Below are positions 1-64,000 of a stretch of DNA of 64,000 bases, one piece after another (the stretch's first letter is position 1; each line of letters begins with the position of its first letter). The DNA comes from Solibacillus sp. FSL R5-0449. Lineage in GTDB: Bacteria > Bacillota > Bacilli > Bacillales_A > Planococcaceae. The position numbers and the translations under genes are program-made. The stretch lies in the NCBI RefSeq assembly GCF_037975215.1, contig NZ_CP150239.1, positions 2,394,001 to 2,458,000 of the forward strand, in the 5' to 3' direction. Under the pieces are notes generated by a model that saw only the letters and a list, made by a program, of their open reading frames with translations, did not search any database and was not told where the DNA came from.

Positions 1-9
1 AAATAAATG

Positions 10-297
10 AGGTTGGGACATAACCCAAAAAAGCTATTTTTCTCTGAGAGAAAAATAGCTTTTTTTTGCTGAGCGTTAAAATTGATTTCCATTCCGGGAC
101 GCTTTCCGCGGGCGTGAGGCCAACAGGATGTTGGTCACAAAAGCGTTGCCACAGGACGTGGCGTTCTTAGCTTTTGTTCCCAGTTTCAGGCGTCACGCTA
201 TTCCCGCAGGAAGCTTTGCTTGTAGCGAAAGGCGTAGCCGTCAGCTACACTCGCCCTCCATTCCAATCAATTTTGCAATGTATCCATTTCTTAATAA
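10..297 (+). repeat. Interspersed palindromic repeat, copy A (expanded form)
   Basis: This element is nearly identical, in inverse orientation, to positions 40270-40467 (copy B), and related to 25966-26066 (copy C). It starts with a GGGACATAACCC box and an 18-bp hairpin, followed by a palindromic core (78-274) bounded by AAAATTGAT and its complement. Compared with copy B the core is 91 bp longer, because two hairpin-forming cassettes lie inside it (roughly 122-180 and 211-249). The first cassette nests GCCAC/GTGGC (148-152, 158-162) inside ACAAAAGC/GCTTTTGT (137-144, 170-177). It encodes no credible protein. It resembles non-coding repeats I recall as common in Bacillaceae and Planococcaceae, but the family was not checked. 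Confidence 0.85.
27..67 (+). terminator. Intrinsic terminator carried by repeat copy A
   Basis: An 18-bp perfect stem (27-44 with 48-65) with a 3-nt loop ends in a run of eight T on the plus strand. It would stop transcription of a plus-strand gene lying just left of the window. Copy B has the same hairpin with a compensatory A-T to C-G pair change. Confidence 0.75.
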
Positions 298-351
298 ATG
301 CTTTCCTCTTATTTAGCAATAAATCTACTTATGTCCCTGCCTCAATCTGAT

Positions 352-891
352 TTATTTTACTAATTTGCTGATTGCTTTAAATGTATCACCTTTTGCTACT
401 TGCTGCATTTCGAATAGTGCCATTTCAACACTCGTTACGCGCGCACCAAGCTGCATCATTTTCTGAATCCCTACTTCGCGGTTACTTGCTGTTCGCGAAG
501 ACACGCAATCTGCCAGTACTTCGACTTCATATCCGTTTTCCAGTAAGTGAGCCGCTGTCTGATAGACGCAAATATGCGCTTCAATCCCAGCCAGTAAAAT
601 CTTTTTACGGCCTGTTTGCTGTAAAGCCTGTACAAATTCCTCTGTATCATAAGCACTGAATGTAATTTTTTCAATCGGTTTTTCATCTGTTAAATGCGCG
701 GCAACTCGCTCATCTGTCGGCCCAAGTCCCTTTGGATATTGTTCAAGCCATAAAATAGGTAAATCCAATAATTTTGCCCCTTGTACCATTGTGGCGATAT
801 TATCTACAACGACCGCGCTTTCTTCAACAACTTGCGCCAATTTCCCCTGAATATCAATCAGTACTAATACTGCTTCTTCTTTTTTTAACAT
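352..891 (-). CDS. Isochorismatase-family cysteine hydrolase (YcaC-like)
   Basis: A 179-residue single-domain alpha/beta hydrolase of the isochorismatase superfamily, cytoplasmic. The expected catalytic triad is visible: Asp13 in VLIDIQ, Lys73 in KITFSAY and Cys106 in EAHICVYQT. The substrate cannot be told from sequence; relatives hydrolyse amides, isochorismate or nicotinamide, and many have no known substrate. An in-frame ATG eight codons upstream exists, but the chosen ATG at 891 follows an AGGGGAGGT ribosome site at the right distance, and homology begins at MLKKEE. The gene stands alone, divergent from the membrane protein gene at 1018 and pointing into repeat copy A. Confidence 0.85.
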   Translation of the reverse strand: MLKKEEAVLVLIDIQGKLAQVVEESAVVVDNIATMVQGAKLLDLPILWLEQYPKGLGPTDERVAAHLTDEKPIEKITFSAYDTEEFVQALQQTGRKKILLAGIEAHICVYQTAAHLLENGYEVEVLADCVSSRTASNREVGIQKMMQLGARVTSVEMALFEMQQVAKGDTFKAISKLVK

Positions 892-1017
892 GAATATACC
901 TCCCCTAAGTTGCATTCTTCTCTATTATACTGAACTTCTCCACTAAATGAATAGTAGAACCTCCATTGAAACGAAATGCATGACACTGTATAGTGAAAAG
1001 AGAAATGGAGGATTTAT

Positions 1018-1494
1018 ATGTTGCGTCTTAGTTGGCTCATAAGTATGGGCATTTCTTTATTTGGAGTATTAATCATTCAGCACTTTTTTACAGTGAAACC
1101 GGACGATGTTGCAAATGGAGGAAATCTGGGTGCACTTGGTTTAGCACTAGTTGCACCATTTATTATACTTAGTTTATTTATTACGTTTCGCTTTTTTACT
1201 GAAACAGCCAGAAACGCAAAAGATCAACTTATGCGTATAATTTATTTAGTATTTGGAATTGCGCTGTTAGTGGCGTTCATCTATTATGCCATTGATTTTT
1301 CAAACAATGTATATGCATCCCTCGGTGGTGATACGAAGACACCCGGCTCGACAATCTATCGTTTCCCCCTATTAAATGAGTATACGAATCATGTTTTCCT
1401 TAACTTTTATACGTTTGGAATTGTCCATACATTAAGCGCTTTAATCGGTGCTGTTACAGGAATGGTCAAGCCTGCAAAACCATCTCCGCAATAA
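1018..1494 (+). CDS. Small integral membrane protein, unrecognised
   Basis: 158 residues with four predicted membrane segments (about 5-23, 40-60, 75-95 and 128-148), separated by short charged loops and a polar stretch around residues 98-120 (GGDTKTPGST). I do not recognise a catalytic motif; it may belong to one of the small Bacillales DUF membrane families, but I cannot name it with confidence. The ATG follows AATGGAGG at a good distance. It is divergent from the isochorismatase-like gene and convergent with pheT, sharing a bidirectional terminator. A transport or envelope role would be speculation. Confidence 0.75.
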   Translation: MLRLSWLISMGISLFGVLIIQHFFTVKPDDVANGGNLGALGLALVAPFIILSLFITFRFFTETARNAKDQLMRIIYLVFGIALLVAFIYYAIDFSNNVYASLGGDTKTPGSTIYRFPLLNEYTNHVFLNFYTFGIVHTLSALIGAVTGMVKPAKPSPQ

Positions 1495-1532
1495 TAAAAC
1501 CCGAATGGTCATCGAACCATTCGGGTTTTATT
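1493..1532. terminator. Bidirectional terminator between the membrane protein gene and pheT
   Basis: A perfect 17-bp stem (1493-1509 with 1516-1532), GC-rich in the middle and A/T at the base, with a 6-nt loop. It has T runs in both directions and serves the two convergent genes on either side. Confidence 0.85.
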
Positions 1533-1540
1533 ATTGTTAA

Positions 1541-3946
1541 TTAGCGTACTTCTGCACCAGCTGCTGCCAATGCTTTTAGTACTTTATTGTGTGCTGCGAC
1601 TACTTCTTCGTCTGTTAATGTACGCTCTGGGTCGAAGTATGTTAACGAGAAGGCTACTGATTTTTTACCAGCCGTCATTTTCTCCCCTGCATAAACATCA
1701 AATACTTTTACCTCTTTCAATAAAGAAGTGCCTGCACCTTTAATAATGCTTACAATTTCACCAGCTGGAGCTGCTACATCCAATTCTAATGCGATATCAC
1801 GACTCATTGCCGGGAAGCGCGGAATCATCGAATAAACAAGCTCTTCTTGTGTTGCACTTAAAATGGCATTCAAGTTCAGTTCAGCAACATAAGTTTCTTT
1901 GACATCGAATGCTTTTTGTTCTTGCGGATGAAGCTGTGCAATGACACCCACTTTTTCACCATCTAATAAAACATCAGCCGTACGACCAGGATGTAAGCCG
2001 TCTACTTGTGCTTTAACATAGCTTACACGAGCTGTTAAGCCTAATTTAGCCAATACCGCTTCCACAATACCTTTGGCAACGAAGAAATCAACATTTTTCT
2101 TTTCACCTTGCCATGTATTATCAATCCATTTACCTGTTAATACAAGCGCCAAGTGCTCTTCTTCAAATGGAAGTTCTTCAGCAGTTTGTCCAAGGAATAC
2201 TGAACCAATTTCATATAATGCCACTGTTTCCGCTTGACGGGCTGTGTTATAGCTTGCTGCCTCTACTAAGTGAGGAATTAAGCTTTGGCGTAATGTCGTA
2301 CGCTCTTCAGACATAGGCATTAATAACTTAGTTGTCTCTTCAGCTTTTAATGCAAACTTTTGAGCCTGTGCCGCTGAAGTTAATGAATACGTTACCGCTT
2401 GATAAAGACCGGCACCTTCCATAACATTACGTACAATACGGCGTCCTGCTTGATATGGTGTTAAACGGCCAACTTGCTCACTTGCCGGTAAGCTAACCGG
2501 AATTTCATCATAGCCATACATACGTGCTATTTCTTCCACGATATCTTCCGGGATTTTAATATCCTGACGTCGTGTCGGAGCATCGATGATTAATAAGCCA
2601 TTAGCTGCTTCCACATCAAATTTTAAACGCTCTAAAATAGACAGCATGTCCTCTAAAGAAATCTTCATCCCTAAACGACCGTTAATAAAGTCAGGTGATA
2701 CGACAACACGTGCAGGTGATTTTTCAAGTTCATCGACTAGCACTGTACCTTCCAATACTTCTCCGCCTGCTAGTTCAGCAAGTAATTGTGCTGCGCGTTC
2801 TGCTGCAGGAAGGACACGGTTCGGATCAACACCTTTTTCAAAACGTGCTGACGAATCTGAACGTAAGCCGATTTCTTTTGAAGTACGGCGTACAGACGCC
2901 GGATTGAAGTATGCAGATTCGATTACTACTGTTGTTGTAGTATTTGATACTTCTGATTTAGCACCGCCCATAACACCTGCAACCGCTTCTGCTTCCTGAC
3001 CATTTGTAATGACAAGGTTGTGGCTAGCCAATTTACGTTCCTGGTCATCAAGCGTCGTCATTACTTCGTCATCACGAGCCATACGTGTCACAATTTCTCC
3101 TGTTGCCAATTTATCGTAGTCAAATGCATGTAATGGTTGACCGTATTCCATTAATACATAGTTTGTAATATCGACTACGTTATTATGTGGGCGTACACCA
3201 GCAGACATTAACGCATGCTGCAGCCATAAAGGAGATTCTTTTACTTCAATGTTTTTTACAACTTTTGCTGCATACATCGGGTTCGCTTCTTTATCTTCTA
3301 CCGTTAATTTTAAAACGTCTTCCGCTTTTTCAGCTGAAGCTGTATAATCGATTTCCGGTAATTTAACATCTTGAGATAAAATTGCAGCTACTTCATAAGC
3401 AACACCAAGCATGCTCATTGCATCCGAACGGTTCGGTGTTAAACCAAGTTCAAGCACTGTATCACGTAAGCCTAAAACTTCCAATGCGTCTGCACCTGGA
3501 GTTGAATCGGCAGGTAATACATAAATGCCGTCCGCATAAGCCTTTGGCACAAGACGGCCTTCAATGCCCAACTCTTGTAGTGAACATATCATCCCTTTTG
3601 ATTCTTGTCCGCGTAACTTTGCTTTTTTAATTTTAATGCCGCCTGGTAATTTTGCTCCTGGACGTGCTACGATAACTTTTTGACCAGCATCGACGTTTGG
3701 TGCACCACATACGATTTGTTGTAGTTCTTCTTCCCCTACATCCACTTGGCACACATTTAATTTATCTGCTTCCGGATGTTTTTCTTTTGATACAACGTGA
3801 CCAACAACAACATTTGACATGCCTTGTGAACGGTCAATTACTGCATCAACTTCGATCCCCGCGCGCGTAATTTTTTCTGCTAATTCATTTGCTTCCAACG
3901 AAGAAATGTCTACATATTGACTTAACCATTTTAATGAAACTAACAT
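1541..3946 (-). CDS. pheT: Phenylalanine--tRNA ligase beta subunit
   Basis: 801 residues, matching the usual length of bacterial PheT. It pairs with PheS as an alpha2-beta2 enzyme charging tRNA-Phe. The order of domains follows the family: an N-terminal EMAP/OB-fold tRNA-binding region (about 40-150), the B3/B4 editing region in the 200s-300s, B5 around 405-480, a degenerate class II core, and a C-terminal ferredoxin-like anticodon-binding domain (about 705-801, beginning near YSMIPRFPAMSRDIA). The ATG lies 8 nt after AAGGAGG. It sits 17 nt downstream of pheS in one transcript governed by the upstream T-box. Confidence 0.98.
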   Translation of the reverse strand: MLVSLKWLSQYVDISSLEANELAEKITRAGIEVDAVIDRSQGMSNVVVGHVVSKEKHPEADKLNVCQVDVGEEELQQIVCGAPNVDAGQKVIVARPGAKLPGGIKIKKAKLRGQESKGMICSLQELGIEGRLVPKAYADGIYVLPADSTPGADALEVLGLRDTVLELGLTPNRSDAMSMLGVAYEVAAILSQDVKLPEIDYTASAEKAEDVLKLTVEDKEANPMYAAKVVKNIEVKESPLWLQHALMSAGVRPHNNVVDITNYVLMEYGQPLHAFDYDKLATGEIVTRMARDDEVMTTLDDQERKLASHNLVITNGQEAEAVAGVMGGAKSEVSNTTTTVVIESAYFNPASVRRTSKEIGLRSDSSARFEKGVDPNRVLPAAERAAQLLAELAGGEVLEGTVLVDELEKSPARVVVSPDFINGRLGMKISLEDMLSILERLKFDVEAANGLLIIDAPTRRQDIKIPEDIVEEIARMYGYDEIPVSLPASEQVGRLTPYQAGRRIVRNVMEGAGLYQAVTYSLTSAAQAQKFALKAEETTKLLMPMSEERTTLRQSLIPHLVEAASYNTARQAETVALYEIGSVFLGQTAEELPFEEEHLALVLTGKWIDNTWQGEKKNVDFFVAKGIVEAVLAKLGLTARVSYVKAQVDGLHPGRTADVLLDGEKVGVIAQLHPQEQKAFDVKETYVAELNLNAILSATQEELVYSMIPRFPAMSRDIALELDVAAPAGEIVSIIKGAGTSLLKEVKVFDVYAGEKMTAGKKSVAFSLTYFDPERTLTDEEVVAAHNKVLKALAAAGAEVR

Positions 3947-3963
3947 TTATATTATCCTCCTTC

Positions 3964-5001
3964 TTACACTTCTGCCTGGTGGAATTGTGATAAGAAGCGT
4001 GTGTCATTTGTATAGAAATGACGAATATCATCCACACCGTATTTTAACATTGCGATTCGTTCTGCACCGATACCGAAAGCGAAACCTGAAAGCTTAGTTG
4101 AATCGTAGCCAGCCATTTCAAGTACGTTCGGGTGTACCATACCGGCACCTAAGATTTCGATCCAGCCAGTTTGTTTACATACATTACAGCCTTTTCCTGA
4201 GCATTTATGACAAGAAACGTCTACTTCTACAGATGGCTCAGTGAATGGGAAGAATGATGGACGAAGACGGATTTCGCGTTCTGCTCCAAACATTTTCTTT
4301 GCTAATGCATCAAGTGTACCTTTAAGGTCAGACATGCGGATGTTTTCACCGATCACAAGACCTTCAATTTGCATGAATTGGTGTGAGTGAGTCGCATCAT
4401 CTGTGTCACGACGGAATACTTTACCTGGGCAGATCACACGGATTGGTTCGCCTTTTTTGGCTTCCATTGTACGTGCCTGCACTGGTGATGTATGTGTACG
4501 TAATAATGTTTCCTCTGAAATATAGAATGAATCCTGCATGTCACGAGCCGGGTGACCTTTAGGCAAGTTCATCGCTTCAAAGTTATAGTAGTCTTTTTCT
4601 ACTTCCGGACCTTCTACGATTTCGTAGCCCATTCCTAGGAAAAGGTCTTCGATTTCTTCGATTACACGTGTTAACAGGTGACGGTTACCTGCACGCACTT
4701 TTGCGCCTGGTAACGTAACATCGATTGATTCGTTTTCAAGCTGTGCTAAAATTGCTGCTTCTTCTAGTACTGCAACTTTCTTTTCAAGTTCTGCTGTTAC
4801 ATTTTCGCGTACAGTGTTAACGAGGGCACCCATTTTCGGGCGTTCTTCTGCAGAAAGTTTCCCCATCCCTTTTAATAAGTCCGTGATCGGTCCTTTTTTA
4901 CCTAAGTATGCAACACGAACTTCGTTTAATGCTTTTAAGTCCGCTGCATCGGCAATTTTGGCTAATGCTTCTTGTTCCAATTGCTTTAATTGTTGTTCCA
5001 T
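3964..5001 (-). CDS. pheS: Phenylalanine--tRNA ligase alpha subunit
   Basis: 345 residues from the chosen start. It carries the catalytic class II aminoacyl-tRNA synthetase core that activates phenylalanine. Visible features are an N-terminal coiled coil, the motif 2 region around [19 protein letters not shown], a Cys cluster ([12 protein letters not shown]) typical of Bacillales PheS, and the motif 3 signature [15 protein letters not shown] near the end. An ATG 12 codons upstream (5037) has no ribosome site, whereas AAGGAGGA at 5012-5019 precedes the ATG at 5001, giving a length close to the B. subtilis protein. It is the first gene after the T-box and is cotranscribed with pheT. Confidence 0.97.
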
Positions 5002-5110
5002 TTTTACAAATTCCTCCTTAATAAATTCTTGCGACATAGTGCCTGCTCTGAACCCGCTGCTTTAATAAATTTACATATACGCACTATAATAATCACTATT
5101 TTTGAAAATA

Positions 5111-5369
5111 AAAAAACCTCGTCCCCTAAGAAAGGGACGAGGACGAGTTTCGCGGTACCACCCTAGTTATTGCATAAAGCAATCACTTCATTGGAGCTAA
5201 CGACCATGTCTGGCCGGCAATCCTTTCACCACAAGTGGATCCCGGATGCTGCTCGCGGGGTGAACTTCACTATACAATTTGTTAGCAAGCTTTCAGTCAT
5301 TGGCTTGCATTCCCTAGAACAAATGGTGTATACCTACTCTTCCCGGTCAACGCATTTCGTAATATATTC
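5111..5369 (-). promoter_or_regulatory. T-box leader of pheST, specifier TTC (Phe)
   Basis: The minus strand contains the T-box core AGGGTGGTACCGCG (5151-5164), followed by a terminator stem CCTCGTCCC/GGGACGAGG (5117-5142) and a T run. Upstream lie a stem I with an AGAGTAGG motif and a GGAATG distal loop. The specifier candidate is TTC at 5262-5264, a Phe codon, in the context GTGAAG-TTC-ACC. Uncharged tRNA-Phe is expected to stabilise the antiterminator and allow pheST transcription when phenylalanine is short. Confidence 0.93.
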
Positions 5370-5376
5370 TCCAACT

Positions 5377-5405
5377 AGTTTAATGTATTTTCGTACATTT
5401 ATCAA
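5377..5405 (-). promoter_or_regulatory. Sigma-A promoter of pheST
   Basis: TTGATA and TAAACT spaced by 17 bp on the minus strand, with transcription predicted to start near 5369 at the base of the T-box leader. It lies just past the end of qoxD. Confidence 0.6.
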
Positions 5406-5427
5406 CTAGCTGGAGCGTTTTTCATCA

Positions 5428-5709
5428 TTACATATCCCAAAGAAGGATTAATAAAGAACCTAAAACAGTCAATAATACTAAACCGATTCCGTAAACGATA
5501 TTCGAGTAGATAGCCCACTTGTCATTTGTTTCACCAGCGTGCATGAAGACAATAAACTGTAAACCAGCTTGAATGAATGCTGTTACTAATAGAATAATCA
5601 TTCCAGTTGCGAATGACATATCTGTGAAGTAAACAAGCATTGCAATCACTGTTAAAATCAGTGAAAATACGAAGCCCATAATTTGGCCTTTTGGGAAGAA
5701 CTTAGCCAT
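5428..5709 (-). CDS. qoxD: Quinol oxidase aa3 subunit IV
   Basis: 93 residues with three transmembrane helices (about 12-31, 35-57 and 67-90). This is the small subunit IV of a haem-copper oxidase, contributing to assembly and stability rather than catalysis. The motif AFIQAGLQFIVFMHAGE matches subunit IV proteins. It is shorter than B. subtilis QoxD because it lacks the polar histidine-rich tail. It is the last gene of qoxABCD, 3 nt after qoxC. Its stop lies about 20 bp from the pheST promoter; I saw no terminator between them, so some readthrough into the T-box leader is possible. Confidence 0.92.
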   Translation of the reverse strand: MAKFFPKGQIMGFVFSLILTVIAMLVYFTDMSFATGMIILLVTAFIQAGLQFIVFMHAGETNDKWAIYSNIVYGIGLVLLTVLGSLLILLWDM

Positions 5710-5712
5710 AGA

Positions 5713-6312
5713 TTACATCATTCCTTTCAAGTAAATGAAACTGAAGATGAAGATCCAAACAACATCCAGGAAGTGCCAGTATAGTGAGAATACAAATGTT
5801 TTCCCTGCTGTTACTGCGTTAAGTCCACGTTTAGCGATTTGGATCATAATGAAGATTCCCCAGAATAAACCGAATGTTACGTGAAGACCGTGTGTTCCTA
5901 ACGTTGTTAATAAAGCAGATGTGAAGGCACTTGTCGTAATACCTGCACCAACATGTACATAGTGTACAAATTCGTAAATTTCTACAGAAATGAACGCTGC
6001 ACCAAGGAATAATGTAATACCCATAAACGACAATGTCGCTTTTTTACTGCCTAGACGCATTGCATGAATGGCTAAACCGATTGTAAAACTTGATGCTAAA
6101 AGAATGAATGTCTCTGCTAATACTGGACCGATTTCAAAAATCTCAGCACCAGTTGGACCATTACCTGTACGACCTTCTAGAACAAAGTATGATGCGAATA
6201 ATGTACCGAATAACATAATTTCCGCACCTAGGAAAGTCCAGAATCCGAAGATTTTCAGGTTATTTTCCTCTGTTGAATATTCCAATGGAACATTGTTATT
6301 AACTTTACCCAT
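5713..6312 (-). CDS. qoxC: Quinol oxidase aa3 subunit III
   Basis: 199 residues with five transmembrane segments, characteristic of haem-copper oxidase subunit III (COX3). Recognisable stretches are FWTFLGAEIMLFGTLFASYF near residue 25 and LYWHFLDVVWIFIFSFIY near the C-terminus, with the conserved YWHFLDVVW signature. It acts in the cytoplasmic membrane with QoxA, B and D. Its ATG overlaps the qoxB stop by one base (TAATG), implying translational coupling. The glutamate in LETFILLASS-like context (LAETFILLASS) fits the family. Confidence 0.95.
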   Translation of the reverse strand: MGKVNNNVPLEYSTEENNLKIFGFWTFLGAEIMLFGTLFASYFVLEGRTGNGPTGAEIFEIGPVLAETFILLASSFTIGLAIHAMRLGSKKATLSFMGITLFLGAAFISVEIYEFVHYVHVGAGITTSAFTSALLTTLGTHGLHVTFGLFWGIFIMIQIAKRGLNAVTAGKTFVFSLYWHFLDVVWIFIFSFIYLKGMM

Positions 6313-8276
6313 TATTTCGCACCTCCTTCTTTTTCATATTTTTTCTCGATTAATTCTACCTCTTCTTTATGGATATGGTAGCCATGGTCGTCTTCTAGAG
6401 AACGGTAACCCATACAAGCTAAAATACCGATTAAGCTGATGATAGCTAAAGTAAACATACTGAATACTAGAGCGAAACCACCGATGAAGAAGAATACTGA
6501 TAAGATAAATGTTTGACCTGAGTTATTTGGCATGTGAATATCTTTAATTTCACCTTTGAATAACTTTACGCCGTTTTTCTTAGAATCCCAGAATGCTTCT
6601 GAAGTTGCATCAGTTACGTCTGGAGTAATTGCAAAGTTATAATGTGGAATTGGCGTATGTGTCGCCCACTCAAGACCACGTGCATCCCATGGATCTGAAC
6701 CAATGTCGCGTGGAGAGTTTTTGAAACTGTACCAAATGTTCCATACTAGCATTAAGAATGAAACAGACATGATTCCGGCACCGACGAACGATACCATGTT
6801 TAATGTACTGAAACCAGCCGCATCAGAATATGTGTACATACGACGTGCTTGACCATCTAAACCAGTGATATACATTGGAATGAATGAAAGTACGAAACCA
6901 ATAGACATTACCCAAACTGTAGCTTTACCTAGACGCTCGTTTAACATGAAACCGAACATTTTTGGCCAATAGAATGTTAAACCTGCTAACATCGCGTAAA
7001 CAACACCAGGGATGATTACGTTATGGAAGTGAGCTACTAAGAACATTGTGTTGTGGTATTGGTAGTCCGCTGCTGACATCGCAAGCATAACCCCTGTTAC
7101 ACCACCTAATGTGAATAAAGGAATGAAGTGTAATGCATACAACATTGGTGTTGTAACAACAATTTTCCCTTTATAAAGTGTAAATAACCAGTTGAAAATT
7201 TTAACCCCTGTTGGGATCGCAATTGCCATTGTTGTGATCGAGAAGATCGAGTTCGTGAATGCACCTTGACCCATTGTAAAGAAGTGGTGAGTCCATACAG
7301 CGAACGAGAATACTGAAATTAAGATCATTGACCAAACCATTGACGTGTAACCATATAAGTTACGACGTGCGAATGTCGAAATTACTTCAGAGAAAATACC
7401 GAATGCCGGTAAAATTAAGATATATACTTCAGGGTGACCCCAAACCCAGAATAGGTTGGCCCAAAGCATGTCCATACCACCGTCGCCGATAGCGAAGAAT
7501 TTTGTATCCCATAGACGATCCATCGTACCCATAGCTAAAGCTACTGTCAATACTGGGAATGCAAATACGATGATTAAGTTTGCAATAAGTGCAGACCAAG
7601 TGAACATTGGCATTTTAAATAATGTCATACCTGGAGCACGCATTTTCATGATAGTCGTAATGAAGTTAATACCTGTCATTAACGTACCAAGACCCGCAAT
7701 TTGCAGTGCAAGCATGTAATAGTTTGTACCAACCGATGTACTGAACTCATTATCCGCTAACGGGAAATATGAAGTCCATCCAGCATCAGGAGATCCACCA
7801 ACGATGAATGAGATATTGAATAATCCCATCCCCATGAAGAATAACCAGAATGCCAAGTTGTTTAAGCGTGGGAACGCTACGTCACGTGCCCCGATTTGTA
7901 ATGGTACTAAAAAGTTAAAGAAGAATGTAATGAATGGCATTGCCATGAATAAAATCATGACTACTCCGTGTGTTGTAAATACTTCGTTATAGTGCTGTGC
8001 GTCTAAGAAACCGTTATCTGGAACAGCTAACTGTAAACGCATCATTACGGCATCGACACCGCCGCGGAAAAGCATAACTAAAGCGGTGATTAAATACATG
8101 ATACCAATTTTTTTATGGTCAACAGTTGTAATCCATTCACGCCATAAGTAGCCCCACAATTTAAAATAAGTAACGATTGCTACTAACGCGATTGACCCTA
8201 AAACGATAGAAGCCATTGCGATATAAATTAATGTGCTTGGGTGTGGAACTGCAAACTGTGCAAAGAATTCCGACAT
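6312..8276 (-). CDS. qoxB: Quinol oxidase aa3 subunit I (catalytic)
   Basis: 654 residues, the haem-copper catalytic subunit that reduces oxygen to water and pumps protons. The metal ligands are visible: His103 in [10 protein letters not shown] (low-spin haem), His281 and Tyr285 in WGHPEVYI (the CuB ligand and cross-linked Tyr), His330-His331 in VWTHHFF (CuB), and His416 and His418 in [11 protein letters not shown] (high-spin and low-spin haem). Two extra C-terminal helices and the overall length fit QoxB rather than the shorter A-type cytochrome c oxidases. The ATG follows GAAAGGAGT. It is the second gene of the operon. Confidence 0.97.
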
Positions 8277-8313
8277 AGTAGTACTCCTTTCGAAAAGTTG
8301 TTACTTTCAAAAA

Positions 8314-9195
8314 TTAATGTGAAGAATGATCCTCTTCATCTTCTTCGTCTGAAGATTCATGGTTGTGTTCTGGAGCTGGTGAGAACTCTAGATGTGTACC
8401 AGTATAAGTTTGTTTACCAAGATGACCTGGCTCTAATAATTCGTCAAACTTCTCTTCTGTTAATGGAGCAGCCGTTTCATGAACTTCTGTTACCCATTCG
8501 TCAAATTCAGTTTGAGTTAATGCTGTTACATCAAAAATATTTTCTGCTGTACCACGACCTGAGAAGTTCGCGTTACGTCCCCAGAATTCGCCTGGGTTAT
8601 CTGCAGCTAAGTGTAATGTTGTTACCATGTCTGCCATTGCGTATTTCTGACCACCAAGTTGTGGAATCCAGAAACTTGTAATTGGACCGTAAGAATAAAG
8701 TTTGAATTCAATTGCACGTCCAGCAGGAATGTATAGGTAGTTTACTGTTTCAATACCTTGTTCTGGATAGCTGAAGTGCCATTTCCAGTTAGATGATGAA
8801 GCATAAATAACTAAAGGTTCCTGATCTTCATATTCTTGAGGAACATTCTCAACAATGTAGTTACTCTTAACAGAAACAAATGATAAGAAAATAACGATGA
8901 TAACAGGAATACCAATCATAATTGTTTCTACAAGCCAGTGACCATGAATATGCGGTGGCTCGTAATCTGGACTTTGTTTTGATGCACGGTATTTAACTAA
9001 CATAAATACCAAAATTGCTAATACTGTTAGAACAATCCCTGACATTAGGTAAATTAATAACATTGTGTCATCGGCTTGTCTTTGAGCTTGAGGACCTTTA
9101 GGATCAAGTACTGCTAACTTATCGTTACAGCCTGCTAATAGGATAGCACCTAGTCCCATGAAAGAGAGTAATGTTCCCTTCATATTTACTTTCAT
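8314..9195 (-). CDS. qoxA: Quinol oxidase aa3 subunit II (lipoprotein)
   Basis: 293 residues from the ATG at 9195; the ATG six codons earlier (9213) overlaps its own ribosome site and was rejected. It has a lipoprotein signal peptide with the lipobox LLAGC, two transmembrane helices (about 45-67 and 90-110) and an extracytoplasmic cupredoxin domain. The CuA ligand cysteines of cytochrome c oxidases are absent: the region reads WGRNANFSGRGT. This identifies a menaquinol-oxidising enzyme. The C-terminus is unusually acidic and histidine-rich (residues about 278-293). It is the first gene of qoxABCD. Confidence 0.96.
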   Translation of the reverse strand: MKVNMKGTLLSFMGLGAILLAGCNDKLAVLDPKGPQAQRQADDTMLLIYLMSGIVLTVLAILVFMLVKYRASKQSPDYEPPHIHGHWLVETIMIGIPVIIVIFLSFVSVKSNYIVENVPQEYEDQEPLVIYASSSNWKWHFSYPEQGIETVNYLYIPAGRAIEFKLYSYGPITSFWIPQLGGQKYAMADMVTTLHLAADNPGEFWGRNANFSGRGTAENIFDVTALTQTEFDEWVTEVHETAAPLTEEKFDELLEPGHLGKQTYTGTHLEFSPAPEHNHESSDEEDEEDHSSH

Positions 9196-9327
9196 AGTTG
9201 GACTCCTTTCCAATTAAATAGAGCTTGTTAGATTTTGCTTAAGCGCTTTCATGTGAGAGCGAAAATAAAATAATGTCGATAGTGCGATTACGAATGAATA
9301 ATTTCACTTATTACCATTTACACTATG

Positions 9328-9356
9328 CATATAGTGGCAAATAGCCAGAGCATCAA
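9328..9356 (-). promoter_or_regulatory. Candidate sigma-A promoter of qoxABCD
   Basis: TTGATG and TATATG spaced by exactly 17 bp on the minus strand, giving a leader of roughly 125 nt before qoxA. A weak cre-like sequence, ATGAAAGCGCTTAAGC on the minus strand (9237-9252), lies in the leader but misses the conserved 3' end of the consensus. Confidence 0.45.
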
Positions 9357-9747
9357 TTTATCACCATTTAGAACTTTTAAATTGAATCCCATAAATAACA
9401 GTTTGCACACTAATTTAAAAAACATTAATTTATTTTTTTGTTGTGACAACTTAAGGCGTCTGTCTAACCTACTTAGATTTTAGTTAAACATCATATAGGT
9501 GTCAAAACATCAAAATGGTAAAAACCCTTATTTCTTCCATTTTTCGAGCAATTCTTTTTTAATATATTAAAATAATGACGATAAATGCAGTAAAATAAAG
9601 CAATTACGAGCTAAAAGTTAACTTCATTTGAAAAATGACATTTCTATGAACTCGTTAAAGTTCATATTTTGCGACTTATCAGAAAGCTCAATATGTCTCA
9701 ATTTACGGGTTTAATTACCATTTCCTACCTTATATTTTAAAAGAAAT
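9357..9747. other. AT-rich non-coding stretch between qox and trmH
   Basis: About 390 bp of AT-rich sequence with no credible reading frame, no RNA gene I can recognise and no strong hairpin. It separates the qoxABCD promoter from the 3' end of the downstream-oriented methyltransferase gene. Additional regulator sites may lie here, but none could be assigned. Confidence 0.5.
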
Positions 9748-9779
9748 GGGATTTTATAAGTACTTACTTACAAAATCCC
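9748..9779 (-). terminator. Likely terminator of the TrmH-family gene
   Basis: A 14-bp inverted repeat with one mismatch (9748-9761 with 9766-9779), starting GGGATTTT and ending AAAATCCC. On the minus strand it is followed by ATTTCTTTT. The short T run makes it weaker than other terminators here. Confidence 0.5.
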
Positions 9780-9798
9780 TCGTCAACTTTTCACCTGT

Positions 9799-10560
9799 TT
9801 ATTTTACAAATGCATACAATAAAATTCCTGTTGCCACTGCAACATTCAGTGATTCTGCCCCGCCTAAAATTGGTATGATGATGTTCTGGTCTGTTTTTGC
9901 CAAAATTTGCGGATTAATGCCACTCCCTTCATTACCCACAATTAAAGCAAATGAATCACTTGGTTCCACTTCTTTGTATGAAATCGATTCATCCAATGAA
10001 GTGCCATATACACGGATACCATCAGCCTGCAGGTTTTCCACCCATTCCATCAAGTCACCACGCACGACTGGAATATGGAAATGGGAGCCTTGTGCAGAAC
10101 GCAATGATTTCGGATTAAATGCATCGACACTGCCCTTCCCTAAAATAACTGCATCAATTCCTGCTGCATCTGCAGTACGGATCATTGTGCCGATATTTCC
10201 CGGATCTTGAACCGCATCGACTAAAAGTACTTTGCGCCAATTAAATTGTTCATCTACAGAAATTTGGCGCTGCTTACAATGGGCAAACACCCCTTGAGAA
10301 TTTTCAGTTTCCGCAATTTCTTTTGAGACTGCATCATTTACGTCTACTAATACCACTTCATCTATTGCCCATAATAATGGTAGATCAACACCATCACGCA
10401 CAATAATTTGCACGATTTGGTCTTTATGCTTTAACGCTTCTTCCACTAAATGAAAGCCTTCTACTATATATTCTTCTGTTTTTTCACGTTCTTTTCGTTG
10501 TGTTACAAGCTTTTTCCAATGCTTCACTAGCGCATTTTGTGTCGATTCGATTCTTTTCAT
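9799..10560 (-). CDS. TrmH/SpoU-family RNA 2'-O-ribose methyltransferase
   Basis: 253 residues from the ATG at 10560, chosen because AAAGGACGGG precedes it and the family starts at MKRIESTQN; the longer reading frame has no ribosome site. It has an N-terminal substrate-binding region (about 1-95) and a C-terminal SPOUT knot. The three SPOUT motifs are visible: DAVQDPGNIGTMIRTADAAG, ALIVGNEGSGI and IPILGGAESLNVAVATGIL. It is the orthologue of B. subtilis YsgA, which also lies near pheST and sspI. It is expected to methylate an rRNA or tRNA ribose using S-adenosylmethionine; the target is unknown. It is divergent from sspI. Confidence 0.9.
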   Translation of the reverse strand: MKRIESTQNALVKHWKKLVTQRKEREKTEEYIVEGFHLVEEALKHKDQIVQIIVRDGVDLPLLWAIDEVVLVDVNDAVSKEIAETENSQGVFAHCKQRQISVDEQFNWRKVLLVDAVQDPGNIGTMIRTADAAGIDAVILGKGSVDAFNPKSLRSAQGSHFHIPVVRGDLMEWVENLQADGIRVYGTSLDESISYKEVEPSDSFALIVGNEGSGINPQILAKTDQNIIIPILGGAESLNVAVATGILLYAFVK

Positions 10561-10634
10561 GATTTCCCGTCCTTTTTTACGTACTCGATTGTATATTCTA
10601 TCACAATTATTTTGTAATCCATAACGCAATGGCA

Positions 10635-10664
10635 TGTATAAAGTTTATTATTTTGAACAAAGTA
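10635..10664 (+). promoter_or_regulatory. Candidate sigma-G promoter of sspI
   Basis: TGTATA and CAAAGTA spaced by 17 bp, matching the forespore sigma-G pattern TGNATA / CATACTA at 6/6 and 5/7 positions. It lies 20 bp before the sspI start codon, as expected for a forespore-specific small acid-soluble protein gene. Confidence 0.55.
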
Positions 10665-10683
10665 TGGGAAAAGGAGGTTTCAT

Positions 10684-10893
10684 ATGGATTTTCAAATTCG
10701 ACAAGCAATTACGGCCAATGTAATGGGCTCAGATGCCGCGGAGTTTCAGGATATCGTCAATGATGCTATTGCACGGGGCGAGGAACATTTACTTCCAGGC
10801 CTTGGCGTATTCCTGGAAAAATGGTGGAACGGTGCAAGCGAAAGTGAGCGAAACGAGTTTTCACAAAAACTGGCAAAACAATTTGTCAGCTAA
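10684..10893 (+). CDS. sspI: Small acid-soluble spore protein I
   Basis: 69 residues, a member of the SspI family of minor small acid-soluble proteins found only in the core of dormant spores. The family core is clear: an N-terminal MDFQIRQAITANVMG, a central DAIARGEEHLLPGLGVFLEKW and a C-terminal SESERNEFSQKLA. The role of SspI is not well defined beyond an effect on spore outgrowth in B. subtilis. The ATG lies 7 nt after AAGGAGG. It stands alone between a sigma-G-like promoter and its own terminator and shows that the organism sporulates. Confidence 0.95.
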   Translation: MDFQIRQAITANVMGSDAAEFQDIVNDAIARGEEHLLPGLGVFLEKWWNGASESERNEFSQKLAKQFVS

Positions 10894-10934
10894 CATTTAG
10901 CATAACCACCCATCATTCAATTATGATGCCATAC

Positions 10935-10969
10935 AAAAAAGCAATCCAGCGTCTCCCGGATTGCTTTTT
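10935..10969 (+). terminator. Terminator of sspI
   Basis: An AAAAAGCAATCC / GGATTGCTTTTT stem with a 10-nt loop, ending in a T run on the plus strand, about 45 bp after the stop codon. Confidence 0.85.
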
Positions 10970-11068
10970 CTATGTAGTGATGGGGCATTCCATCTTGAAT
11001 ACAGACATCACTTGTAGTTCTTCATGAATCTTCACAGCGTCTCCCGTTGTTATTCATGTTTGACTACT

Positions 11069-11105
11069 ACATTATTTATTTGCCCTTCCTGCCTATAAAT
11101 AATGT
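11069..11105. repeat. Perfect 11-bp inverted repeat downstream of argF
   Basis: ACATTATTTAT (11069-11079) and its exact complement (11095-11105) are separated by a C-rich 15-nt spacer. It lies 48 bp past the argF stop codon. It lacks a T run and a GC-rich stem, so it is not a classical terminator; no function is assigned. Confidence 0.55.
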
Positions 11106-11153
11106 ATGGTTCACATTGGCGACTACAACAAGTAGCAATGCCAAATGCTTGTT

Positions 11154-12122
11154 TTACGCTAATAATGATACTAAAACTGCTTTTTGTGCATGCAGGCGAT
11201 TTTCTGCTTGCTCAAATATATAAGAATTTGGACCGTCAATAACTGACGTCGCAACTTCTTCCTCTCGATGTGCAGGTAAACAATGAAGGAACATATAATC
11301 CGGCTTTGCATGGGCTACCAATTCATCATTAATCTGGTATTTCGCAAAATCCTTCAATCGTTTTTGCGTTTCTTCTTCCTGCCCCATAGATGTCCATACA
11401 TCTGCATAAACGGCATCTGCATTTGTAACAGCTGCCACTGGGTCATTTGTTACGATAACTGTACTGCCGTTACGAGAAGCAATTACTTGTGCTTTTTCAA
11501 TAATACGTGCATCACACTCGTAACCTGGTGGTGTTGCGACTGCTACATGCATCCCAACATGTGCTGCGGCAACGATGAGCGCATGTGCTACATTATTGCC
11601 ATCGCCTACATAAGCGATTTTTAACCCTTTCAATTCCCCTTTATTTTCGGCAATTGTTTCAAGATCAGCTAATGCCTGACATGGATGATCAAGATCCGTT
11701 AAACCATTAATGACCGGAATCGATGCGTTATCAGCCAATTCTTCAACCATCGTATGGGAGTTGGCACGGATCATAATTCCGTCCAAATAACCTGACAATA
11801 CTCTTCCTGTATCGGAGATTGGTTCACCACGGCCAATTTGCATATCGCGCGCATTCATATACATGCCATATCCCCCAAGCTGCTGCATCCCTACTTCAAA
11901 CGATACCCGTGTACGAGTTGAGCTTTTCTCAAAGATCATGCCGAGTGTTTTACCTTCCAATAATCGTGGACATTTGCCTGCCTTCGTTATTGTTTTCAAC
12001 TGTGTCGCAAGTTCAAGCAGTTGTTTCACTTCTTCACTCGTATAGTCAAGCAGTGTTAATAAGTCTTTTCCTTGTAAACTTTCAACGGGCTTTAATTGCA
12101 CCTCTTCTAATAACTTCATCAT
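11154..12122 (-). CDS. argF: Ornithine carbamoyltransferase
   Basis: 322 residues. It makes citrulline from ornithine and carbamoyl phosphate in arginine synthesis. Family motifs are all present: the carbamoyl phosphate loop [11 protein letters not shown] (about residue 67), HPCQ, the ornithine-binding region with DGNNV and WTSMGQE, and FLHCLPAHR. Two adjacent ATG codons follow GAGGTG; either can serve. It stands alone, without argCJBD or carAB neighbours, so in this organism it is separated from the rest of the arginine pathway. A catabolic role (ArcB) is possible in principle, but no arcA or arcC is nearby, and the ARG-box-like promoter suggests arginine control. Confidence 0.95.
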
Positions 12123-12153
12123 TACACACCTCTGTGAGCTTTATGTTGGTTTT

Positions 12154-12197
12154 ATTATACAAATGAATAATTATAAAATCAAGTGAATTATTATAAA
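12154..12197 (-). promoter_or_regulatory. argF promoter overlapped by two ARG-box-like sites
   Basis: On the minus strand TTGATT and TATAAT are spaced by 17 bp (12154-12182). On the plus strand TGAATAATTATAAA (12164-12177) and TGAATTATTATAAA (12184-12197) each resemble an ARG box (TGAATWWWWATTCA) and start exactly 20 bp apart. One lies in the spacer and one abuts the -35 element, the arrangement expected for repression by ArgR/AhrC when arginine is plentiful. The 3' halves of both boxes are imperfect. Confidence 0.65.
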
Positions 12198-12409
12198 TTA
12201 TTTAAATTAATTTAATTGTTCAATAATTACTCCCATCTCGAACCCTCTTCTTTAAAACAAAATAATTACTTAAGCGATACTTATAATGATTAATGGAGAA
12301 AATTTATGATTTTTATTGAATTCCTATTCATTTTTTAGCATACTATTTACAGCGGTACTTTTTGGAAATAATTTACTCGTACTGCGAATTGATTTTAGGA
12401 GGAATTATT

Positions 12410-12862
12410 ATGCCGAACGCTATCCATACAGTGCAATTACCATTATCAAACGATGTAATATGGAATTTTCTAAAGGATTACAACAATTGGGCCCCATTAA
12501 TCCCAGGCTATATCGAGCATGAAGCACAACATGATACACAGTTCACTTGGACTTTACTTGCAGATTTAGGATTTACGAAAAAAAAGATTATCCTTCAAGT
12601 CGATATTACGGATTCTATTGAGCCAAGTGATGTAAAATTTAACATTAAAGGCTTATCGGACAACTTTGACGGTAACGGCTATTTTAATATTACTGCCGGT
12701 AATAACGAATCCGCTCAAGTTACAGGAAGCCTTGATCTCTCCGCGGGCGGTTTTATGGGGATGATGATCAACCCAGTGTTGGAAAGTTTCGTACCTAAAG
12801 CGACGACTGATTTGACGAATTCAATTGAGACAAAGCTAACTGCCCTTCATGACGTAAAATAA
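12410..12862 (+). CDS. CoxG/SRPBCC-fold protein
   Basis: 150 residues from the ATG at 12410, preceded by AGGAGGAATT; two upstream in-frame starts lack ribosome sites. The protein has the START/SRPBCC helix-grip pattern of the CoxG (carbon monoxide dehydrogenase subunit G) family: VQLPLSNDVIWNFLKDYNNWAPLIPG at the start and a long C-terminal helix. In carboxydotrophs CoxG helps anchor CO dehydrogenase to the membrane, but no coxSML genes are present here. Many Bacillales carry stand-alone CoxG-like proteins of unknown function that probably bind a lipid or small hydrophobic ligand. It is a single-gene unit with its own terminator. Confidence 0.75.
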   Translation: MPNAIHTVQLPLSNDVIWNFLKDYNNWAPLIPGYIEHEAQHDTQFTWTLLADLGFTKKKIILQVDITDSIEPSDVKFNIKGLSDNFDGNGYFNITAGNNESAQVTGSLDLSAGGFMGMMINPVLESFVPKATTDLTNSIETKLTALHDVK

Positions 12863-12864
12863 AC

Positions 12865-12910
12865 AAAAAACCATTAACTTTCCCACTGACCGGAAAATTA
12901 ATGGTTTTTT
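12865..12910. terminator. Bidirectional terminator, CoxG-like gene / ger operon
   Basis: An AAAAAACCATTAA / TTAATGGTTTTTT stem separated by a 20-nt loop that itself pairs (TTTCC/GGAAA). It has T runs on both strands and lies between the convergent CoxG-like gene and gerAC. Confidence 0.8.
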
Positions 12911-12952
12911 GACCTTTAGCTTTATATAGATTCCAGACCAAATTCACAAAAC

Positions 12953-14065
12953 TTATTGAAACACACCATCGCGTACAATTTGTGATTCCACTTTAACATT
13001 CACTTTCATTTGCGGATATAACTCATACCATTTTTCTTTATCGACTATCACATTGCGTACCCTTGCTCTAAAACGCTCACCAAAGTTAAATATATCCGAA
13101 TTCACATCTTGACTGTACTTAATAATTTGCTTTATCTCGCTTTCGATTTTATGATTGATTTCCTTTTCAAGTTTTTTTATTGTTTCCGGATCATCTACAA
13201 TTATATCCGTATTTATTTCTCTTAAACGGCATTCCATTTTTATCGTTAGATCAAATTCAGGTACTGATGGATCCACAAGTCTAAGTACGGGCTTCGAATC
13301 AATGGAATCAATCGCTACAGCCAATTCATCAAACGGGTTTTCAGTTATGCCATCCAGCGTTGATTCAGGCAATTCTAATTGTAGTGTTCCATTATGAGTG
13401 CCTTCTCTGATCATCATTATAAACATTGTATCGTCAGCAGAAATCTGACCGACAACTTTGCTGTCTTTAAAAAGTGCCATTCCTGAGATGACAATATTTT
13501 CTTCTTCTTTTTTGATTACTGGAAGGGCATAGCTTTTTACTAAAGAGTATTTATCTCTATTCACTTCATGAAGAGTTGATGACAGCGCATGATGATGTTC
13601 AATATTTTGCTGGATTAACTGGTAAATATGCTGCCCAATATCCGTTATATTTTTGTACTGGTATTCCAGTAACTCTTTTATATCACCTTCAACAATGGCT
13701 AAATAGGTAGCATTACTAATTTCAGCACTCATTTTTAAAATGTGCAGATTGTGGTCCAACCCTTCTTTGGCCAAGTTTTCACCGAACAAGGCAACCCTCA
13801 ATTGACCTGAACCAGTTATTTTAGATGTTTTTAAGTCAATTTTAGTGCGTGCCCACTTACTTGTCGCAGCTGTTGCAGATTGTATCTCTACACGGCTTTC
13901 CAAATCTTGATTAACTTGTCGAATTACAGCTATGAAAGTCAGATCCCCTTCATCTTCCAATTCATACCCGACCAATGTCGTTAAACTTATATTTTCTAAA
14001 ATTTTCTGTTCTGCACAGCCACCTAACATAAATGTAAAAGCGATTACTATAATGAATTTTTTCAT
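12953..14065 (-). CDS. Spore germination receptor lipoprotein, Ger(x)C family
   Basis: 370 residues with an N-terminal lipoprotein signal and lipobox LGGC (Cys17). This is the C subunit of a GerA-type nutrient germinant receptor, attached to the outer face of the spore inner membrane. The family shows three domains; the C-terminal region here (about 220-370) contains the long helix and the final WYELYPQMKVNVKVES segment typical of Ger(x)C. It is the third gene of an A-B-C operon, 13 nt after the permease gene. The germinant recognised cannot be predicted from sequence. Confidence 0.9.
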   Translation of the reverse strand: MKKFIIVIAFTFMLGGCAEQKILENISLTTLVGYELEDEGDLTFIAVIRQVNQDLESRVEIQSATAATSKWARTKIDLKTSKITGSGQLRVALFGENLAKEGLDHNLHILKMSAEISNATYLAIVEGDIKELLEYQYKNITDIGQHIYQLIQQNIEHHHALSSTLHEVNRDKYSLVKSYALPVIKKEEENIVISGMALFKDSKVVGQISADDTMFIMMIREGTHNGTLQLELPESTLDGITENPFDELAVAIDSIDSKPVLRLVDPSVPEFDLTIKMECRLREINTDIIVDDPETIKKLEKEINHKIESEIKQIIKYSQDVNSDIFNFGERFRARVRNVIVDKEKWYELYPQMKVNVKVESQIVRDGVFQ

Positions 14066-14078
14066 ATAGCCAGCTCAT

Positions 14079-15191
14079 TCATTCCTTTCCGGCTCTCTGT
14101 CTGGAGACTGAATTTTTTATATAAGCTATTAAATACAGAACCATCGGATAAATCAGCACAATAATAAATGCCATATATCCAAACTTGTTGTTGAATTCAT
14201 AGATTTCACTTCTTGTTTCAATGAAGAAAGATCCGATAAATATTAAAGAAAACATGCCTAAAATAAATTTCATTTCTGAAATATTGGCAATCCTTTTCAT
14301 TCCCCTGAAAGCCGACCATGCATATAAACAGAGATTCGGTAATATTACAATCATCCAAAAACAGACAGTAATCAGTTCAATCCTTTCAAGAAAAGGAAGA
14401 CGAATATTACTAAAGAGCGACAATGTTGCCCAGATTGTACGCTCAAGCTGTTCCCCACTAAAAAAAGTTAATGTGACAATCATGACAAACAAATACAGAA
14501 ACATTGTAAAAAATAACCCTAAAGAAACATATTTTTTTGCTTTTTCTTTTTCCTTAATAAACGGATAAAGTGTATGAATCACTTCAAATCCCGCTACGGT
14601 AAAGGTCATGTAATAGGCCCCTTTAAGTAGTTCAACTAAATCAGCGCTAAATACAGGCAATAAATAATTTACGTTAGCATAATTCAATGGAATGATTAGC
14701 GCAACAGGAATCCACAATCCTAAAAAAAAGCTAAAAAAACATATCCCGATTATTGTCCGAAGACCTGCAGTAAAGGCATACACTACCAGAATCATCAATG
14801 TAATCATAATAAAGGAAGGTTTTAATTCCGGAAAAACCCAAGCATTAATAACGTCAGTATAATTCCTTATAATTGCAAAAAAAGCTAAGCTGCTATATAT
14901 GACTAAAAGTAAATTAATAAAATTCCCAATATATTTGCCAAATAGATCGAGATTAACGCCAAAAATATCCTCCGTTTCATACATTTTCAATAGCTTCAAT
15001 GACATAAATACCGAAAGATAGGCGACCAAAAAACTAATAATAATGGAAATCCAGGCATCATGTTTTGCATTTTGATAGATTACTGCCTGAAATCCATGAA
15101 CCCCTACTCCAACCTGGGAAGCACAAATTATATAGAAAAGTAGAGGAGCATTAAACATCTCATTTGTTCCGATTTGCAATTTATTTTTCAT
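14079..15191 (-). CDS. Spore germination receptor permease, GerAB/KB family
   Basis: 370 residues and about ten transmembrane segments, in the amino acid/polyamine/organocation transporter superfamily. The B subunit of GerA-type receptors binds the germinant in its membrane core. Its start resembles family members (QIGTNEMFNAPLLFYIICASQVGVG). Its ATG overlaps the end of the A gene by four bases (ATGA), so the two are translationally coupled. It is expected in the inner membrane of the spore, with expression in the forespore. Confidence 0.92.
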   Translation of the reverse strand: MKNKLQIGTNEMFNAPLLFYIICASQVGVGVHGFQAVIYQNAKHDAWISIIISFLVAYLSVFMSLKLLKMYETEDIFGVNLDLFGKYIGNFINLLLVIYSSLAFFAIIRNYTDVINAWVFPELKPSFIMITLMILVVYAFTAGLRTIIGICFFSFFLGLWIPVALIIPLNYANVNYLLPVFSADLVELLKGAYYMTFTVAGFEVIHTLYPFIKEKEKAKKYVSLGLFFTMFLYLFVMIVTLTFFSGEQLERTIWATLSLFSNIRLPFLERIELITVCFWMIVILPNLCLYAWSAFRGMKRIANISEMKFILGMFSLIFIGSFFIETRSEIYEFNNKFGYMAFIIVLIYPMVLYLIAYIKNSVSRQRAGKE

Positions 15192-16765
15192 TCTTCCACA
15201 TTCCTATCATTCTTCTGACCATCCTGGCCTGATGAAAATTCAGCACCATCTACTCTTGTAGTTGCCGATTTGCGAACAGTAAACCGATACGGAAAGCGAA
15301 TTATACTGTCGCCCCAGCTTCGAATTCTTGGAGGATAAAATGGCGACAAATAAGGAGCACCCAGGCTTGTCAGTCTCAATAGATGAATCAATAAAATACA
15401 AAATGCGAGCATTATTCCATAAAAACCCCAAAACCCTGCAATAATAATAATCGGAAAACGAATAATCCTAATGACATTCCCCATCATGTAACTTGGCGTA
15501 ATAAACGATGACAAGGCACATAGCGCAACAATAATGATCAGGATATTACTAGTAATCCCTGCTTGTACTGCGGCTGTTCCTAATACAATACCGCCGACGA
15601 TTCCTATTGTTTGACCTATTTTTGTGGGCAACCTTGCCCCTGCTTCCCGAAGCAATTCCATAATCAATTCCAGGAAAAGCGCCTCCAGTATTGGTGGGAA
15701 AGGAACCCGGGCCCTCGATTCACTTAGCGGAACTAACAGCGACTGCGGTATGACTTCGTAATGAAAAGTTAAAGCTCCTACATACAGTGGTGTTAAAAAG
15801 ATGGAAATTAAAATAGCGACGAACCTTAAGAGCCTTAAAAACGTTGCGATTGGCCATCGTAAGTTTTTATCTTCTCTGCTCTGAAAGAACTCAAAAAAGC
15901 TGTATGGGCAAAGAATTGCCATTGAACTCCCATCAACAAGAATCCCTACTTTCCCGCTTAGCAATCCATCACAAAATCGATCTGGACGTTCTGTTATTAA
16001 CATTTGCGGGAAAAAGGAAAGCTTATTGTCATCAAGCAACTCAGACAGTTCCGCACTATCTATTATGTCTTGAATATCAAGTGCTTCAATTCTTTGCCTT
16101 ATTGTATTAACATTTTGCTCCGCCACAATTCCTTTAATATACATTACTGAAAGCGCGGTATTTGTTTGTTTACCAACCTTGAATTTTTCGTTCCCCAAAT
16201 TCGGATTTGCTATATAGCGCCGAACAAGAGAAATGTTGGTCGACAAACTTTCATTAAAACCAACTTGTGATCCAATTACTTGCGATTCATTTTCCGGAGG
16301 TGTTAAACCTCGTGACTCTCTCGCCGGGATAATGACAAGTATCGCACAGCTATGTCCTTCTACATGAATAACAACTGCTCCCGTCAGCATTGTATCTACA
16401 CAATCAGTCATTTTATCAGTCTCATTTATTTGCGGAAGCGGCAATTGACTTATGATTGTTTCCGGTGATTCGTTTTCAATATTTTGTAAAGCCGGCAAAA
16501 GTTTTAAGTTCAAAATATCTTCTTTAATTAAATTATCCACAAAAATAATCGTAATTTTTTCAGTTACATGGCGTACGACCAAATCGGCTGGTGACAGCAC
16601 CCGCTCCTTCATATCCTGAATAAAAATTTCAGTAGTTTCAGAAATGGCTTCACTTTTTTGTGTTTGGACGGATACCTGTTCCGGTGTTTCTTTATTTTGA
16701 GAAGATGGCGGTAATGTTTCAGTTTGTTTTTTGCGTGACTCATTTTTCTTTTTTCCAAAAAACAT
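15188..16765 (-). CDS. Spore germination receptor A subunit, GerA/SpoVAF family
   Basis: 525 residues. It has a polar N-terminal region rich in Gln, Glu and Ser (about 1-50), the soluble GerA N-terminal domain (about 50-300), and about five membrane segments between 305 and 470. The signature FPPILEALFLELIMELLREAGARLP (given here as FPPILEA...LREAGARLP) is diagnostic of the family. With the B and C genes it forms one receptor, probably assembled as a multimeric channel-like complex that senses nutrients. It is the first gene of the operon. The start follows a G-rich site (ATGGGGGCA). Confidence 0.93.
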   Translation of the reverse strand: MFFGKKKNESRKKQTETLPPSSQNKETPEQVSVQTQKSEAISETTEIFIQDMKERVLSPADLVVRHVTEKITIIFVDNLIKEDILNLKLLPALQNIENESPETIISQLPLPQINETDKMTDCVDTMLTGAVVIHVEGHSCAILVIIPARESRGLTPPENESQVIGSQVGFNESLSTNISLVRRYIANPNLGNEKFKVGKQTNTALSVMYIKGIVAEQNVNTIRQRIEALDIQDIIDSAELSELLDDNKLSFFPQMLITERPDRFCDGLLSGKVGILVDGSSMAILCPYSFFEFFQSREDKNLRWPIATFLRLLRFVAILISIFLTPLYVGALTFHYEVIPQSLLVPLSESRARVPFPPILEALFLELIMELLREAGARLPTKIGQTIGIVGGIVLGTAAVQAGITSNILIIIVALCALSSFITPSYMMGNVIRIIRFPIIIIAGFWGFYGIMLAFCILLIHLLRLTSLGAPYLSPFYPPRIRSWGDSIIRFPYRFTVRKSATTRVDGAEFSSGQDGQKNDRNVEE

Positions 16766-16799
16766 TCTATTGCCCCCATTCTAAAATAATTAATAGAAG

Positions 16800-16829
16800 C
16801 ATTATTTCCCTATATTATTTTTCTATTCA
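16800..16829 (-). promoter_or_regulatory. Weak candidate sigma-G promoter of the ger operon
   Basis: TGAATA on the minus strand (16824-16829) is a perfect sigma-G -35 element, and AATAATG 17 bp downstream matches the -10 pattern CATACTA at only 4 of 7 positions. Forespore expression of germination receptors is known; this site is suggestive, not certain. Confidence 0.3.
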
Positions 16830-16867
16830 TCAAATATCGATTTCTTTATAGGTTTCGTTGTGGTAAA

Positions 16868-16912
16868 GGCAAAAAAAAAAAAATCAATTTCCCTTTCGGA
16901 AAACTGATTTTT
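16868..16912 (-). terminator. Terminator of the M42 peptidase gene
   Basis: AAAATCAGTTTTCC pairs imperfectly with GGGAAATTGATTTT around a GAAA loop, ending on the minus strand in a run of more than ten T (the A run at 16871-16883). It separates ysdC from the ger operon. Confidence 0.85.
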
Positions 16913-16963
16913 ATTTCACCTGGTCTACATCTTCATTCATAGTTCCAGATCGTAATTTCATTT

Positions 16964-18052
16964 TTATTCAAATGTAATTTTATTTACTGCTTCACGGTCT
17001 AATCGTTTAATTACTTCTACAATTAATTTCACAGCATTATCATAATCGTCACGGTGCAGGATACCTGCGTGTGAGTGAATATAACGTGTTGCTACACCGA
17101 TTGCCAATGATGGCACACCATTTGCTGTAATATGGATTGAACCTGCATCCGTACCGCCGCCAGCCATAGCTTCGAACTGGTATGGAATGCCCGCTTCGTC
17201 AGCTACATCTAAAACAAATTCACGTAAACCTGTATGTGATACCATGGATGCATCATATACGACAATTTGTGGACCTGCGCCCATTTTTGAAGTCGACTCT
17301 TTCGGTGTCACGCCAGGTGTATCACCAGCAACACCTACATCTACAGAGAAACCGATATCCGGTTGAACTTTAAATGATGATGTTTTCGCACCGCGAAGGC
17401 CAATCTCTTCCTGTACATTCCCGACACCATAAACAATGTTTGGATGCTTTTCTTCTTTTAATGCTTTCAGTACATCGATTGCAATTGCACAGCCAATTCG
17501 GTTGTCCCATGCTTTCGCCAAAAGATGCTTTTCGTTTTTCATAACGTTGAATTCAAAATATGGTGTGATCATATCGCCTGGACGTACGCCCCACTCCATT
17601 GCTTCTTCTTTTGAAGTGGCACCGATATCAACGAACATTGATTTAATGTCGACTACTTTATTACGAACATCAGCCGGTAAAATATGTGGTGGCTTTGAAC
17701 CGATCACTCCGATAATTTCTTCCCCTTTGCGCGTTGTAATTGTCACGCGTTGGGCAAGCATTACTTGGCTCCACCAGCCGCCTACAGTTTGGAAGAACAC
17801 AAACCCTTTATCATCGATGCGTGTCACCATGAAACCAACTTCATCCAAGTGGCCCGCAACCATAATTTTCGGACCGTTTTCATCGCCTACTTTTTTGGCG
17901 ATTAAACTGCCTAAGTTATCTGTTTCTACTTCATCTGCATATGGTGCGATATACTTTTTCATTACTTCACGTGGTGCACGTTCATTTCCTGGAATGCCGT
18001 TTGCATCTGTTAAATCTTTGAACATTTGTAATGTAGCATCGAGCTTTGTCAT
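16964..18052 (-). CDS. ysdC: M42-family metallo-aminopeptidase
   Basis: 362 residues, a cytoplasmic M42 peptidase of the tetrahedral aminopeptidase/FrvX type, orthologous to B. subtilis YsdC. The dinuclear metal site residues are visible: His in VAGHLDEVG (about 68), Asp in AKAWDNRIG (about 183), the catalytic Glu pair in [10 protein letters not shown], Asp in FSVDVG, and the late His in IHSHAG. It is expected to form large oligomers and trim short peptides or act as a glutamyl/deblocking aminopeptidase or cellulase-like hydrolase; the substrate is not determinable here. It follows the dUTPase gene in the same direction, 82 nt away. Confidence 0.92.
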
Positions 18053-18134
18053 GTGGTTTCCCCCTAATAATTACTCATCTTTATTATAGCGACAATATTT
18101 CGAAATGTGAAATAGTTTCTTGACTTTATGTAAA

Positions 18135-18617
18135 TTAATAGCCATTTCGTTGTCGGTCATAATTCTTTTCATTTTTTAATTCATATGCCTGCAAAACGTC
18201 ATCGATTGTAAAATTCAAGTTGTACGCAATTATGCTGTATTGTTGCCACATTGCCCTGTAATTATCTTCAGTTTGGTGCTGCAGAAATGTCAGAATCGTC
18301 TGTGTCGTAGTAAGAAAGGTTTCAGTCAACTCCTGCTTCTCTTTCAAATAGGGCCATTCCTTCAATTGAAAGCCGCGCATATTTCCAAGTGAAAGCATAA
18401 AGTGAATCGAATCTACAAACTCTTCTAAAAGGACAGCTTTTTCCGACGGCCCCTTCGTTGACCAAAACTTGAAACAGCGCGTTTCGTTGGCAAGTTCACT
18501 TAGCTCGACTAATAATGCAAGACCTTTTTCGGCAAATACATCCTTCTGTACATGTTGGTTTTCTTCAATGAATTGATCAAGTTTACTTTGTTTTTCAAAT
18601 AATTGATGAAATTGCAT
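18135..18617 (-). CDS. All-alpha dUTP diphosphatase
   Basis: 160 residues from the ATG at 18617, chosen because GAGGGA lies 7 nt upstream; a TTG start seven codons earlier is less likely. The sequence belongs to the all-alpha NTP pyrophosphatase superfamily: the metal-binding ExxE and ExxD helices are visible as LVELSELANE and LLEEFVDSIHF. It is expected to hydrolyse dUTP to dUMP and pyrophosphate, limiting uracil incorporation and supplying thymidylate synthesis. It is divergent from ysdB, with a 90-bp shared upstream region. Confidence 0.85.
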   Translation of the reverse strand: MQFHQLFEKQSKLDQFIEENQHVQKDVFAEKGLALLVELSELANETRCFKFWSTKGPSEKAVLLEEFVDSIHFMLSLGNMRGFQLKEWPYLKEKQELTETFLTTTQTILTFLQHQTEDNYRAMWQQYSIIAYNLNFTIDDVLQAYELKNEKNYDRQRNGY

Positions 18618-18707
18618 CAAAACATCCCTCTTTCTCAAAATAAAATGAAACTTTTTATACTACTCAATCGTATAGGAGGGAATCAACGTAAGCAAGGAGG
18701 AAGTTTC

Positions 18708-19088
18708 ATGGCTATTTTGTTACGACTTGCCATCATCCTTCTCATCATTTACATATTTTATAGAGGGGTACGCTACTTAATCGACCCAAAGCGTAAATTG
18801 GATGAGGCATATGAAAATGGACAATATTATTTTTATGATGATGTGAAAAACATTCGGAAAAACTTTTTCATTTCGTATAAGGGAGCATTATTTGAAGGAG
18901 AAAAGTATTTAGGTACGACAGACAATGCATTTGAAGTCGTCAGTATTTTCGTCTTTGTCCATGATGCGATGAAACTTCAAGGGTTTACGAAAGAAGATTT
19001 TTTGTATTTGGAAAGTGAAATTCTTATGAATTATCCAAACGCCACGATCAATTGGAAAAATCCGATTGAGCAACTAATGAAAGAGTAA
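18708..19088 (+). CDS. ysdB: Sigma-W pathway protein YsdB
   Basis: 126 residues from the ATG at 18708, which follows AAGGAGGAAG; the longer frame starting near 18603 overlaps the divergent dUTPase gene and has no ribosome site there. An N-terminal membrane anchor (about residues 3-20) precedes a soluble domain with the family signature YFYDDVKNIRKNF and GALFEGEKYLGTTDNAFEV. B. subtilis YsdB is linked to the sigma-W envelope-stress pathway and lies beside ysdA and ysdC, as here, although its orientation relative to ysdC is inverted in this genome. Confidence 0.85.
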   Translation: MAILLRLAIILLIIYIFYRGVRYLIDPKRKLDEAYENGQYYFYDDVKNIRKNFFISYKGALFEGEKYLGTTDNAFEVVSIFVFVHDAMKLQGFTKEDFLYLESEILMNYPNATINWKNPIEQLMKE

Positions 19089-19096
19089 CTGGAGAT

Positions 19097-19130
19097 AGCG
19101 AACCTCATAATTGAGAGGTTCGCTTTTTTG
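19097..19130 (+). terminator. Terminator of ysdB
   Basis: A perfect AGCGAACCTC / GAGGTTCGCT stem (19097-19106 with 19115-19124), followed by a T run on the plus strand. The roughly 210 bp beyond it hold no recognisable feature. Confidence 0.9.
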
Positions 19131-19343
19131 AAACCTTTTTCTACCATTACCAGTCCTTATATTTTCTTCCATCGGTTTAAATGTTGCGCTTAGCTCTATT
19201 GTAAATGAAATTAGACAAGCGCCTTTTTTCCAGCTAATGCCTGTTCACGAAAATGAGTGGTTCAGGCAAAGAAACGTATCAAATACCGCTTTTTTACTCC
19301 GATTGGTGTTGTAATGATACTCCTATTTTTTATCATATAAACC

Positions 19344-19373
19344 AAAAGGATGCTGCATTTTACTGCAGCATCC
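19344..19373 (-). terminator. Terminator of the AhpD-like gene
   Basis: A perfect GGATGCTGCA / TGCAGCATCC stem (19348-19357 with 19364-19373) and a short T run on the minus strand, immediately after the stop codon of the peroxidase-related gene. Confidence 0.8.
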
Positions 19374-19376
19374 TAT

Positions 19377-19967
19377 TTATCGATTATGTCCGTAATGCCC
19401 GGGATTTGCGACAGCTCCAATCGTACTTACCCAGCGGTTTGTATAATTGAAGAACCCGGCAACATACGCGGCTTCCAGTATTTCATGATCATTAAAGCCA
19501 GCCTCACGCAGTAAATCAACTTCTTTAGTCGTTATTTCATTTGGATATCTCGTAACCCGGTAAGCATAATCACATAACGCACGCTGCTTTTCCGTAAGTT
19601 TTGCAGAGCGGTAATTGTATGTTAATTGGTCCACCCATCCCGGATTTTTTGTTATTCCGCGGAGGACATCACTATGTGAAGTAAGGCAATAATTGCAATT
19701 ATTCGTCGAAGAGACAACAAGCCCGATCATTTCCTTGTCTGCTAACGACAAATAAGTTGTTTCTTCATTGAATAAGGAATATTTAAACTCCAAAAAACCT
19801 TTATACTGCAGCGCATTTAATGGAAGAATCTTAAACAAATTATTTACAAAACCGTTCTGCTCCAGTTGCTTTTCAACTTGTTCATCAAAAAGTTGCTGTA
19901 TATCATCCGGTATTTCCTCTTCATTTGGCTTTTGTAAATAAGACAATTGCTCTTCGTATTTCGTCAT
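19377..19967 (-). CDS. AhpD-like peroxidase-related protein (carboxymuconolactone decarboxylase fold)
   Basis: 196 residues from the ATG at 19967, which has GGGGAG at a good distance; an ATG twelve codons earlier lacks one. The carboxymuconolactone decarboxylase/AhpD fold is recognised from the redox motif NCNYCLTSHSD (the CxxCxxxH pattern, around residue 90) and the following ALCDYAYRVTRYPNEIT. Such proteins use the CxxC pair in peroxide reduction, often with a lipoyl or thioredoxin partner, but many stand-alone members are uncharacterised. The gene forms its own unit. Confidence 0.85.
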   Translation of the reverse strand: MTKYEEQLSYLQKPNEEEIPDDIQQLFDEQVEKQLEQNGFVNNLFKILPLNALQYKGFLEFKYSLFNEETTYLSLADKEMIGLVVSSTNNCNYCLTSHSDVLRGITKNPGWVDQLTYNYRSAKLTEKQRALCDYAYRVTRYPNEITTKEVDLLREAGFNDHEILEAAYVAGFFNYTNRWVSTIGAVANPGHYGHNR

Positions 19968-20054
19968 TTCATTACTCCCCGTTTTTAAATTTACTGAATT
20001 CATTATAAATTACAACTATTAAACTAACAAATGAATAATCTGCCATATTATACA

Positions 20055-20084
20055 AAAAAGCATAGACCTATTTAGTCTATGCTT
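20055..20084 (-). terminator. Terminator of ysdA
   Basis: A perfect AAGCATAGAC / GTCTATGCTT stem (20059-20068 with 20075-20084), followed by a T run on the minus strand, ten bases after the ysdA stop. Confidence 0.85.
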
Positions 20085-20094
20085 TAAAATGATA

Positions 20095-20355
20095 TTAAAA
20101 TAGCTGAACGAGTAAAAATACATGAATCGCTCCAAGTAAAGGAAAGCCAAATGCAAATTTGTTATGCTTTGTTTTATGACGGAATAAGTACATTCCTAAA
20201 ACACCGCCAAGTGCCCCTCCCAGAACGCCCAATGTTAATAATGTCCGTTCGGAAATACGCCATTCCTTCTTTTTGGCACGTTCTTTATCTATGTACATAT
20301 ATACACATAATACGAGTGAAACAACGGCAACATATGAAAGTGCTGCTAATTCCAT
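20095..20355 (-). CDS. ysdA: DUF1294 membrane protein YsdA
   Basis: 86 residues with three membrane segments: about 5-22, 38-58 and 70-86. It is the DUF1294 protein YsdA, which follows rplT in B. subtilis as it does here. The signature WRISERTLLTLGVLGGALG followed by LFRHKTKHNKFAFGFPLL is typical. Its function is unknown. It lies just after the rplT terminator, so it is either transcribed by readthrough or has its own weak promoter. Confidence 0.88.
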   Translation of the reverse strand: MELAALSYVAVVSLVLCVYMYIDKERAKKKEWRISERTLLTLGVLGGALGGVLGMYLFRHKTKHNKFAFGFPLLGAIHVFLLVQLF

Positions 20356-20372
20356 CTGAATTCCCCCTAGTC

Positions 20373-20410
20373 AAAAAAAGACTGATAAGGAGCAATTCCC
20401 TATCAGTCTT
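20373..20410 (-). terminator. Terminator of infC-rpmI-rplT
   Basis: An AAGACTGATAAGG / CCTATCAGTCTT stem with an 8-nt loop and a seven-T run on the minus strand. It lies about 80 bp after the rplT stop and directly before ysdA. Confidence 0.85.
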
Positions 20411-20488
20411 TATTATAGCTTCAACTAAATATTTTGCACCTGTCGCTTACGCTTTCAGTACAGAAATAGTTTTTGACAAGGTCAAAAA

Positions 20489-20863
<375 letters not shown>

Positions 20864-20923
20864 CTAATTCTTTCGAATGCTTAATTTTATTTTTGTTTTT
20901 AATAATCTTTTAAACGGTCAAGA

Positions 20924-21124
20924 TTATTTCATGTAAGTTAATAATGTACGGATACGCTTGAAATCGCCTGAAGTTGCAACTTTTGCTTTACGTAAGTGAC
21001 GTTTTGCTTTAGTTGATTTGTTAGCGAATAAGTGAGAGCCATAAGCACGGTCAAATTTTAATTTACCAGTACCTGTTTTTTTGAAACGTTTCGCAGCTCC
21101 ACGGTGAGTTTTCATTTTTGGCAT
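20924..21124 (-). CDS. rpmI: 50S ribosomal protein L35
   Basis: 66 residues, strongly basic, with the family signature [20 protein letters not shown] at the start. It is part of the large subunit. It lies between infC and rplT, 35 nt after infC, in the order conserved in almost all bacteria. The ribosome site is AGGAGGAAAT. Confidence 0.98.
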
Positions 21125-21159
21125 GTCGATTTCCTCCTAAACTTGTTTCTACATACGTA

Positions 21160-21675
21160 TTATTTCTCTGTCTTCGGTTGAAGAACTAAGAACATGCTTC
21201 GGCCTTCCATCTTCGGTTTTTGCTCAACCGTAGATACTTCAGCACAAGCTTCAGCAAAGCGATCCAGCACACGCTGACCAATTTCTTTGTGTGTGATTGC
21301 ACGACCTTTAAAGCGAATTGAAGCTTTAACTTTATCTCCTTTTTCAAGGAACTTAATCGCATTACGTAATTTCGTTTGAAAATCATGTTCATCGATTGTT
21401 GGGCTCAAACGAACCTCTTTCATTACGATTACTTTAGAGTTTTTACGAATTTCACGGTCTTTCTTTTGCTGTTCAAACTTAAATTTACCATAGTCCATGA
21501 TACGAGCGACTGGTGGCTTGGCTTGAGGGGCCACAAGGACAAGATCCAAGTTAGCACGAGCGGCAATTTCCAACGCTTCTGTACGCGTTTTTAGACCAAG
21601 CTGATCACCATTGTGGTCAATTAGACGAAGTTCGCGCGCGCGGATGCCTTCGTTTACATACATGTCTTTGCTAAT
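21160..21675 (-). CDS. infC: Translation initiation factor IF-3 (ATT start)
   Basis: 171 residues when started at the ATT at 21673-21675, giving an N-terminus [15 protein letters not shown] that aligns with B. subtilis IF-3. GGAGG lies 9 nt upstream of this ATT and the in-frame ATG four codons later has a poorer spacing. A much longer frame reaches 21840 but runs through the leader terminator, so it is not coding. IF-3 has an N-terminal domain, a basic linker ([19 protein letters not shown]) and a C-terminal domain that binds the 30S subunit. The AUU start allows IF-3 to limit its own synthesis, because IF-3 discriminates against non-standard start codons. Confidence 0.93.
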
Positions 21676-21946
21676 ATTAATCCACCTCCAAGTGTTTGTC
21701 GCGAATACATGAGTTGGTGTAAAGTATAACCCTGTCGAACGGTACACCTCTGCGTGATGTCCATATGTTCTTCTTGTCTTTACAAACAAAAAGGACGGAC
21801 ATTTGAGATGTCCGCCCGCTATATGTGCATACGCATTCATGCGTAAAACAATTCAACGTTTCTGATACCTGCACGTAACTTATATAAAAGCACTTGTCAG
21901 GTGAGAAGCGGGCAGCCTCTACTTTCAAACTTTTGTATTCATAACC
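21676..21946 (-). promoter_or_regulatory. infC-rpmI-rplT attenuator leader (L20-leader type)
   Basis: This 270-nt untranslated leader contains an intrinsic terminator: GGGCGGACAT pairs with ATGTCCGTCC (21793-21817) and is followed by a T run on the minus strand, about 115 nt before the infC start. In Bacillales this position carries the ribosomal L20 leader, in which L20 promotes termination. The hairpin and context are seen; binding by L20 is inferred from the family. Confidence 0.8.
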
Positions 21947-21952
21947 TAAATA

Positions 21953-21981
21953 ATCTTAACACGAGCTTAAAGTAACGTCAA
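21953..21981 (-). promoter_or_regulatory. Sigma-A promoter of infC-rpmI-rplT
   Basis: TTGACG and TAAGAT spaced by 17 bp on the minus strand, giving a start near 21946 and the 270-nt leader described above. Confidence 0.6.
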
Positions 21982-22053
21982 GCATTTTTATATGATTAAT
22001 TTTATTGTTTCTCTTTTTTTTTTAAAATAAATGAAATTAATTTTCATTTCCAG

Positions 22054-22078
22054 GTTTTACTTAAAAAATTAGTGGTAT
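22054..22078 (+). promoter_or_regulatory. Candidate sigma-B promoter of the first Mn catalase gene
   Basis: GTTTTA and TGGTAT are spaced by 13 bp, close to the sigma-B pattern GTTTAA-N12-15-GGGTAT. It lies 44 bp before the start codon. B. subtilis ydbD, the likely orthologue, is a sigma-B stress gene by my recollection. Confidence 0.4.
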
Positions 22079-22122
22079 CTAATTAAGGACTCACATTTTA
22101 TCGATAGGAGGAATTTTTTAAT

Positions 22123-22959
22123 ATGTTCAGACATCAAAAAGAATTACAATTTGAGGTAAAAGTTGAAAGACCAGATCCATTATTAGCGAAACAAGTTCAG
22201 GAAGTTCTTGGCGGTCAGTTCGGTGAAATGAGTGTCATGATGCAATACCTTTTCCAAGGTTGGAACTGTCGTGGCGAAGAAAAATACAAAGACTTATTAA
22301 TGGATATCGGTACCGAAGAAATCGGTCACGTTGAAATGCTATGTTCTTTAATTAGTCAATTACTTGATGGTGCATCACCTGATGACCAGCAAAAAATTGC
22401 GCAAGATCCGATGATGGATTCAATTATGGGCGGCATCAATCCGCAGCACTTAATTGTTAGTGGTTTAGGGGCTACTCCAAAAGACTCTAACGGTATACCA
22501 TGGAATGCCGGTTATATCGCAGCGAGTGGTAACCTGCTTGCAGACTTCCGCGCTAACTTAAATGCAGAATCACAAGGCCGTTTACAAGTTGCGCGTTTAT
22601 ACCATATGACAAAAGATGAAGGTGTACGTACAGTATTCAGAAAAATGCTGGCACGTGACCGTTACCACCAATATCAATGGATGGCAGCTATTAAAGAGCT
22701 TGAAGAAAAGAAAGGCGTCGTCGTTCCTGCTTCATTTGCACCGGAAGACGAGTTGGAAGCTCAGCCGCATGCTTATGAACTATGGAGCTTATCTGAGGGT
22801 ACAGCTTCTAAAAATGGTCCGTGGGCACAAGGTACAGCACCGGATGGAACTGGGGAATTTGTTTTCTTGGATAACCCGGCACCAATGGGACAAGTACCAA
22901 ACCCGGTCGTACCGCCAACAACGCTACACCATGATATCGATGTAGACAAAAAATTATAA
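22123..22959 (+). CDS. Manganese catalase (YdbD-type), paralogue 1
   Basis: 278 residues, a non-haem dimanganese catalase converting hydrogen peroxide to water and oxygen. The ferritin-like ligands are all present: Glu35 in QFGEMS, Glu66 and His69 in TEEIGHVEM, Glu149 in NLNAESQGR and His182 in RDRYHQ. The length and C-terminal extension resemble B. subtilis YdbD, not the shorter coat protein CotJC. The ATG follows TAGGAGGAAT. It faces a second full-length paralogue across a shared terminator. The C-terminal tail (after about 200) diverges most from the paralogue. Confidence 0.93.
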   Translation: MFRHQKELQFEVKVERPDPLLAKQVQEVLGGQFGEMSVMMQYLFQGWNCRGEEKYKDLLMDIGTEEIGHVEMLCSLISQLLDGASPDDQQKIAQDPMMDSIMGGINPQHLIVSGLGATPKDSNGIPWNAGYIAASGNLLADFRANLNAESQGRLQVARLYHMTKDEGVRTVFRKMLARDRYHQYQWMAAIKELEEKKGVVVPASFAPEDELEAQPHAYELWSLSEGTASKNGPWAQGTAPDGTGEFVFLDNPAPMGQVPNPVVPPTTLHHDIDVDKKL

Positions 22960-22966
22960 TCTACTA

Positions 22967-23016
22967 TAAAAACTGTCCTCGACCTTATATTACCTACAGG
23001 TCGAGGACAGTTTTTT
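22967..23016. terminator. Shared bidirectional terminator of the two catalase genes
   Basis: A perfect 17-bp stem, AAAACTGTCCTCGACCT and its complement (22969-22985 with 22998-23014), with T runs on both strands and a 12-nt loop. It is the strongest hairpin in the window. Confidence 0.92.
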
Positions 23017-23018
23017 AT

Positions 23019-23843
23019 TTACATCATATTAGGTGGTGTGTCGAAAATAGTTGGTGGTGCTGGACGTAAAACAGGAGCCGGTGCAAAAGGCTGCGGGTGT
23101 TCCACATAATTGAAGACACCTTCCCCGTCCATACTCGGTCCATGTGCCCAACGTCCGTGTGCACTTTCATTTCCGCGGGAGAAGTTGAATAATGTATAGG
23201 CTACTTCACGTTTTTCAAGTTCTTTAGGGAAGGTACTCGGCACAACAATATTTTCCTGAGCCTCTAATTCTTTAATCGCAGCTACCCACTGATTTTGGTG
23301 CATTGTATCTCTAGCAAGCAGCCATGAAAACATATCACGTACACCCGGATCTTCCGTTTCATAATAAAGACGCGCTACCTGTAAACGCCCTTGCGATTCG
23401 GCATTCAGATTCGCACGGAAATCCGCCAGTAAGTTTCCGCTTGCTGCAATATAGCCCGCATTCCATGGTACCCCATTGGAATCTTTCGGCGCTGCCCCTA
23501 GACCAGTGACGATTATATGCTGGGGATTACTGCCTCCTAGAATTGCTGCGATCAATGGGTCCTTTGCAGCCTCATCCAGTGCTACAGGCTCAACACCATC
23601 CAGCAATCTCGCAATCATTGTCGAAATCATTTCAATATGTGCAAGTTCTTCCGTGCCTGTATCCATCAGTAAGTCACGGTATTTTTCATTGCCTCTCGTA
23701 TTCCAGCCTTGAAATAAGTATTGTAGCGCTACCGACATTTCTCCAAATTGACCACCTAGAATTTCCTGCATTTTACGGGCCATAACCGGATCCGGTCTGC
23801 ACGGCTTGGCTTCATATTGCAGTTCCTTTATATGATAAAACAT
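23019..23843 (-). CDS. Manganese catalase (YdbD-type), paralogue 2
   Basis: 274 residues, homologous along its whole length to the convergent gene at 22123. It retains the dimanganese ligands Glu35, Glu66, His69, the Glu in NLNAESQGR and the His in RDTMHQ. Compared with paralogue 1 it has a Pro-rich tail (APAPVLRPAPPTI) and a Cys at residue 15. The ATG follows AAAGGAGTG. Upstream is a CATATAGTA element resembling mother-cell sigma-E/K -10 boxes, so it may be a sporulation enzyme, while its partner looks stress-controlled. The different control is inference. Confidence 0.93.
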   Translation of the reverse strand: MFYHIKELQYEAKPCRPDPVMARKMQEILGGQFGEMSVALQYLFQGWNTRGNEKYRDLLMDTGTEELAHIEMISTMIARLLDGVEPVALDEAAKDPLIAAILGGSNPQHIIVTGLGAAPKDSNGVPWNAGYIAASGNLLADFRANLNAESQGRLQVARLYYETEDPGVRDMFSWLLARDTMHQNQWVAAIKELEAQENIVVPSTFPKELEKREVAYTLFNFSRGNESAHGRWAHGPSMDGEGVFNYVEHPQPFAPAPVLRPAPPTIFDTPPNMM

Positions 23844-23867
23844 TCATTCACTCCTTTTATATTTCCT

Positions 23868-23876
23868 ACTATATGC
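23868..23876 (-). promoter_or_regulatory. Candidate sigma-E/K -10 element of paralogue 2
   Basis: CATATAGTA on the minus strand fits the CATANNNTA -10 pattern of the sporulation sigma factors E and K, 25 bp before the start codon. No convincing -35 element accompanies it. Confidence 0.3.
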
Positions 23877-23940
23877 ATTTATTTAAAAAATGCTTTAAGA
23901 AATATAAAAATGAAAAACGGAACTTGCATTTCGAAAGCTA

Positions 23941-23971
23941 AAAAGGCGGCCCACAAAATAAGGGCCGCCTT
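23941..23971 (-). terminator. Terminator of thrS
   Basis: A perfect GC-rich AAGGCGGCCC / GGGCCGCCTT stem (23943-23952 with 23962-23971) and a T run on the minus strand, next to the thrS stop. Confidence 0.88.
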
Positions 23972-23978
23972 CTTCATA

Positions 23979-25910
23979 TTATTTCTTCACTTCTGCTGTA
24001 ATATCTGCAAGGAACTGTTCAAAGCTGATTGTTTCTGAATCCTTTGAACCATAGCGGCGGATATTTACCGCATTTTCTGCTACTTCTTTATCTCCAAGTA
24101 CAAGCATGTACGGGATTTTTTGCATTTGTGCTTCACGGATTTTGTAACCTAGTTTTTCTTCACGGTCATCCATTTCTACACGGATACCAGCTGCTGCTAA
24201 TTTTTCTTGTACTTCGCGTGCATAATCATAGTGCACTGCGTTTGATACAGGAATAATTGTCGCTTGCACCGGTGCCAACCATGTCGGGAATGCTCCTTTG
24301 TATTCTTCGATCAAGAATGCTACGAAACGTTCCATTGTTGATACAACACCACGGTGAATAACTACTGGACGTTGTGGCTGCCCATCTTCACCAATGTAAG
24401 AAAGGTCAAAACGTTGTGGCAATAAGAAGTCAAGTTGTGCAGTGGATAAAGTTTCCTCTTTACCAATTGCTGTTTTTACTTGAACATCAAGTTTTGGACC
24501 ATAGAATGCTGCTTCGTCTTCTGCGATGAAGTAGTCATAGCCAAGCTCATCCATTGCTTCTTTTAACATTGCCTGTGCAGTTTCCCACATTTGATCGTCA
24601 TCAAAGTATTTCTCTGTGTTGTTCGGATCGCGGTAAGAAAGACGGAATGAGAAGTCTTTTAGATCGAAGTCTTTATATACTTCTAAAATCAGTTCCACTA
24701 CTTTTTTGAATTCTGCCTTAATTTGATCTGGTCGTACGAAAATGTGTGCGTCATTTAAAGTCATCCCGCGTACACGTTGCAATCCAGATACCGCTCCACT
24801 CATTTCATAACGGTGCATTGTACCAAGCTCCGCAATACGGATTGGCAAGTGACGGTAAGAGTGCAGACCGTTTTTGAATACCATCATATGGTGAGGACAG
24901 TTCATTGGACGTAAAACAAGTGTTTCATTGTCCATTTCCATTGGAGGGAACATGCCGTCTTGATAGTGCTCCCAGTGACCTGATGTTTCATATAGTTTTT
25001 TCGAGCCAAGCACTGGTGTATATACGTGTTTGTAACCTAAAGATAATTCTTTGTCTACGATGTAGCGTTCGATTGTACGGCGGATTGTTGCACCGTTTGG
25101 TAACCATAGCGGTAACCCTTGACCAACAGTTTGGCTAGTCATGAATAAATCCAATTCTTTACCGATTTTACGGTGGTCACGTTCTTTTGCTTCTTCAAGC
25201 ATTTGAAGATGGTGCTTTAACTCGTCTTTTGTGAAGAATGCAGTACCGTAAATACGTTGCAGCATTTTGTTGTCTGAGTTACCGCGCCAGTATGCACCAG
25301 CTAATGATAATAGTTTGAACTCTTTTAATTTGCCTGTAGATGGTACGTGTACACCACGGCAAAGGTCAAAGAAATCGCCTTGGTAGTAAATTGATACTTG
25401 GTCATCAGCTGGAATTGCTTCAAGTAGTTCTAATTTATACTCGTCGCCAACTTCCTCGTAGATTTTTTGTGCTTCATCACGAGAAACGTTTTTGCGCTCG
25501 ATTTCGATGTTTTCAGAAATGATCTTTTTCATTTCTTTTTCGATTGCTGGTAAATCTTCTGCAGTAATCGGTGTTGGTGAATCGATGTCATAGTAGAAGC
25601 CTGAATCGATAACTGGACCGATACCTAATTTTACATCTGGATATAGACGTTTTACTGCCTGTGCTGTTAAGTGGGCAGTTGAGTGACGAAGGATTTCTAA
25701 TGCTTCGTCTGATTTGTTTGTAATGATTTCGATTGCACCGTCTTGTTCGATCCCTGTTTTTGCATCGATTAATGTGCCATTGATTTTACCTGCTAATGTT
25801 GATTTTTTAAGTCCTGGGCTGATTGAACCTGCAACGTCCAATGTAGATGTTCCCTTGGCGAATTCCTTTACTGCGCCATCCGGGAATGTTAATTTGATCA
25901 TTTCTGACAT
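23979..25910 (-). CDS. thrS: Threonine--tRNA ligase
   Basis: 643 residues, the same as B. subtilis ThrS. It charges tRNA-Thr. Domains in order are TGS (about 1-64), the editing domain with the [16 protein letters not shown] motif (about 70-240), the class II catalytic core (about 245-540; [18 protein letters not shown] carries zinc ligand Cys and nearby residues) and the anticodon-binding domain (about 545-643). The ATG follows AAAGGAGGAC. The gene is monocistronic, controlled by a threonine T-box, and its 5' leader also contains repeat copy C. Confidence 0.98.
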
Positions 25911-25965
25911 GTTGTTGTCCTCCTTTTAAATATTTGAAAGTGATAAAATGCCGTCTTTAAATGCC

Positions 25966-26066
25966 GTTGATTTCCGTTTCGGTTACGCTTTCCGCGGGCA
26001 CGGCTCGAGCCTGTAGTCTCTCACTCGTGCTTTTCCCGCTGGAGTCGAACCTCCACTCCAATCAAC
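25966..26066 (+). repeat. Interspersed palindromic repeat, copy C
   Basis: A 101-bp element bounded by GTTGAT and ATCAAC with the same internal order as copies A and B: GCTTTCCGCGGGC, a short GAGCCTGTAGTCTC hairpin, TTTCCCGC, GGAGTCG and CCTCCA-TCCAATCAA. It lacks the GGGACATAACCC box and the terminator hairpin. It sits between the T-box terminator (26133) and the thrS start codon, so it is transcribed as part of the thrS leader. Confidence 0.8.
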
Positions 26067-26132
26067 TAGTTTTCCCTGCAAATATCATTTCACTACTCTT
26101 TTATAAAATTTGTTCAGCACTTTTAGGCAAAA

Positions 26133-26382
26133 TAAAAAGCACCGTCCCAACAAAGGGACGATGCTGTATGCTCGTGGTGCCACCCTTCTTCCTTCTTCGT
26201 TAAACGAATCAGAAGCTCTCGGTCAGTTAACGTACTGAGAAACGATGACGGATTGGCCCCGTCACTGCTCGAAGGTAGTAAAGTATAACGCTTGTGCTAG
26301 GAAGCTTGCAGCCGTGTCTTCCCTCTCTAAAAGCCAGTTCGTTAAACTTGTTGTCCTTTTCAATGCATTTATTGTTTATTTA
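26133..26382 (-). promoter_or_regulatory. T-box leader of thrS
   Basis: The minus strand carries AGGGTGGCACCACGAG (26171-26186) and a terminator stem GCACCGTCCC / GGGACGATGC (26139-26164) with a T run. Stem I has AGAGAGGG and a GC-rich distal arm. The specifier candidate is ACC at 26274-26276, a Thr codon; ACT three bases earlier is an alternative. Uncharged tRNA-Thr should favour antitermination. Confidence 0.9.
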
Positions 26383-26389
26383 CGTACAA

Positions 26390-26418
26390 AGTATACGCTC
26401 GATTTTGGAGAAAAGCAA
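26390..26418 (-). promoter_or_regulatory. Sigma-A promoter of thrS
   Basis: TTGCTT and TATACT spaced by 17 bp on the minus strand. Transcription would start near 26382, the base of the T-box leader. Confidence 0.6.
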
Positions 26419-26444
26419 TATTGAAAAATAAAACTTTTAATATT

Positions 26445-27404
26445 TTATTTTCTGCGGTTTGTTCCGGTAATCTCAAGCGGTGTTGTTAATGCTTGGACCC
26501 GTTGTAAAATACGGCCCGATTTCATTTCATCTATTGCCCCGTGTTCTGTTACGGACCATTGTTCTTCCAACTGTTTGTAATTGAAATTTGAAGAGATAAA
26601 TGTCGGCAATTTTTCTGCCATACGGTAATGCAGGATCGATCCGATAATTTCATCTCTTGTCCATGTAGAAATCGGCTCAGAGCCAACATCATCAAGCATT
26701 AATACCGGCACTTTTTTTACAAAGTCGATTTTTTGTTCAATCGATCCTTCTGTTACCGACGACTTTAATTCACGGATGAATTCCGGCATATATACTAATA
26801 ACGTTTGAATACGTTCTTTCGATAAAGCATTTGCAATCGCACCTAAAATATAGGTTTTCCCAACACCAAATGTTCCGTATAAATACAGCCCTTTTGCAGG
26901 AAGCTCCTTCGTCTCGCGGTATTGCTTTCTAAACTCAACCATAAACTGGGTCGCTGCCATGCGGGAGTTATCGTTCATATCCATTTCATTAAAGTCTGCC
27001 TTTAGGACATCTTTCGGCATATACATCGTCTTCATCATGGAAGCCAGTTCACGCTGGTCATCTTCTTTAAGCATTTGTTCGCACTTTTTGTAAATGATAT
27101 TAATCTGACCATTCGAAAGCATTAATTGCGGAACATGGCCTTTATAGAAATTTTGGCATTGCGCGGTAGAACCTGCTCCACAGCAAGTGTGTTTTTGTTC
27201 CACAAATTCAAAAAGAGTTGTCATGCCATATTGAATAACAGCCGAGTTTTCCGTCATATTATGGTCTTCCATAAACTGTTTTACACTTGGGTGTGAAAGG
27301 ACACGGTTTTTTAATTCATTATATTTTTGCTCAAAAGATGGGATATTTATTTTATTGAGCGAATCTTTTATTGGTTCGATTGTACTCACCTGCTTTTTAA
27401 TCAC
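26445..27404 (-). CDS. dnaI: Primosomal protein DnaI (helicase loader)
   Basis: About 319 residues, an AAA+ ATPase that loads the replicative helicase with DnaB and DnaD. An N-terminal helicase-binding domain has a Cys/His cluster (C74, C75, C83, H90, C108) matching the zinc site region. Walker A is GTFGVGKT at 177-184, Walker B VLMLDDVG with Asp238-239, and SSNF is sensor I. The start is unclear: a GTG at 27404, a GTG at 27389, or the Ile (ATC) at 27380, which aligns with the Met of B. subtilis DnaI and follows AGGTGAG. The gene overlaps the end of dnaB by eight bases, so translational coupling is likely. Confidence 0.93.
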   Translation of the reverse strand: MIKKQVSTIEPIKDSLNKINIPSFEQKYNELKNRVLSHPSVKQFMEDHNMTENSAVIQYGMTTLFEFVEQKHTCCGAGSTAQCQNFYKGHVPQLMLSNGQINIIYKKCEQMLKEDDQRELASMMKTMYMPKDVLKADFNEMDMNDNSRMAATQFMVEFRKQYRETKELPAKGLYLYGTFGVGKTYILGAIANALSKERIQTLLVYMPEFIRELKSSVTEGSIEQKIDFVKKVPVLMLDDVGSEPISTWTRDEIIGSILHYRMAEKLPTFISSNFNYKQLEEQWSVTEHGAIDEMKSGRILQRVQALTTPLEITGTNRRK

Positions 27405-30144
27405 TATTTAGTTGCTCTAATAATTTTTTGCGCTGCTCTTCAAAATCAATCTGGTTTTGAGTAGTGCCGGAATTAGCTGGTTGCATCGATTCCTGATCTT
27501 TTTCTTTAAACCAATCCGGAACTACGCCAACTTTTCTTGCCCCGCGCTGTTTGTTTTTCTTCTCTTGCATTTCAATATAAACTTTTGCATGTTTTATCGT
27601 CTGAATTTTATTGTTGCGCCAAGTATTTGCGACACTGTTAATATATTTTTCAGGCAATGCACCTTCTGTTTTTTCCATTACATATTCGAGCATGTAATTG
27701 ACGACAGCCGGAATCATCTTGTAATGCAAAATCAATTTTTCCGCTGTTGAGACAACATATGCAAATGGCTCATGACCATCGTTTAATTCTTTTGTAAATG
27801 CATATGGCGTCGCTTTTTCATAGCGGGCCAATTCCGGTGTAAACACATAATCCTGAGGATAATATTTCGGTAAATCCTGCTCGGTAATTTTCACGTCTAC
27901 TTTATTTTCTTTATAATTCGTTTCGATGTAAGCAAGTGCGTCTTTAGCCAACAAGATGTCTTTCAGCTGCATATTCAAAGCAAGTGTCTGAATTTGGTTA
28001 CGTCCGAAACGGCTCGTTTTATTCGTTAATATAAATTCTAGAATGGCGTTGACAACACCGACTTTTATACCGTGTTTTAAAACAAGATCATCCACTTGCT
28101 TCACTAACATTTCAACCGGTTCTTTTCCGTTAAGCAAATTTTTCATGAAATCATACGGCAACGTTTCATCGAAAGCCGGAATCCATTTTGACATATCCTT
28201 AACGGTAACTTTAAAGGCAAGCGGAGTATCCATCGTAATTTTTGATGCTTTGAGTTGAGTTCCATCGCTTTCTTCTACAATACGAAGCGCTTCCAATGCA
28301 TTGGCCGGCGGGTTTAACATCCAATTTCCGGCGATAGACTGCACAAAGTTTTTCGTCAGTTTCCCATTGCTCTCATTATAGGCATATTCCATCAGCACAT
28401 TGACTGCACCTACCGAAAGGCCTTGCTGCAATACGAGTTCTTCGGCTAAATCGACAATAAACTTCACCGGTTTTTTTCCTTTATACAGTGACTTCAGGAA
28501 ATAATAAGGAACCGTTTTATCATAGTGAATTGACTGGTCATCTACTGTTAAATAATCTTCTGTCACTTTAATAAGGTTGCGTTCATTTCTCTTTTCAATA
28601 TAGTCCAGTGCTTGCTCGGCTGTCTTAATCTGATTGTACCGGATTTCAGATGCCAAAGCTTCAACAAATGATTCCGGCAAGTTGCCTTTTGTCGAGTCCC
28701 ACACATGACGAATGATGACGTTTCCCACTTCTATCGGGATATCATAAGAACTGTAAAGCGATTCTGCTATTTTTATATGCCCTGAAAATGGTTCTTCACC
28801 ATGAGTCAAAATCAGCAAATACTGATAAGGTGTAGAATTTTTATAATCGACTAGCGCTGAATCAGGAGAATCGGTTTTCGAGTTATTATTTTCTTCCGTT
28901 TTATTTAAATCGTTTTTCGTAACCGTAATTTGCGATAGGTTTTTCGATTTACGATCACGGTAGCTATGTTCAACTTTTGCAATTTCCATCGTATTTTCAG
29001 CTGTTTTCGCACCTTTTTTCAGCCAGTTATTCATGACTACCTTCATAAAGTTCTTATTGTAATTTAGTTCGTCATTCATTGAAATATAATGGATCAAAAC
29101 ATTCAAGGTACCGTAAGAAACGCCCTTTCTAATGAAATGATTAAATTCCATTACAACGGATTCCGGCGGCAAATAACCGTTAAATTTTTGGAAAACTTCA
29201 ATCGGTGAGGTTTTTTCCAAATACTCGATTAAACCTTCTTTATCATTAATATTTTGCGGTGCTTTTGCTGGAGCAGTGTTGATTACTTCCACCGAACGGA
29301 AAATGTCCTGTTTTTTGATCAGCTTTGGTTTCGCCACACCAACGTTCAGCTGGTAATATTCCTCACAGCGTTTTTCAAGCTCTTTTTTCGTAAGTCCTTC
29401 ATCTGTATCCCATGCCAGTAAGACGATTCTTTGCATATCCGTCACTGAGAAATTATACATAAACGCTAATTTAGCAATGGCAATCTTTATATCGAGCGTG
29501 AATAATCTACTCGGGATTAAATTTTGGCTCATGCCCATCATGAAGCTCTTAAAATCAAATAAGTCATACTCAAACGGGTACGACATTTTTGAACGTTCAT
29601 TAACAGAACCCGTATTTTCCTGCATTACTTGCTTTAGCTCAGATTCCGTTATCGCAACAAATGCATCATTAAAGCTGCATGTTACATCTTTGTACCCTTG
29701 TAAGGAAATATCATGCTTCGCTAATTTATTTCGTAATGATTCATACTGTTCGCGGCCGATTTTACGTAAAAGTGCTACAGAAAGAATGGAATCGTCAAAG
29801 AAGTCATGGCCAGTTAATGGCGGATATAAAATATACTTCATCGATTTATATGAATCCATCATCTTCTCAAAGGACTTCACTAAACCAATTGCTTCTAATA
29901 TTATTCTTGCCTCTAGTAATTGCTTCGGTTTAAAACTTAATGAATCGAGCAGGTTGCTATGAAAACAAGTTGCCTTTTCATGTTGTTGTGTTTCAACCCA
30001 TAACTTTAAATATAGTGCAGTAGCTTCAACACCGATAATCGGCTGATAGCATAATTGTAATGCAAGCTGATGCTCACTAGTGATAGTTTGAGGGCAATGA
30101 ATTTCACAATGGTCATATGGATTTAGCTGATTCATCATTACCAT
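27397..30144 (-). CDS. dnaB: Replication initiation protein DnaB, with expanded DDBH2 repeats
   Basis: 915 residues against roughly 470 in B. subtilis. The N-terminal DDBH1 domain (about 15-290) is conventional. It is followed by five DDBH2 (DnaB_2) domains at about 312-390, 438-517, 545-624, 662-742 and 779-858. Each opens with a [TVL]PYxF-like helix and ends with a YxxxIxxxW-like motif: FMKVVMNNW (366-374), FVEALASEI (493-501), FVQSIAGNW (600-608), QIQTLALNM (717-725) and YINSVANTW (834-842). Copies 2 and 4 have lost the tryptophan. The linkers repeat too (ITVTKNDL, VTEDYL, VTVKDMSKW, ITEQDLPKY). Synteny nrdR-dnaB-dnaI supports the assignment. DnaB recruits DnaI-DnaC to the origin and to membranes. 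Confidence 0.95.
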   Translation of the reverse strand: MVMMNQLNPYDHCEIHCPQTITSEHQLALQLCYQPIIGVEATALYLKLWVETQQHEKATCFHSNLLDSLSFKPKQLLEARIILEAIGLVKSFEKMMDSYKSMKYILYPPLTGHDFFDDSILSVALLRKIGREQYESLRNKLAKHDISLQGYKDVTCSFNDAFVAITESELKQVMQENTGSVNERSKMSYPFEYDLFDFKSFMMGMSQNLIPSRLFTLDIKIAIAKLAFMYNFSVTDMQRIVLLAWDTDEGLTKKELEKRCEEYYQLNVGVAKPKLIKKQDIFRSVEVINTAPAKAPQNINDKEGLIEYLEKTSPIEVFQKFNGYLPPESVVMEFNHFIRKGVSYGTLNVLIHYISMNDELNYNKNFMKVVMNNWLKKGAKTAENTMEIAKVEHSYRDRKSKNLSQITVTKNDLNKTEENNNSKTDSPDSALVDYKNSTPYQYLLILTHGEEPFSGHIKIAESLYSSYDIPIEVGNVIIRHVWDSTKGNLPESFVEALASEIRYNQIKTAEQALDYIEKRNERNLIKVTEDYLTVDDQSIHYDKTVPYYFLKSLYKGKKPVKFIVDLAEELVLQQGLSVGAVNVLMEYAYNESNGKLTKNFVQSIAGNWMLNPPANALEALRIVEESDGTQLKASKITMDTPLAFKVTVKDMSKWIPAFDETLPYDFMKNLLNGKEPVEMLVKQVDDLVLKHGIKVGVVNAILEFILTNKTSRFGRNQIQTLALNMQLKDILLAKDALAYIETNYKENKVDVKITEQDLPKYYPQDYVFTPELARYEKATPYAFTKELNDGHEPFAYVVSTAEKLILHYKMIPAVVNYMLEYVMEKTEGALPEKYINSVANTWRNNKIQTIKHAKVYIEMQEKKNKQRGARKVGVVPDWFKEKDQESMQPANSGTTQNQIDFEEQRKKLLEQLNSD
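27550..28932 (-). repeat. Tandem DDBH2-plus-linker units inside dnaB
   Basis: Residues 405-865 of DnaB divide into four units of about 105-120 residues (405-524, 525-644, 645-750, 751-865), each a short linker with a [VI]T-x-D pattern followed by a DDBH2 domain; an additional domain at 312-390 precedes them. Sequence between copies is strongly diverged, so the expansion is old or the copies have specialised. Nucleotide similarity between copies is low by eye. Confidence 0.8.
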
Positions 30145-30160
30145 TTATCCCTCCTAACAC

Positions 30161-30628
30161 TTATTTGTTATTTGACTGACGGGTCATGATTTCTTTCAGT
30201 TCCTCTATAAATACCGTAATATCCTTAAATTGGCGGTAAACAGATGCGAAGCGTACATAGGCTACTTCATCAATTTTCGCTAGTCGGTCCATTACCATTT
30301 CCCCGACATCTTCCGAACGTACTTCCGCATTGCCTAATCGGCGCAATTCTTTTTCAATCGATAAAACAATCTCTTCTAATTGTTCTAATGCAACCGGCCG
30401 TTTTTCACACGCGCGTATAAGACCACGCAATACTTTTTCGCGGCTGAACTCCTCGCGTGAACCTTCTTTTTTCACAACGATTAACGGGGTTTCTTCAATT
30501 TTTTCAAATGTCGTAAAGCGAAAGGCGCATGATTCACATTCACGACGTCTTCGAATTTCTTTATTATCATCAACAGGTCTTGAGTCTACAACGCGTGTCC
30601 CGTTGTATTGACAAGCTGGACATCTCAT
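30161..30628 (-). CDS. nrdR: Transcriptional repressor NrdR
   Basis: 155 residues from the ATG at 30628, which has TAGGAGAAAT upstream; the longer frame has no ribosome site and NrdR always begins MRCPxC. The zinc ribbon has Cys3, Cys6, Cys31 and Cys34, followed by an ATP-cone domain (about 49-139; [20 protein letters not shown]). NrdR binds NrdR boxes before ribonucleotide reductase genes and represses them when dATP is high. Its position before dnaB is the typical Firmicutes order. It is 16 nt before dnaB, so the genes are probably cotranscribed with dnaI. Confidence 0.97.
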
Positions 30629-30765
30629 ATAATAATTTCTCCTAAAAGTTAGTTTAATTCTATTATAACAAAAACAACGCGCTTGAAATAGTGCTTCACG
30701 CGCGTTGAAATTTTCCAATGGAAAGTCATTCAATTATATAGTGCATCGTGGCTTCACACAATAGA

Positions 30766-30805
30766 AAAAGCCTTTTGCAAAAATGATTTACTTTCTGCAA
30801 AAGGT
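30766..30805 (-). terminator. Terminator of gapB
   Basis: GCCTTTTGCA pairs with TGCAAAAGGT (30770-30779 with 30796-30805), allowing one wobble, and a T run follows on the minus strand. Confidence 0.75.
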
Positions 30806-30876
30806 CTTCTCTCTGTCATTATAACTCGTGTCAGTGCCTTTATGAAGGGATCAATGACTCTTAATGCAGCAATCGA

Positions 30877-31896
30877 TTATGCGTTTACTGCTGCTAATTC
30901 ATTTGCAATTTTCTTTGTTAAGTCTACTACGCGAGCAGAGTAACCCCACTCATTATCATACCAAGCGATCACTTTTACTTTACGGTCACCTAATACGATT
31001 GTAGTTAAACCGTCTACAGTAGAAGAGTATGTTGTTGTATTGTAGTCAGACGATACTAATGGCTCCATAGAGAAGTTTAAAATGCCGTTCATTTTGCCTT
31101 CAGCTGCCGCTTTAAATGCCGCATTTACTTCTTCTACCGTCACGTCTTTTTCTACATCTACTACTAAATCAACTAAAGAAACGTTTGGTGTTGGCACACG
31201 TAATGCCATACCATGGATTTTCCCGTCCAATTCCGGTAATACAAGACGCAATGCTTTTGCAGCACCAGTTGAAGTCGGGATAATTGATGATCCACAGTTA
31301 CGTGCACGACGTAAATCTTTATGTGGATTATCGATATTGTTTTGATCGTTTGTATAAGCATGAACCGTTGTCATTAAACCGTTTACAATACCGAACTCAT
31401 CGTTTAATACTTTAGCTACAGGAGCTAAACAGTTTGTTGTACAAGATGCGTTTGAGATGACATCATGCTTTGTTAAATCCAATTTATCATCATTTACACC
31501 TAAAACAACCGTAATATCTTCATTTTTACCAGGAGCAGTTAAAATAACTTTTTTCGCGCCAGCTTCAATATGTTTTGCTGCTTTTTCACGGTCATTAAAT
31601 TTACCAGTTGCTTCAATAACGATATCGACACCCATTTGAGCCCATGGTAATTTTAACGGATCACGTTCACTAACTAATTCAACACGTTTGCCATTTACAA
31701 TTAAAGCACCTTCGACTGCTTCAACAGTTCCCGGGAAAACACCATGATTTGTGTCATACTTAATTAAATGTGCTAACGTTTCAGATGGATAGCTTGCGTT
31801 CACTGCTACGATATTCACGTCACCGCGCATCATTGCTTGTCGGAACACCATACGACCAATGCGGCCAAAACCATTAATTGCAATAGAAACTGTCAT
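30877..31896 (-). CDS. gapB: Glyceraldehyde-3-phosphate dehydrogenase, gluconeogenic type
   Basis: 339 residues. The catalytic Cys152 lies in SNASCTTNC and His179 in [10 protein letters not shown]. The residue following strand 2 of the Rossmann fold reads VVAVNASY instead of the Asp found in NAD-specific GapA, indicating the NADP-dependent GapB type, which works in gluconeogenesis; erythrose-4-phosphate dehydrogenase activity is also possible in relatives. Extended similarity to B. subtilis GapB ([26 protein letters not shown]) and the neighbours nrdR-dnaB and coaE-mutM-polA support this. The promoter carries two CcpN-like sites, consistent with repression on glycolytic sugars. Confidence 0.93.
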
Positions 31897-31950
31897 ATTA
31901 TTTAAATCCTCCTAAAAGTACGATTCATTCGTTTTATTTATTCGTTGATT

Positions 31951-31982
31951 AGTATAACACATATTATAAAAAGTTGAACATA
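31951..31982 (-). promoter_or_regulatory. gapB promoter with two CcpN-like operators
   Basis: An extended -10 element TGTTATACT lies at 31951-31959 with a weak -35 TTCAAC (31973-31978). TGTGTTATACT (31951-31961) fits the CcpN consensus I recall, TRTGHYATAYW, at all 11 positions and covers the -10. TATGTTCAACT (31972-31982) fits at 9 of 11 and covers the -35. The sites are 21 bp apart, on one face of the helix. CcpN represses gapB and pckA in B. subtilis when glucose is present. Confidence 0.6.
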
Positions 31983-32035
31983 TTTAATCCACTTAATTAA
32001 ATTTGTTATTTTCAGATAATACATACCCTTAAAAT

Positions 32036-32075
32036 AAAAACCTCAACCAACTTTTTAATTAAATTGGTTGAGGTA
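32036..32075 (-). terminator. Terminator of polA-mutM-coaE
   Basis: A perfect CCTCAACCAA / TTGGTTGAGG stem (32041-32050 with 32064-32073), followed on the minus strand by a T run. It ends the transcript after coaE. Confidence 0.85.
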
Positions 32076-32080
32076 TTATT

Positions 32081-32677
32081 TTACTTCAATACATTCCACT
32101 CATACAAAATATTTTGAAGCTGAATCGCTGTATCTTCCAGCGTTCCATTGTTATGAATAACCGCATCAGCTAACTGTTCTTTTTCTTTGACTGGAATCTG
32201 TGTCGAAATTCGGGCACTCGCCTCTTCTTCCGAAAAACCGTTTCGTTCCATCAAGCGCTGGAGCTGTACCTCTTTCTTTACAGAAACGACAATAATTTTT
32301 TCCACGAAATGTTCCAGCTTGCTTTCGAATAGCAGCGGAATATCCATGAAAATATTTTTTTCGCCGAACGAGATAAATTCATCACGCTGACGCAGCATTT
32401 CTTCACGAATAGCCGGATGGATGATATTGTTTAACGTTTTCCGCATTTCTTCATTATGAAAAATCATACTCCCGACTTTCACACGGTCCATTGAACCATC
32501 TTGTGCAATGACTTCCGGTCCGAATGCTTCTGCAATCTTTTTTAATGTCGGTGTACCAGGCTCGACTACTTGTCGTGCGACTACATCGGCATCAACGATC
32601 GGCAATCCGTATGACTCAATCATCTTTGCAACGGTACTTTTTCCGCTGGCAATACTACCTGTTAATCCAATAATCAC
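32081..32677 (-). CDS. coaE: Dephospho-CoA kinase
   Basis: 198 residues. It phosphorylates dephospho-CoA, the last step of coenzyme A synthesis. The P-loop is GSIASGKST near the N-terminus (about 6-14), with conserved DADVVARQVVEPGTP after it and IFMDIPLLFESK in the middle. The start codon is GTG, following AAGGGGAATT; there is no in-frame ATG nearby. It lies 12 nt after mutM and is the last gene of the polA-mutM-coaE unit, as in B. subtilis. Confidence 0.95.
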   Translation of the reverse strand: MIIGLTGSIASGKSTVAKMIESYGLPIVDADVVARQVVEPGTPTLKKIAEAFGPEVIAQDGSMDRVKVGSMIFHNEEMRKTLNNIIHPAIREEMLRQRDEFISFGEKNIFMDIPLLFESKLEHFVEKIIVVSVKKEVQLQRLMERNGFSEEEASARISTQIPVKEKEQLADAVIHNNGTLEDTAIQLQNILYEWNVLK

Positions 32678-32689
32678 TGCAATTCCCCT

Positions 32690-33562
32690 TTACTTTTGAC
32701 ATTGCGGACAATATGTTGATGTTCTGCCCGCGATGACGAGCGACTCTGTATTTGTTTCACATACAACACATTGTTTTTTCCCATACATTTTCAGTCGGTG
32801 CTGCATTGTTCCCGCACCGCCGTTAATACTGCGGTAATCTGAAATTGTCGATCCGCCCGAATCAATGCTTTCCTGCAATACATCACAAATGACGTGAAAG
32901 AGCATCGTCTTTTGCTCACGACTTAATTCACTCGTTGTTTTCCCCGGATGAATAAGCATTTTGAACAAGGCTTCGGTTGCATAAATATTGCCGCAACCGG
33001 AAATCACCTGACCATCCATGATGACTTCTTTAATCGGTTTTTTTGCGAATTTTGGTTTTTCACTTTGCATGAGGAAAAAATCACAGGCGATCTCATCAAA
33101 AGGCTCAGGCGCCATTTTTAGCAATGGCGGATGATCAGCAATCTCTTTAATAAAACGCAGTTCCCCAAAACGGCGAATATCCGCATACACAAGCAATTCT
33201 CCGCTTGCCAATGTAAATATCGCATGAATATGCTTCCGGAACTTTTCTTCCGCAATCTCCAGCACATCATTTACTATAAACCAGGCTCCACTCATCCCTA
33301 AATGATTCACCAATATAAAACGTTCATCATTTTTCTCAAGATGAAAAAATATATATTTCGATCTGCGTTCCAATTTATCGATTGTCATATCCCGTACTAA
33401 TAATTCAAATTGAGTAGGCTTTGCATTTTTTACAATCGCCTGTTTGCCTGCTTCATGCGAAGTATAAACGACATCCGATAAAGAGACAGATTCGATCGTC
33501 TTCCCTTCTACGATTGGCCGCAAATCACGTACGACCCCTTCTACTTCTGGTAATTCCGGCAT
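32690..33562 (-). CDS. mutM: Formamidopyrimidine-DNA glycosylase
   Basis: 290 residues. This bifunctional glycosylase/AP lyase removes 8-oxoguanine and formamidopyrimidines. The catalytic N-terminus PELPEVE (Pro2, Glu3) is intact, Lys in the DKLERRSKYIFF region is conserved, and the helix-two-turn-helix precedes a C-terminal zinc finger with CVVC and CPQC. The length is slightly above the usual 270-276. It is 12 nt after polA and cotranscribed with it and coaE. The ATG follows AAGGAGTA. Confidence 0.97.
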   Translation of the reverse strand: MPELPEVEGVVRDLRPIVEGKTIESVSLSDVVYTSHEAGKQAIVKNAKPTQFELLVRDMTIDKLERRSKYIFFHLEKNDERFILVNHLGMSGAWFIVNDVLEIAEEKFRKHIHAIFTLASGELLVYADIRRFGELRFIKEIADHPPLLKMAPEPFDEIACDFFLMQSEKPKFAKKPIKEVIMDGQVISGCGNIYATEALFKMLIHPGKTTSELSREQKTMLFHVICDVLQESIDSGGSTISDYRSINGGAGTMQHRLKMYGKKQCVVCETNTESLVIAGRTSTYCPQCQK

Positions 33563-33574
33563 AAATGGTACTCC

Positions 33575-36205
33575 TTACTTCGCATCGTACCATGTAGGAC
33601 CATATGAAAACTCCACTTTTAACGGCACACTTAACTTAATTGCATTTTCCATCACTTCTGGTACGATACGTTCTAAAATTTCAACTTCTTCTTTTGGCGC
33701 TTCAAAAATAAGCTCATCGTGTACTTGTAGTAAGAGCTTCGACTGTAGCCCTTCTTGTTCAAGTCGGGCATTCATATCAATCATTGCTTTTTTAATAATA
33801 TCCGCTGCACTTCCCTGGATCGGTGTGTTCATCGCAGTACGTTCCGCAAAACTTCTTAAGTTGAAGTTCGAACTTGTGATGTCCGGCAAGTAGCGGCGTC
33901 GATTTAAAATTGTTGTAACGAAGCCTGCTTTCTTCGCTTCTTCAATACTTGTGTCCATATAGTTTTTTACACCCGGGAAGCTTTGCAAATAGTTTTCGAT
34001 AAAAATCCCAGCTTCTTTACGTGTAATATCAAGGCTTTGTGATAAGCCGTAATCACTAATCCCGTAGACGATACCAAAGTTTACAGCTTTTGCTGTGCGG
34101 CGCATTAGGCTTGTCACATCATCCGGATTTTCAAGATTAAACACATCCATTGCCGTACGTGTATGGATGTCCATTCCTTGCTGGAATGCCTCCACAAGCG
34201 CATCATCACCGCACATATGAGCCAGTACGCGCAGCTCGATCTGAGAATAGTCTGCTGCAAACAAAATCCAGTCTTTTTTCGATGGAACAAATGCTTTTCG
34301 GATTTTGCGTCCTTCTTCCAAACGAATCGGGATGTTTTGTAAATTCGGGTTTGTTGAGCTTAAACGTCCCGTTGAAGTTAATGCCTGCTGGAAACGTGTA
34401 TGCACTTTGGAATCCGCTTCATGAACCTCTTTCATCAACCCTTCAATATAAGTAGACTTCAGTTTTGCAAGTGTCCGGTATTCCAGAATATGCTTGACAA
34501 CATCATGCTCGGACTGCAGCTTTTCCAGCACATCGGCCGCTGTTGAATAACCTGTTTTCGTCTTTTTGATGACTGGTAAGCCCAGTTTATCAAATAAAAT
34601 AACCCCTAGCTGCTTCGGCGAATTGATATTAAACTTCTCGCCTGCCAAATCATAAATTGTCGCTTCCATCACTTCAAGTTTTGCCTTCAGTTCATCGCCC
34701 ATTTGTCGCAATGTATCGATATTGACTGTTATCCCTTCGCTCTCCATTTTCCCTAAAATATGTGCAAGCGGAAGCTCCAGTTCTTTATATAATTCAAACT
34801 GTTCGTTTTCTTTCAATGTTTTCTCTAAAACCGGCTGCAATTTCCATACCGCTACGGCTTTTCGGCTTACATGCTCTGCTACATGATCTGCACCAGGAAC
34901 GATCCACTTTGCCCCTTTTCCATACACCGTTTCATTGGCTTGTACATCATGATAACCGAATTCTTTTGCAAGTGTTGCAACATCATCACCTGAAATCGAC
35001 GGCTTTACAATATACGAAGCTAACAATAAATCGAACTCTACTCCTTTTAGTTCAATTCCTAAACGATGGAGCATCGCTTGTGTCGCTTTACTGTCAGCCA
35101 CATACTTTTTCTTTGTTTCATCTTCCAACCATGTTTTTAACTCCGCATTATCAACAACATGATCAATTGCTGTATAAACAGTACGTTCCCCATCAGTTAA
35201 TGCTAAACCGAGGGCATTACAGCTATGGTAATGTTCATTTTCCAGCTCCAGATGTATAGCCATCGTATCTTTAAGCATGTCAGCCGTAATATGCTCCACA
35301 TTTTCAAATACGAGTTCAGCTTGTTCTGTTTCTACTGCTTCAAAATCACTTTTTTCGATTAAAGATTTAAACCCAAGCTCCTGCCATACATCAAGAAGCG
35401 CTTCCTCATCCGGACCTGAATACGCTAAATCATCGAGTGTAATGGTAATCGGGGCATCTGTATGAATAGTCGCAAGCTTTTTAGACAAGTGTGCCATTTC
35501 TTCATTATCTACCAGCTTTTCTTTCATTTTCGATGCTTTCAATGAATCCATCGCTTCATATAGTTTCTCAATCGTACCGTGTTCCTTCAATAATTTAATC
35601 GCTGTTTTTTCACCAACGCCCGGAACTCCCGGAATATTATCCGATTGATCGCCCATAAGCCCTTTCATATCGATAATTTGCTCCGGTGTCAGTCCGTACT
35701 TTTCTTCAATATGGGCCGGTGTATATTTTTCAATATCGGTAATCCCTTTACGTGTAATATATACAGTAACATCCTCTGTTGCGAGCTGCGTTAAATCTTT
35801 ATCTCCTGAAACAACGATAACTTCGATTCCTTGTCCGGCAGCCTGTTTCGCCAACGTTCCGATAATATCATCCGCTTCGTACATTTCCAGTTCATAGCGT
35901 TTAATCTTATATGCATCGATCAGCTTACGAATATAAGGGAATTGTTCGGAAAGCTCAGGCGGTGTTTTTTGACGTCCACCTTTATATTCACCAAATGATT
36001 CATGGCGAAAAGTCGTTTTTCCGGCATCAAACGCAACTAGCATTTGTGTCGGATTTTCCTCACCGATAATTTTTTGCAGCATTGTTGTAAATCCGTAAGT
36101 TGCATTTGTATGAATACCACTGTCATTCGTCAGCAGCGGTAATGCAAAAAAGGCACGGTATGCTAATGAGTTTCCATCTAATAAAAGCAATTTTTGTTTT
36201 GTCAT
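33575..36205 (-). CDS. polA: DNA polymerase I
   Basis: 876 residues from the ATG at 36205, preceded by TGGAGGAAC; an ATG nine codons earlier has a poor site. The protein has an N-terminal 5'-3' exonuclease (about 1-290; ADDIIGTLAK and VSGDKDLTQL), a degenerate 3'-5' exonuclease (about 300-470) lacking the DxE metal motif (IHLELENEHYH), and a polymerase domain with DYSQIELRVLAH, RRTAKAVNFGIVYGIS and QVHDELIFE. Loss of proofreading residues is usual in Bacillus PolA. It fills gaps in repair and Okazaki fragment processing. In B. subtilis phoR lies directly upstream; here a 6-kb insertion intervenes. Confidence 0.98.
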   Translation of the reverse strand: MTKQKLLLLDGNSLAYRAFFALPLLTNDSGIHTNATYGFTTMLQKIIGEENPTQMLVAFDAGKTTFRHESFGEYKGGRQKTPPELSEQFPYIRKLIDAYKIKRYELEMYEADDIIGTLAKQAAGQGIEVIVVSGDKDLTQLATEDVTVYITRKGITDIEKYTPAHIEEKYGLTPEQIIDMKGLMGDQSDNIPGVPGVGEKTAIKLLKEHGTIEKLYEAMDSLKASKMKEKLVDNEEMAHLSKKLATIHTDAPITITLDDLAYSGPDEEALLDVWQELGFKSLIEKSDFEAVETEQAELVFENVEHITADMLKDTMAIHLELENEHYHSCNALGLALTDGERTVYTAIDHVVDNAELKTWLEDETKKKYVADSKATQAMLHRLGIELKGVEFDLLLASYIVKPSISGDDVATLAKEFGYHDVQANETVYGKGAKWIVPGADHVAEHVSRKAVAVWKLQPVLEKTLKENEQFELYKELELPLAHILGKMESEGITVNIDTLRQMGDELKAKLEVMEATIYDLAGEKFNINSPKQLGVILFDKLGLPVIKKTKTGYSTAADVLEKLQSEHDVVKHILEYRTLAKLKSTYIEGLMKEVHEADSKVHTRFQQALTSTGRLSSTNPNLQNIPIRLEEGRKIRKAFVPSKKDWILFAADYSQIELRVLAHMCGDDALVEAFQQGMDIHTRTAMDVFNLENPDDVTSLMRRTAKAVNFGIVYGISDYGLSQSLDITRKEAGIFIENYLQSFPGVKNYMDTSIEEAKKAGFVTTILNRRRYLPDITSSNFNLRSFAERTAMNTPIQGSAADIIKKAMIDMNARLEQEGLQSKLLLQVHDELIFEAPKEEVEILERIVPEVMENAIKLSVPLKVEFSYGPTWYDAK

Positions 36206-36483
36206 GCAAGTTCCTCCATTAATCAATTTCACCTCGATGTGATTAGGCCCGGATTCGAGTCAAATTCACAGGACGCCAATCAGTCATCCGATTACCGAAT
36301 GTGTTGCTCCACCTGGATGCAGCAACATTTGGCATGTGTTCAAAACGCACCGGAAGAGGTTACGTTACGATTGTATGTTCTCTTTCTACTTTAGCGATTA
36401 TTGCATTGAATTGCCAACATTAACGCAAATTCTTCTCCAATAAAATTCTTATTCGCCACAAATAAGCTGGACATAAAGATAAA
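36206..36483 (-). other. Structured, GC-richer region upstream of polA
   Basis: About 280 bp before polA with no credible gene. The part at 36240-36360 is richer in GC than neighbouring spacers and contains TGTTGCT / AGCAACA (36302-36327) and CGGAT / ATCCG pairs that could form RNA hairpins in a polA leader. A weak minus-strand promoter candidate is TTGGCA with TAAAGT 18 bp downstream, near 36390-36419. No known riboswitch was recognised. Confidence 0.4.
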
Positions 36484-36526
36484 GAAAAAATCCAGATCAA
36501 TGCATTATCGCATAATCCGGATTTTT
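36484..36526 (-). terminator. Terminator of the chemoreceptor gene
   Basis: AAAAAATCC and GGATTTTT (36485-36493 with 36519-36526) enclose an inner ATGC/GCAT pair. A T run follows on the minus strand, after the stop of the methyl-accepting chemotaxis protein. Confidence 0.7.
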
Positions 36527-36584
36527 CCATCATTGAATTAAGTTCATTTAGTTTAGAAGTTATTTAAACAACTAAAGAATATCT

Positions 36585-38267
36585 TTATATTTTGAAGTGA
36601 TTAATTTGTCCTTTTAACTTAATAATCATTTCATTCAATTCATGTGCAATGCTAAGCATTTCTTCAGTCGATGCTGTCTGTTCTTCTATTGATGCAGCAA
36701 TGCTTTGAGAATGCTCATTGGATTGTTCCAATGACTGAACGGTTACGTCCGTTGTTTCAAGTACTTGATTAGAGTCCGTTACAATGCCTTGGAATGCATC
36801 TGTTACATTTTGAATTTCATTTTTCATATTATCCACTAATTTGGAAATTGTATTAAATGTTTCAACAGCCGAATAGATCGTCGCGCTTTCCTGCTCGATT
36901 TTAGTTACTACACTATTAATGGCAACAACAGATTCATTTGAATCTTTTTGCATTTCATTAATTAATGTCGTAATATCGCTCGCCGAATTCGCCGATTGTT
37001 CTGCCAATGAACGAACCTCATCCGCTACTACTGCGAATCCTTTCCCGTATTCCCCTGCTCTTGCCGCTTCGATTGCCGCATTTAAAGCAAGTAGGTTGAT
37101 CTGATCTGAAATACTTGAAATAATTTTCGTGATTTGACCAACTTCTAAAGAACGGCTATTCATTTGCTCTGTTTTCAATAATGACATTTTCGCTGTTTCA
37201 TTGATTGTTTCGATTCCTGCAACAGATTTATGAATAACTTCTTTTCCTTCTGTTGCGACATTATTGGTATCGATCGCCTCTTGTGCTACTAATTTAGTAA
37301 CATTAGAGATTTCTGCAATTTTGAATGCGATCTGTTCCACTGCCTCCCGGTTCTGTACAGCACCTTCTGTAATCATCTCAGTGCTTGAAGCAATTTCCTG
37401 AATTGCGCCCGACACCTGATTCGATGTAATGGTTAACTGTTCGATTGTTTCTTTTAATATCGAAGAGCTTTCCTCAACATGCTCGGATGTGTCGTTTACA
37501 TGATAGATCGTCTCACTCAATTGGGATTGCATATCTGAGAAGCTAGATGTTAAATGCCCAATTTCGTCATGACTGGAAACTTCCAATTGTTTTGATAAAT
37601 CACCCTGTGCCACAATTTCAGTATGGTTTAAAAGCTGATTTAAAGGATTCACGATTTTTCTGGATACGATCACCGCTATAATTGATCCAATAATCAATGC
37701 AACAAGCAGGGAAGCTACAATAATTGTAATTAACAATCGATTCAATTCATCAATAAAATCCGCATCGGCATCCAATCCTAGAACAGAATCCGTCCCCGGA
37801 ATTTGAAGGAAGGTTGATTGATGTTTTCCATAATCATCTTCATAAATATCGCTCGCCACTATGTCCGTTGTGGAGAGTGCCGCTGTCTGGTCTTCTGTAA
37901 AAGCAAGCGGTGTCAGGTAATCATCCGAATTCCCCAATACTAAAATAACTTCTTCTCCATCGACTTTACTCATAATGTAGGCATTTTCCAAATCAAACTC
38001 ATTTTGAAAATCGGTTGTGACTTCCTGTAATTTTTCATATGAAGCCTTGTTTTTCTTAGCATCATTTACTAAGTTTGAATCAAAAAGCGTATTGAATTTA
38101 TCCATACTCATCAATAAATTTTGGTTATGCTGCGGAATGATCTGGTTATTAATCAAGTTGCTCGAAACTAAAAATAAAATTGAACTAAAAACTATACTTA
38201 ATAAAATAATCGGTACTAAAATTCCTAATAAAATCCTAGTTTTTACTGAATTAAATTTCTTTAACAT
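36585..38267 (-). CDS. Methyl-accepting chemotaxis protein
   Basis: 560 residues. TM1 (about 12-34) and TM2 (about 178-200) flank an extracytoplasmic sensor of some 140 residues resembling the Cache class. A HAMP domain follows (about 200-255), then a long signalling coiled coil. The hairpin tip [20 protein letters not shown], which binds CheA and CheW, is intact. Glutamate/glutamine-rich stretches suggest methylation sites. The ligand is unknown. The gene is not near chemotaxis genes; it belongs to the insertion between polA and phoR. The ribosome site is weak (AAGAGC). Confidence 0.93.
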
Positions 38268-38324
38268 TTAAATTGCTCTTGAAAACAAAAATTAAATTGT
38301 TTCCACCAAGCGTCCCCCCCAAAT

Positions 38325-39485
38325 TTAGTTATTTACATGCAAATATTCTTTTTTTTCTACAAACTCCATAAAGTCCAGCGTTAAAATATGGTCATTTTGT
38401 GCCAGGGATTCACTGCTAAAGAAAATAACAGCAAACGTTGCACCCTGCCCATGCGGAATATGACGATATTCTAAAATATGGTGGAATTGTTGTTGCAATA
38501 ATTCATGGTGTATTACAAACTCATCATCAACCTTTATCTCACCTTCAAACTCGGCACAAGTAAAACTATAAATTCGATTGTCCATTGCATTGATTAAGTC
38601 AGCCCAATCCGGTTTTTTCTGTTCGAAAAAATAGTCGTACGAGTTAACCCCATATGCGAAACTCCCCAATTCTGTCGTACCTGCTCCTGCAAAGCGTAAT
38701 GGATTCACTTCAATCGGGACGATTGTTCCTTCATCATCCATGCGCAGTTCTATGTGTAGCGGCATTTTGCGTAAATTGAAGATTTCCCCAAGTCCTTGGA
38801 GATACTCGGTAATCGGAGCTAAGTAATTTTGCAGCACTTGCTTGCTCGTATAATAAATTCGATCACTCATATCTTTTTCGTCTTTGAACATACGCGCAAA
38901 TAAATTCAGCACAACCGGTTCATTGTTTTCATCAAAGAATAGATCGATTGCAAATTCCTGCCCCTCAATATAACTTTCAATGATAAAGGAATCGCTAACC
39001 AAAACATCCTTTGAATCGTTTTCACTCCACTCCATCGTCTCGATTATCCTTTGGAATTCTTGTGCATTCTCTACTCGGTAAACCCCAACACTTGAATATC
39101 CGACAGTTGGCTTAAAGATGATCGGATAAGGTAGTGAGGATAGGTCAAGTTGCCCTAATTCACCTAGCGTAGTTTCTAAAAAGAAGAAATCAGGATAACT
39201 CTCAGCTAAACGCTTTCTGAATGCAAATTTGTTTTTAAATAAATTCACTGTTTTTGTTACATGCGATTCTGCATAATATTCATTTAGAATCTGAACAGCT
39301 TCTTCGGAATTCATGATAATTAAATCCTCTTGTTGAAATACTTTCTCAAGATTTTGCTCAGCTTGTGATTTGTAATTTAGAATCAACTGTTGTTGAATAT
39401 CCAAAACCATTACCTTTTTTTCAATCAATGTTTCTGCTAAAAGCGGTGAAACATAAGCTGTATCTAATAGAATCAAAATTTTCAC
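38325..39485 (-). CDS. ATP-grasp domain protein of unknown substrate
   Basis: 386 residues with an ATP-grasp fold. The ATP-binding lysine segment is YPIIFKPTVGYSSVGV (about 118-133), a glycine loop follows, and EVNPLRFAG near residue 255 supplies metal ligands. N- and C-terminal regions do not match a named family I know. Such stand-alone enzymes often join an amino acid or peptide to a carboxylate, as in cyanophycin-like or peptide-natural-product ligases. There is no carrier, transporter or precursor peptide next door, so the role is open. It is the second gene of the polA-phoR insertion. It stops 57 nt before the chemoreceptor start and I saw no terminator between them. Confidence 0.75.
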   Translation of the reverse strand: MKILILLDTAYVSPLLAETLIEKKVMVLDIQQQLILNYKSQAEQNLEKVFQQEDLIIMNSEEAVQILNEYYAESHVTKTVNLFKNKFAFRKRLAESYPDFFFLETTLGELGQLDLSSLPYPIIFKPTVGYSSVGVYRVENAQEFQRIIETMEWSENDSKDVLVSDSFIIESYIEGQEFAIDLFFDENNEPVVLNLFARMFKDEKDMSDRIYYTSKQVLQNYLAPITEYLQGLGEIFNLRKMPLHIELRMDDEGTIVPIEVNPLRFAGAGTTELGSFAYGVNSYDYFFEQKKPDWADLINAMDNRIYSFTCAEFEGEIKVDDEFVIHHELLQQQFHHILEYRHIPHGQGATFAVIFFSSESLAQNDHILTLDFMEFVEKKEYLHVNN

Positions 39486-39674
39486 TTCCTTATATGTATT
39501 GAATACTATTCAAACAAAGCGCATTATTACCTAATTTTTCTGAATACATAAGCATTTATACCCTAAAAAAATTATTTGATTATATGCACAAAATACTACA
39601 CTTGTTATATTATACACATTAATTCAAATTTTCCTATTTATTTTCAATTTTCATTAATATTCTTGCTATAATGC

Positions 39675-39707
39675 AAAAAAAACGCGCAGGATAAATTCCT
39701 GCGCGTT
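39675..39707 (-). terminator. Terminator of the unknown membrane protein gene
   Basis: A perfect AACGCGCAGGA / TCCTGCGCGTT stem (39681-39691 with 39697-39707), followed by eight T on the minus strand. The 185 bp beyond it up to the ATP-grasp gene are AT-rich and without other features. Confidence 0.9.
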
Positions 39708-39717
39708 CTATATTTCT

Positions 39718-40158
39718 CTATTTAATTTTATTTTTGAATTTCACAGCATGTACATTGTTTTTTTCTTCTTTATAAAAAATCTCTTCAAAAATAACCGTTA
39801 ATAAAAAGGCATTTAAAAATGGAATGATCACATACATCGGCATGCCGCCTAAATCGTATGGCATTAAACCGCGCGCAAATACTTCCACGAATCCAATCTG
39901 TGTGAAGTAAAAAATCATACCAATACCCACTTGCCAGATCGGACGCTTATCTTCACGTTTTTCGAACCATAGTACTTTCTTGAACGAATCCCGTACATCT
40001 TCTGCGATAAACAAACTTAATACTAAAATAGCAATAAATAAAATTGGTATATGAAAAATTTCCACTTTCACGAAATTAATATTGGATTGATAAAAAAGCG
40101 CCGTTACAGATGTTGCCATAATAAATGCTATTAAACTATTTTGTATTACTTTACTCAA
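39718..40158 (-). CDS. Unrecognised membrane protein
   Basis: 146 residues with four predicted membrane segments (about 8-25, 33-52, 75-96 and 105-126), a cytoplasmic charged loop between the second and third (EDVRDSFKKVLWFEKREDKRP) and a basic C-terminus. I do not recognise the family. The start is ATG following GGGGGAGTGGCGAA. It has its own terminator, lies next to repeat copy B and is part of the insertion between polA and phoR. A role cannot be assigned. Confidence 0.7.
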   Translation of the reverse strand: MSKVIQNSLIAFIMATSVTALFYQSNINFVKVEIFHIPILFIAILVLSLFIAEDVRDSFKKVLWFEKREDKRPIWQVGIGMIFYFTQIGFVEVFARGLMPYDLGGMPMYVIIPFLNAFLLTVIFEEIFYKEEKNNVHAVKFKNKIK

Positions 40159-40269
40159 ACTTCGCCACTCCCCCTATATGAATGAACTAACTATACTATA
40201 GTATAACAGTAAAATAATAGTTTCCAATAATATAATTTGAAAATTTAATGAAGTTAAATAATGTAAATT

Positions 40270-40467
40270 TTTTATTAAGAAACGGATATATTGCAAAATT
40301 GATTGGAATGGAGGGCGACTCCTGCGGGAATAGCGTGACGCCTGAGACTACAGGCTCAGGCCACGCCCGCGGAAAGCGTCCCGGAATGGAGATCAATTTT
40401 AACGCTCAGCAAAAAAACGCTATTTTTCTCAGAGAAAAATAGCGTTTTTGGGTTATGTCCCAGCCTC
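40270..40467 (-). repeat. Interspersed palindromic repeat, copy B (compact form)
   Basis: The reverse complement of copy A with high identity over all shared parts. It has a compact 106-bp core (40295-40400) with AAAATTGAT ends, the GCGGGC and GCGGGAA half-sites, and one short hairpin (CCTGAG/CTCAGG, 40341-40360) where copy A carries its longer cassettes. A terminator-like hairpin and GGGACATAACCC box follow, ending nine bases from the hflC stop codon. Confidence 0.85.
40411..40449 (-). terminator. Terminator of hflKC, carried by repeat copy B
   Basis: A stem of up to 18 bp (40413-40430 with 40432-40449) followed by a seven-T run on the minus strand, just after hflC. It is the only terminator candidate for the hflKC transcript and belongs to the repeat. 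Confidence 0.8.
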
Positions 40468-40475
40468 TACTATAT

Positions 40476-41549
40476 TTAATCCAATTGACCGGATAACAGT
40501 TTAGCATACGGCGAGTCTGACGGAATAATAATCATCGTCTCATTACCGATTGTTTTCTTGTATGATTCTAACGTTCTGAATAGACTGTAGAATTCCGGAT
40601 CTTTTGAGTAAGCTGCATTATAGATTTGAGCAGCCTGTGCTTCACCTTCTGCACGGATGACAGAGGCTTCTTTATTTGCTTTCGCAAGTGTTACCTGTAC
40701 TTCCTGATCTGTTTTTGCCTCTTTACTGCGCTTTTCCGCATCCCCTTCAGACAGATACTTTTGCGCAATCGATTGACGTTCCGAAACCATTCTTGTATAA
40801 ACAGACTGCTCGTTTTCCTCCGGTAAATCCGTACGGCGAATACGTACATCAATTACTTCAATACCGAAATTCGCAGAATCGATTAACTCATTGACACGTT
40901 GTGTAACACGGTCGTTAATATTCCCGCGTTTTGAATCTTTTTCATTAATAATATCCCCGTATTCCGTCTGACCGAACTCTGTACGAAGTGCCGAATAAAT
41001 GAACTCCTCCATACGACTTTCCGCATTCAGCAACTGACCGGCATTTGAAATTAAAGCCTTTGGATCTGTTACACGCCAAACCGTATAGTTATCAATAATA
41101 ATTCGCTTTTTATCTTTCGTACTGATTTCTTCTTCCGTCATATCATGTGTCATTAAATTGCTTGGAAGAGTTGTCACACTTTGAATGAACGGAATTTTCA
41201 TATGAAGTCCCGGTTTACTTTCGTACTTCACTACTTCCCCGAACTGGCGAACTACTTTATATTCATTTTCTTTTACAATATACAGATTCGCAAATACGAT
41301 AATTAATGCAGCAAATACAACAGTTAATACAATCACAGAAGATACCCATTGCTTTACATTTACCGGCTTTTTATCTTTCTTTAATGGCGTAGGTGCTTTT
41401 TTTGCTTTAGTTTCGCCGTTATTTACTTGTTGATCAGGATCGTTTGCTTTTGGTACTTCCTTTACTTCTTTCGAGCCTTTTTTATTGCCGAACAGTTTTT
41501 TCACAAACTCATCTAAATCGCCGTCAAAATTATTTTTGTTGTTACTCAT
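40476..41549 (-). CDS. hflC: Protease modulator HflC
   Basis: 357 residues. A cytoplasmic, lysine- and asparagine-rich N-terminal extension (about 1-70), with one membrane helix near 72-92, precedes an SPFH/band 7 domain (about 95-260) and a coiled coil rich in Ala and Glu. HflC and HflK form a membrane cage around the FtsH protease and modulate its activity. Most HflC proteins lack such a long N-terminal extension. The ATG overlaps the hflK stop by four bases (ATGA), so the two are coupled. In B. subtilis this gene pair is not at this locus. Confidence 0.88.
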   Translation of the reverse strand: MSNNKNNFDGDLDEFVKKLFGNKKGSKEVKEVPKANDPDQQVNNGETKAKKAPTPLKKDKKPVNVKQWVSSVIVLTVVFAALIIVFANLYIVKENEYKVVRQFGEVVKYESKPGLHMKIPFIQSVTTLPSNLMTHDMTEEEISTKDKKRIIIDNYTVWRVTDPKALISNAGQLLNAESRMEEFIYSALRTEFGQTEYGDIINEKDSKRGNINDRVTQRVNELIDSANFGIEVIDVRIRRTDLPEENEQSVYTRMVSERQSIAQKYLSEGDAEKRSKEAKTDQEVQVTLAKANKEASVIRAEGEAQAAQIYNAAYSKDPEFYSLFRTLESYKKTIGNETMIIIPSDSPYAKLLSGQLD

Positions 41550-42517
41550 TCATTTTTGCTCCCTTCTTTTTTCTCTTCTGTAGAAGGAGGTGTCGTTTGC
41601 ATTGGCTGAATCGGTAAGTACTTCATCGTACCACTGCCGTCATCATTCATAATATAAATTTGGGCATTCGGTAAAACTGCCTCCAATGTTTCGAGCACTA
41701 ATCGTTCACGTGTAATATCCTTATTCAGGCGGTATTCATCATAAAGCTGATTAAAGAGCGCTACTTCACCTGTCGCTTGCTCGATACGTGAGGCTTTTTC
41801 CCCTTCCGCTTTTGAAAGAATCGCCGCTGCTTCACCAACCGCTTCACTTACACGCTGGTTTTCATATTTTTCCGCTTCGTTAATCTTTGTATTTTTTGTC
41901 TCCCGTGCATCGGTAACGTCCGTAAATGCAGCACGTACTTCTTCATTCGGTACTTCTACATCTTGAAGCTTTACTCCTAAAACCCCAATACCGATGTCGT
42001 ACTTATCGATTAATGATACGAGCAATTCACGTGTTTCTGCTTCAATATCCGCTTTCCCATCCGTTAATGCCTCATCGATTGTTGAGCTGCCAATGATTGA
42101 ACGAATCGCACTGGACGTCGCATTATGTAAAATCGTTCGCGGCTCCTGTGAACTAAATAAATATTTTTTCGGCTCAACAATACGCCATTGAACTACAAGG
42201 TCTGTTAAAACAATATTTTCATCACCTGTAATCATTTTTGTTTCTTTATCGAATGCTTCCACCGTACCGTCCGGGTTTTGCTTATAGCCGAACTGTAAAC
42301 TGTATGTCTCTTTTGATAAAATCTCTACAGACTGTATTGGCCATGGTAATTTAAAATGAAGTCCTGAATCTTGTATTGTCTCATCTGCTTGACCAAATGT
42401 TATCACTACTGCCTGTTCCGATTCATCTACTGTATACCAGGATGTCGTCACAACAATAATAGCTACGACAGCCAATAGAATTAATGCTACCCACATTAAT
42501 GTTCTTTTTACACTCAT
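41546..42517 (-). CDS. hflK: FtsH protease modulator HflK
   Basis: 323 residues. An N-terminal membrane helix (about 7-27) is followed by the SPFH/band 7 domain (EQAVVITFGQADETIQDSG and the DVEVPNEEVRAAF motif) and a coiled-coil tail; the C-terminus is a Pro- and Thr-rich polar tail. It forms a hetero-oligomer with HflC. The ATG follows AAGGAGGC. The promoter was not identified, but the operon is separated from phoPR by the phoR terminator. Confidence 0.9.
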   Translation of the reverse strand: MSVKRTLMWVALILLAVVAIIVVTTSWYTVDESEQAVVITFGQADETIQDSGLHFKLPWPIQSVEILSKETYSLQFGYKQNPDGTVEAFDKETKMITGDENIVLTDLVVQWRIVEPKKYLFSSQEPRTILHNATSSAIRSIIGSSTIDEALTDGKADIEAETRELLVSLIDKYDIGIGVLGVKLQDVEVPNEEVRAAFTDVTDARETKNTKINEAEKYENQRVSEAVGEAAAILSKAEGEKASRIEQATGEVALFNQLYDEYRLNKDITRERLVLETLEAVLPNAQIYIMNDDGSGTMKYLPIQPMQTTPPSTEEKKEGSKNE

Positions 42518-42619
42518 CGTATAAAGCCTCCTTACTTTTCAATTTCCCCTTATTCTACGGGTAATGAATTGTAAAAGTTTCATATTTTTTCAAAATGAGC
42601 TTTCAGAAATTTAAAACAC

Positions 42620-42659
42620 AAAAAACTGCGCAGAAAGCTATTTACTTTTTGCGCAGTTT
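42620..42659 (-). terminator. Terminator of phoPR
   Basis: A perfect AAACTGCGCA / TGCGCAGTTT stem (42623-42632 with 42650-42659), followed by a T run on the minus strand. It lies about 125 bp past the phoR stop, in front of hflK. Confidence 0.8.
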
Positions 42660-42784
42660 CTTCAATATAATATTTAATTTCTTGCTAAGCATTACCTTCT
42701 TTTAGAAACGGGGGTTTCTATTAAGAACTATAACACTGCAATTTAAAGTTCAATTGAATGTTTTGTAAATTTACTGTTAAATTT

Positions 42785-44323
42785 TTAATCTTTCAATGGT
42801 AAAAACACTTTAATACTTGTCCCTTTTCCAATTTCGCTTTCTACCATGATTTTACCTTGATGCGCTTCAATCAAATGTTTTACAATAGATAAACCAAGAC
42901 CTGTTCCACCTGAATTTCGGCTTCGTGCCCGGTCTACCCTGTAAAAGCGCTCAAAAATACGTGAAATCTCCGCTTTTTCAATTCCGATTCCTTCGTCTTT
43001 CACTTCAAATATCCCGTATCGTTCATTGGCACTAATTCGCAGCGTAACGGTTGTTCCTTCTTTCGAATAGGCAATTGCATTATTAATAAGATTCGTGAAA
43101 ATTTGCATTAGACGATTTACATCGCCTAAAATGACCGCATCCTGCTCTATCTCCACATTAAACTGCATATTTTTATTTTCCAATTGCGCACTTGTCAGAT
43201 CAACAACCCGAACTAAAATATCCTGCAGCTTTGTCGGCACTACATCAAGTGTAAAACCGTGTCGCTCAATTTTGGATAGCTCAAGCAAATCATTGACGAG
43301 TACCTGAATCCGATTGCTTTCATCATATATTATCGTTAAAAATGACAACAGCATCTGCTCATCTTTAAATGCCCCATCCAGAAGCGTCTCTGAAAATCCT
43401 TTAATCGATGTAATCGGTGTCCGAAGTTCATGCGAAACATTCGCTACGAAATCTTTTCGAATCTGCTCCAATCGCACAAGTTCACTTATATCATGCATAA
43501 CAATTACGACACCTAGCCAGCGTCCATGTTCACCAACAACCGGTGCTCCGTAAACTTGCTCATAATATTCTTCATTCGCGATTTCCATTTCAAGCTGCTG
43601 ACGATAGGGTAATTCCGTCAAAAACACATGATCAATGAACTTTTCAAGCTCTTTCGGCAATCCGAGCATCATAAAATTCTTCCCAATTAGCTGTTCTTTC
43701 GGCAGCTCGAACAACGTCTGGAATTTCCTGTTCACAATCGAGATATTTCCTTCACGGTCAATCATCATTAATGCACTACCCATATTTTCAATTAGCGTTT
43801 TCAAACGTTCTTCTTCAATCGCTCTTGTTTTCGTAATATCCTGTAAATTACGGGCCAAAATATTAATCGAATTTCTTAACTCAACGATCGTATTTGGTCC
43901 ATTTGCAAAAGCACGTGCACGGTAATTACCTTTTGAAAGCTCTCTAGCGGTTTTAGTAATATTTATAATCGGTGTAATGAAATTGCTTACAACCCGGTAT
44001 GCCATAAAACTCATAATTACTAAACCGCCCACTAATAAAGCGGCAATGATCAAATAGATTTTTTGCTTTGTACTTTGTAATTCTTCTGTATGTCGATTAA
44101 TTTCATAGGTGCCGATAATGGCCTCTTTTTGCGTATCAGTAAGTTCAATCTGCTCCTGAACGATTACTTGTTCCAATTGCTTCTCGGAATCCTTCGTCGC
44201 TTCATGAACAAATTCATCGGCGAAAAAAGGAAAAAGCTGCCCTATGAACAATCCTAGAACAGCTAAACTTGATCCAATTACTAAAATAAACGAATAAAAC
44301 AAACGATTTTTCATTGCGTTCAT
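42785..44323 (-). CDS. phoR: Sensor histidine kinase PhoR (short sensor form)
   Basis: 512 residues. TM1 (about 10-31) and TM2 (about 90-110) enclose a loop of only about 57 residues. HAMP (about 111-165), PAS (about 170-280) and the HisKA domain with the phospho-acceptor His298 in VSHELRTP follow, then the ATPase with the N box (NLINNAIAYSKEG), DEGIGIE and GGTGLGLSIVKHL. B. subtilis PhoR (579 residues by recollection) has a much longer extracytoplasmic domain. It overlaps phoP by one base. It is named by its partner and synteny; direct phosphate sensing by this loop is not proven. Confidence 0.9.
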   Translation of the reverse strand: MNAMKNRLFYSFILVIGSSLAVLGLFIGQLFPFFADEFVHEATKDSEKQLEQVIVQEQIELTDTQKEAIIGTYEINRHTEELQSTKQKIYLIIAALLVGGLVIMSFMAYRVVSNFITPIINITKTARELSKGNYRARAFANGPNTIVELRNSINILARNLQDITKTRAIEEERLKTLIENMGSALMMIDREGNISIVNRKFQTLFELPKEQLIGKNFMMLGLPKELEKFIDHVFLTELPYRQQLEMEIANEEYYEQVYGAPVVGEHGRWLGVVIVMHDISELVRLEQIRKDFVANVSHELRTPITSIKGFSETLLDGAFKDEQMLLSFLTIIYDESNRIQVLVNDLLELSKIERHGFTLDVVPTKLQDILVRVVDLTSAQLENKNMQFNVEIEQDAVILGDVNRLMQIFTNLINNAIAYSKEGTTVTLRISANERYGIFEVKDEGIGIEKAEISRIFERFYRVDRARSRNSGGTGLGLSIVKHLIEAHQGKIMVESEIGKGTSIKVFLPLKD

Positions 44324-45033
44324 TATTTTTTTGGCTCCTCAAATTTATAACCTAAACCACGGATTGTTTTAATAAACAGTGGTTTACGGCTATTTTCTTC
44401 AATTTTATCTCTTAGATGACTAATATGTACGTCTACGATTCGAGTATCACCGGCAAAATCATAGTTCCATACGGCACTCAGCAGCTGATCACGTGTTAAA
44501 ACACGGTTTTTATTTTCAAGCAGATATACTAGCAACTCAAATTCCTTCGGTGTGAACTCCAAAGCCTCTTCATCAATAAATGCTTCAAATCGCTCAGGCA
44601 AAACTTTCAAGTTACCGAATGAATATACAGTTTCACCTGATTCAACGGTTTCTTCCACAATCGGTCCAGAAAAACGTCGCAGCACAGCCTTCACTCGAGC
44701 AATTACTTCACGCGGGCTGAATGGCTTTGTCATATAATCATCCGCCCCAAGTTCTAAACCTAATACTTTATCAAATTCATCGTCTCTCGCAGTCAGCATA
44801 ATAATCGGTATATTAATGCGCAAACGTCTTAATTCTTTACATACTTCTACACCGTCAAGTTTTGGCAGCATTAAATCCAGTAAAATCAGATCCGGTTTTT
44901 GTTCCACTGCTGTATCAAGGCCAGCCTGACCATCATGGGCCAACAGCACATCAAAACCTGCCTGCTCCAAATTATATTTTAATAATGTTGCAATTGGCAT
45001 TTCATCTTCTACTACTAAAACCGTTTTAACCAT
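44323..45033 (-). CDS. phoP: Response regulator PhoP
   Basis: 236 residues from the ATG at 45033, which follows TGGAGGAAT; an ATG five codons earlier is less well placed. The receiver domain contains Glu9-Asp10 in VVEDE, the phospho-acceptor Asp53 (LILLDLMLP) and Lys in YMTKPFSP. A winged-helix OmpR-type DNA-binding domain follows (about 135-233; LTRDQLLSAVWNYDF, RIVDVHISHLRDKI). In B. subtilis it activates phosphate-starvation genes. mdh is normally directly upstream; here the ABC transporter lies between them. Confidence 0.95.
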   Translation of the reverse strand: MVKTVLVVEDEMPIATLLKYNLEQAGFDVLLAHDGQAGLDTAVEQKPDLILLDLMLPKLDGVEVCKELRRLRINIPIIMLTARDDEFDKVLGLELGADDYMTKPFSPREVIARVKAVLRRFSGPIVEETVESGETVYSFGNLKVLPERFEAFIDEEALEFTPKEFELLVYLLENKNRVLTRDQLLSAVWNYDFAGDTRIVDVHISHLRDKIEENSRKPLFIKTIRGLGYKFEEPKK

Positions 45034-45139
45034 TGTAAATTCCTCCAAAATCGATTTGAAACCCCCATCTCAAAATCAATCTTCCAGTGGATGGCTATCA
45101 ACTAATTCGTAAATATGAACTGATTAGATCACTATCCTC

Positions 45140-45168
45140 ATAGTAACAACTTTTTTTGAAAAGTACAA
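45140..45168 (-). promoter_or_regulatory. Candidate sigma-A promoter of phoPR
   Basis: TTGTAC and TACTAT spaced by 17 bp on the minus strand, giving a leader of about 100 nt before phoP. Confidence 0.5.
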
Positions 45169-45257
45169 TTATTCCTCTATTCAGGTATCCATTACCCGTG
45201 TATACTTAATTAAATTTTTAATCCTTATTAATTCGATAGGTAAAATAATTTTTACTA

Positions 45258-45287
45258 TTGACTGAATATTTATTATTATGGTAACAT
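45258..45287 (+). promoter_or_regulatory. Candidate sigma-A promoter of the ABC transporter operon
   Basis: TTGACT and TAACAT spaced by 18 bp on the plus strand, about 110 nt before the first gene. The rest of 45034-45396 holds only this, the phoPR promoter and an inverted repeat. Confidence 0.45.
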
Positions 45288-45294
45288 TTAGAAA

Positions 45295-45348
45295 AATTGT
45301 TGTTGTACCTTTGTTGTCAGGCAGGGTGAAATTTTTTTAACAACAATT
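45295..45348. repeat. 10-bp inverted repeat in the ABC operon leader
   Basis: AATTGTTGTT (45295-45304) and its exact complement (45339-45348) with a 34-nt spacer lie between the promoter candidate and the first gene. It could be an operator or an RNA stem; no T-box or S-box core was found. Confidence 0.45.
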
Positions 45349-45396
45349 CCTAGTAAATCAATATGTTAAGTATTTTAACGGAAAGTAGGTGCTTCC

Positions 45397-46170
45397 ATGA
45401 CAAATGGAATCAATATTGAGTTAGTAAATTTAACAAAAAGTTTTGGTGAAAAACAAGTTTTAAAGGATATTAATTTAACCATTCCCGCAGGACAATTCGT
45501 GGCGATTGTCGGAAAAAGCGGATGCGGAAAAAGTACACTTCTCCGTATTATTGCAAATTTAGAACAGAAAACTGCCGGAGACTCTCTAAAGGATGGCATT
45601 CAACAGGAAGACTTTTCAGGTGTTCGCGTTATGTTCCAGGAAGATCGTTTACTCCCATGGCTGTCTGTACTTGAAAATGTAGGGGTTGGCACTGAGCTGA
45701 AAAAGGATTGGAAACCGATCGCATTAAAATCACTTGAACATGTAGGTTTAGAAGACCGCGCAAAAGAGTGGCCACATGTACTTTCTGGAGGCCAAAAACA
45801 ACGGGTTGCTTTAGCCCGTGCGCTTAGTGCACAGCCAAGACTATTGTTATTGGATGAACCGCTTGGTGCTTTAGATGCACTGACACGACTGGAAATGCAA
45901 AATCTTATCGAGCAATTGTGGTTAAAACAAAAGTACACGTCATTGCTCGTGACACATGATGTGGCAGAAGCAATTGCATTGGCAGATCGAATTATTTTAA
46001 TCGAAGACGGGAACGTTGCTTTAGATTTGCCGGTTAAACTTCCTCGTCCAAGAACCCGTTCAAATCCGCAATTTGCCGAGCTAGAGGAAATCTTGCTTCA
46101 GCATCTATTAGGACAGCAACCAAAAACAACAACACCAATTAAACAAAAAGAATTACAAGCGATTATTTAA
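45397..46170 (+). CDS. ssuB: ABC transporter ATPase, nitrate/sulfonate/taurine type
   Basis: 257 residues, the ATPase of an SsuABC/TauABC-type importer. It shows Walker A (GKSGCGKST, about 36-44), the signature LSGGQKQRVALARALS and Walker B LLLLDEPLGALD, with H-loop His in LLVTHDVAEA. The family imports aliphatic sulfonates, taurine, nitrate or, in some branches, thiamine pyrimidine precursors; the exact substrate cannot be decided and ssuD is not adjacent. The ATG follows AAGTAGGTG. It begins a three-gene operon inserted between mdh and phoP compared with B. subtilis. Confidence 0.88.
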   Translation: MTNGINIELVNLTKSFGEKQVLKDINLTIPAGQFVAIVGKSGCGKSTLLRIIANLEQKTAGDSLKDGIQQEDFSGVRVMFQEDRLLPWLSVLENVGVGTELKKDWKPIALKSLEHVGLEDRAKEWPHVLSGGQKQRVALARALSAQPRLLLLDEPLGALDALTRLEMQNLIEQLWLKQKYTSLLVTHDVAEAIALADRIILIEDGNVALDLPVKLPRPRTRSNPQFAELEEILLQHLLGQQPKTTTPIKQKELQAII

Positions 46171-46183
46171 GGAGGTATTACAA

Positions 46184-47122
46184 ATGAAAAAACTATTATC
46201 TGTCTTTTTGCTTTTAACTTTATCGATTATTTTAGTCGGGTGCTCCTCATCAAATGCCGAAAATAAGAAAGTTCGAATCGGTTATCAGAAAAACGGCACA
46301 ACCTTACTATTAAAAGCGAATGGCGAACTGGAATCAAGGTTAAAGGAACTAGGCTATTCAGTGGAATGGTCAGAATTCAATACAGGAAGTTCAATTATGG
46401 AAGCATTAAACTCCGGAGCGATCGATTTTGCCAATGCAAGTGATGCCCCATCAATGATGGCATTATCAAAAGGAATGAAATTCAAGTACATCGCTGGTGA
46501 AGAACCATCTCCACAAATGGAAGGGATTTTAGTAAAGAATGATGGATCTATTCAATCAATCGAACAATTGAAAGGGAAGAAAATTGCGTACAACAAAGCT
46601 TCCATCTCCGAATATTTATTAGTTACTGCTCTGGAAACAGTAAATCTGACACTGGATGATGTAGAATCTGTTATTTTAAGCCCTGCAGATGCGACGATTG
46701 CATTTCAAAACGGTGAGGTTGATGCCTGGGTTACTTGGGATCCGTATATGACGGTCTCTGAAAGTAAAGGCAATAAAATTTTAGCTACAGCAGAAGGCAT
46801 TGTGGAACACCGCAGTTTCTACTATGCATCGGATAAATTTATTGAATCCAATAAGGATGCAGTCGTAGCCTACGTGGAGGAGTTATCTAAAGTCGGTGAA
46901 GCAATTGATGCTGATTCAACTGAAGCAGCCGAAATTCTTGAAGAAAATACAGGAATCGAAGCAGATATTTGGGTAACAAGCTTAGCCCGCCGCTCATCTG
47001 TCGCTACTTATATTGACGAAGCTGCACAGGCAGATTTGCAACGATTAAATGAGGATCTATTTGACATCGGATTAACAACGAATCTTGTAGAAAATCTTGA
47101 AAATTATATTTGGAAACCATAA
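46184..47122 (+). CDS. ssuA: ABC transporter substrate-binding lipoprotein, SsuA/NMT1 family
   Basis: 312 residues with a lipoprotein signal and lipobox LVGC (Cys20). The mature part is a two-lobed NMT1/SsuA-type binding protein (RIGYQKNGTTLLLKANGELE, then GAIDFANASDAPSMMAL and DAWVTWDPYMTVSE). The DPYM and QKNG stretches match aliphatic sulfonate-binding members. It should be anchored on the outer membrane face and deliver substrate to the permease. It is 13 nt after the ATPase gene, with an AAGGAGGT site. Confidence 0.9.
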   Translation: MKKLLSVFLLLTLSIILVGCSSSNAENKKVRIGYQKNGTTLLLKANGELESRLKELGYSVEWSEFNTGSSIMEALNSGAIDFANASDAPSMMALSKGMKFKYIAGEEPSPQMEGILVKNDGSIQSIEQLKGKKIAYNKASISEYLLVTALETVNLTLDDVESVILSPADATIAFQNGEVDAWVTWDPYMTVSESKGNKILATAEGIVEHRSFYYASDKFIESNKDAVVAYVEELSKVGEAIDADSTEAAEILEENTGIEADIWVTSLARRSSVATYIDEAAQADLQRLNEDLFDIGLTTNLVENLENYIWKP

Positions 47123-47134
47123 GAGGTGAATACA

Positions 47135-47902
47135 ATGAAGAAGAAAAAATGGTTCCATTTGATTGAGCCGTGGATCATTCCTATTTTGATTATTGTCGTA
47201 TGGGAAATATCGAACAAAACAGGTATCCTTGCCAATACCATTTTACCTGCCCCTTCCGATGTAGTAAAAGCAGGCTATGAACAAGCAGTTTCCGGTGTTC
47301 TGTTTGACCACCTTCAAATTAGTACGACGCGTGCTCTAATCGGGTTCCTGATTGGCGGGAGTATCGCATTTGTAATCGGAATTTTAAATGGGATCGTCCC
47401 TTTTGCACAACGTTATTTGGATACAACTATTCAAATGCTGCGTAATATTCCGAATTTGACACTCATCCCATTAGTGATTATATGGTTTGGTGTTGGGGAA
47501 GAAGGAAAGATTTTCTTAGTGGCAATCAGCGTGTTTTTCCCGATTTACGTCAATACATACCATGGCATCCGCAATGTTGATCCACGGTTAATCGAAATGG
47601 GAAAAATTTATAATCTTTCGAAATACAAACTGTTTTTTAAAGTAATTATTTTAGGTGCTATGCCATCCATTTTAGTTGGAATCCGTTACTCTTTAGGAAT
47701 TATGTGGCTCACTTTAATTGTTGCAGAAACCGTTGCGGCAAGTTCAGGAATCGGCTATATGTCGATGAATGCCCGTGAATATATGCAACTTGATATCGTT
47801 GTGTTAGCCATTATTTTATATGCTATTTTAGGGAAAATTGCCGATTCCATTGCAAAACTGTTAGAGAAAAAATTATTAAAATGGAATCCTGTGTACCAGT
47901 AA
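47135..47902 (+). CDS. ssuC: ABC transporter permease, SsuC/TauC family
   Basis: 255 residues from the ATG at 47135, with AAGAGGTG upstream; a GTG three codons earlier is possible. Six membrane helices and the EAA loop region (LGAMPSILVGIRYSLGIMW) place it with SsuC/TauC permeases of the binding-protein-dependent importers. The start overlaps the ribosome site shared with the end of the binding protein gene, 12 nt after it. It is the last gene of the operon. Confidence 0.9.
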   Translation: MKKKKWFHLIEPWIIPILIIVVWEISNKTGILANTILPAPSDVVKAGYEQAVSGVLFDHLQISTTRALIGFLIGGSIAFVIGILNGIVPFAQRYLDTTIQMLRNIPNLTLIPLVIIWFGVGEEGKIFLVAISVFFPIYVNTYHGIRNVDPRLIEMGKIYNLSKYKLFFKVIILGAMPSILVGIRYSLGIMWLTLIVAETVAASSGIGYMSMNAREYMQLDIVVLAIILYAILGKIADSIAKLLEKKLLKWNPVYQ

Positions 47903-47908
47903 AAATTA

Positions 47909-47948
47909 AAAAGGGCTTCGGTGTATACAGCCGAAATGCCCTTTTTTT
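47909..47948. terminator. Bidirectional terminator, ABC operon / mdh
   Basis: AAAGGGC-TTCGG pairs with CCGAA-GCCCTTT with a one-base bulge and an 8-nt loop. T runs on both strands serve the convergent permease gene and mdh. Confidence 0.85.
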
Positions 47949-47950
47949 CG

Positions 47951-48889
47951 TTATTTCAGTGCTTTCATTACATCTTTAACAGCATCTGCAGATTGATCTA
48001 GCGCTGTCTTTTCATCTGCTGTCAGCTCAAGTTCGAATATTTTCTCGATACCGCCAGCTCCTAATAACGTCGGAACGCCTAAGTATATCCCATCATATCC
48101 ATACTCGCCCTCTAAATAAGCTATTGCCGGCAATACTCGTTTCTGATCTTTTAAAATTGCTTCTGCCATTTCCACCATTGCCGCAGCAGGTGCATAATAA
48201 GCTGAACCATTCCCTAAAAGACTTACGATTTCACCGCCACCAACACGGGTACGCTGCACGATTTCCTCTAAACGTTGGGCAGGGATTAAGCTTTGTAAAG
48301 GAACGCCGCCTACAGAAGCATACCGTGTTAAAGGCACCATTGTATCCCCGTGGCCGCCTAATACAAGAGCAGATATATCTTTTACCGATACATTCAGTTC
48401 CTCGGCAATAAAAGCACGGAAACGGGCAGTATCCAATACCCCGGATTGTCCGATAACTCGATGTTTTGGAAAGCCGGATTCTTTAAAGACCGTATAAGTC
48501 ATCGCATCAACTGGGTTTGTGAGTACGATGATTGTTGCATCAGGTGAGGTACGGGCTATTTCCGTTGCAACAGCTTTCATCACACCCTGATTAATCTGAA
48601 CTAAATCGTCACGACTCATTCCTGGTTTACGGGCAACACCCGCAGTTATTAAAACGACATCCGAGTTTGCTGTATCCTCATAGTCGGAAGAGCCTTTTAC
48701 ATAAGAATCAAAACCTTGTACGGGTGCTGCTTCCCACATGTCCAATGCTTTCCCCTTCGTAGGATTTTCCGCTGATGGAAGATCAATAATTACTACATCG
48801 CCTAATTCTTTCTGCGCGGCTAAAAATGCTGCGGTTGCACCTGTAAATCCACTACCAATAACTGAGATTTTTTTACGTTTTAATGTCAC
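47951..48889 (-). CDS. mdh: Malate dehydrogenase
   Basis: 312 residues. It oxidises malate to oxaloacetate with NAD in the TCA cycle. It belongs to the LDH-like MDH family: the Rossmann motif [15 protein letters not shown] (about 11-25), Asp at the end of strand 2 (VVIDLP), [11 protein letters not shown] with substrate-binding Arg, and the catalytic His in [11 protein letters not shown]. The start is GTG, nine bases after AAGGAG; no better ATG exists nearby. It is the third gene of citZ-icd-mdh but is separated from icd by a terminator. Confidence 0.96.
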
Positions 48890-48938
48890 CTAGAACCACT
48901 CCTTCATCGTAATTATCTGTACACAAGAAAATTATATA

Positions 48939-48976
48939 CAAAAAAAGGGAGAAAACATAATGTTCTCTCCCTTTTT
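48939..48976 (-). terminator. Terminator of icd
   Basis: AAAAGGGAGA and TCTCCCTTTT with a 14-nt loop, followed by a T run on the minus strand, between icd and mdh. It suggests that mdh is partly independent of citZ-icd. Confidence 0.75.
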
Positions 48977-49097
48977 AACATATTCAAGTATTAAAAGTAA
49001 ACTATTTCCAATAATGTAAATTATATAACAATATTATTCATTACTAAACAATTTGTTCATAATTTCACATAAATAGGCAAATGTGTAAAACTTTTAA

Positions 49098-50360
49098 TTA
49101 GAAGTTTTCGATTAATTTTGTAGCGAATTCAGAACATTTAACTTCTGTAGCGCCATCCATTAAACGTGCGAAGTCATAAGTTACATATTTAGAAGAGATA
49201 GTTTTCTCTACTGAATTAGTAATTAAGTCCGCAGCTTCTTGCCATCCTAAGTGCTCAAGCATTAATACGCCTGATAATAATACTGAAGATGGGTTTACTT
49301 TATCTTGTCCAGCATACTTAGGTGCAGTACCGTGAGTAGCTTCGAAAATAGCGTGACCAGTTAAGTAGTTAATGTTAGCACCTGGAGCGATACCGATACC
49401 ACCAACTTGAGCAGCTAATGCGTCAGAGATGTAGTCACCGTTTAAGTTCATAGTTGCTACTACGTCGAACTCGTTAGGACGAGTTAAGATTTGTTGTAAG
49501 AAGATATCAGCGATAGAATCTTTTACGATGATTTTGCCTTCTGCAACAGCTTTAGATTGTGCTTCGTTAGCAGCAGCTTCGCCTTGCTCAGCTTTGATTG
49601 CATCGTATTGGTTCCAAGTGAATACTTTGTCGCCGAATTCAGCTTCAGCTACATCGTAACCCCATTGTTTGAATCCACCTTCAGTGAATTTCATGATGTT
49701 ACCTTTGTGTACTAAAGTTACTGATGGACGGTTGTGAGAAATAGCGTACTCGATTGCAGAGCGTACTAAACGTTCAGTACCTTCTTTAGATACAGGTTTA
49801 ATACCTAAACCAGAAGTTTCTGGGAAGCGAATTTTGTTAACGCCTAATTCGTTTTGTAAGAAGTTTAATAATTTCTTTTGCTCGTCAGAACCAGCTTTGT
49901 ACTCGATACCAGCATAGATATCTTCTGTGTTTTCACGGAAGATTACCATGTCAACATCTTCTGGACGTTTAACTGGTGAAGGAACACCGTCAAAGTGACG
50001 TACTGGACGTAAGCAAACATATAAATCCAACTCTTGACGTAATGCTACGTTTAGAGAGCGGATACCGCCGCCGATTGGAGTTGTTAAAGGACCTTTAATA
50101 GCGATTAAGTATTCGTTGATTTTTTCTAAAGTTTCAGCTGGTAACCATTCGCCAGTTTGGTTGAATGCTTTTTCACCTGCTAATACTTCTAACCATTCGA
50201 TTTTCTTTTCACCGTTATAAGCTTTTTCTACAGCTGCGTCAATTACGCGAGATGCTGCTGCCCAGATATCTGGACCGATACCGTCACCCTCGATGAAAGG
50301 AATAACAGGATTGTTTGGAACGTTTAATTTACCATTCTCTACTACGATTTTGTTAGTCAT
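49098..50360 (-). CDS. icd: Isocitrate dehydrogenase (NADP)
   Basis: 420 residues, near the usual 423. It oxidises isocitrate to 2-oxoglutarate in the TCA cycle. The substrate loop [23 protein letters not shown] carries the serine that is phosphorylated in enteric enzymes (stretch shown as [11 protein letters not shown]), and the metal-binding Asp residues lie in [20 protein letters not shown]. The NADP-binding region [15 protein letters not shown] is typical. The ATG follows AGGAGGCAAA. It follows citZ with a short hairpin between the two genes. Confidence 0.98.
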
Positions 50361-50392
50361 TGGAAATTTGCCTCCTAATAATCATAAATCTA

Positions 50393-50414
50393 GGACTGTG
50401 TCAAATCACAGTCC
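50393..50414 (-). other. Hairpin between citZ and icd
   Basis: A perfect 8-bp stem GGACTGTG / CACAGTCC with a 6-nt loop in the 79-bp citZ-icd spacer. No clear T run follows, so it is more likely an mRNA-stability or processing element than a terminator. Confidence 0.45.
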
Positions 50415-50439
50415 CAGATATTTTAACATACTTTTTTAA

Positions 50440-51555
50440 TTAGCGCTCGTTAATTGGAACGTATTTTTGCATATCTGGACCAACATACTCCGCACGTGGA
50501 CGGATTAGACGGTTGTTTGCATACTGCTCTAAAATGTGCGCTACCCAACCTGAAGTACGAGATACTGCGAAGATTGGTGTGAATAAGTCATGCTCGATAC
50601 CTAAAGAATCATATACTGATGCTGAGAAGAAATCTACGTTTGCAGGTAATTTCTTTTGCTCAACGATCATATCATGGATTTTTACTGACATATCGTATAA
50701 TTCTGGTTTGCCTGTTAATTTAGTAAGCTTTTCAGACATTACACGTAAGTGAGGTGCACGTGGGTCGCCTTTACGGTAAACGCGGTGACCGAAGCCCATG
50801 ATTTTTTCTTTGTTATCTAATTTGTTTTGAACCCAAGATTCAACTTTATCGATTGAACCGATTTCAGTTAACATTTTCATAACTTGCTCGTTAGCACCAC
50901 CGTGTAATGGGCCTTTTAAAGCGCCGATTGCAGAAGTAACACCAGAGTATACATCTGATAATGTTGCAACACATACACGTGCAGTGAATGTAGAAGCGTT
51001 TAATTCGTGGTCAGCGTGTAAAATTAACGCTTTATCGAATGCTTCGATTTCGATTGCTGCTGGTTCTTCACCTTTCAGCATATATAAGAAGTTTGCTGCA
51101 TAACCTAATTCTGGTTTTGGAGCAACTGGTTCTTTACCTTGACGTACACGAGCAAAAGTCGTTACTACAGTACCAATTTTTGCTTGTAAACGGATTGCTT
51201 TACGGTAGTTTGCTTCAGCTTCCATAACATCTGCTTCTTCGTCAAATGCACCTAACATAGATACAGCTGTACGAAGTGCCGCCATTGGGTGCACTGTGTT
51301 TAAAGGCATAGATTTGAATAAATCTGTGATTGCCGCTGGAATTTCCATATTTTTAGCTAGTTCTTCTTTTAAGTTAGCTAATTCTTCAGCGTTTGGTAAA
51401 CGCGTGTTCCATAACAAGAATACTACTTCTTCAAAAGTCGCATTGTTAGTTAGGTCGTCGATGCCATACCCTACATATGTAAGTGTATCATCGATAATTG
51501 AAGAAATTTTCGATTCTGCTGCTACGATACCTTCTAAACCTTTTGTTGCTGACAT
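50440..51555 (-). CDS. citZ: Citrate synthase II
   Basis: 371 residues from the ATG at 51555, following AAGGAGCG; a start six codons upstream lacks a good site. It condenses acetyl-CoA and oxaloacetate, opening the TCA cycle. Active-site residues are visible in GPLHGGANEQV (His), GFGHRVYRKGDPRAP (His) and VDFFSASVYDSLGI (Asp). The length fits the Gram-positive type II enzyme (CitZ). The promoter carries a cre-like site, consistent with repression by CcpA on glucose. It leads citZ-icd and is divergent from ytvI. Confidence 0.97.
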   Translation of the reverse strand: MSATKGLEGIVAAESKISSIIDDTLTYVGYGIDDLTNNATFEEVVFLLWNTRLPNAEELANLKEELAKNMEIPAAITDLFKSMPLNTVHPMAALRTAVSMLGAFDEEADVMEAEANYRKAIRLQAKIGTVVTTFARVRQGKEPVAPKPELGYAANFLYMLKGEEPAAIEIEAFDKALILHADHELNASTFTARVCVATLSDVYSGVTSAIGALKGPLHGGANEQVMKMLTEIGSIDKVESWVQNKLDNKEKIMGFGHRVYRKGDPRAPHLRVMSEKLTKLTGKPELYDMSVKIHDMIVEQKKLPANVDFFSASVYDSLGIEHDLFTPIFAVSRTSGWVAHILEQYANNRLIRPRAEYVGPDMQKYVPINER

Positions 51556-51658
51556 AAAAAATCGCTCCTTCACTTAGTAAATTAATTTTGTAAGTGCTTT
51601 CTTTTTACTCTATTAAAAAGTCGCACACTCATATCGTTCTGCTCAATTGAACCTATAA

Positions 51659-51672
51659 GTAAATCGCTTACA
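51659..51672 (-). promoter_or_regulatory. cre-like CcpA site at the citZ start
   Basis: TGTAAGCGATTTAC on the minus strand matches the cre consensus TGWAANCGNTNWCA at 12 of 14 positions. It lies just downstream of the -10 element, over the predicted transcription start, a location that would block initiation. citZ is a known CcpA target in B. subtilis. Confidence 0.6.
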
Positions 51673-51678
51673 AATTTC

Positions 51679-51707
51679 ATTATAATCAATTTTGACGGCT
51701 TTGTGAA
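51679..51707 (-). promoter_or_regulatory. Sigma-A promoter of citZ-icd
   Basis: TTCACA and a perfect TATAAT spaced by 17 bp on the minus strand, with transcription expected near 51672 and a leader of about 115 nt. Confidence 0.65.
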
Positions 51708-51818
51708 TGAATTAGTAGGATTTTAGGAAAAAACCACATATCTGATAGAATTCGTGCAAAAAAGAGAATTTACAATTTGTAACGAGTTATTAAAGGTATT
51801 AATTAGGAGTTGAGATAA

Positions 51819-52787
51819 ATGGATTATACAAATAAAACAAACCAATGGCTAGTAAAAAGTAGGAATATTATCGTTCTCTTACTTTATATCATACTTTTTT
51901 ATTTCATTCCGCCAATAATTTTCGGACTGTTTTTTGCTTATTTATTGTTTCCCGTTTTCCTCTTTTTCAAGCAACAATTCAGACTGCCCTTCTTTCTCGT
52001 CGTCATTATACTTTCCGTCTTTCTAATTTCTGTTGTCGTCTCGGTTATCCTGCTCATCATTCACAGTTTTATCACCATTCTCCCTCAGCTGCAGTCAACA
52101 CTTTTGTCTTTGGACAGCACCTATATGAAACATCCGCTACTTCCGTTTATTGTTGAAAAACTTCAAAGTTTAATAAGGGACTTGCTGTTCTACACGATCA
52201 ATTTTATAAAGAATAGTTTTCAGTCTATATTTGAATTTTTCATTTTCATTGTGACATTCTACTTCGCCTTGATGGAAAGCTATAAAAACCGGTTATGGTT
52301 TTTCGCTTATATTCCGAAAGCGTATCGCACTACATGGGCCCGCTACTTTCAAAAAGGAATGGAGCTTATCGGCCGCTTTATCGTAGTCGAAATGCAATTG
52401 TTTACGCTGACATTCATTCTGTTATGTATAGGGTTTTACTTTTTGAAGTTTGAAGCATTTGTTATTAAAGCCTTTTTAATCGCTTTTGCAGACTGCCTTC
52501 CTTTTTTAGGAATCGGAATTTTCCTTATTCCCGTTTCGATTTATTATTTTATTGTAAATGAACCGGTCATGGGCATTGCTATTCTCGTACTGTACTTTAT
52601 TGTCCAAATGATAAGGCAGCTAACTGAATCAATGCTCTGGTCGCATACGTTACATTTACGTATGATCCACACATTTCTGATCAGCGCTGCCTCAGTTTTA
52701 TTATTCGGTTTTTATGGAATCATCCTCAGTCCAATATTATTAATGATTGCCATTAAAGTGAAACAACATGCTATTTTTGCAAAATAA
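51819..52787 (+). CDS. ytvI: AI-2E-family membrane protein YtvI
   Basis: 322 residues, shorter than B. subtilis YtvI (about 370). It has the AI-2E/PerM architecture with roughly seven to eight membrane segments; a soluble stretch at about 85-135 separates the first pair of helices from the rest. The relationship is supported by position: ytvI lies beside citZ and fxsA in B. subtilis. YtvI proteins are linked to sporulation but the transported compound is unknown. The ATG follows TTAGGAGTT. Its 3' end overlaps fxsA by 17 bases on the opposite strand. Confidence 0.8.
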   Translation: MDYTNKTNQWLVKSRNIIVLLLYIILFYFIPPIIFGLFFAYLLFPVFLFFKQQFRLPFFLVVIILSVFLISVVVSVILLIIHSFITILPQLQSTLLSLDSTYMKHPLLPFIVEKLQSLIRDLLFYTINFIKNSFQSIFEFFIFIVTFYFALMESYKNRLWFFAYIPKAYRTTWARYFQKGMELIGRFIVVEMQLFTLTFILLCIGFYFLKFEAFVIKAFLIAFADCLPFLGIGIFLIPVSIYYFIVNEPVMGIAILVLYFIVQMIRQLTESMLWSHTLHLRMIHTFLISAASVLLFGFYGIILSPILLMIAIKVKQHAIFAK

Positions 52788-53160
52788 CAACTTGTCCCCT
52801 CTTCATTTTTTTACGTAAAAAATAGAAGACGACCGGTTTAAATAAGTTTCGTGTAATGCCTGATACAAATAATAATCCAAAAATATCCGTAATGAAACCC
52901 GGTAATGCCAACAGAATTCCACCAATAAAAATCATAAATGTTTCAATGACCGGTACTGCTGGTGGCTGACCTTGCTGCAAACTTTTTTGAATATCCTGTA
53001 TAGATTTTGTTCCGCGTTTTTTGGCGATCAACACTCCTGCTATGGATGTGAAAGTGATTAATAATAATGTATAGAAAACACCGATCGCGTTTCCAATTAC
53101 GATAAATACCGCAATTTCGGCAAATACGAGTGCGAGTAATCCAAATAAAATTTTTTTCAT
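52771..53160 (-). CDS. fxsA: FxsA-family membrane protein
   Basis: 129 residues with three membrane helices (about 4-22, 25-45 and 72-100) and a polar C-terminal tail. FxsA (suppressor of F exclusion of phage T7 in E. coli) is a small cytoplasmic membrane protein of unknown biochemical role. Signature stretches are AVFIVIGNAIGVFYTLLLI in the N-terminal half and the conserved GALLLIPGFITD-like loop, here GGILLALPGFITDIFGL. It stands between pyk and ytvI, as in B. subtilis. The ATG follows GAGGGGGTTC. Confidence 0.88.
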   Translation of the reverse strand: MKKILFGLLALVFAEIAVFIVIGNAIGVFYTLLLITFTSIAGVLIAKKRGTKSIQDIQKSLQQGQPPAVPVIETFMIFIGGILLALPGFITDIFGLLFVSGITRNLFKPVVFYFLRKKMKRGQVVILQK

Positions 53161-53228
53161 TTATGAACCCCCTCTTCTATTATTTTATACGAAACAGTGG
53201 AGAAAAAGTTTCAAAAGAGCTTATAACA

Positions 53229-53268
53229 TAAAACAAACCACCATTCTCATTGTAAGAAATGGTGGTTT
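53229..53268 (-). terminator. Terminator of pfkA-pyk
   Basis: A perfect AAACCACCATT / AATGGTGGTTT stem (53235-53245 with 53258-53268). The following T tract on the minus strand is interrupted (TGTTTTA). Confidence 0.65.
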
Positions 53269-53302
53269 TGCTTTACTAAACTATATTTAACGGTTATTAC
53301 TC

Positions 53303-55063
53303 TTAAAGAACGCTGGCGTGGCCTTTATAAATGACACCCGTTTCGGCATCCATTGTAATTTCCTGTCCGTGCTGAATTAGAGTCGTTGCTTCTTTTACAC
53401 CGACAATTACAGGAATTCCTAAGCTTAAGCCGACTACAGCAGCATGGGATGTTAATCCGCCTTCTTCTGTAATAATACCTGCGCATTTTTCGATCGCCGG
53501 CATCATTTCACGGTCAGAGCCTACTGTAACAATAATTGCGCCTTCAGTATCGTAAGCTAATGCTTCTGATGCATTGTTAGCAATAATCGCATTACCAACA
53601 ACAGATAGTTTACCGATACCTTGTCCACGTGCCAATAAGTCACCAATTACATGTACTTTCATTAAGTTCGTTGTACCCGCTTCACCAACCGGAAGACCAG
53701 CAGTAATTACAACTACATCTCCATGGCTGACAAATTCATGTTTTAGCGCTTCATCAACAGATAACTCTAAAATCTCATCCGTAGTGGAAACACGTTGCGT
53801 TAAAATTGGTTTCACGCCCCATACTAATGTCAATTTCTGAGCGACATTTGGCTGACTTGTAACCGCAATAATTGATACACCTGGTCGATATTTTGCAATC
53901 ATTCTTGCCGTATTTCCGCTTTCAGTTGGAGCTAATACTGCTTTAACACCAAGGTTAATCGAAGTATAGGCAACTGCCTGGGAAATCGCTTCTGTCATAT
54001 TTGCTTCTTTTTCACGGCTTCGTGTCGATACAATTGCTCGGTAATCCAAAGCATTTTCCGTCCGGATTGCAATTTTGTTCATTGTCGCTACAGATTCTAC
54101 CGGATAAAGTCCTGCTGCCGTTTCACCTGAAAGCATGATTGCATCTGTACCATCCATAATAGCATTCGCAACGTCTGATGCTTCCGCACGAGTCGGACGA
54201 GGGTTGCGCTGCATTGAGTCAAGCATTTGTGTAGCTGTAATAACAGGCTTGCCGACTTGGTTACATTTTTTGATCAATGATTTTTGTACTAACGGTACTT
54301 CTTCTGCAGGAATTTCTACACCTAAGTCCCCACGCGCTACCATTAAACCGTCTGACACTTCGATAATTTCATCGATGTTGTCAACGCCTTCCTGGTTTTC
54401 GATTTTAGGAATAATTTGAATGTGGCTTCCACCATTTTGTTCCAACAGCTCACGAATTTCTAGGACATCTTTTGCTGTACGAACAAATGAAGCGGCGATG
54501 AAATCGATGCCCTGCTCAATACCGAATAAAATATCCGCAGCATCTTTTTCTGTAATACCAGGTAATTTCACAGAAACACCTGGTACGTTCACACCTTTTT
54601 TATTCTTTAAAATACCGGCGTTTTCAACGATTGTATGAATTAACCCTTGTTCTGTATCTTTCGCAAGTACACGCAATTCGATTAAGCCGTCATCCAATAA
54701 GATAATATCGTTTTGGTCTACGTCTTCAATCAGCTGATCATATGTGATGGAGAAACGTGATTCATTCCCTAAAACTTCTGTCATCGAAATATCGATTACT
54801 TGCCCTGTTACTAAATGCAACTCACCATTTTCCATTGAGTGTGTTCTGATTTCAGGTCCTTTTGTGTCCAATAAAATTCCAACCGGTTTTTTCATGCGTT
54901 CTGCTGCTTCACGAATTGAGGCAATACGGTTTGCATGTTCTTCATGATTTCCGTGTGAGAAGTTTAAGCGGGCAACATTCATCCCTGCATCAATTAACTT
55001 TTCTAACATTTCTGGTGATTCACTAGCTGGTCCAATAGTACAAACAATTTTAGTTTTTCTCAT
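53303..55063 (-). CDS. pyk: Pyruvate kinase
   Basis: 586 residues from the ATG at 55063, with GGAGATG upstream; a start nine codons earlier lacks one. It makes pyruvate and ATP from phosphoenolpyruvate. The N-terminus [14 protein letters not shown], the active-site signature [10 protein letters not shown] and [12 protein letters not shown] are clear. A C-terminal PEP-utilising-type extension (about 480-586; [21 protein letters not shown]) is present, as in other Bacillales enzymes. It follows pfkA with 28 bases between them and shares its transcript. Confidence 0.97.
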
Positions 55064-55091
55064 AGTTTTGTCATCTCCGTTTTTATGCACT

Positions 55092-56114
<1,023 letters not shown>

Positions 56115-56148
56115 CTATTCTAGAAAACAAATTGTAAAGCTTTTGAAA

Positions 56149-56179
56149 AAAATGAAGAATGCGCTCACACGCATTCTTC
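56149..56179 (-). terminator. Terminator of the fadR-accDA operon
   Basis: A perfect GAAGAATGCG / CGCATTCTTC stem (56154-56163 with 56170-56179), followed by a seven-T run on the minus strand, between accA and pfkA. Confidence 0.88.
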
Positions 56180-56206
56180 GAAGTATACTACTGTTATAAA
56201 ACAACC

Positions 56207-57163
56207 TTATTGTTCTATATACTGTCCAATATTTTTAAATTTCATATAACGATTTTCAACTAATTGATCTGGGTTTTCGTTATTTAATTCATCTAAAATA
56301 GTTGTAAGATATTCTTTCATAAAAATCGCCTGCTGTTCGATATCCTTATGGGCACCGCCGGCAACTTCCGGGATAATCCCATCAATCACTTTAAGCTGTT
56401 TTAGATCAAGGGCTGTAATTTTCATTGCTTCCGCTGCTTCTTTAGCATAGCTTGCATCTTTCCATAAAATTGATGCAGCGCCTTCAGGGGAAATTACTGA
56501 ATACGTTGAGTTTTCAAGCATCAGAATCTTATTTGCAACCCCAAGTGCAAGTGCACCGCCACTTCCACCTTCACCAATTACAATACTAACAATCGGTACC
56601 CGAATGCCGGCCATTTCAAACAAATTCCGGGCAATCGCTTCACTTTGACCGCGTTCCTCAGCTGCTTTACCAGGGTACGCACCTTTCGTATCGATAAAGC
56701 AAATAATCGGGCGTTTGAATTTCTCTGCCTGTTTCATTAAACGCAACGCTTTCCGGTATCCTTCAGGATGGGGCATACCAAAATTGCGGCGGATATTTTC
56801 CTTAGTCGTTTTTCCGCGCTGATGTCCAATAATCGTAATCGGCTGACCATTGAATGAGGCAATCCCGCCGACAATCGCTGCATCATCTTTAAATGTACGA
56901 TCCCCATGCACTTCGATAAAATCTTCAAAAATACGTTCAATATATTCAAGTGTTGTTGGACGATCCGCATGACGGGCTACTTGCACACGGTGCCAAGGCT
57001 CCATATTTGCATAAACGCTTTTTTCAAGTTCCTGCAAGCGAGTTTCCAGCTTGTCAATTTCCCCAGTCATATCTACATCTGCTTCCGTGGCAATTGTTTT
57101 CAGCTCTACAATTTTTTCGCGAAGTTTTACAACCGGTTCTTCAAATGCCATTAATTTAGACAT
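56207..57163 (-). CDS. accA: Acetyl-CoA carboxylase carboxyltransferase, alpha subunit
   Basis: 318 residues from the ATG at 57163, which follows AGGGAGGCG; the frame extending to 57253 overlaps accD further and is not supported. It joins AccD in the carboxyltransferase that makes malonyl-CoA, the first step of fatty acid synthesis. It has an N-terminal coiled coil (about 1-50), then the crotonase-like core with [23 protein letters not shown] and [12 protein letters not shown]. It overlaps the 3' end of accD by 8 bases, so the subunits are coupled. Confidence 0.97.
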
Positions 57164-58028
57164 GCGATACGCCTCCCTGTACATGCAGCTTAACGATTGT
57201 TGCAATTTTATCACGCATTTCTGTCCGGTTAAAAATTGCATCAAGCTGTCCATGATCTAATAAAAATTCTGCTGTCTGGAAATCATCCGGTAACTTTTCA
57301 CGCACCGTTTGTTCTATTACACGACGTCCCGCAAATCCAATCAGGCTTTGAGGCTCCGCAATATTATAATCGCCGATCGATGCAAAACTTGCGGATACAC
57401 CACCAGTAGTCGGATGCGTCAAAATTGAAATATAGAGTAAGCCTTCCTCGCTATGGCGTTTTAAAGCAACACTCGTTTTTGCCATTTGCATTAATGACAA
57501 TACGCCTTCCTGCATTCGCGCACCGCCACTTGCCGTAAAGATAATGAACGGCACTCTCAATTCTGTTGCCTTTTCTACAGCACGTGTAATTTTTTCACCT
57601 ACAACCGAACCCATTGACCCCATACGGAAGTGCGAATCCATCACTGCAACAACGACCTGCATCCCTTTTAATGCACCGACACCTGTTAATACCGCTTCGT
57701 TCAGCCCTGTCTTCTTCATATCCGCTTCCACTTTTTCCACATAGGCAGGGAAGTTTAACGGATTTGTAGTTTGTAAATGATCGTCCATTGAAACAAATGA
57801 ACCTTCATCTAAAAAACAGGCAATTCTTTCATTGGCATTCAAAGTAAAATGATGTTGGCATTTTGCGCATACTTTTAAGTTCTTCTCGAGTTCCTTTGTG
57901 ACATGAATTGTTTTACATTTAGGACATTTTGTCACGATGCCTTCCGGAAAAGATTTTTCATCTTCTTTTCTAGTAATATTATCAGTATTTTTTTTACGAC
58001 TAATTGTAAATAAATCACGAATCGCCAT
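57156..58028 (-). CDS. accD: Acetyl-CoA carboxylase carboxyltransferase, beta subunit
   Basis: 290 residues. The N-terminal zinc ribbon is CPKC...CAKC (about residues 35-57), followed by the carboxyltransferase domain with [12 protein letters not shown] and [13 protein letters not shown]. It forms the alpha2-beta2 carboxyltransferase with AccA. The ATG follows AAGGGGGATT. It lies 26 nt after the FadR-family gene. In B. subtilis a malic enzyme gene (ytsJ) occupies the position where the regulator is found here. Confidence 0.97.
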
Positions 58029-58054
58029 CGTAATCCCCCTTTATCTTCACATAA

Positions 58055-58690
58055 TCATTCTTTAATAATGACCATCCATTTTTCATATGATTCAATTGCT
58101 TCATGTAAATAACCCATTTGCAATGAAGCAAGCATTGTTTTCAGTTCCATTTTCTCTTCTTCTGTAATTTCATGTGCCAATAAATTATTGCTGAATGAAA
58201 CAAGCTGGAGCCAAATTTTTAATGCGAGACGGTTACCTGAAACGATCATACATTCGCGAAGAATGTCTTCTCGTTTTAGCTCCTGTTCAAGCTCTACCTT
58301 TGCAAAAAAGCTCTGCCAAATCGGTAATGCCCTTAAATTATCCGACTGACAAATAATTCGAATCGCTTCTTTTTCATGCATTTGTCTTGTCGCATGTACA
58401 TCCGCGATTGACTTTTCGTCCTGTAAAATAAACGACCCGACAATTTCCACAAACTGATGGTGCTGCATACTCGCCAAGTATGTACCACCGCCATGCCTTG
58501 TTTCGATTAAACCAAGAAGCTCCAGACTGCGCAGGGCCTCCCGAACCGAAGACCTGCCGACTTGCAGTTGCTCGCTTAACATTCTCTCTGAAGGAAGCTT
58601 CTGCCCTTCTTGAATATTTTGTTCTGCAATTAAATCATGTAATTGCTTCACAATTTGAATAAACATCTTTTTTGCGGGCTTCTCTTCCAC
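58055..58690 (-). CDS. FadR-subfamily GntR transcriptional regulator
   Basis: 211 residues from a GTG start at 58690, chosen because GGTGAGG lies eight bases upstream; the ATG at 58723 has no ribosome site. An N-terminal winged helix (about 10-75) shows the GntR signature KLPSERMLSEQLQVGRSSVREALRSLELLGLIETRHGGGTYL (start and end: KLPSERMLSEQ... HGGGTYL). The C-terminal helical domain fits an FCD-type ligand-binding domain. Position before accDA and a palindrome TGGTCAGACCA over its own transcription start indicate an autoregulated repressor of fatty acid synthesis genes. The ligand is unknown; acyl-CoA or malonyl-CoA would be guesses. Confidence 0.87.
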   Translation of the reverse strand: MEEKPAKKMFIQIVKQLHDLIAEQNIQEGQKLPSERMLSEQLQVGRSSVREALRSLELLGLIETRHGGGTYLASMQHHQFVEIVGSFILQDEKSIADVHATRQMHEKEAIRIICQSDNLRALPIWQSFFAKVELEQELKREDILRECMIVSGNRLALKIWLQLVSFSNNLLAHEITEEEKMELKTMLASLQMGYLHEAIESYEKWMVIIKE

Positions 58691-58736
58691 ATTTTTCACC
58701 TCACCGTGACGAACGCTTTTCATTTATCAATAAAAG

Positions 58737-58747
58737 TGGTCAGACCA
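58737..58747. promoter_or_regulatory. FadR-type operator upstream of fadR-accDA
   Basis: TGGTCAGACCA is a palindrome around one central base and fits the FadR-subfamily consensus TNGTNNNACNA exactly; it also resembles the core of E. coli FadR operators (TGGTNNGACCA). It lies at about +7 to +17 of the predicted transcript, fitting repression by the gene product. Confidence 0.6.
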
Positions 58748-58759
58748 GTTACTAAAGTA

Positions 58760-58788
58760 AGAATACAAAATGTTTTTCACATTGTAAA
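58760..58788 (-). promoter_or_regulatory. Sigma-A promoter of fadR-accD-accA
   Basis: TTTACA and TATTCT spaced by 17 bp on the minus strand. Transcription would start near 58753, just before the palindromic operator. Confidence 0.6.
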
Positions 58789-58879
58789 GAGAAAATATAA
58801 AACTTATATTTTATATATAATAAAATTTGCGAATATATAACTAGATTTACGTTTTTTCGATAAATTTAGATGTACCTAT

Positions 58880-58919
58880 ATAAAAAGAGCGCCTCTAAAG
58901 CTATTAGAAGGCGCTCTTT
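58880..58919 (-). terminator. Terminator of nrnA-dnaE
   Basis: AAAGAGCGCC and GGCGCTCTTT (58884-58893 with 58910-58919) with inner TCT/AGA pairs, followed by a T run on the minus strand. Confidence 0.82.
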
Positions 58920-58927
58920 AATACTAT

Positions 58928-61900
58928 TTATTTTATAATAATCTGCTTCACTTTTATTTGTTGCTTATTGAATCGATGCTCGTAAAAGCCTTCGATATAA
59001 AGCAGTCCCTCTTCCCTGATTTTCCCGACAACCTGCTCATATTCTTTCGGAAATACTGTTAAAGAAACCGCTCCAAACTCATCTTCCATTTGTACAAATG
59101 CCATCAGTTCACCGCGTTTTGTGCGAAGCTGGCGCATTTCCCGAACTTGACCGATCATCTTTACGAATGCATTGTCTTTAAGCTGCGCCAAAGTCTGAAC
59201 TGTTGCCGTAACTTCCGGAAAATGGCTTCGAATTTTAACAATCGGATGATCTGATAAATAAAAACCGAGTACATCCTTTTCAAACTGAAGTTTTATTTTT
59301 TCGGGCATTGGGGACGTTTCACTATACTTCGGTTTGCCAAATGCGAGCAATGCCCCTTCAAACAAGTCATCCCCGCCCGGTCGTACGAAATCGGCCTGTT
59401 TTTGTGCACCTTCAATTGTAGCGAGTAATGTTGCACGATCTTTGCCGAACTCATCAAGTGCTCCAGCTTTAATGAGCGGTTCGATAATTTTCCTGTTGAA
59501 ATTCGCTGTCGTCAACGTCACCGCCAAATCAAATATTGAATCAAACGGCTTTTGTCTTTCTTCCCGCGCAATTAACAGTTTTTGCATAAATGGCTGTGGT
59601 ACTCCTTTAATCGCAGACAGACTAAATCGAATTTTCCCGCTTTCCACTTTAAAGTGACGCATACTTCGATTAACCGACGGCGGTAATATTTCGATTCCCC
59701 TTGCTTTTGCCTCCATTATAGTTTGGGCAAGCTTTTCCGGATTACCTGTCGCATTTGTCAGGAGCGCAGCATAAAAATTGACCGGATAATTGGCTTTCAA
59801 GTATGCCATCTGGTAGGAGATGACACTATAGGCAACGGCATGGCTTTTCGGGAAGCCATAATCGGCAAACCGTACGATTAATGCATACACTTCTTCTGCT
59901 GCCTGCTGGGTATAGCCTTTTGACAGAGCACCTTTTACGAAGGATGCCCGCTGCTGTTCTAGTACATCCCGCTTCTTTTTACTCACAGCACGACGGAGCA
60001 AATCAGCCTGTCCAAAAGAAAAGCCCGCCATCACATTCGCAATGCGCATAATTTGTTCCTGATAAATAATAACACCGTATGTCTCTTCCAAAATCGACGT
60101 TAAATGCGGATGTGGCATAATGACCTGCTCTTTTTTATGCTTTCTTCTTGCATACATCGGGATAAATTCCATCGGACCTGGTCGATATAATGCATTGACC
60201 GCCACAATATCTAAAAAATGAGTCGGTTTAATTTCACGGAGTGCATTTTTCATTCCATCCGATTCAAGCTGGAAAATACCATTTGTATCACCATTTTGTA
60301 ATAGTTCGAATGTTTTTTCATCATTGAATGGAATTTGATTAAAATTGATTTGCGTATTATGGGTAAACTGTATCGACTTTCTTATTTGTTCTAGTATCGT
60401 CAAATTACGGAGTCCCAAAAAGTCAATTTTCAACAGCCCGTTTTGCTCCACTTCCTGCATCGGCCACTGTGTTAAAAATATTCCGTCATGTCCTTCTTCA
60501 ATTGGTACGACATCCACTAATGGAACAGGACTCAAGACGACCCCTGCTGCATGTGTAGAAGCATTCCTTGGGAGTCCTTCTAAACGAAGGGATGTTTGAA
60601 ACCATTTTTGGCGTATGGGCTCTGCTGTAACCCATGCCCTTAAGTTTTCCGACATTGCATAGGCTTCCTTCAGTGTAATGCCGTGCTTATTCGGTATCAG
60701 CTTAGATATCATTTCCAGCGCTTCGCTTTCGAAGTTAAACATACGGGCAACATCACGGGCAACCGCTTTTGCAGATAGTGTACCGAACGTAATAATTTGT
60801 GCGACATATTGTTTGCCGTATTTTTTTGCAACATACTGAATAACTTCATGCCGTCTCGTGTCTAAAAAGTCGATATCAATATCCGGCAAAGTAATACGTT
60901 CCGGATTTAAAAAACGTTCAAACAGTAAATCATATTGCAATGGGTCCACCTGTGTAATCTCGAGTGCAAATGCGACAAGTGAAGATGCGGAAGAACCACG
61001 GCCCGGACCTGTTAATATTTGTGATTCCCGTGCAAAACGCATGAAATCGGCAACTATAAGAAAATAATCCGAATAGCCCATCGATTGAATAACATGAAGT
61101 TCATAGTTCAACCGTTCAACATAATGTGTTGGCAATGTGTTCATATTTAAACGCCGCTGTAAACCGTTCACCACATGCTTCTGCAGCAAGCTCTCCGCCG
61201 TTTCCCCTTCTCCAACAGGAAATTTCGGCATATACACATTGTTTGTATTGATTTCGATTTGACAGCTCAGTAATAGAGTTTCCATTTGTATGAGCCATTG
61301 CTTTTGATCATGAAACTTTTGCTGCCACTGTTCTGCTGTCAGCAAATGATTTTCCTGTTTATTGCTTTTTACAGCATCACTCAGTTTTACACCGGTGTGA
61401 ATGGCCTGTGCCACTTCATAGGCAAAAAAGTCCTCTTCATTGAAAAACAGGCTTTCATGAGTTGCCACAATCGGCAGAGCATTTTTTTCTGCGAGCTGCA
61501 CTGCTGCACTTTCCACATCTGCTGTGTCGGATAAACGTGAAATCCCGATATATACTTCATGCGGATAGGCCTTCATAATTTCTTTCAATAATGATTCTGC
61601 ATCCTGCTGAAGCCATATTGCCTGCTGTTCGAGAACAGGGATCATAAAAGCAATTCCTTTTCCATATGCAAGCAGCCATCTTAATGGAATCGTCTGCTCT
61701 GGTCGAATGGATATACTGCTGGAAATTTTCAACAAATTACGATAACCTTCGTTTGTTTTTGCATATAAAACAAGCGGCAACGATTGATCTTCCGTCAATT
61801 CGAGCTGAATCGTCAACCCTACTACCGGATGAATACCGGCCCTTTTCATTTCAAACCAAAAAGGCAAAAGACCGTACAATTTCGTATTAACAATTGCACA

Positions 61901-62002
61901 GCTTTTTGCCTTTTGCTGATGTAAAAAAGGGATGAGCTCTTCGATACGAATTGTACTTTTCAATAAATCTGCACTTGTCCGTACTTGTGGATATACAGTC
62001 AC
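58928..62002 (-). CDS. dnaE: DNA polymerase III subunit alpha (DnaE, lagging-strand polymerase)
   Basis: 1024 residues, shorter than B. subtilis DnaE (about 1115). It extends primers during lagging-strand replication alongside PolC. The N-terminal PHP region has lost the usual HxHSxYS motif: the segment reads YPQVRTSADLL (residues 4-14). Two catalytic aspartates are in LPDIDIDFLD (Asp374, Asp376), with GPGRGSSASSLVAFALEI and the helix-hairpin-helix and OB-fold regions following. The start is GTG, seven bases after GGAGGG. It lies 19 nt after nrnA; its terminator separates it from fadR. Confidence 0.95.
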   Translation of the reverse strand: MTVYPQVRTSADLLKSTIRIEELIPFLHQQKAKSCAIVNTKLYGLLPFWFEMKRAGIHPVVGLTIQLELTEDQSLPLVLYAKTNEGYRNLLKISSSISIRPEQTIPLRWLLAYGKGIAFMIPVLEQQAIWLQQDAESLLKEIMKAYPHEVYIGISRLSDTADVESAAVQLAEKNALPIVATHESLFFNEEDFFAYEVAQAIHTGVKLSDAVKSNKQENHLLTAEQWQQKFHDQKQWLIQMETLLLSCQIEINTNNVYMPKFPVGEGETAESLLQKHVVNGLQRRLNMNTLPTHYVERLNYELHVIQSMGYSDYFLIVADFMRFARESQILTGPGRGSSASSLVAFALEITQVDPLQYDLLFERFLNPERITLPDIDIDFLDTRRHEVIQYVAKKYGKQYVAQIITFGTLSAKAVARDVARMFNFESEALEMISKLIPNKHGITLKEAYAMSENLRAWVTAEPIRQKWFQTSLRLEGLPRNASTHAAGVVLSPVPLVDVVPIEEGHDGIFLTQWPMQEVEQNGLLKIDFLGLRNLTILEQIRKSIQFTHNTQINFNQIPFNDEKTFELLQNGDTNGIFQLESDGMKNALREIKPTHFLDIVAVNALYRPGPMEFIPMYARRKHKKEQVIMPHPHLTSILEETYGVIIYQEQIMRIANVMAGFSFGQADLLRRAVSKKKRDVLEQQRASFVKGALSKGYTQQAAEEVYALIVRFADYGFPKSHAVAYSVISYQMAYLKANYPVNFYAALLTNATGNPEKLAQTIMEAKARGIEILPPSVNRSMRHFKVESGKIRFSLSAIKGVPQPFMQKLLIAREERQKPFDSIFDLAVTLTTANFNRKIIEPLIKAGALDEFGKDRATLLATIEGAQKQADFVRPGGDDLFEGALLAFGKPKYSETSPMPEKIKLQFEKDVLGFYLSDHPIVKIRSHFPEVTATVQTLAQLKDNAFVKMIGQVREMRQLRTKRGELMAFVQMEDEFGAVSLTVFPKEYEQVVGKIREEGLLYIEGFYEHRFNKQQIKVKQIIIK

Positions 62003-62021
62003 CCGTCATCCCTCCATCATA

Positions 62022-62966
62022 TTATTTATATTCACTGCAAATGACCTTTAAATCTTCAATTACTTGATCTGCCTCTTCCCATGAATATGCTGTAGCACCA
62101 GATGCCAGCGGATGCCCGCCGCCATTATATTTTTTCGCCAGGCCGTTGATAACCGGACCTTTCGAGCGGATGCGAACGCGAATTGTATCATTATCCTCGA
62201 TGAACATCACCCATGCACGGATATTCTTTACATTGCCCAATGAACTAACTAATAGGGATGTTTCGGAAGGAGTAGCATCGAATTGCTTTAAAATATCTGC
62301 AGGCAATTTAATCGATGCCGCGCCGTGTTCATCCATTTCAAAATGCTGGTATATATAACCTTGAAGATTTAATAGCTTGCGTTCCATTTCGTACATACCA
62401 TCAAATACTTCATTTCGGTCGAAATTATATTGTACAAGGTGTCCTGCTGTTTCAAATGTTTTCGGACCCGCACTAGGGTATAAGAATCGCCCAGTATCAC
62501 CGACAATTCCCGCGAATAACAGGCGTGCCGCTTCATCGGACATCTTCCAGTCTGCATACGCTTTGCCTTCTTCATAAAGGTCATAGATCATTTCACTGCA
62601 TGAACTAGCATCCGTATCCACCCATAATAAATCACCATAAGCATCATCATTCGGATGGTGGTCGATTTTAATAAGAAAATCGCCGTTTACATAGCGCTGA
62701 TCGTCAATACGCTCGGTATTCGCAGTATCAGTCACAATGACCAGTGCATTTTTAAACTGTGCATCTTCAACTTGCTGAGGAGATGCCATGAATGATAATG
62801 AATCATCATGCTCACCAACCGTGTAAACCGCCTTTTCCGGATAATTTGCCCGAATCAACTCTGCCAGCCCAATTTGTGAGCCGTACGCATCTGGGTCTGG
62901 CCGTACATGGCGATGCAGTACAATTGTTTCATATTGTTTAATTTTGTCAATAATTTGACGTTTCAA
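62022..62966 (-). CDS. nrnA: Oligoribonuclease / pAp phosphatase NrnA
   Basis: 314 residues, a DHH/DHHA1 phosphoesterase that degrades short RNA (nanoRNA) and dephosphorylates pAp. Motifs include HRHVRPDPDAYGS (about 18-30), DTAN, IDHHPNDD with the DHH triad, and the C-terminal GGGHPLASGA. The start is TTG: GAGGAGG lies 7 nt upstream, and the nearby ATG is out of frame. It is cotranscribed with dnaE, the same order as ytqI-dnaE in B. subtilis. Confidence 0.95.
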   Translation of the reverse strand: MKRQIIDKIKQYETIVLHRHVRPDPDAYGSQIGLAELIRANYPEKAVYTVGEHDDSLSFMASPQQVEDAQFKNALVIVTDTANTERIDDQRYVNGDFLIKIDHHPNDDAYGDLLWVDTDASSCSEMIYDLYEEGKAYADWKMSDEAARLLFAGIVGDTGRFLYPSAGPKTFETAGHLVQYNFDRNEVFDGMYEMERKLLNLQGYIYQHFEMDEHGAASIKLPADILKQFDATPSETSLLVSSLGNVKNIRAWVMFIEDNDTIRVRIRSKGPVINGLAKKYNGGGHPLASGATAYSWEEADQVIEDLKVICSEYK

Positions 62967-63058
62967 TACATTTCCTCCTCGTGCATATTGAATACCTATA
63001 TCATTTTCTATTAAAAATCGTTACAATATTTAGTAGTTTGGCTATTAGGAGGTTCAAT

Positions 63059-63370
63059 ATGGTCTATTTAAATTTTCTGTTTGTTGCCTGTATTATAGCA
63101 TCACTAGTATTTTATTTTTATTTCAAAACAAAGCAGTTCCGTTCGACATTACCAATCCGTCGTAAATGGTATACTGCGAAAGCTGGAGTTGCGCTTGCCG
63201 CATTTCTCATCTTCTTTGGTCTGAATGCAACGATTCTGTATCCGGATATTCTCGGGTTTGCCGTTGCAGCTATTTTCCTTATCATTGGTGCAGGTTTAGG
63301 TGTGAATAACTATAAACGCATGCAGCATGAAGGGCAATACATAAAAGAGGAATACGAACTAAACAGGTAA
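63059..63370 (+). CDS. ytpI: YtpI-family membrane protein
   Basis: 103 residues from the ATG at 63059, preceded by TTAGGAGGTT; the earlier in-frame start at 62981 lacks a ribosome site. It has three membrane segments (about 3-22, 43-60, 66-84) with basic loops (FRSTLPIRRKWYTAK). It is orthologous to B. subtilis YtpI, which lies between ytqI/nrnA and ytoI, as here. Its function is unknown. It is convergent with the truncated ytoI gene. Confidence 0.82.
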   Translation: MVYLNFLFVACIIASLVFYFYFKTKQFRSTLPIRRKWYTAKAGVALAAFLIFFGLNATILYPDILGFAVAAIFLIIGAGLGVNNYKRMQHEGQYIKEEYELNR

Positions 63371-63377
63371 AAGAACG

Positions 63378-63418
63378 GGGTCAGTTGAAAGTGATTACTT
63401 TCAGCATGACCCTTTTTT
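63378..63418. terminator. Terminator between ytpI and ytoI
   Basis: GGGTCA-GTTGAAAGT pairs with ACTTTCAGC-TGACCC with one asymmetric base, followed by six T on the plus strand. The T run overlaps the stop codon of ytoI on the other strand. Confidence 0.75.
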
Positions 63419-64000
63419 AGCGTTCTAATAGTTGGAATGTCATCATCGCTTTTCCTACAAGATTTGTCGCACTGTATACTTCAAAATCCATTTTCACGAA
63501 CTTACGGGACATGTCCAAAATTCTTGGACGGACAGTTAAAACACTTTCCATCTGAACAGGTTTGATAAAATAAATATTCATATTCTCAACAACTGCTTCC
63601 CCGCGCTTACGACGCTTCAATGCAAATGCACCGACTTCGGATAACAGGATTGTAAAAGCACCGTATGAAATTGCACCAAACTGGTTTGTCATTTGTGGTG
63701 TAACCGTAAATTCCACTTCAATATCTTCTTCACCCATGACGCGCATTTCATTTTTCACTAAATCATCGATCGTCTCTCCGTGCTGAGGCTGGCGCTGCGC
63801 TAACTGGATCGCCTTCAAAACATCCTGGCGACTAATAACCCCTTTTAATAACCCTTCCTCATCAATGACAGGGAGCAAGTCGATTCCTTCCCAAATCATT
63901 CGGTGACCTGCTGAAGCGACACTCGTTTTCATCGAAGCAGCAATCGGGTTCTTTGTCATTACTTTATCAATCGGTTCCGATTCTTCTTTCCCGATTACGT
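63417..64000 (-). CDS. ytoI: CBS and hotdog-fold protein YtoI, 5' part beyond the window
   Basis: The reading frame is open to the window edge, so only the C-terminal 193 residues are seen. The visible part holds the second half of a CBS pair (IAASMKTSVASAGHRMIWEGIDLLPVIDEEG..., beginning IAASMKTSVASAGHRMI) and a C-terminal hotdog thioesterase-like domain (about the last 110 residues). B. subtilis YtoI combines HTH, DRTGG, CBS and hotdog domains; the first two would lie beyond 64000. CBS domains usually bind adenosyl nucleotides, but the role of YtoI is not known. An ATG at 63959 is internal, not the start. Confidence 0.85.
   Translation of the reverse strand, partial: VIGKEESEPIDKVMTKNPIAASMKTSVASAGHRMIWEGIDLLPVIDEEGLLKGVISRQDVLKAIQLAQRQPQHGETIDDLVKNEMRVMGEEDIEVEFTVTPQMTNQFGAISYGAFTILLSEVGAFALKRRKRGEAVVENMNIYFIKPVQMESVLTVRPRILDMSRKFVKMDFEVYSATNLVGKAMMTFQLLER

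Follow-up and report, generated by a model that had tools for sequence, protein, structure and literature searches.

A five-CTD DnaB with a divergent DnaI in Solibacillus, probably exchanged between lineages as a dnaB-dnaI pair

DnaB is a tetrameric hub of helicase loading, and the contacts among replication initiation proteins are usually assumed to bind these proteins to one another as a set. The domain names DDBH1 and DDBH2 were reportedly coined by Marston et al.; since the MD is also counted as a DDBH2 in the older nomenclature, the protein described here has six of them against two in B. subtilis. The B. subtilis DnaB (PDB 29km, PMC13326638) has the same NTD-MD-CTD-CTT order and tail pattern as the DnaB found here, with Asp at the D122 position in common. 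However, it has one CTD, which adjoins the CTT, whereas here there are five, four of them lying between the first CTD and the tail. In the 2026 B. subtilis model the CTD, CTT, DnaD and DnaI compete for one another (PMC13326638). In B. subtilis dnaB is followed by dnaI, according to a legend in PMC5204125, and this order is shared here. The DnaB fragment 1-300 of Geobacillus stearothermophilus (PDB 5wtn) is alike in NTD and MD and, when the whole model was compared by fold, matched best (E 3.7e-12), but the solved fragment is without the CTD part, and the DDBH2 domain of DnaD (PDB 2i5u; DnaD in 9a5c) represents a related known system. The same five-unit order was met in genus g18 (Metasolibacillus by matching records), whose DnaB is 45-47% identical to the present one.

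The window, i.e., the whole 64,000-nt stretch of Solibacillus sp. FSL R5-0449 analysed, carries dnaB and dnaI in a single copy at the normal nrdR-dnaB-dnaI-thrS locus (Table 1). Their base composition (GC 37.3 and 38.6, respectively, versus 38.8 for the window) is ordinary and not telling. In DnaB, the NTD and MD are followed by five DDBH2 units of CTD type (c1-c5), and the protein ends in the tail normal for DnaB. The NCBIfam DnaB models matched with E 1.6e-93 and 6.8e-90, although the scores of 314 and 302 bits were under the cut-offs of 570 and 800; as the equivalog cut-offs were likewise missed by three of three one-CTD DnaB of the ordinary kind from this family (303-343 bits), they have no separating power. 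The NTD and MD are homologous to those of B. subtilis and G. stearothermophilus DnaB (phmmer E 3.9e-46 and 8.5e-36), and by this homology the NTD would be the tetramerisation core and the DnaA site. Similarly, the CTT would by homology retain the DnaI-binding site; its alignment to 29km reaches residue 463, leaving L466 beyond the aligned part, and K456, M459 and M460 are aligned with R, L and L. The DnaI scored 355 bits with the NCBIfam DnaI model (cut-off 228), contained PF07319 and PF01695, and matched PDB 4m4w with E 3.1e-78.

Table 1. Features of the dnaB-dnaI locus (coordinates in the window)
Feature	Residues	Coordinates	Strand	Basis
dnaI, overlapping dnaB by 8 nt	319 aa from listed GTG start	26445..27404	-	NCBIfam DnaI
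dnaB, five-CTD form	915 aa	27397..30144	-	NCBIfam DnaB models, PDB 29km and 5wtn matches
NTD (DDBH1)	about 1-180	29605..30144	-	homology, NTD tree, fold match 5wtn
MD	189-268	29341..29580	-	family MD model, 87.9 bits
c1	305-394	28963..29232	-	family CTD model; PF07261 E 2.9e-7
c2	434-521	28582..28845	-	family CTD model; PF07261 E 4.8e-4, below cut-off
c3	540-622	28279..28527	-	family CTD model; PF07261 E 2.6e-5
c4	658-741	27922..28173	-	family CTD model; PF07261 no match
c5	775-855	27580..27822	-	family CTD model; PF07261 E 7.1e-10
CTT	868-915	27400..27543	-	alignment to 29km; predicted helix 901-914

An earlier note, made from the sequence of the window, had claimed about five DDBH2 domains after the DDBH1 region. 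To examine this, 32 DnaB proteins of the family with one CTD were used to make a CTD model, which bore the claim out with 44.8, 46.2, 55.9, 49.2 and 63.9 bits for c1-c5 (45-64 bits each), whereas none of 500 shuffled versions of the window DnaB scored above 4.1; the MD is additional to the five. The count with PF07261, for which fewer than four significant matches had been named as refuting, was borderline: c1, c3 and c5 exceeded the curated cut-off, the fourth, c2, fell below it, and c4 and the MD were not matched; the CTD model of the family decides the matter in favour of five. On the unit alignment A3 the same model found 50 of 51 units at E <= 0.01. Pairwise identity among c1-c5 was 17-33%. 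The Trp of the YxxxIxxxW motif was present in c1, c3 and c5 and absent from c2 (FVEALASEI, 493-501) and c4 (QIQTLALNM, 717-725, degenerate throughout as Q-L-M), in agreement with the loss claimed at these residues; the motif reads F-V-W in c1 and Y-V-W in c5, and Tyr is replaced by Phe in c1 and c3. AlphaFold2 predicted six helices in each of the five units, with low overall confidence, and c3 was modelled with six helices at pLDDT 90.7. The spatial arrangement of the units was left uninterpreted because the pTM of the whole-DnaB model was 0.26. Foldseek with a unit alone gave no match at E <= 0.001, and only a second look at the unit with VIA-align ranked DnaD first, one of the two DnaD rows being an integrative model.

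Among the 259 family genomes with a match, 225 had ordinary frames of 446-501 aa, 12 had forms of about 600 aa, 20 had the long form and 2 were broken; the 915 aa found here are thus about twice the usual length, as had been stated. A single DDBH1 match was found in 258 of the 259, the exception being the fragmentary G125 with two pieces. The long forms came from four genera and had exactly five successive units in 20/20, never three, four or six. An assembly artefact, which the earlier note had denied, is ruled out by these 20 genomes, several of them single-contig. Scans of genome contigs gave no match in the first round and three records of g18 in the second. DnaB from other families of the class had one CTD in 16/16, so the five-copy form is not the normal state, and it is patchy even inside the genus of the window. 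In g10 and g17, which the flank tree unites in a single clade, DnaB has two CTDs; it is likewise lengthened by CTD duplication, but as an independent event, since the second units make up a clade of their own (100/99).

Compared with the nearest one-CTD species, G004 and G006, the DnaA of the window's genome was 99% identical (100% in the first 90 columns, domain I), the helicase 98% and DnaD 88-89%, whereas DnaB and DnaI were only 31% and 45% identical to those of the closest one-CTD species. At the locus itself (L072 of G004), ThrS, NrdR and GapB were 98, 96 and 97% identical, as against 35% for the NTD, 37% for the MD, 27% for c1 and 46% for DnaI. Nucleotide identity was 83-95% over the 540 nt preceding dnaB, dropped at the dnaB start and was regained no more than about 90 nt from the stop of dnaI, a pattern at the gene borders that fast protein evolution would also give. 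The window DnaI was 44-46% identical to those of the ten one-CTD species of the genus. By plain identity its closest match (49%) was not a five-CTD partner but the DnaI of G276, a species of g11 with a one-CTD DnaB of 459 aa. The divergence is only moderate for the DnaI of g18 (51-64% identity to near one-CTD partners), and a five-CTD DnaB can therefore do without a strongly deviant DnaI.

In a tree of NTD and MD sequences (46 rows, including 4 of the 6 long and 7 of the 10 one-CTD forms of the genus), the window's group joined g18 (100/100), and grouping of the window NTD with its own genus was rejected (AU p 0.00031). In the unit tree, c1-c5 of the window paired one-to-one with c1-c5 of g18 at all five positions (100/99 or 100/100); together with the five units in every long form, this bears out the claim of an old, maintained expansion. 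A branch with 100/99 separated all c2-c5 units of the ten long forms in this tree from the other units, so that they are probably of one origin. The NTD and MD of g11 grouped with one-CTD sisters (96/91), whereas such a grouping was rejected for its c1 (p 0.0045) and its DnaI (p 0.024); keeping the two five-CTD groups of g11 together by NTD was not rejected (p 0.0885). Over 64 loci, the five-CTD state required 6 changes on the flank tree versus 1 on the DnaI tree, and such a distribution of the long form calls for recombination or transfer. On the DnaI tree, the branch joining all five-CTD DnaI had a support of only 87/88, with long branches meeting within, and vertical descent was not rejected for DnaI alone (AU p 0.109 for g1, 0.158 for g1 with g15 and g19, and 0.072 for g11); DnaI alone is not decisive. 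The deviation of DnaI, the patchiness within the genus and the pattern calling for recombination or transfer had been overlooked in the earlier note.

Based on these results, we consider it rather probable that the five-CTD dnaB and its own dnaI make up an alternative helicase-loader cassette that has been exchanged between lineages. Replacement of the resident one-CTD dnaB in the lineage of the window is well supported by the sequence comparisons (NTD tree, sister species, pairing of the single units with those of g18), and it is supported, but more weakly, that DnaI accompanied it. For g11, the exchanged part apparently starts between the MD and c1 and takes in c1-c5, the CTT and DnaI, with the NTD and MD staying native. 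A further-reaching version, which we regard as possible but doubtful, would be a recurrently exchanged, mutually specific cassette, in which incompatible one-CTD and five-CTD architectures swap at one locus under selection, e.g., by anti-loader phage proteins; the swap would be whole or from the first CTD downstream, with the rest of the initiation machinery unchanged.

It is unlikely that the pattern arose without transfer, either by old paralogy or by several losses from a five-CTD form that was ancestral. In that case the common ancestor of g1, g7, g11 and g18 would have been long, or have had both forms, and most lineages would have shed four units or one locus, with which the probable single origin of c2-c5 and the ordinary composition of the two genes agree. 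However, no genome with two dnaB was present among the 259, all 6 changes of state that the flank tree implies would be required, and both the differing nearest relatives of NTD and c1 in g11 and the difference from the sisters G004 and G006 would be left unexplained. An equally low probability is given to acceleration of DnaB and DnaI in place on the stem leading to the window's group, possibly caused by phage loader inhibitors and again without transfer. DnaI does not reject it (p 0.109), the divergence ends at the gene borders and it concerns two proteins that interact, but it is rejected by the NTD tree (p 0.00031), c1-c5 pair one-to-one with those of g18, and inside the window's group the pair now evolves no faster than DnaD (DnaI 98%, the first 300 residues of DnaB 96% and DnaD 96-97% identical). 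Least probable is a neutral lengthening, in which drift alone would have preserved extra units that do nothing, as the lost Trp of c2 and c4 in the window's type and the failure of PF07261 on its c4 might suggest, given the constancy of five units, the core Pro and Asn invariant in 51/51 aligned units and the E at position 360 in most extra units (see below).

An origin from mobile elements was rejected: the tblastn search with whole DnaB gave 5 plasmid records (coverage up to 61%, identity < 29%, spans of at most about 1.4 kb) and 5 phage records (coverage up to 45%), none of them long, and no relative was found in a viral contig scan. A distant donor of DnaI was also rejected, the best match besides the own genome being 49% and from the same family (398 class genomes drawn); for neither the c2-CTT part nor DnaI was a donor closer than 49% found. 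Multi-CTD DnaB or dnaB-dnaI exchange was absent from the titles and abstract starts among the matches listed in open-licence PMC papers.

With the contact sites of DnaB taken from PMC13326638, position 364 in the DnaD pocket carried L or I in all 33 one-CTD forms and Leu or Met in 20/20 c1 (Met in the window), whereas L, M, I or V occurred in 0/80 c2-c5 units (3 had Ala). As regards the additional partner contacts suggested earlier, it is therefore unlikely that c2-c5 provide further sites for DnaD docking of the known kind. Position 315 was Y or F in 77/80 c2-c5 units, and Y or F, not L, in c1 of g11; position 360, which is Y in B. subtilis, was E, Q, D or H in c1 here as well as in the one-CTD forms, and E in 73/80 extra units. 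Owing to these differences at 315 and 360 the pocket is not identical to that of B. subtilis.

If the parts act as their homologs do, the NTD core would tetramerise and contact DnaA in the usual way, c1 would dock the DnaD tail and the CTT would dock DnaI with the helicase. The units c2-c5 could then form four additional helical beads on linkers between the docking sites of c1 and the CTT, and the resulting longer arm may deliver the helicase; a lengthened scaffold, as proposed before, is plausible. Those of c2-c5 that bear the Trp may be available for DNA binding or self-assembly. If DnaI has to match the C-terminal half of DnaB, this would account for the pair travelling together while DnaA, DnaD and the helicase stay native. 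The sister species, with helicase and DnaA domain I 98-100% identical, DnaB-DnaI pairs at about 31% and 45%, and differing architecture, thus provide a natural domain-swap experiment, which suggests that the contacts between the C-terminal half of DnaB and DnaI are constrained and others tolerant, and offer a direct test of the competition model (PMC13326638).

In DnaI, position 134 at the DnaB interface was L in 27/27 near one-CTD partners, M in 14/15 partners of g1, g11 and g7, and I in all five of g18 as well as in a single genome among the three of g7. The zinc ligand C70 was lost in 15/15 five-CTD partners of g1, g11 and g7. It was dropped as a marker, being kept in 5/5 g18 and lost in 4/27 near one-CTD partners, among which are sisters of the window's group.

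The five CTD-type DDBH2 units (c1-c5) that the earlier note had read in the DnaB of the window are near certain. When units were counted on the sequences, five CTDs were found in each of the 20 long forms (NTD, MD, c1-c5 and a C-terminal tail, CTT), two in each of the 11 checked among the 12 middle forms, and one in each of the 33 checked among the 225 ordinary DnaB. These classes were counted from open-frame lengths (863-935, 576-615 and 446-501 aa, respectively) in a search of 261 genomes of the family, 259 of which gave a match; dnaB was broken or fragmentary in two (G125 and G249), and no DnaB match was obtained in two highly fragmented assemblies of the 261 (G151 and G273). Long forms occurred in 6 of the 16 genomes of the window's own genus (g1), 5/5 of Metasolibacillus (g18), 6 of the 24 genomes with a match in genus g11 and 3/3 in genus g7; middle forms occurred in 8/8 of genus g10 and 4/4 of genus g17. 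A DnaB match was also given by 18 of 24 genomes from other families of the class, and 16 DnaB from 16 such families had one CTD each.

Coordinates and strands of the features discussed
Feature	Position	Strand
dnaB, long form	window 27397-30144	-
dnaI	window 26445-27404	-
Conserved stretch between dnaI and thrS	window 26117-26357	
DnaD of the same genome	L001:1018-1839	

Thirty-three representatives, 10 of them long forms, supplied 79 units for a tree with few columns and 20 open forks, in which c2-c5 of the long forms shared one side of a 100/99 branch, with c1, the single CTDs and both middle-form units across it. The c1-c5 of the window paired one-to-one with those of g18, at 100/99 or 100/100 for each unit. 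Since the second CTD of g10 and g17 (L093-L102 and L236 among the two-CTD loci) formed its own clade (100/99), the two-CTD form of these genera is an independent duplication.

As judged from sequence comparison, the dnaB-dnaI pair is foreign to the genus of the window. Identity to the ten one-CTD species of the genus was 93-98% for ThrS, 93-97% for GapB and 91-97% for NrdR, and 44-46% for DnaI and 29-33% for DnaB. To the nearest species, G004 and G006, it was 99% for DnaA (domain I 100%), 98% for the helicase and 88-89% for DnaD. Nucleotide identity between the window and G004 was 83-95% over the 540 nt before dnaB, 30-77% in the aligned stretches of dnaB-dnaI (dnaI plus 1.2 kb at the start and 0.2 kb at the end of dnaB), and again 87-95% shortly past the dnaI stop; a second alignment was similar. 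An NTD+MD tree of 46 rows, with the genus represented by 4/6 long and 7/10 one-CTD members, joined the window's group and g18 at 100/100; union of the former with the other members of its genus was rejected (AU p 0.00031). Replacement of DnaB through recombination or transfer is highly probable. It counts against this that no donor was found: beyond the genus, c2-CTT came closest to its counterparts in g18 (47-49% identity) and then in g11 and g7 (32-40%).

Several results weigh against the exchange, or against DnaI having shared it. On DnaI alone, vertical descent was rejected neither for g1 (p 0.109; 0.158 with genera g15 and g19) nor for all g11 (p 0.072), and the union of all g11 long forms by NTD was also not rejected (p 0.0885). 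The five-CTD DnaI were united by a branch of only 87/88, the program warning of long branches, and by plain identity the window's DnaI came nearest (49%) to its counterpart in G276 from g11, a species with one-CTD DnaB. Genus g18 has five-CTD DnaB, yet its DnaI is 51-64% identical to near one-CTD partners. Inclusion of DnaI in the same event is considered fairly probable.

A second case, a mosaic, comes from g11. There, the long forms L081-L084 clustered with their one-CTD sisters L088/L104 by NTD+MD (96/91), whereas their c1 rejected this grouping (p 0.0045) and clustered with the remaining long forms of the genus (99/92); the grouping was likewise rejected by their DnaI (p 0.024). L082 and L088 were 83% identical in NTD, 74% in MD, 61% in c1, 30% in CTT and 41% in DnaI; their ThrS, NrdR and GapB were 93%, 90% and 94% identical. 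From this conflict and these identities, the exchanged block in g11 seems to span approximately c1 through the end of dnaI. The five-CTD state called for six changes on a quick flanking-gene tree (64 loci), as against one on the DnaI tree. PMC5109545 traces DnaI/DnaC loaders to phage genes that were acquired and domesticated on at least seven occasions, and loader replacement therefore has a larger-scale precedent; exchange of DnaB-DnaI architecture within one genus was not found among the matches listed (titles and abstract starts of open-licence PMC papers).

DnaI position 134, at the DnaB interface, was L in 27/27 near one-CTD partners, M in 14/15 five-CTD partners of g1, g11 and g7, and I in g18. 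This pattern is compatible with a matched C-terminal half, but shared ancestry would give the same pattern. Position 70 (B. subtilis numbering) of the DnaI N domain, a zinc-ligand position, was A, S or Q in 15/15 five-CTD partners of g1, g11 and g7, A or N in 4/27 near one-CTD partners, and C in 5/5 of g18.

For B. subtilis DnaB, PMC13326638 places the DnaA contacts at NTD residues D122 and F161, the groove for the DnaD tail at CTD residues L315, L350, Y360 and L364, and the DnaI contact at CTT residues K456, M459, M460 and L466, and proposes that two helicases are delivered by two extended protomers of the DnaB tetramer. In the long forms, position 364 was L or M in 20/20 c1 and L, M, I or V in 0/80 extra units (L or I in 33/33 ordinary CTDs); position 315 was Y or F in 77/80 extra units and L in 14/20 c1. 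Because of these residues c1 is likely the DnaD dock, and the DnaI dock would sit four units beyond it. The DnaD tail YNWL was present in 30/30 genomes examined; the genome of the window encodes an ordinary DnaD with the C-terminal sequence YNWLEERE, in which the Trp of the tail that binds DnaB is retained. The motif Trp is assigned roles in DNA binding and higher-order assembly by PMC13326638 and PMC5295017. This Trp was present in 56/80 extra units; c2 and c4 had lost it in g1 and g18 alone, and it was also missing from c3 of 2/6 g11 proteins and c1 of 1/5 g18 proteins. The extra units may thus form a longer arm, partly DNA-binding or self-assembling. Such a long-arm function with c1 as the DnaD dock is a tentative reading, at slightly less than even chances. 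Weighed together, the architecture, the DnaB replacement, the DnaI co-event and the long arm make up the best explanation, which is moderately favoured.

The stretch of ~240 nt between dnaI and thrS was 87-95% identical to the sister species and better conserved than the remainder of this intergenic stretch. No family reached the gathering score in an Rfam scan of window 25800-27400; the conserved stretch is possibly a thrS leader.
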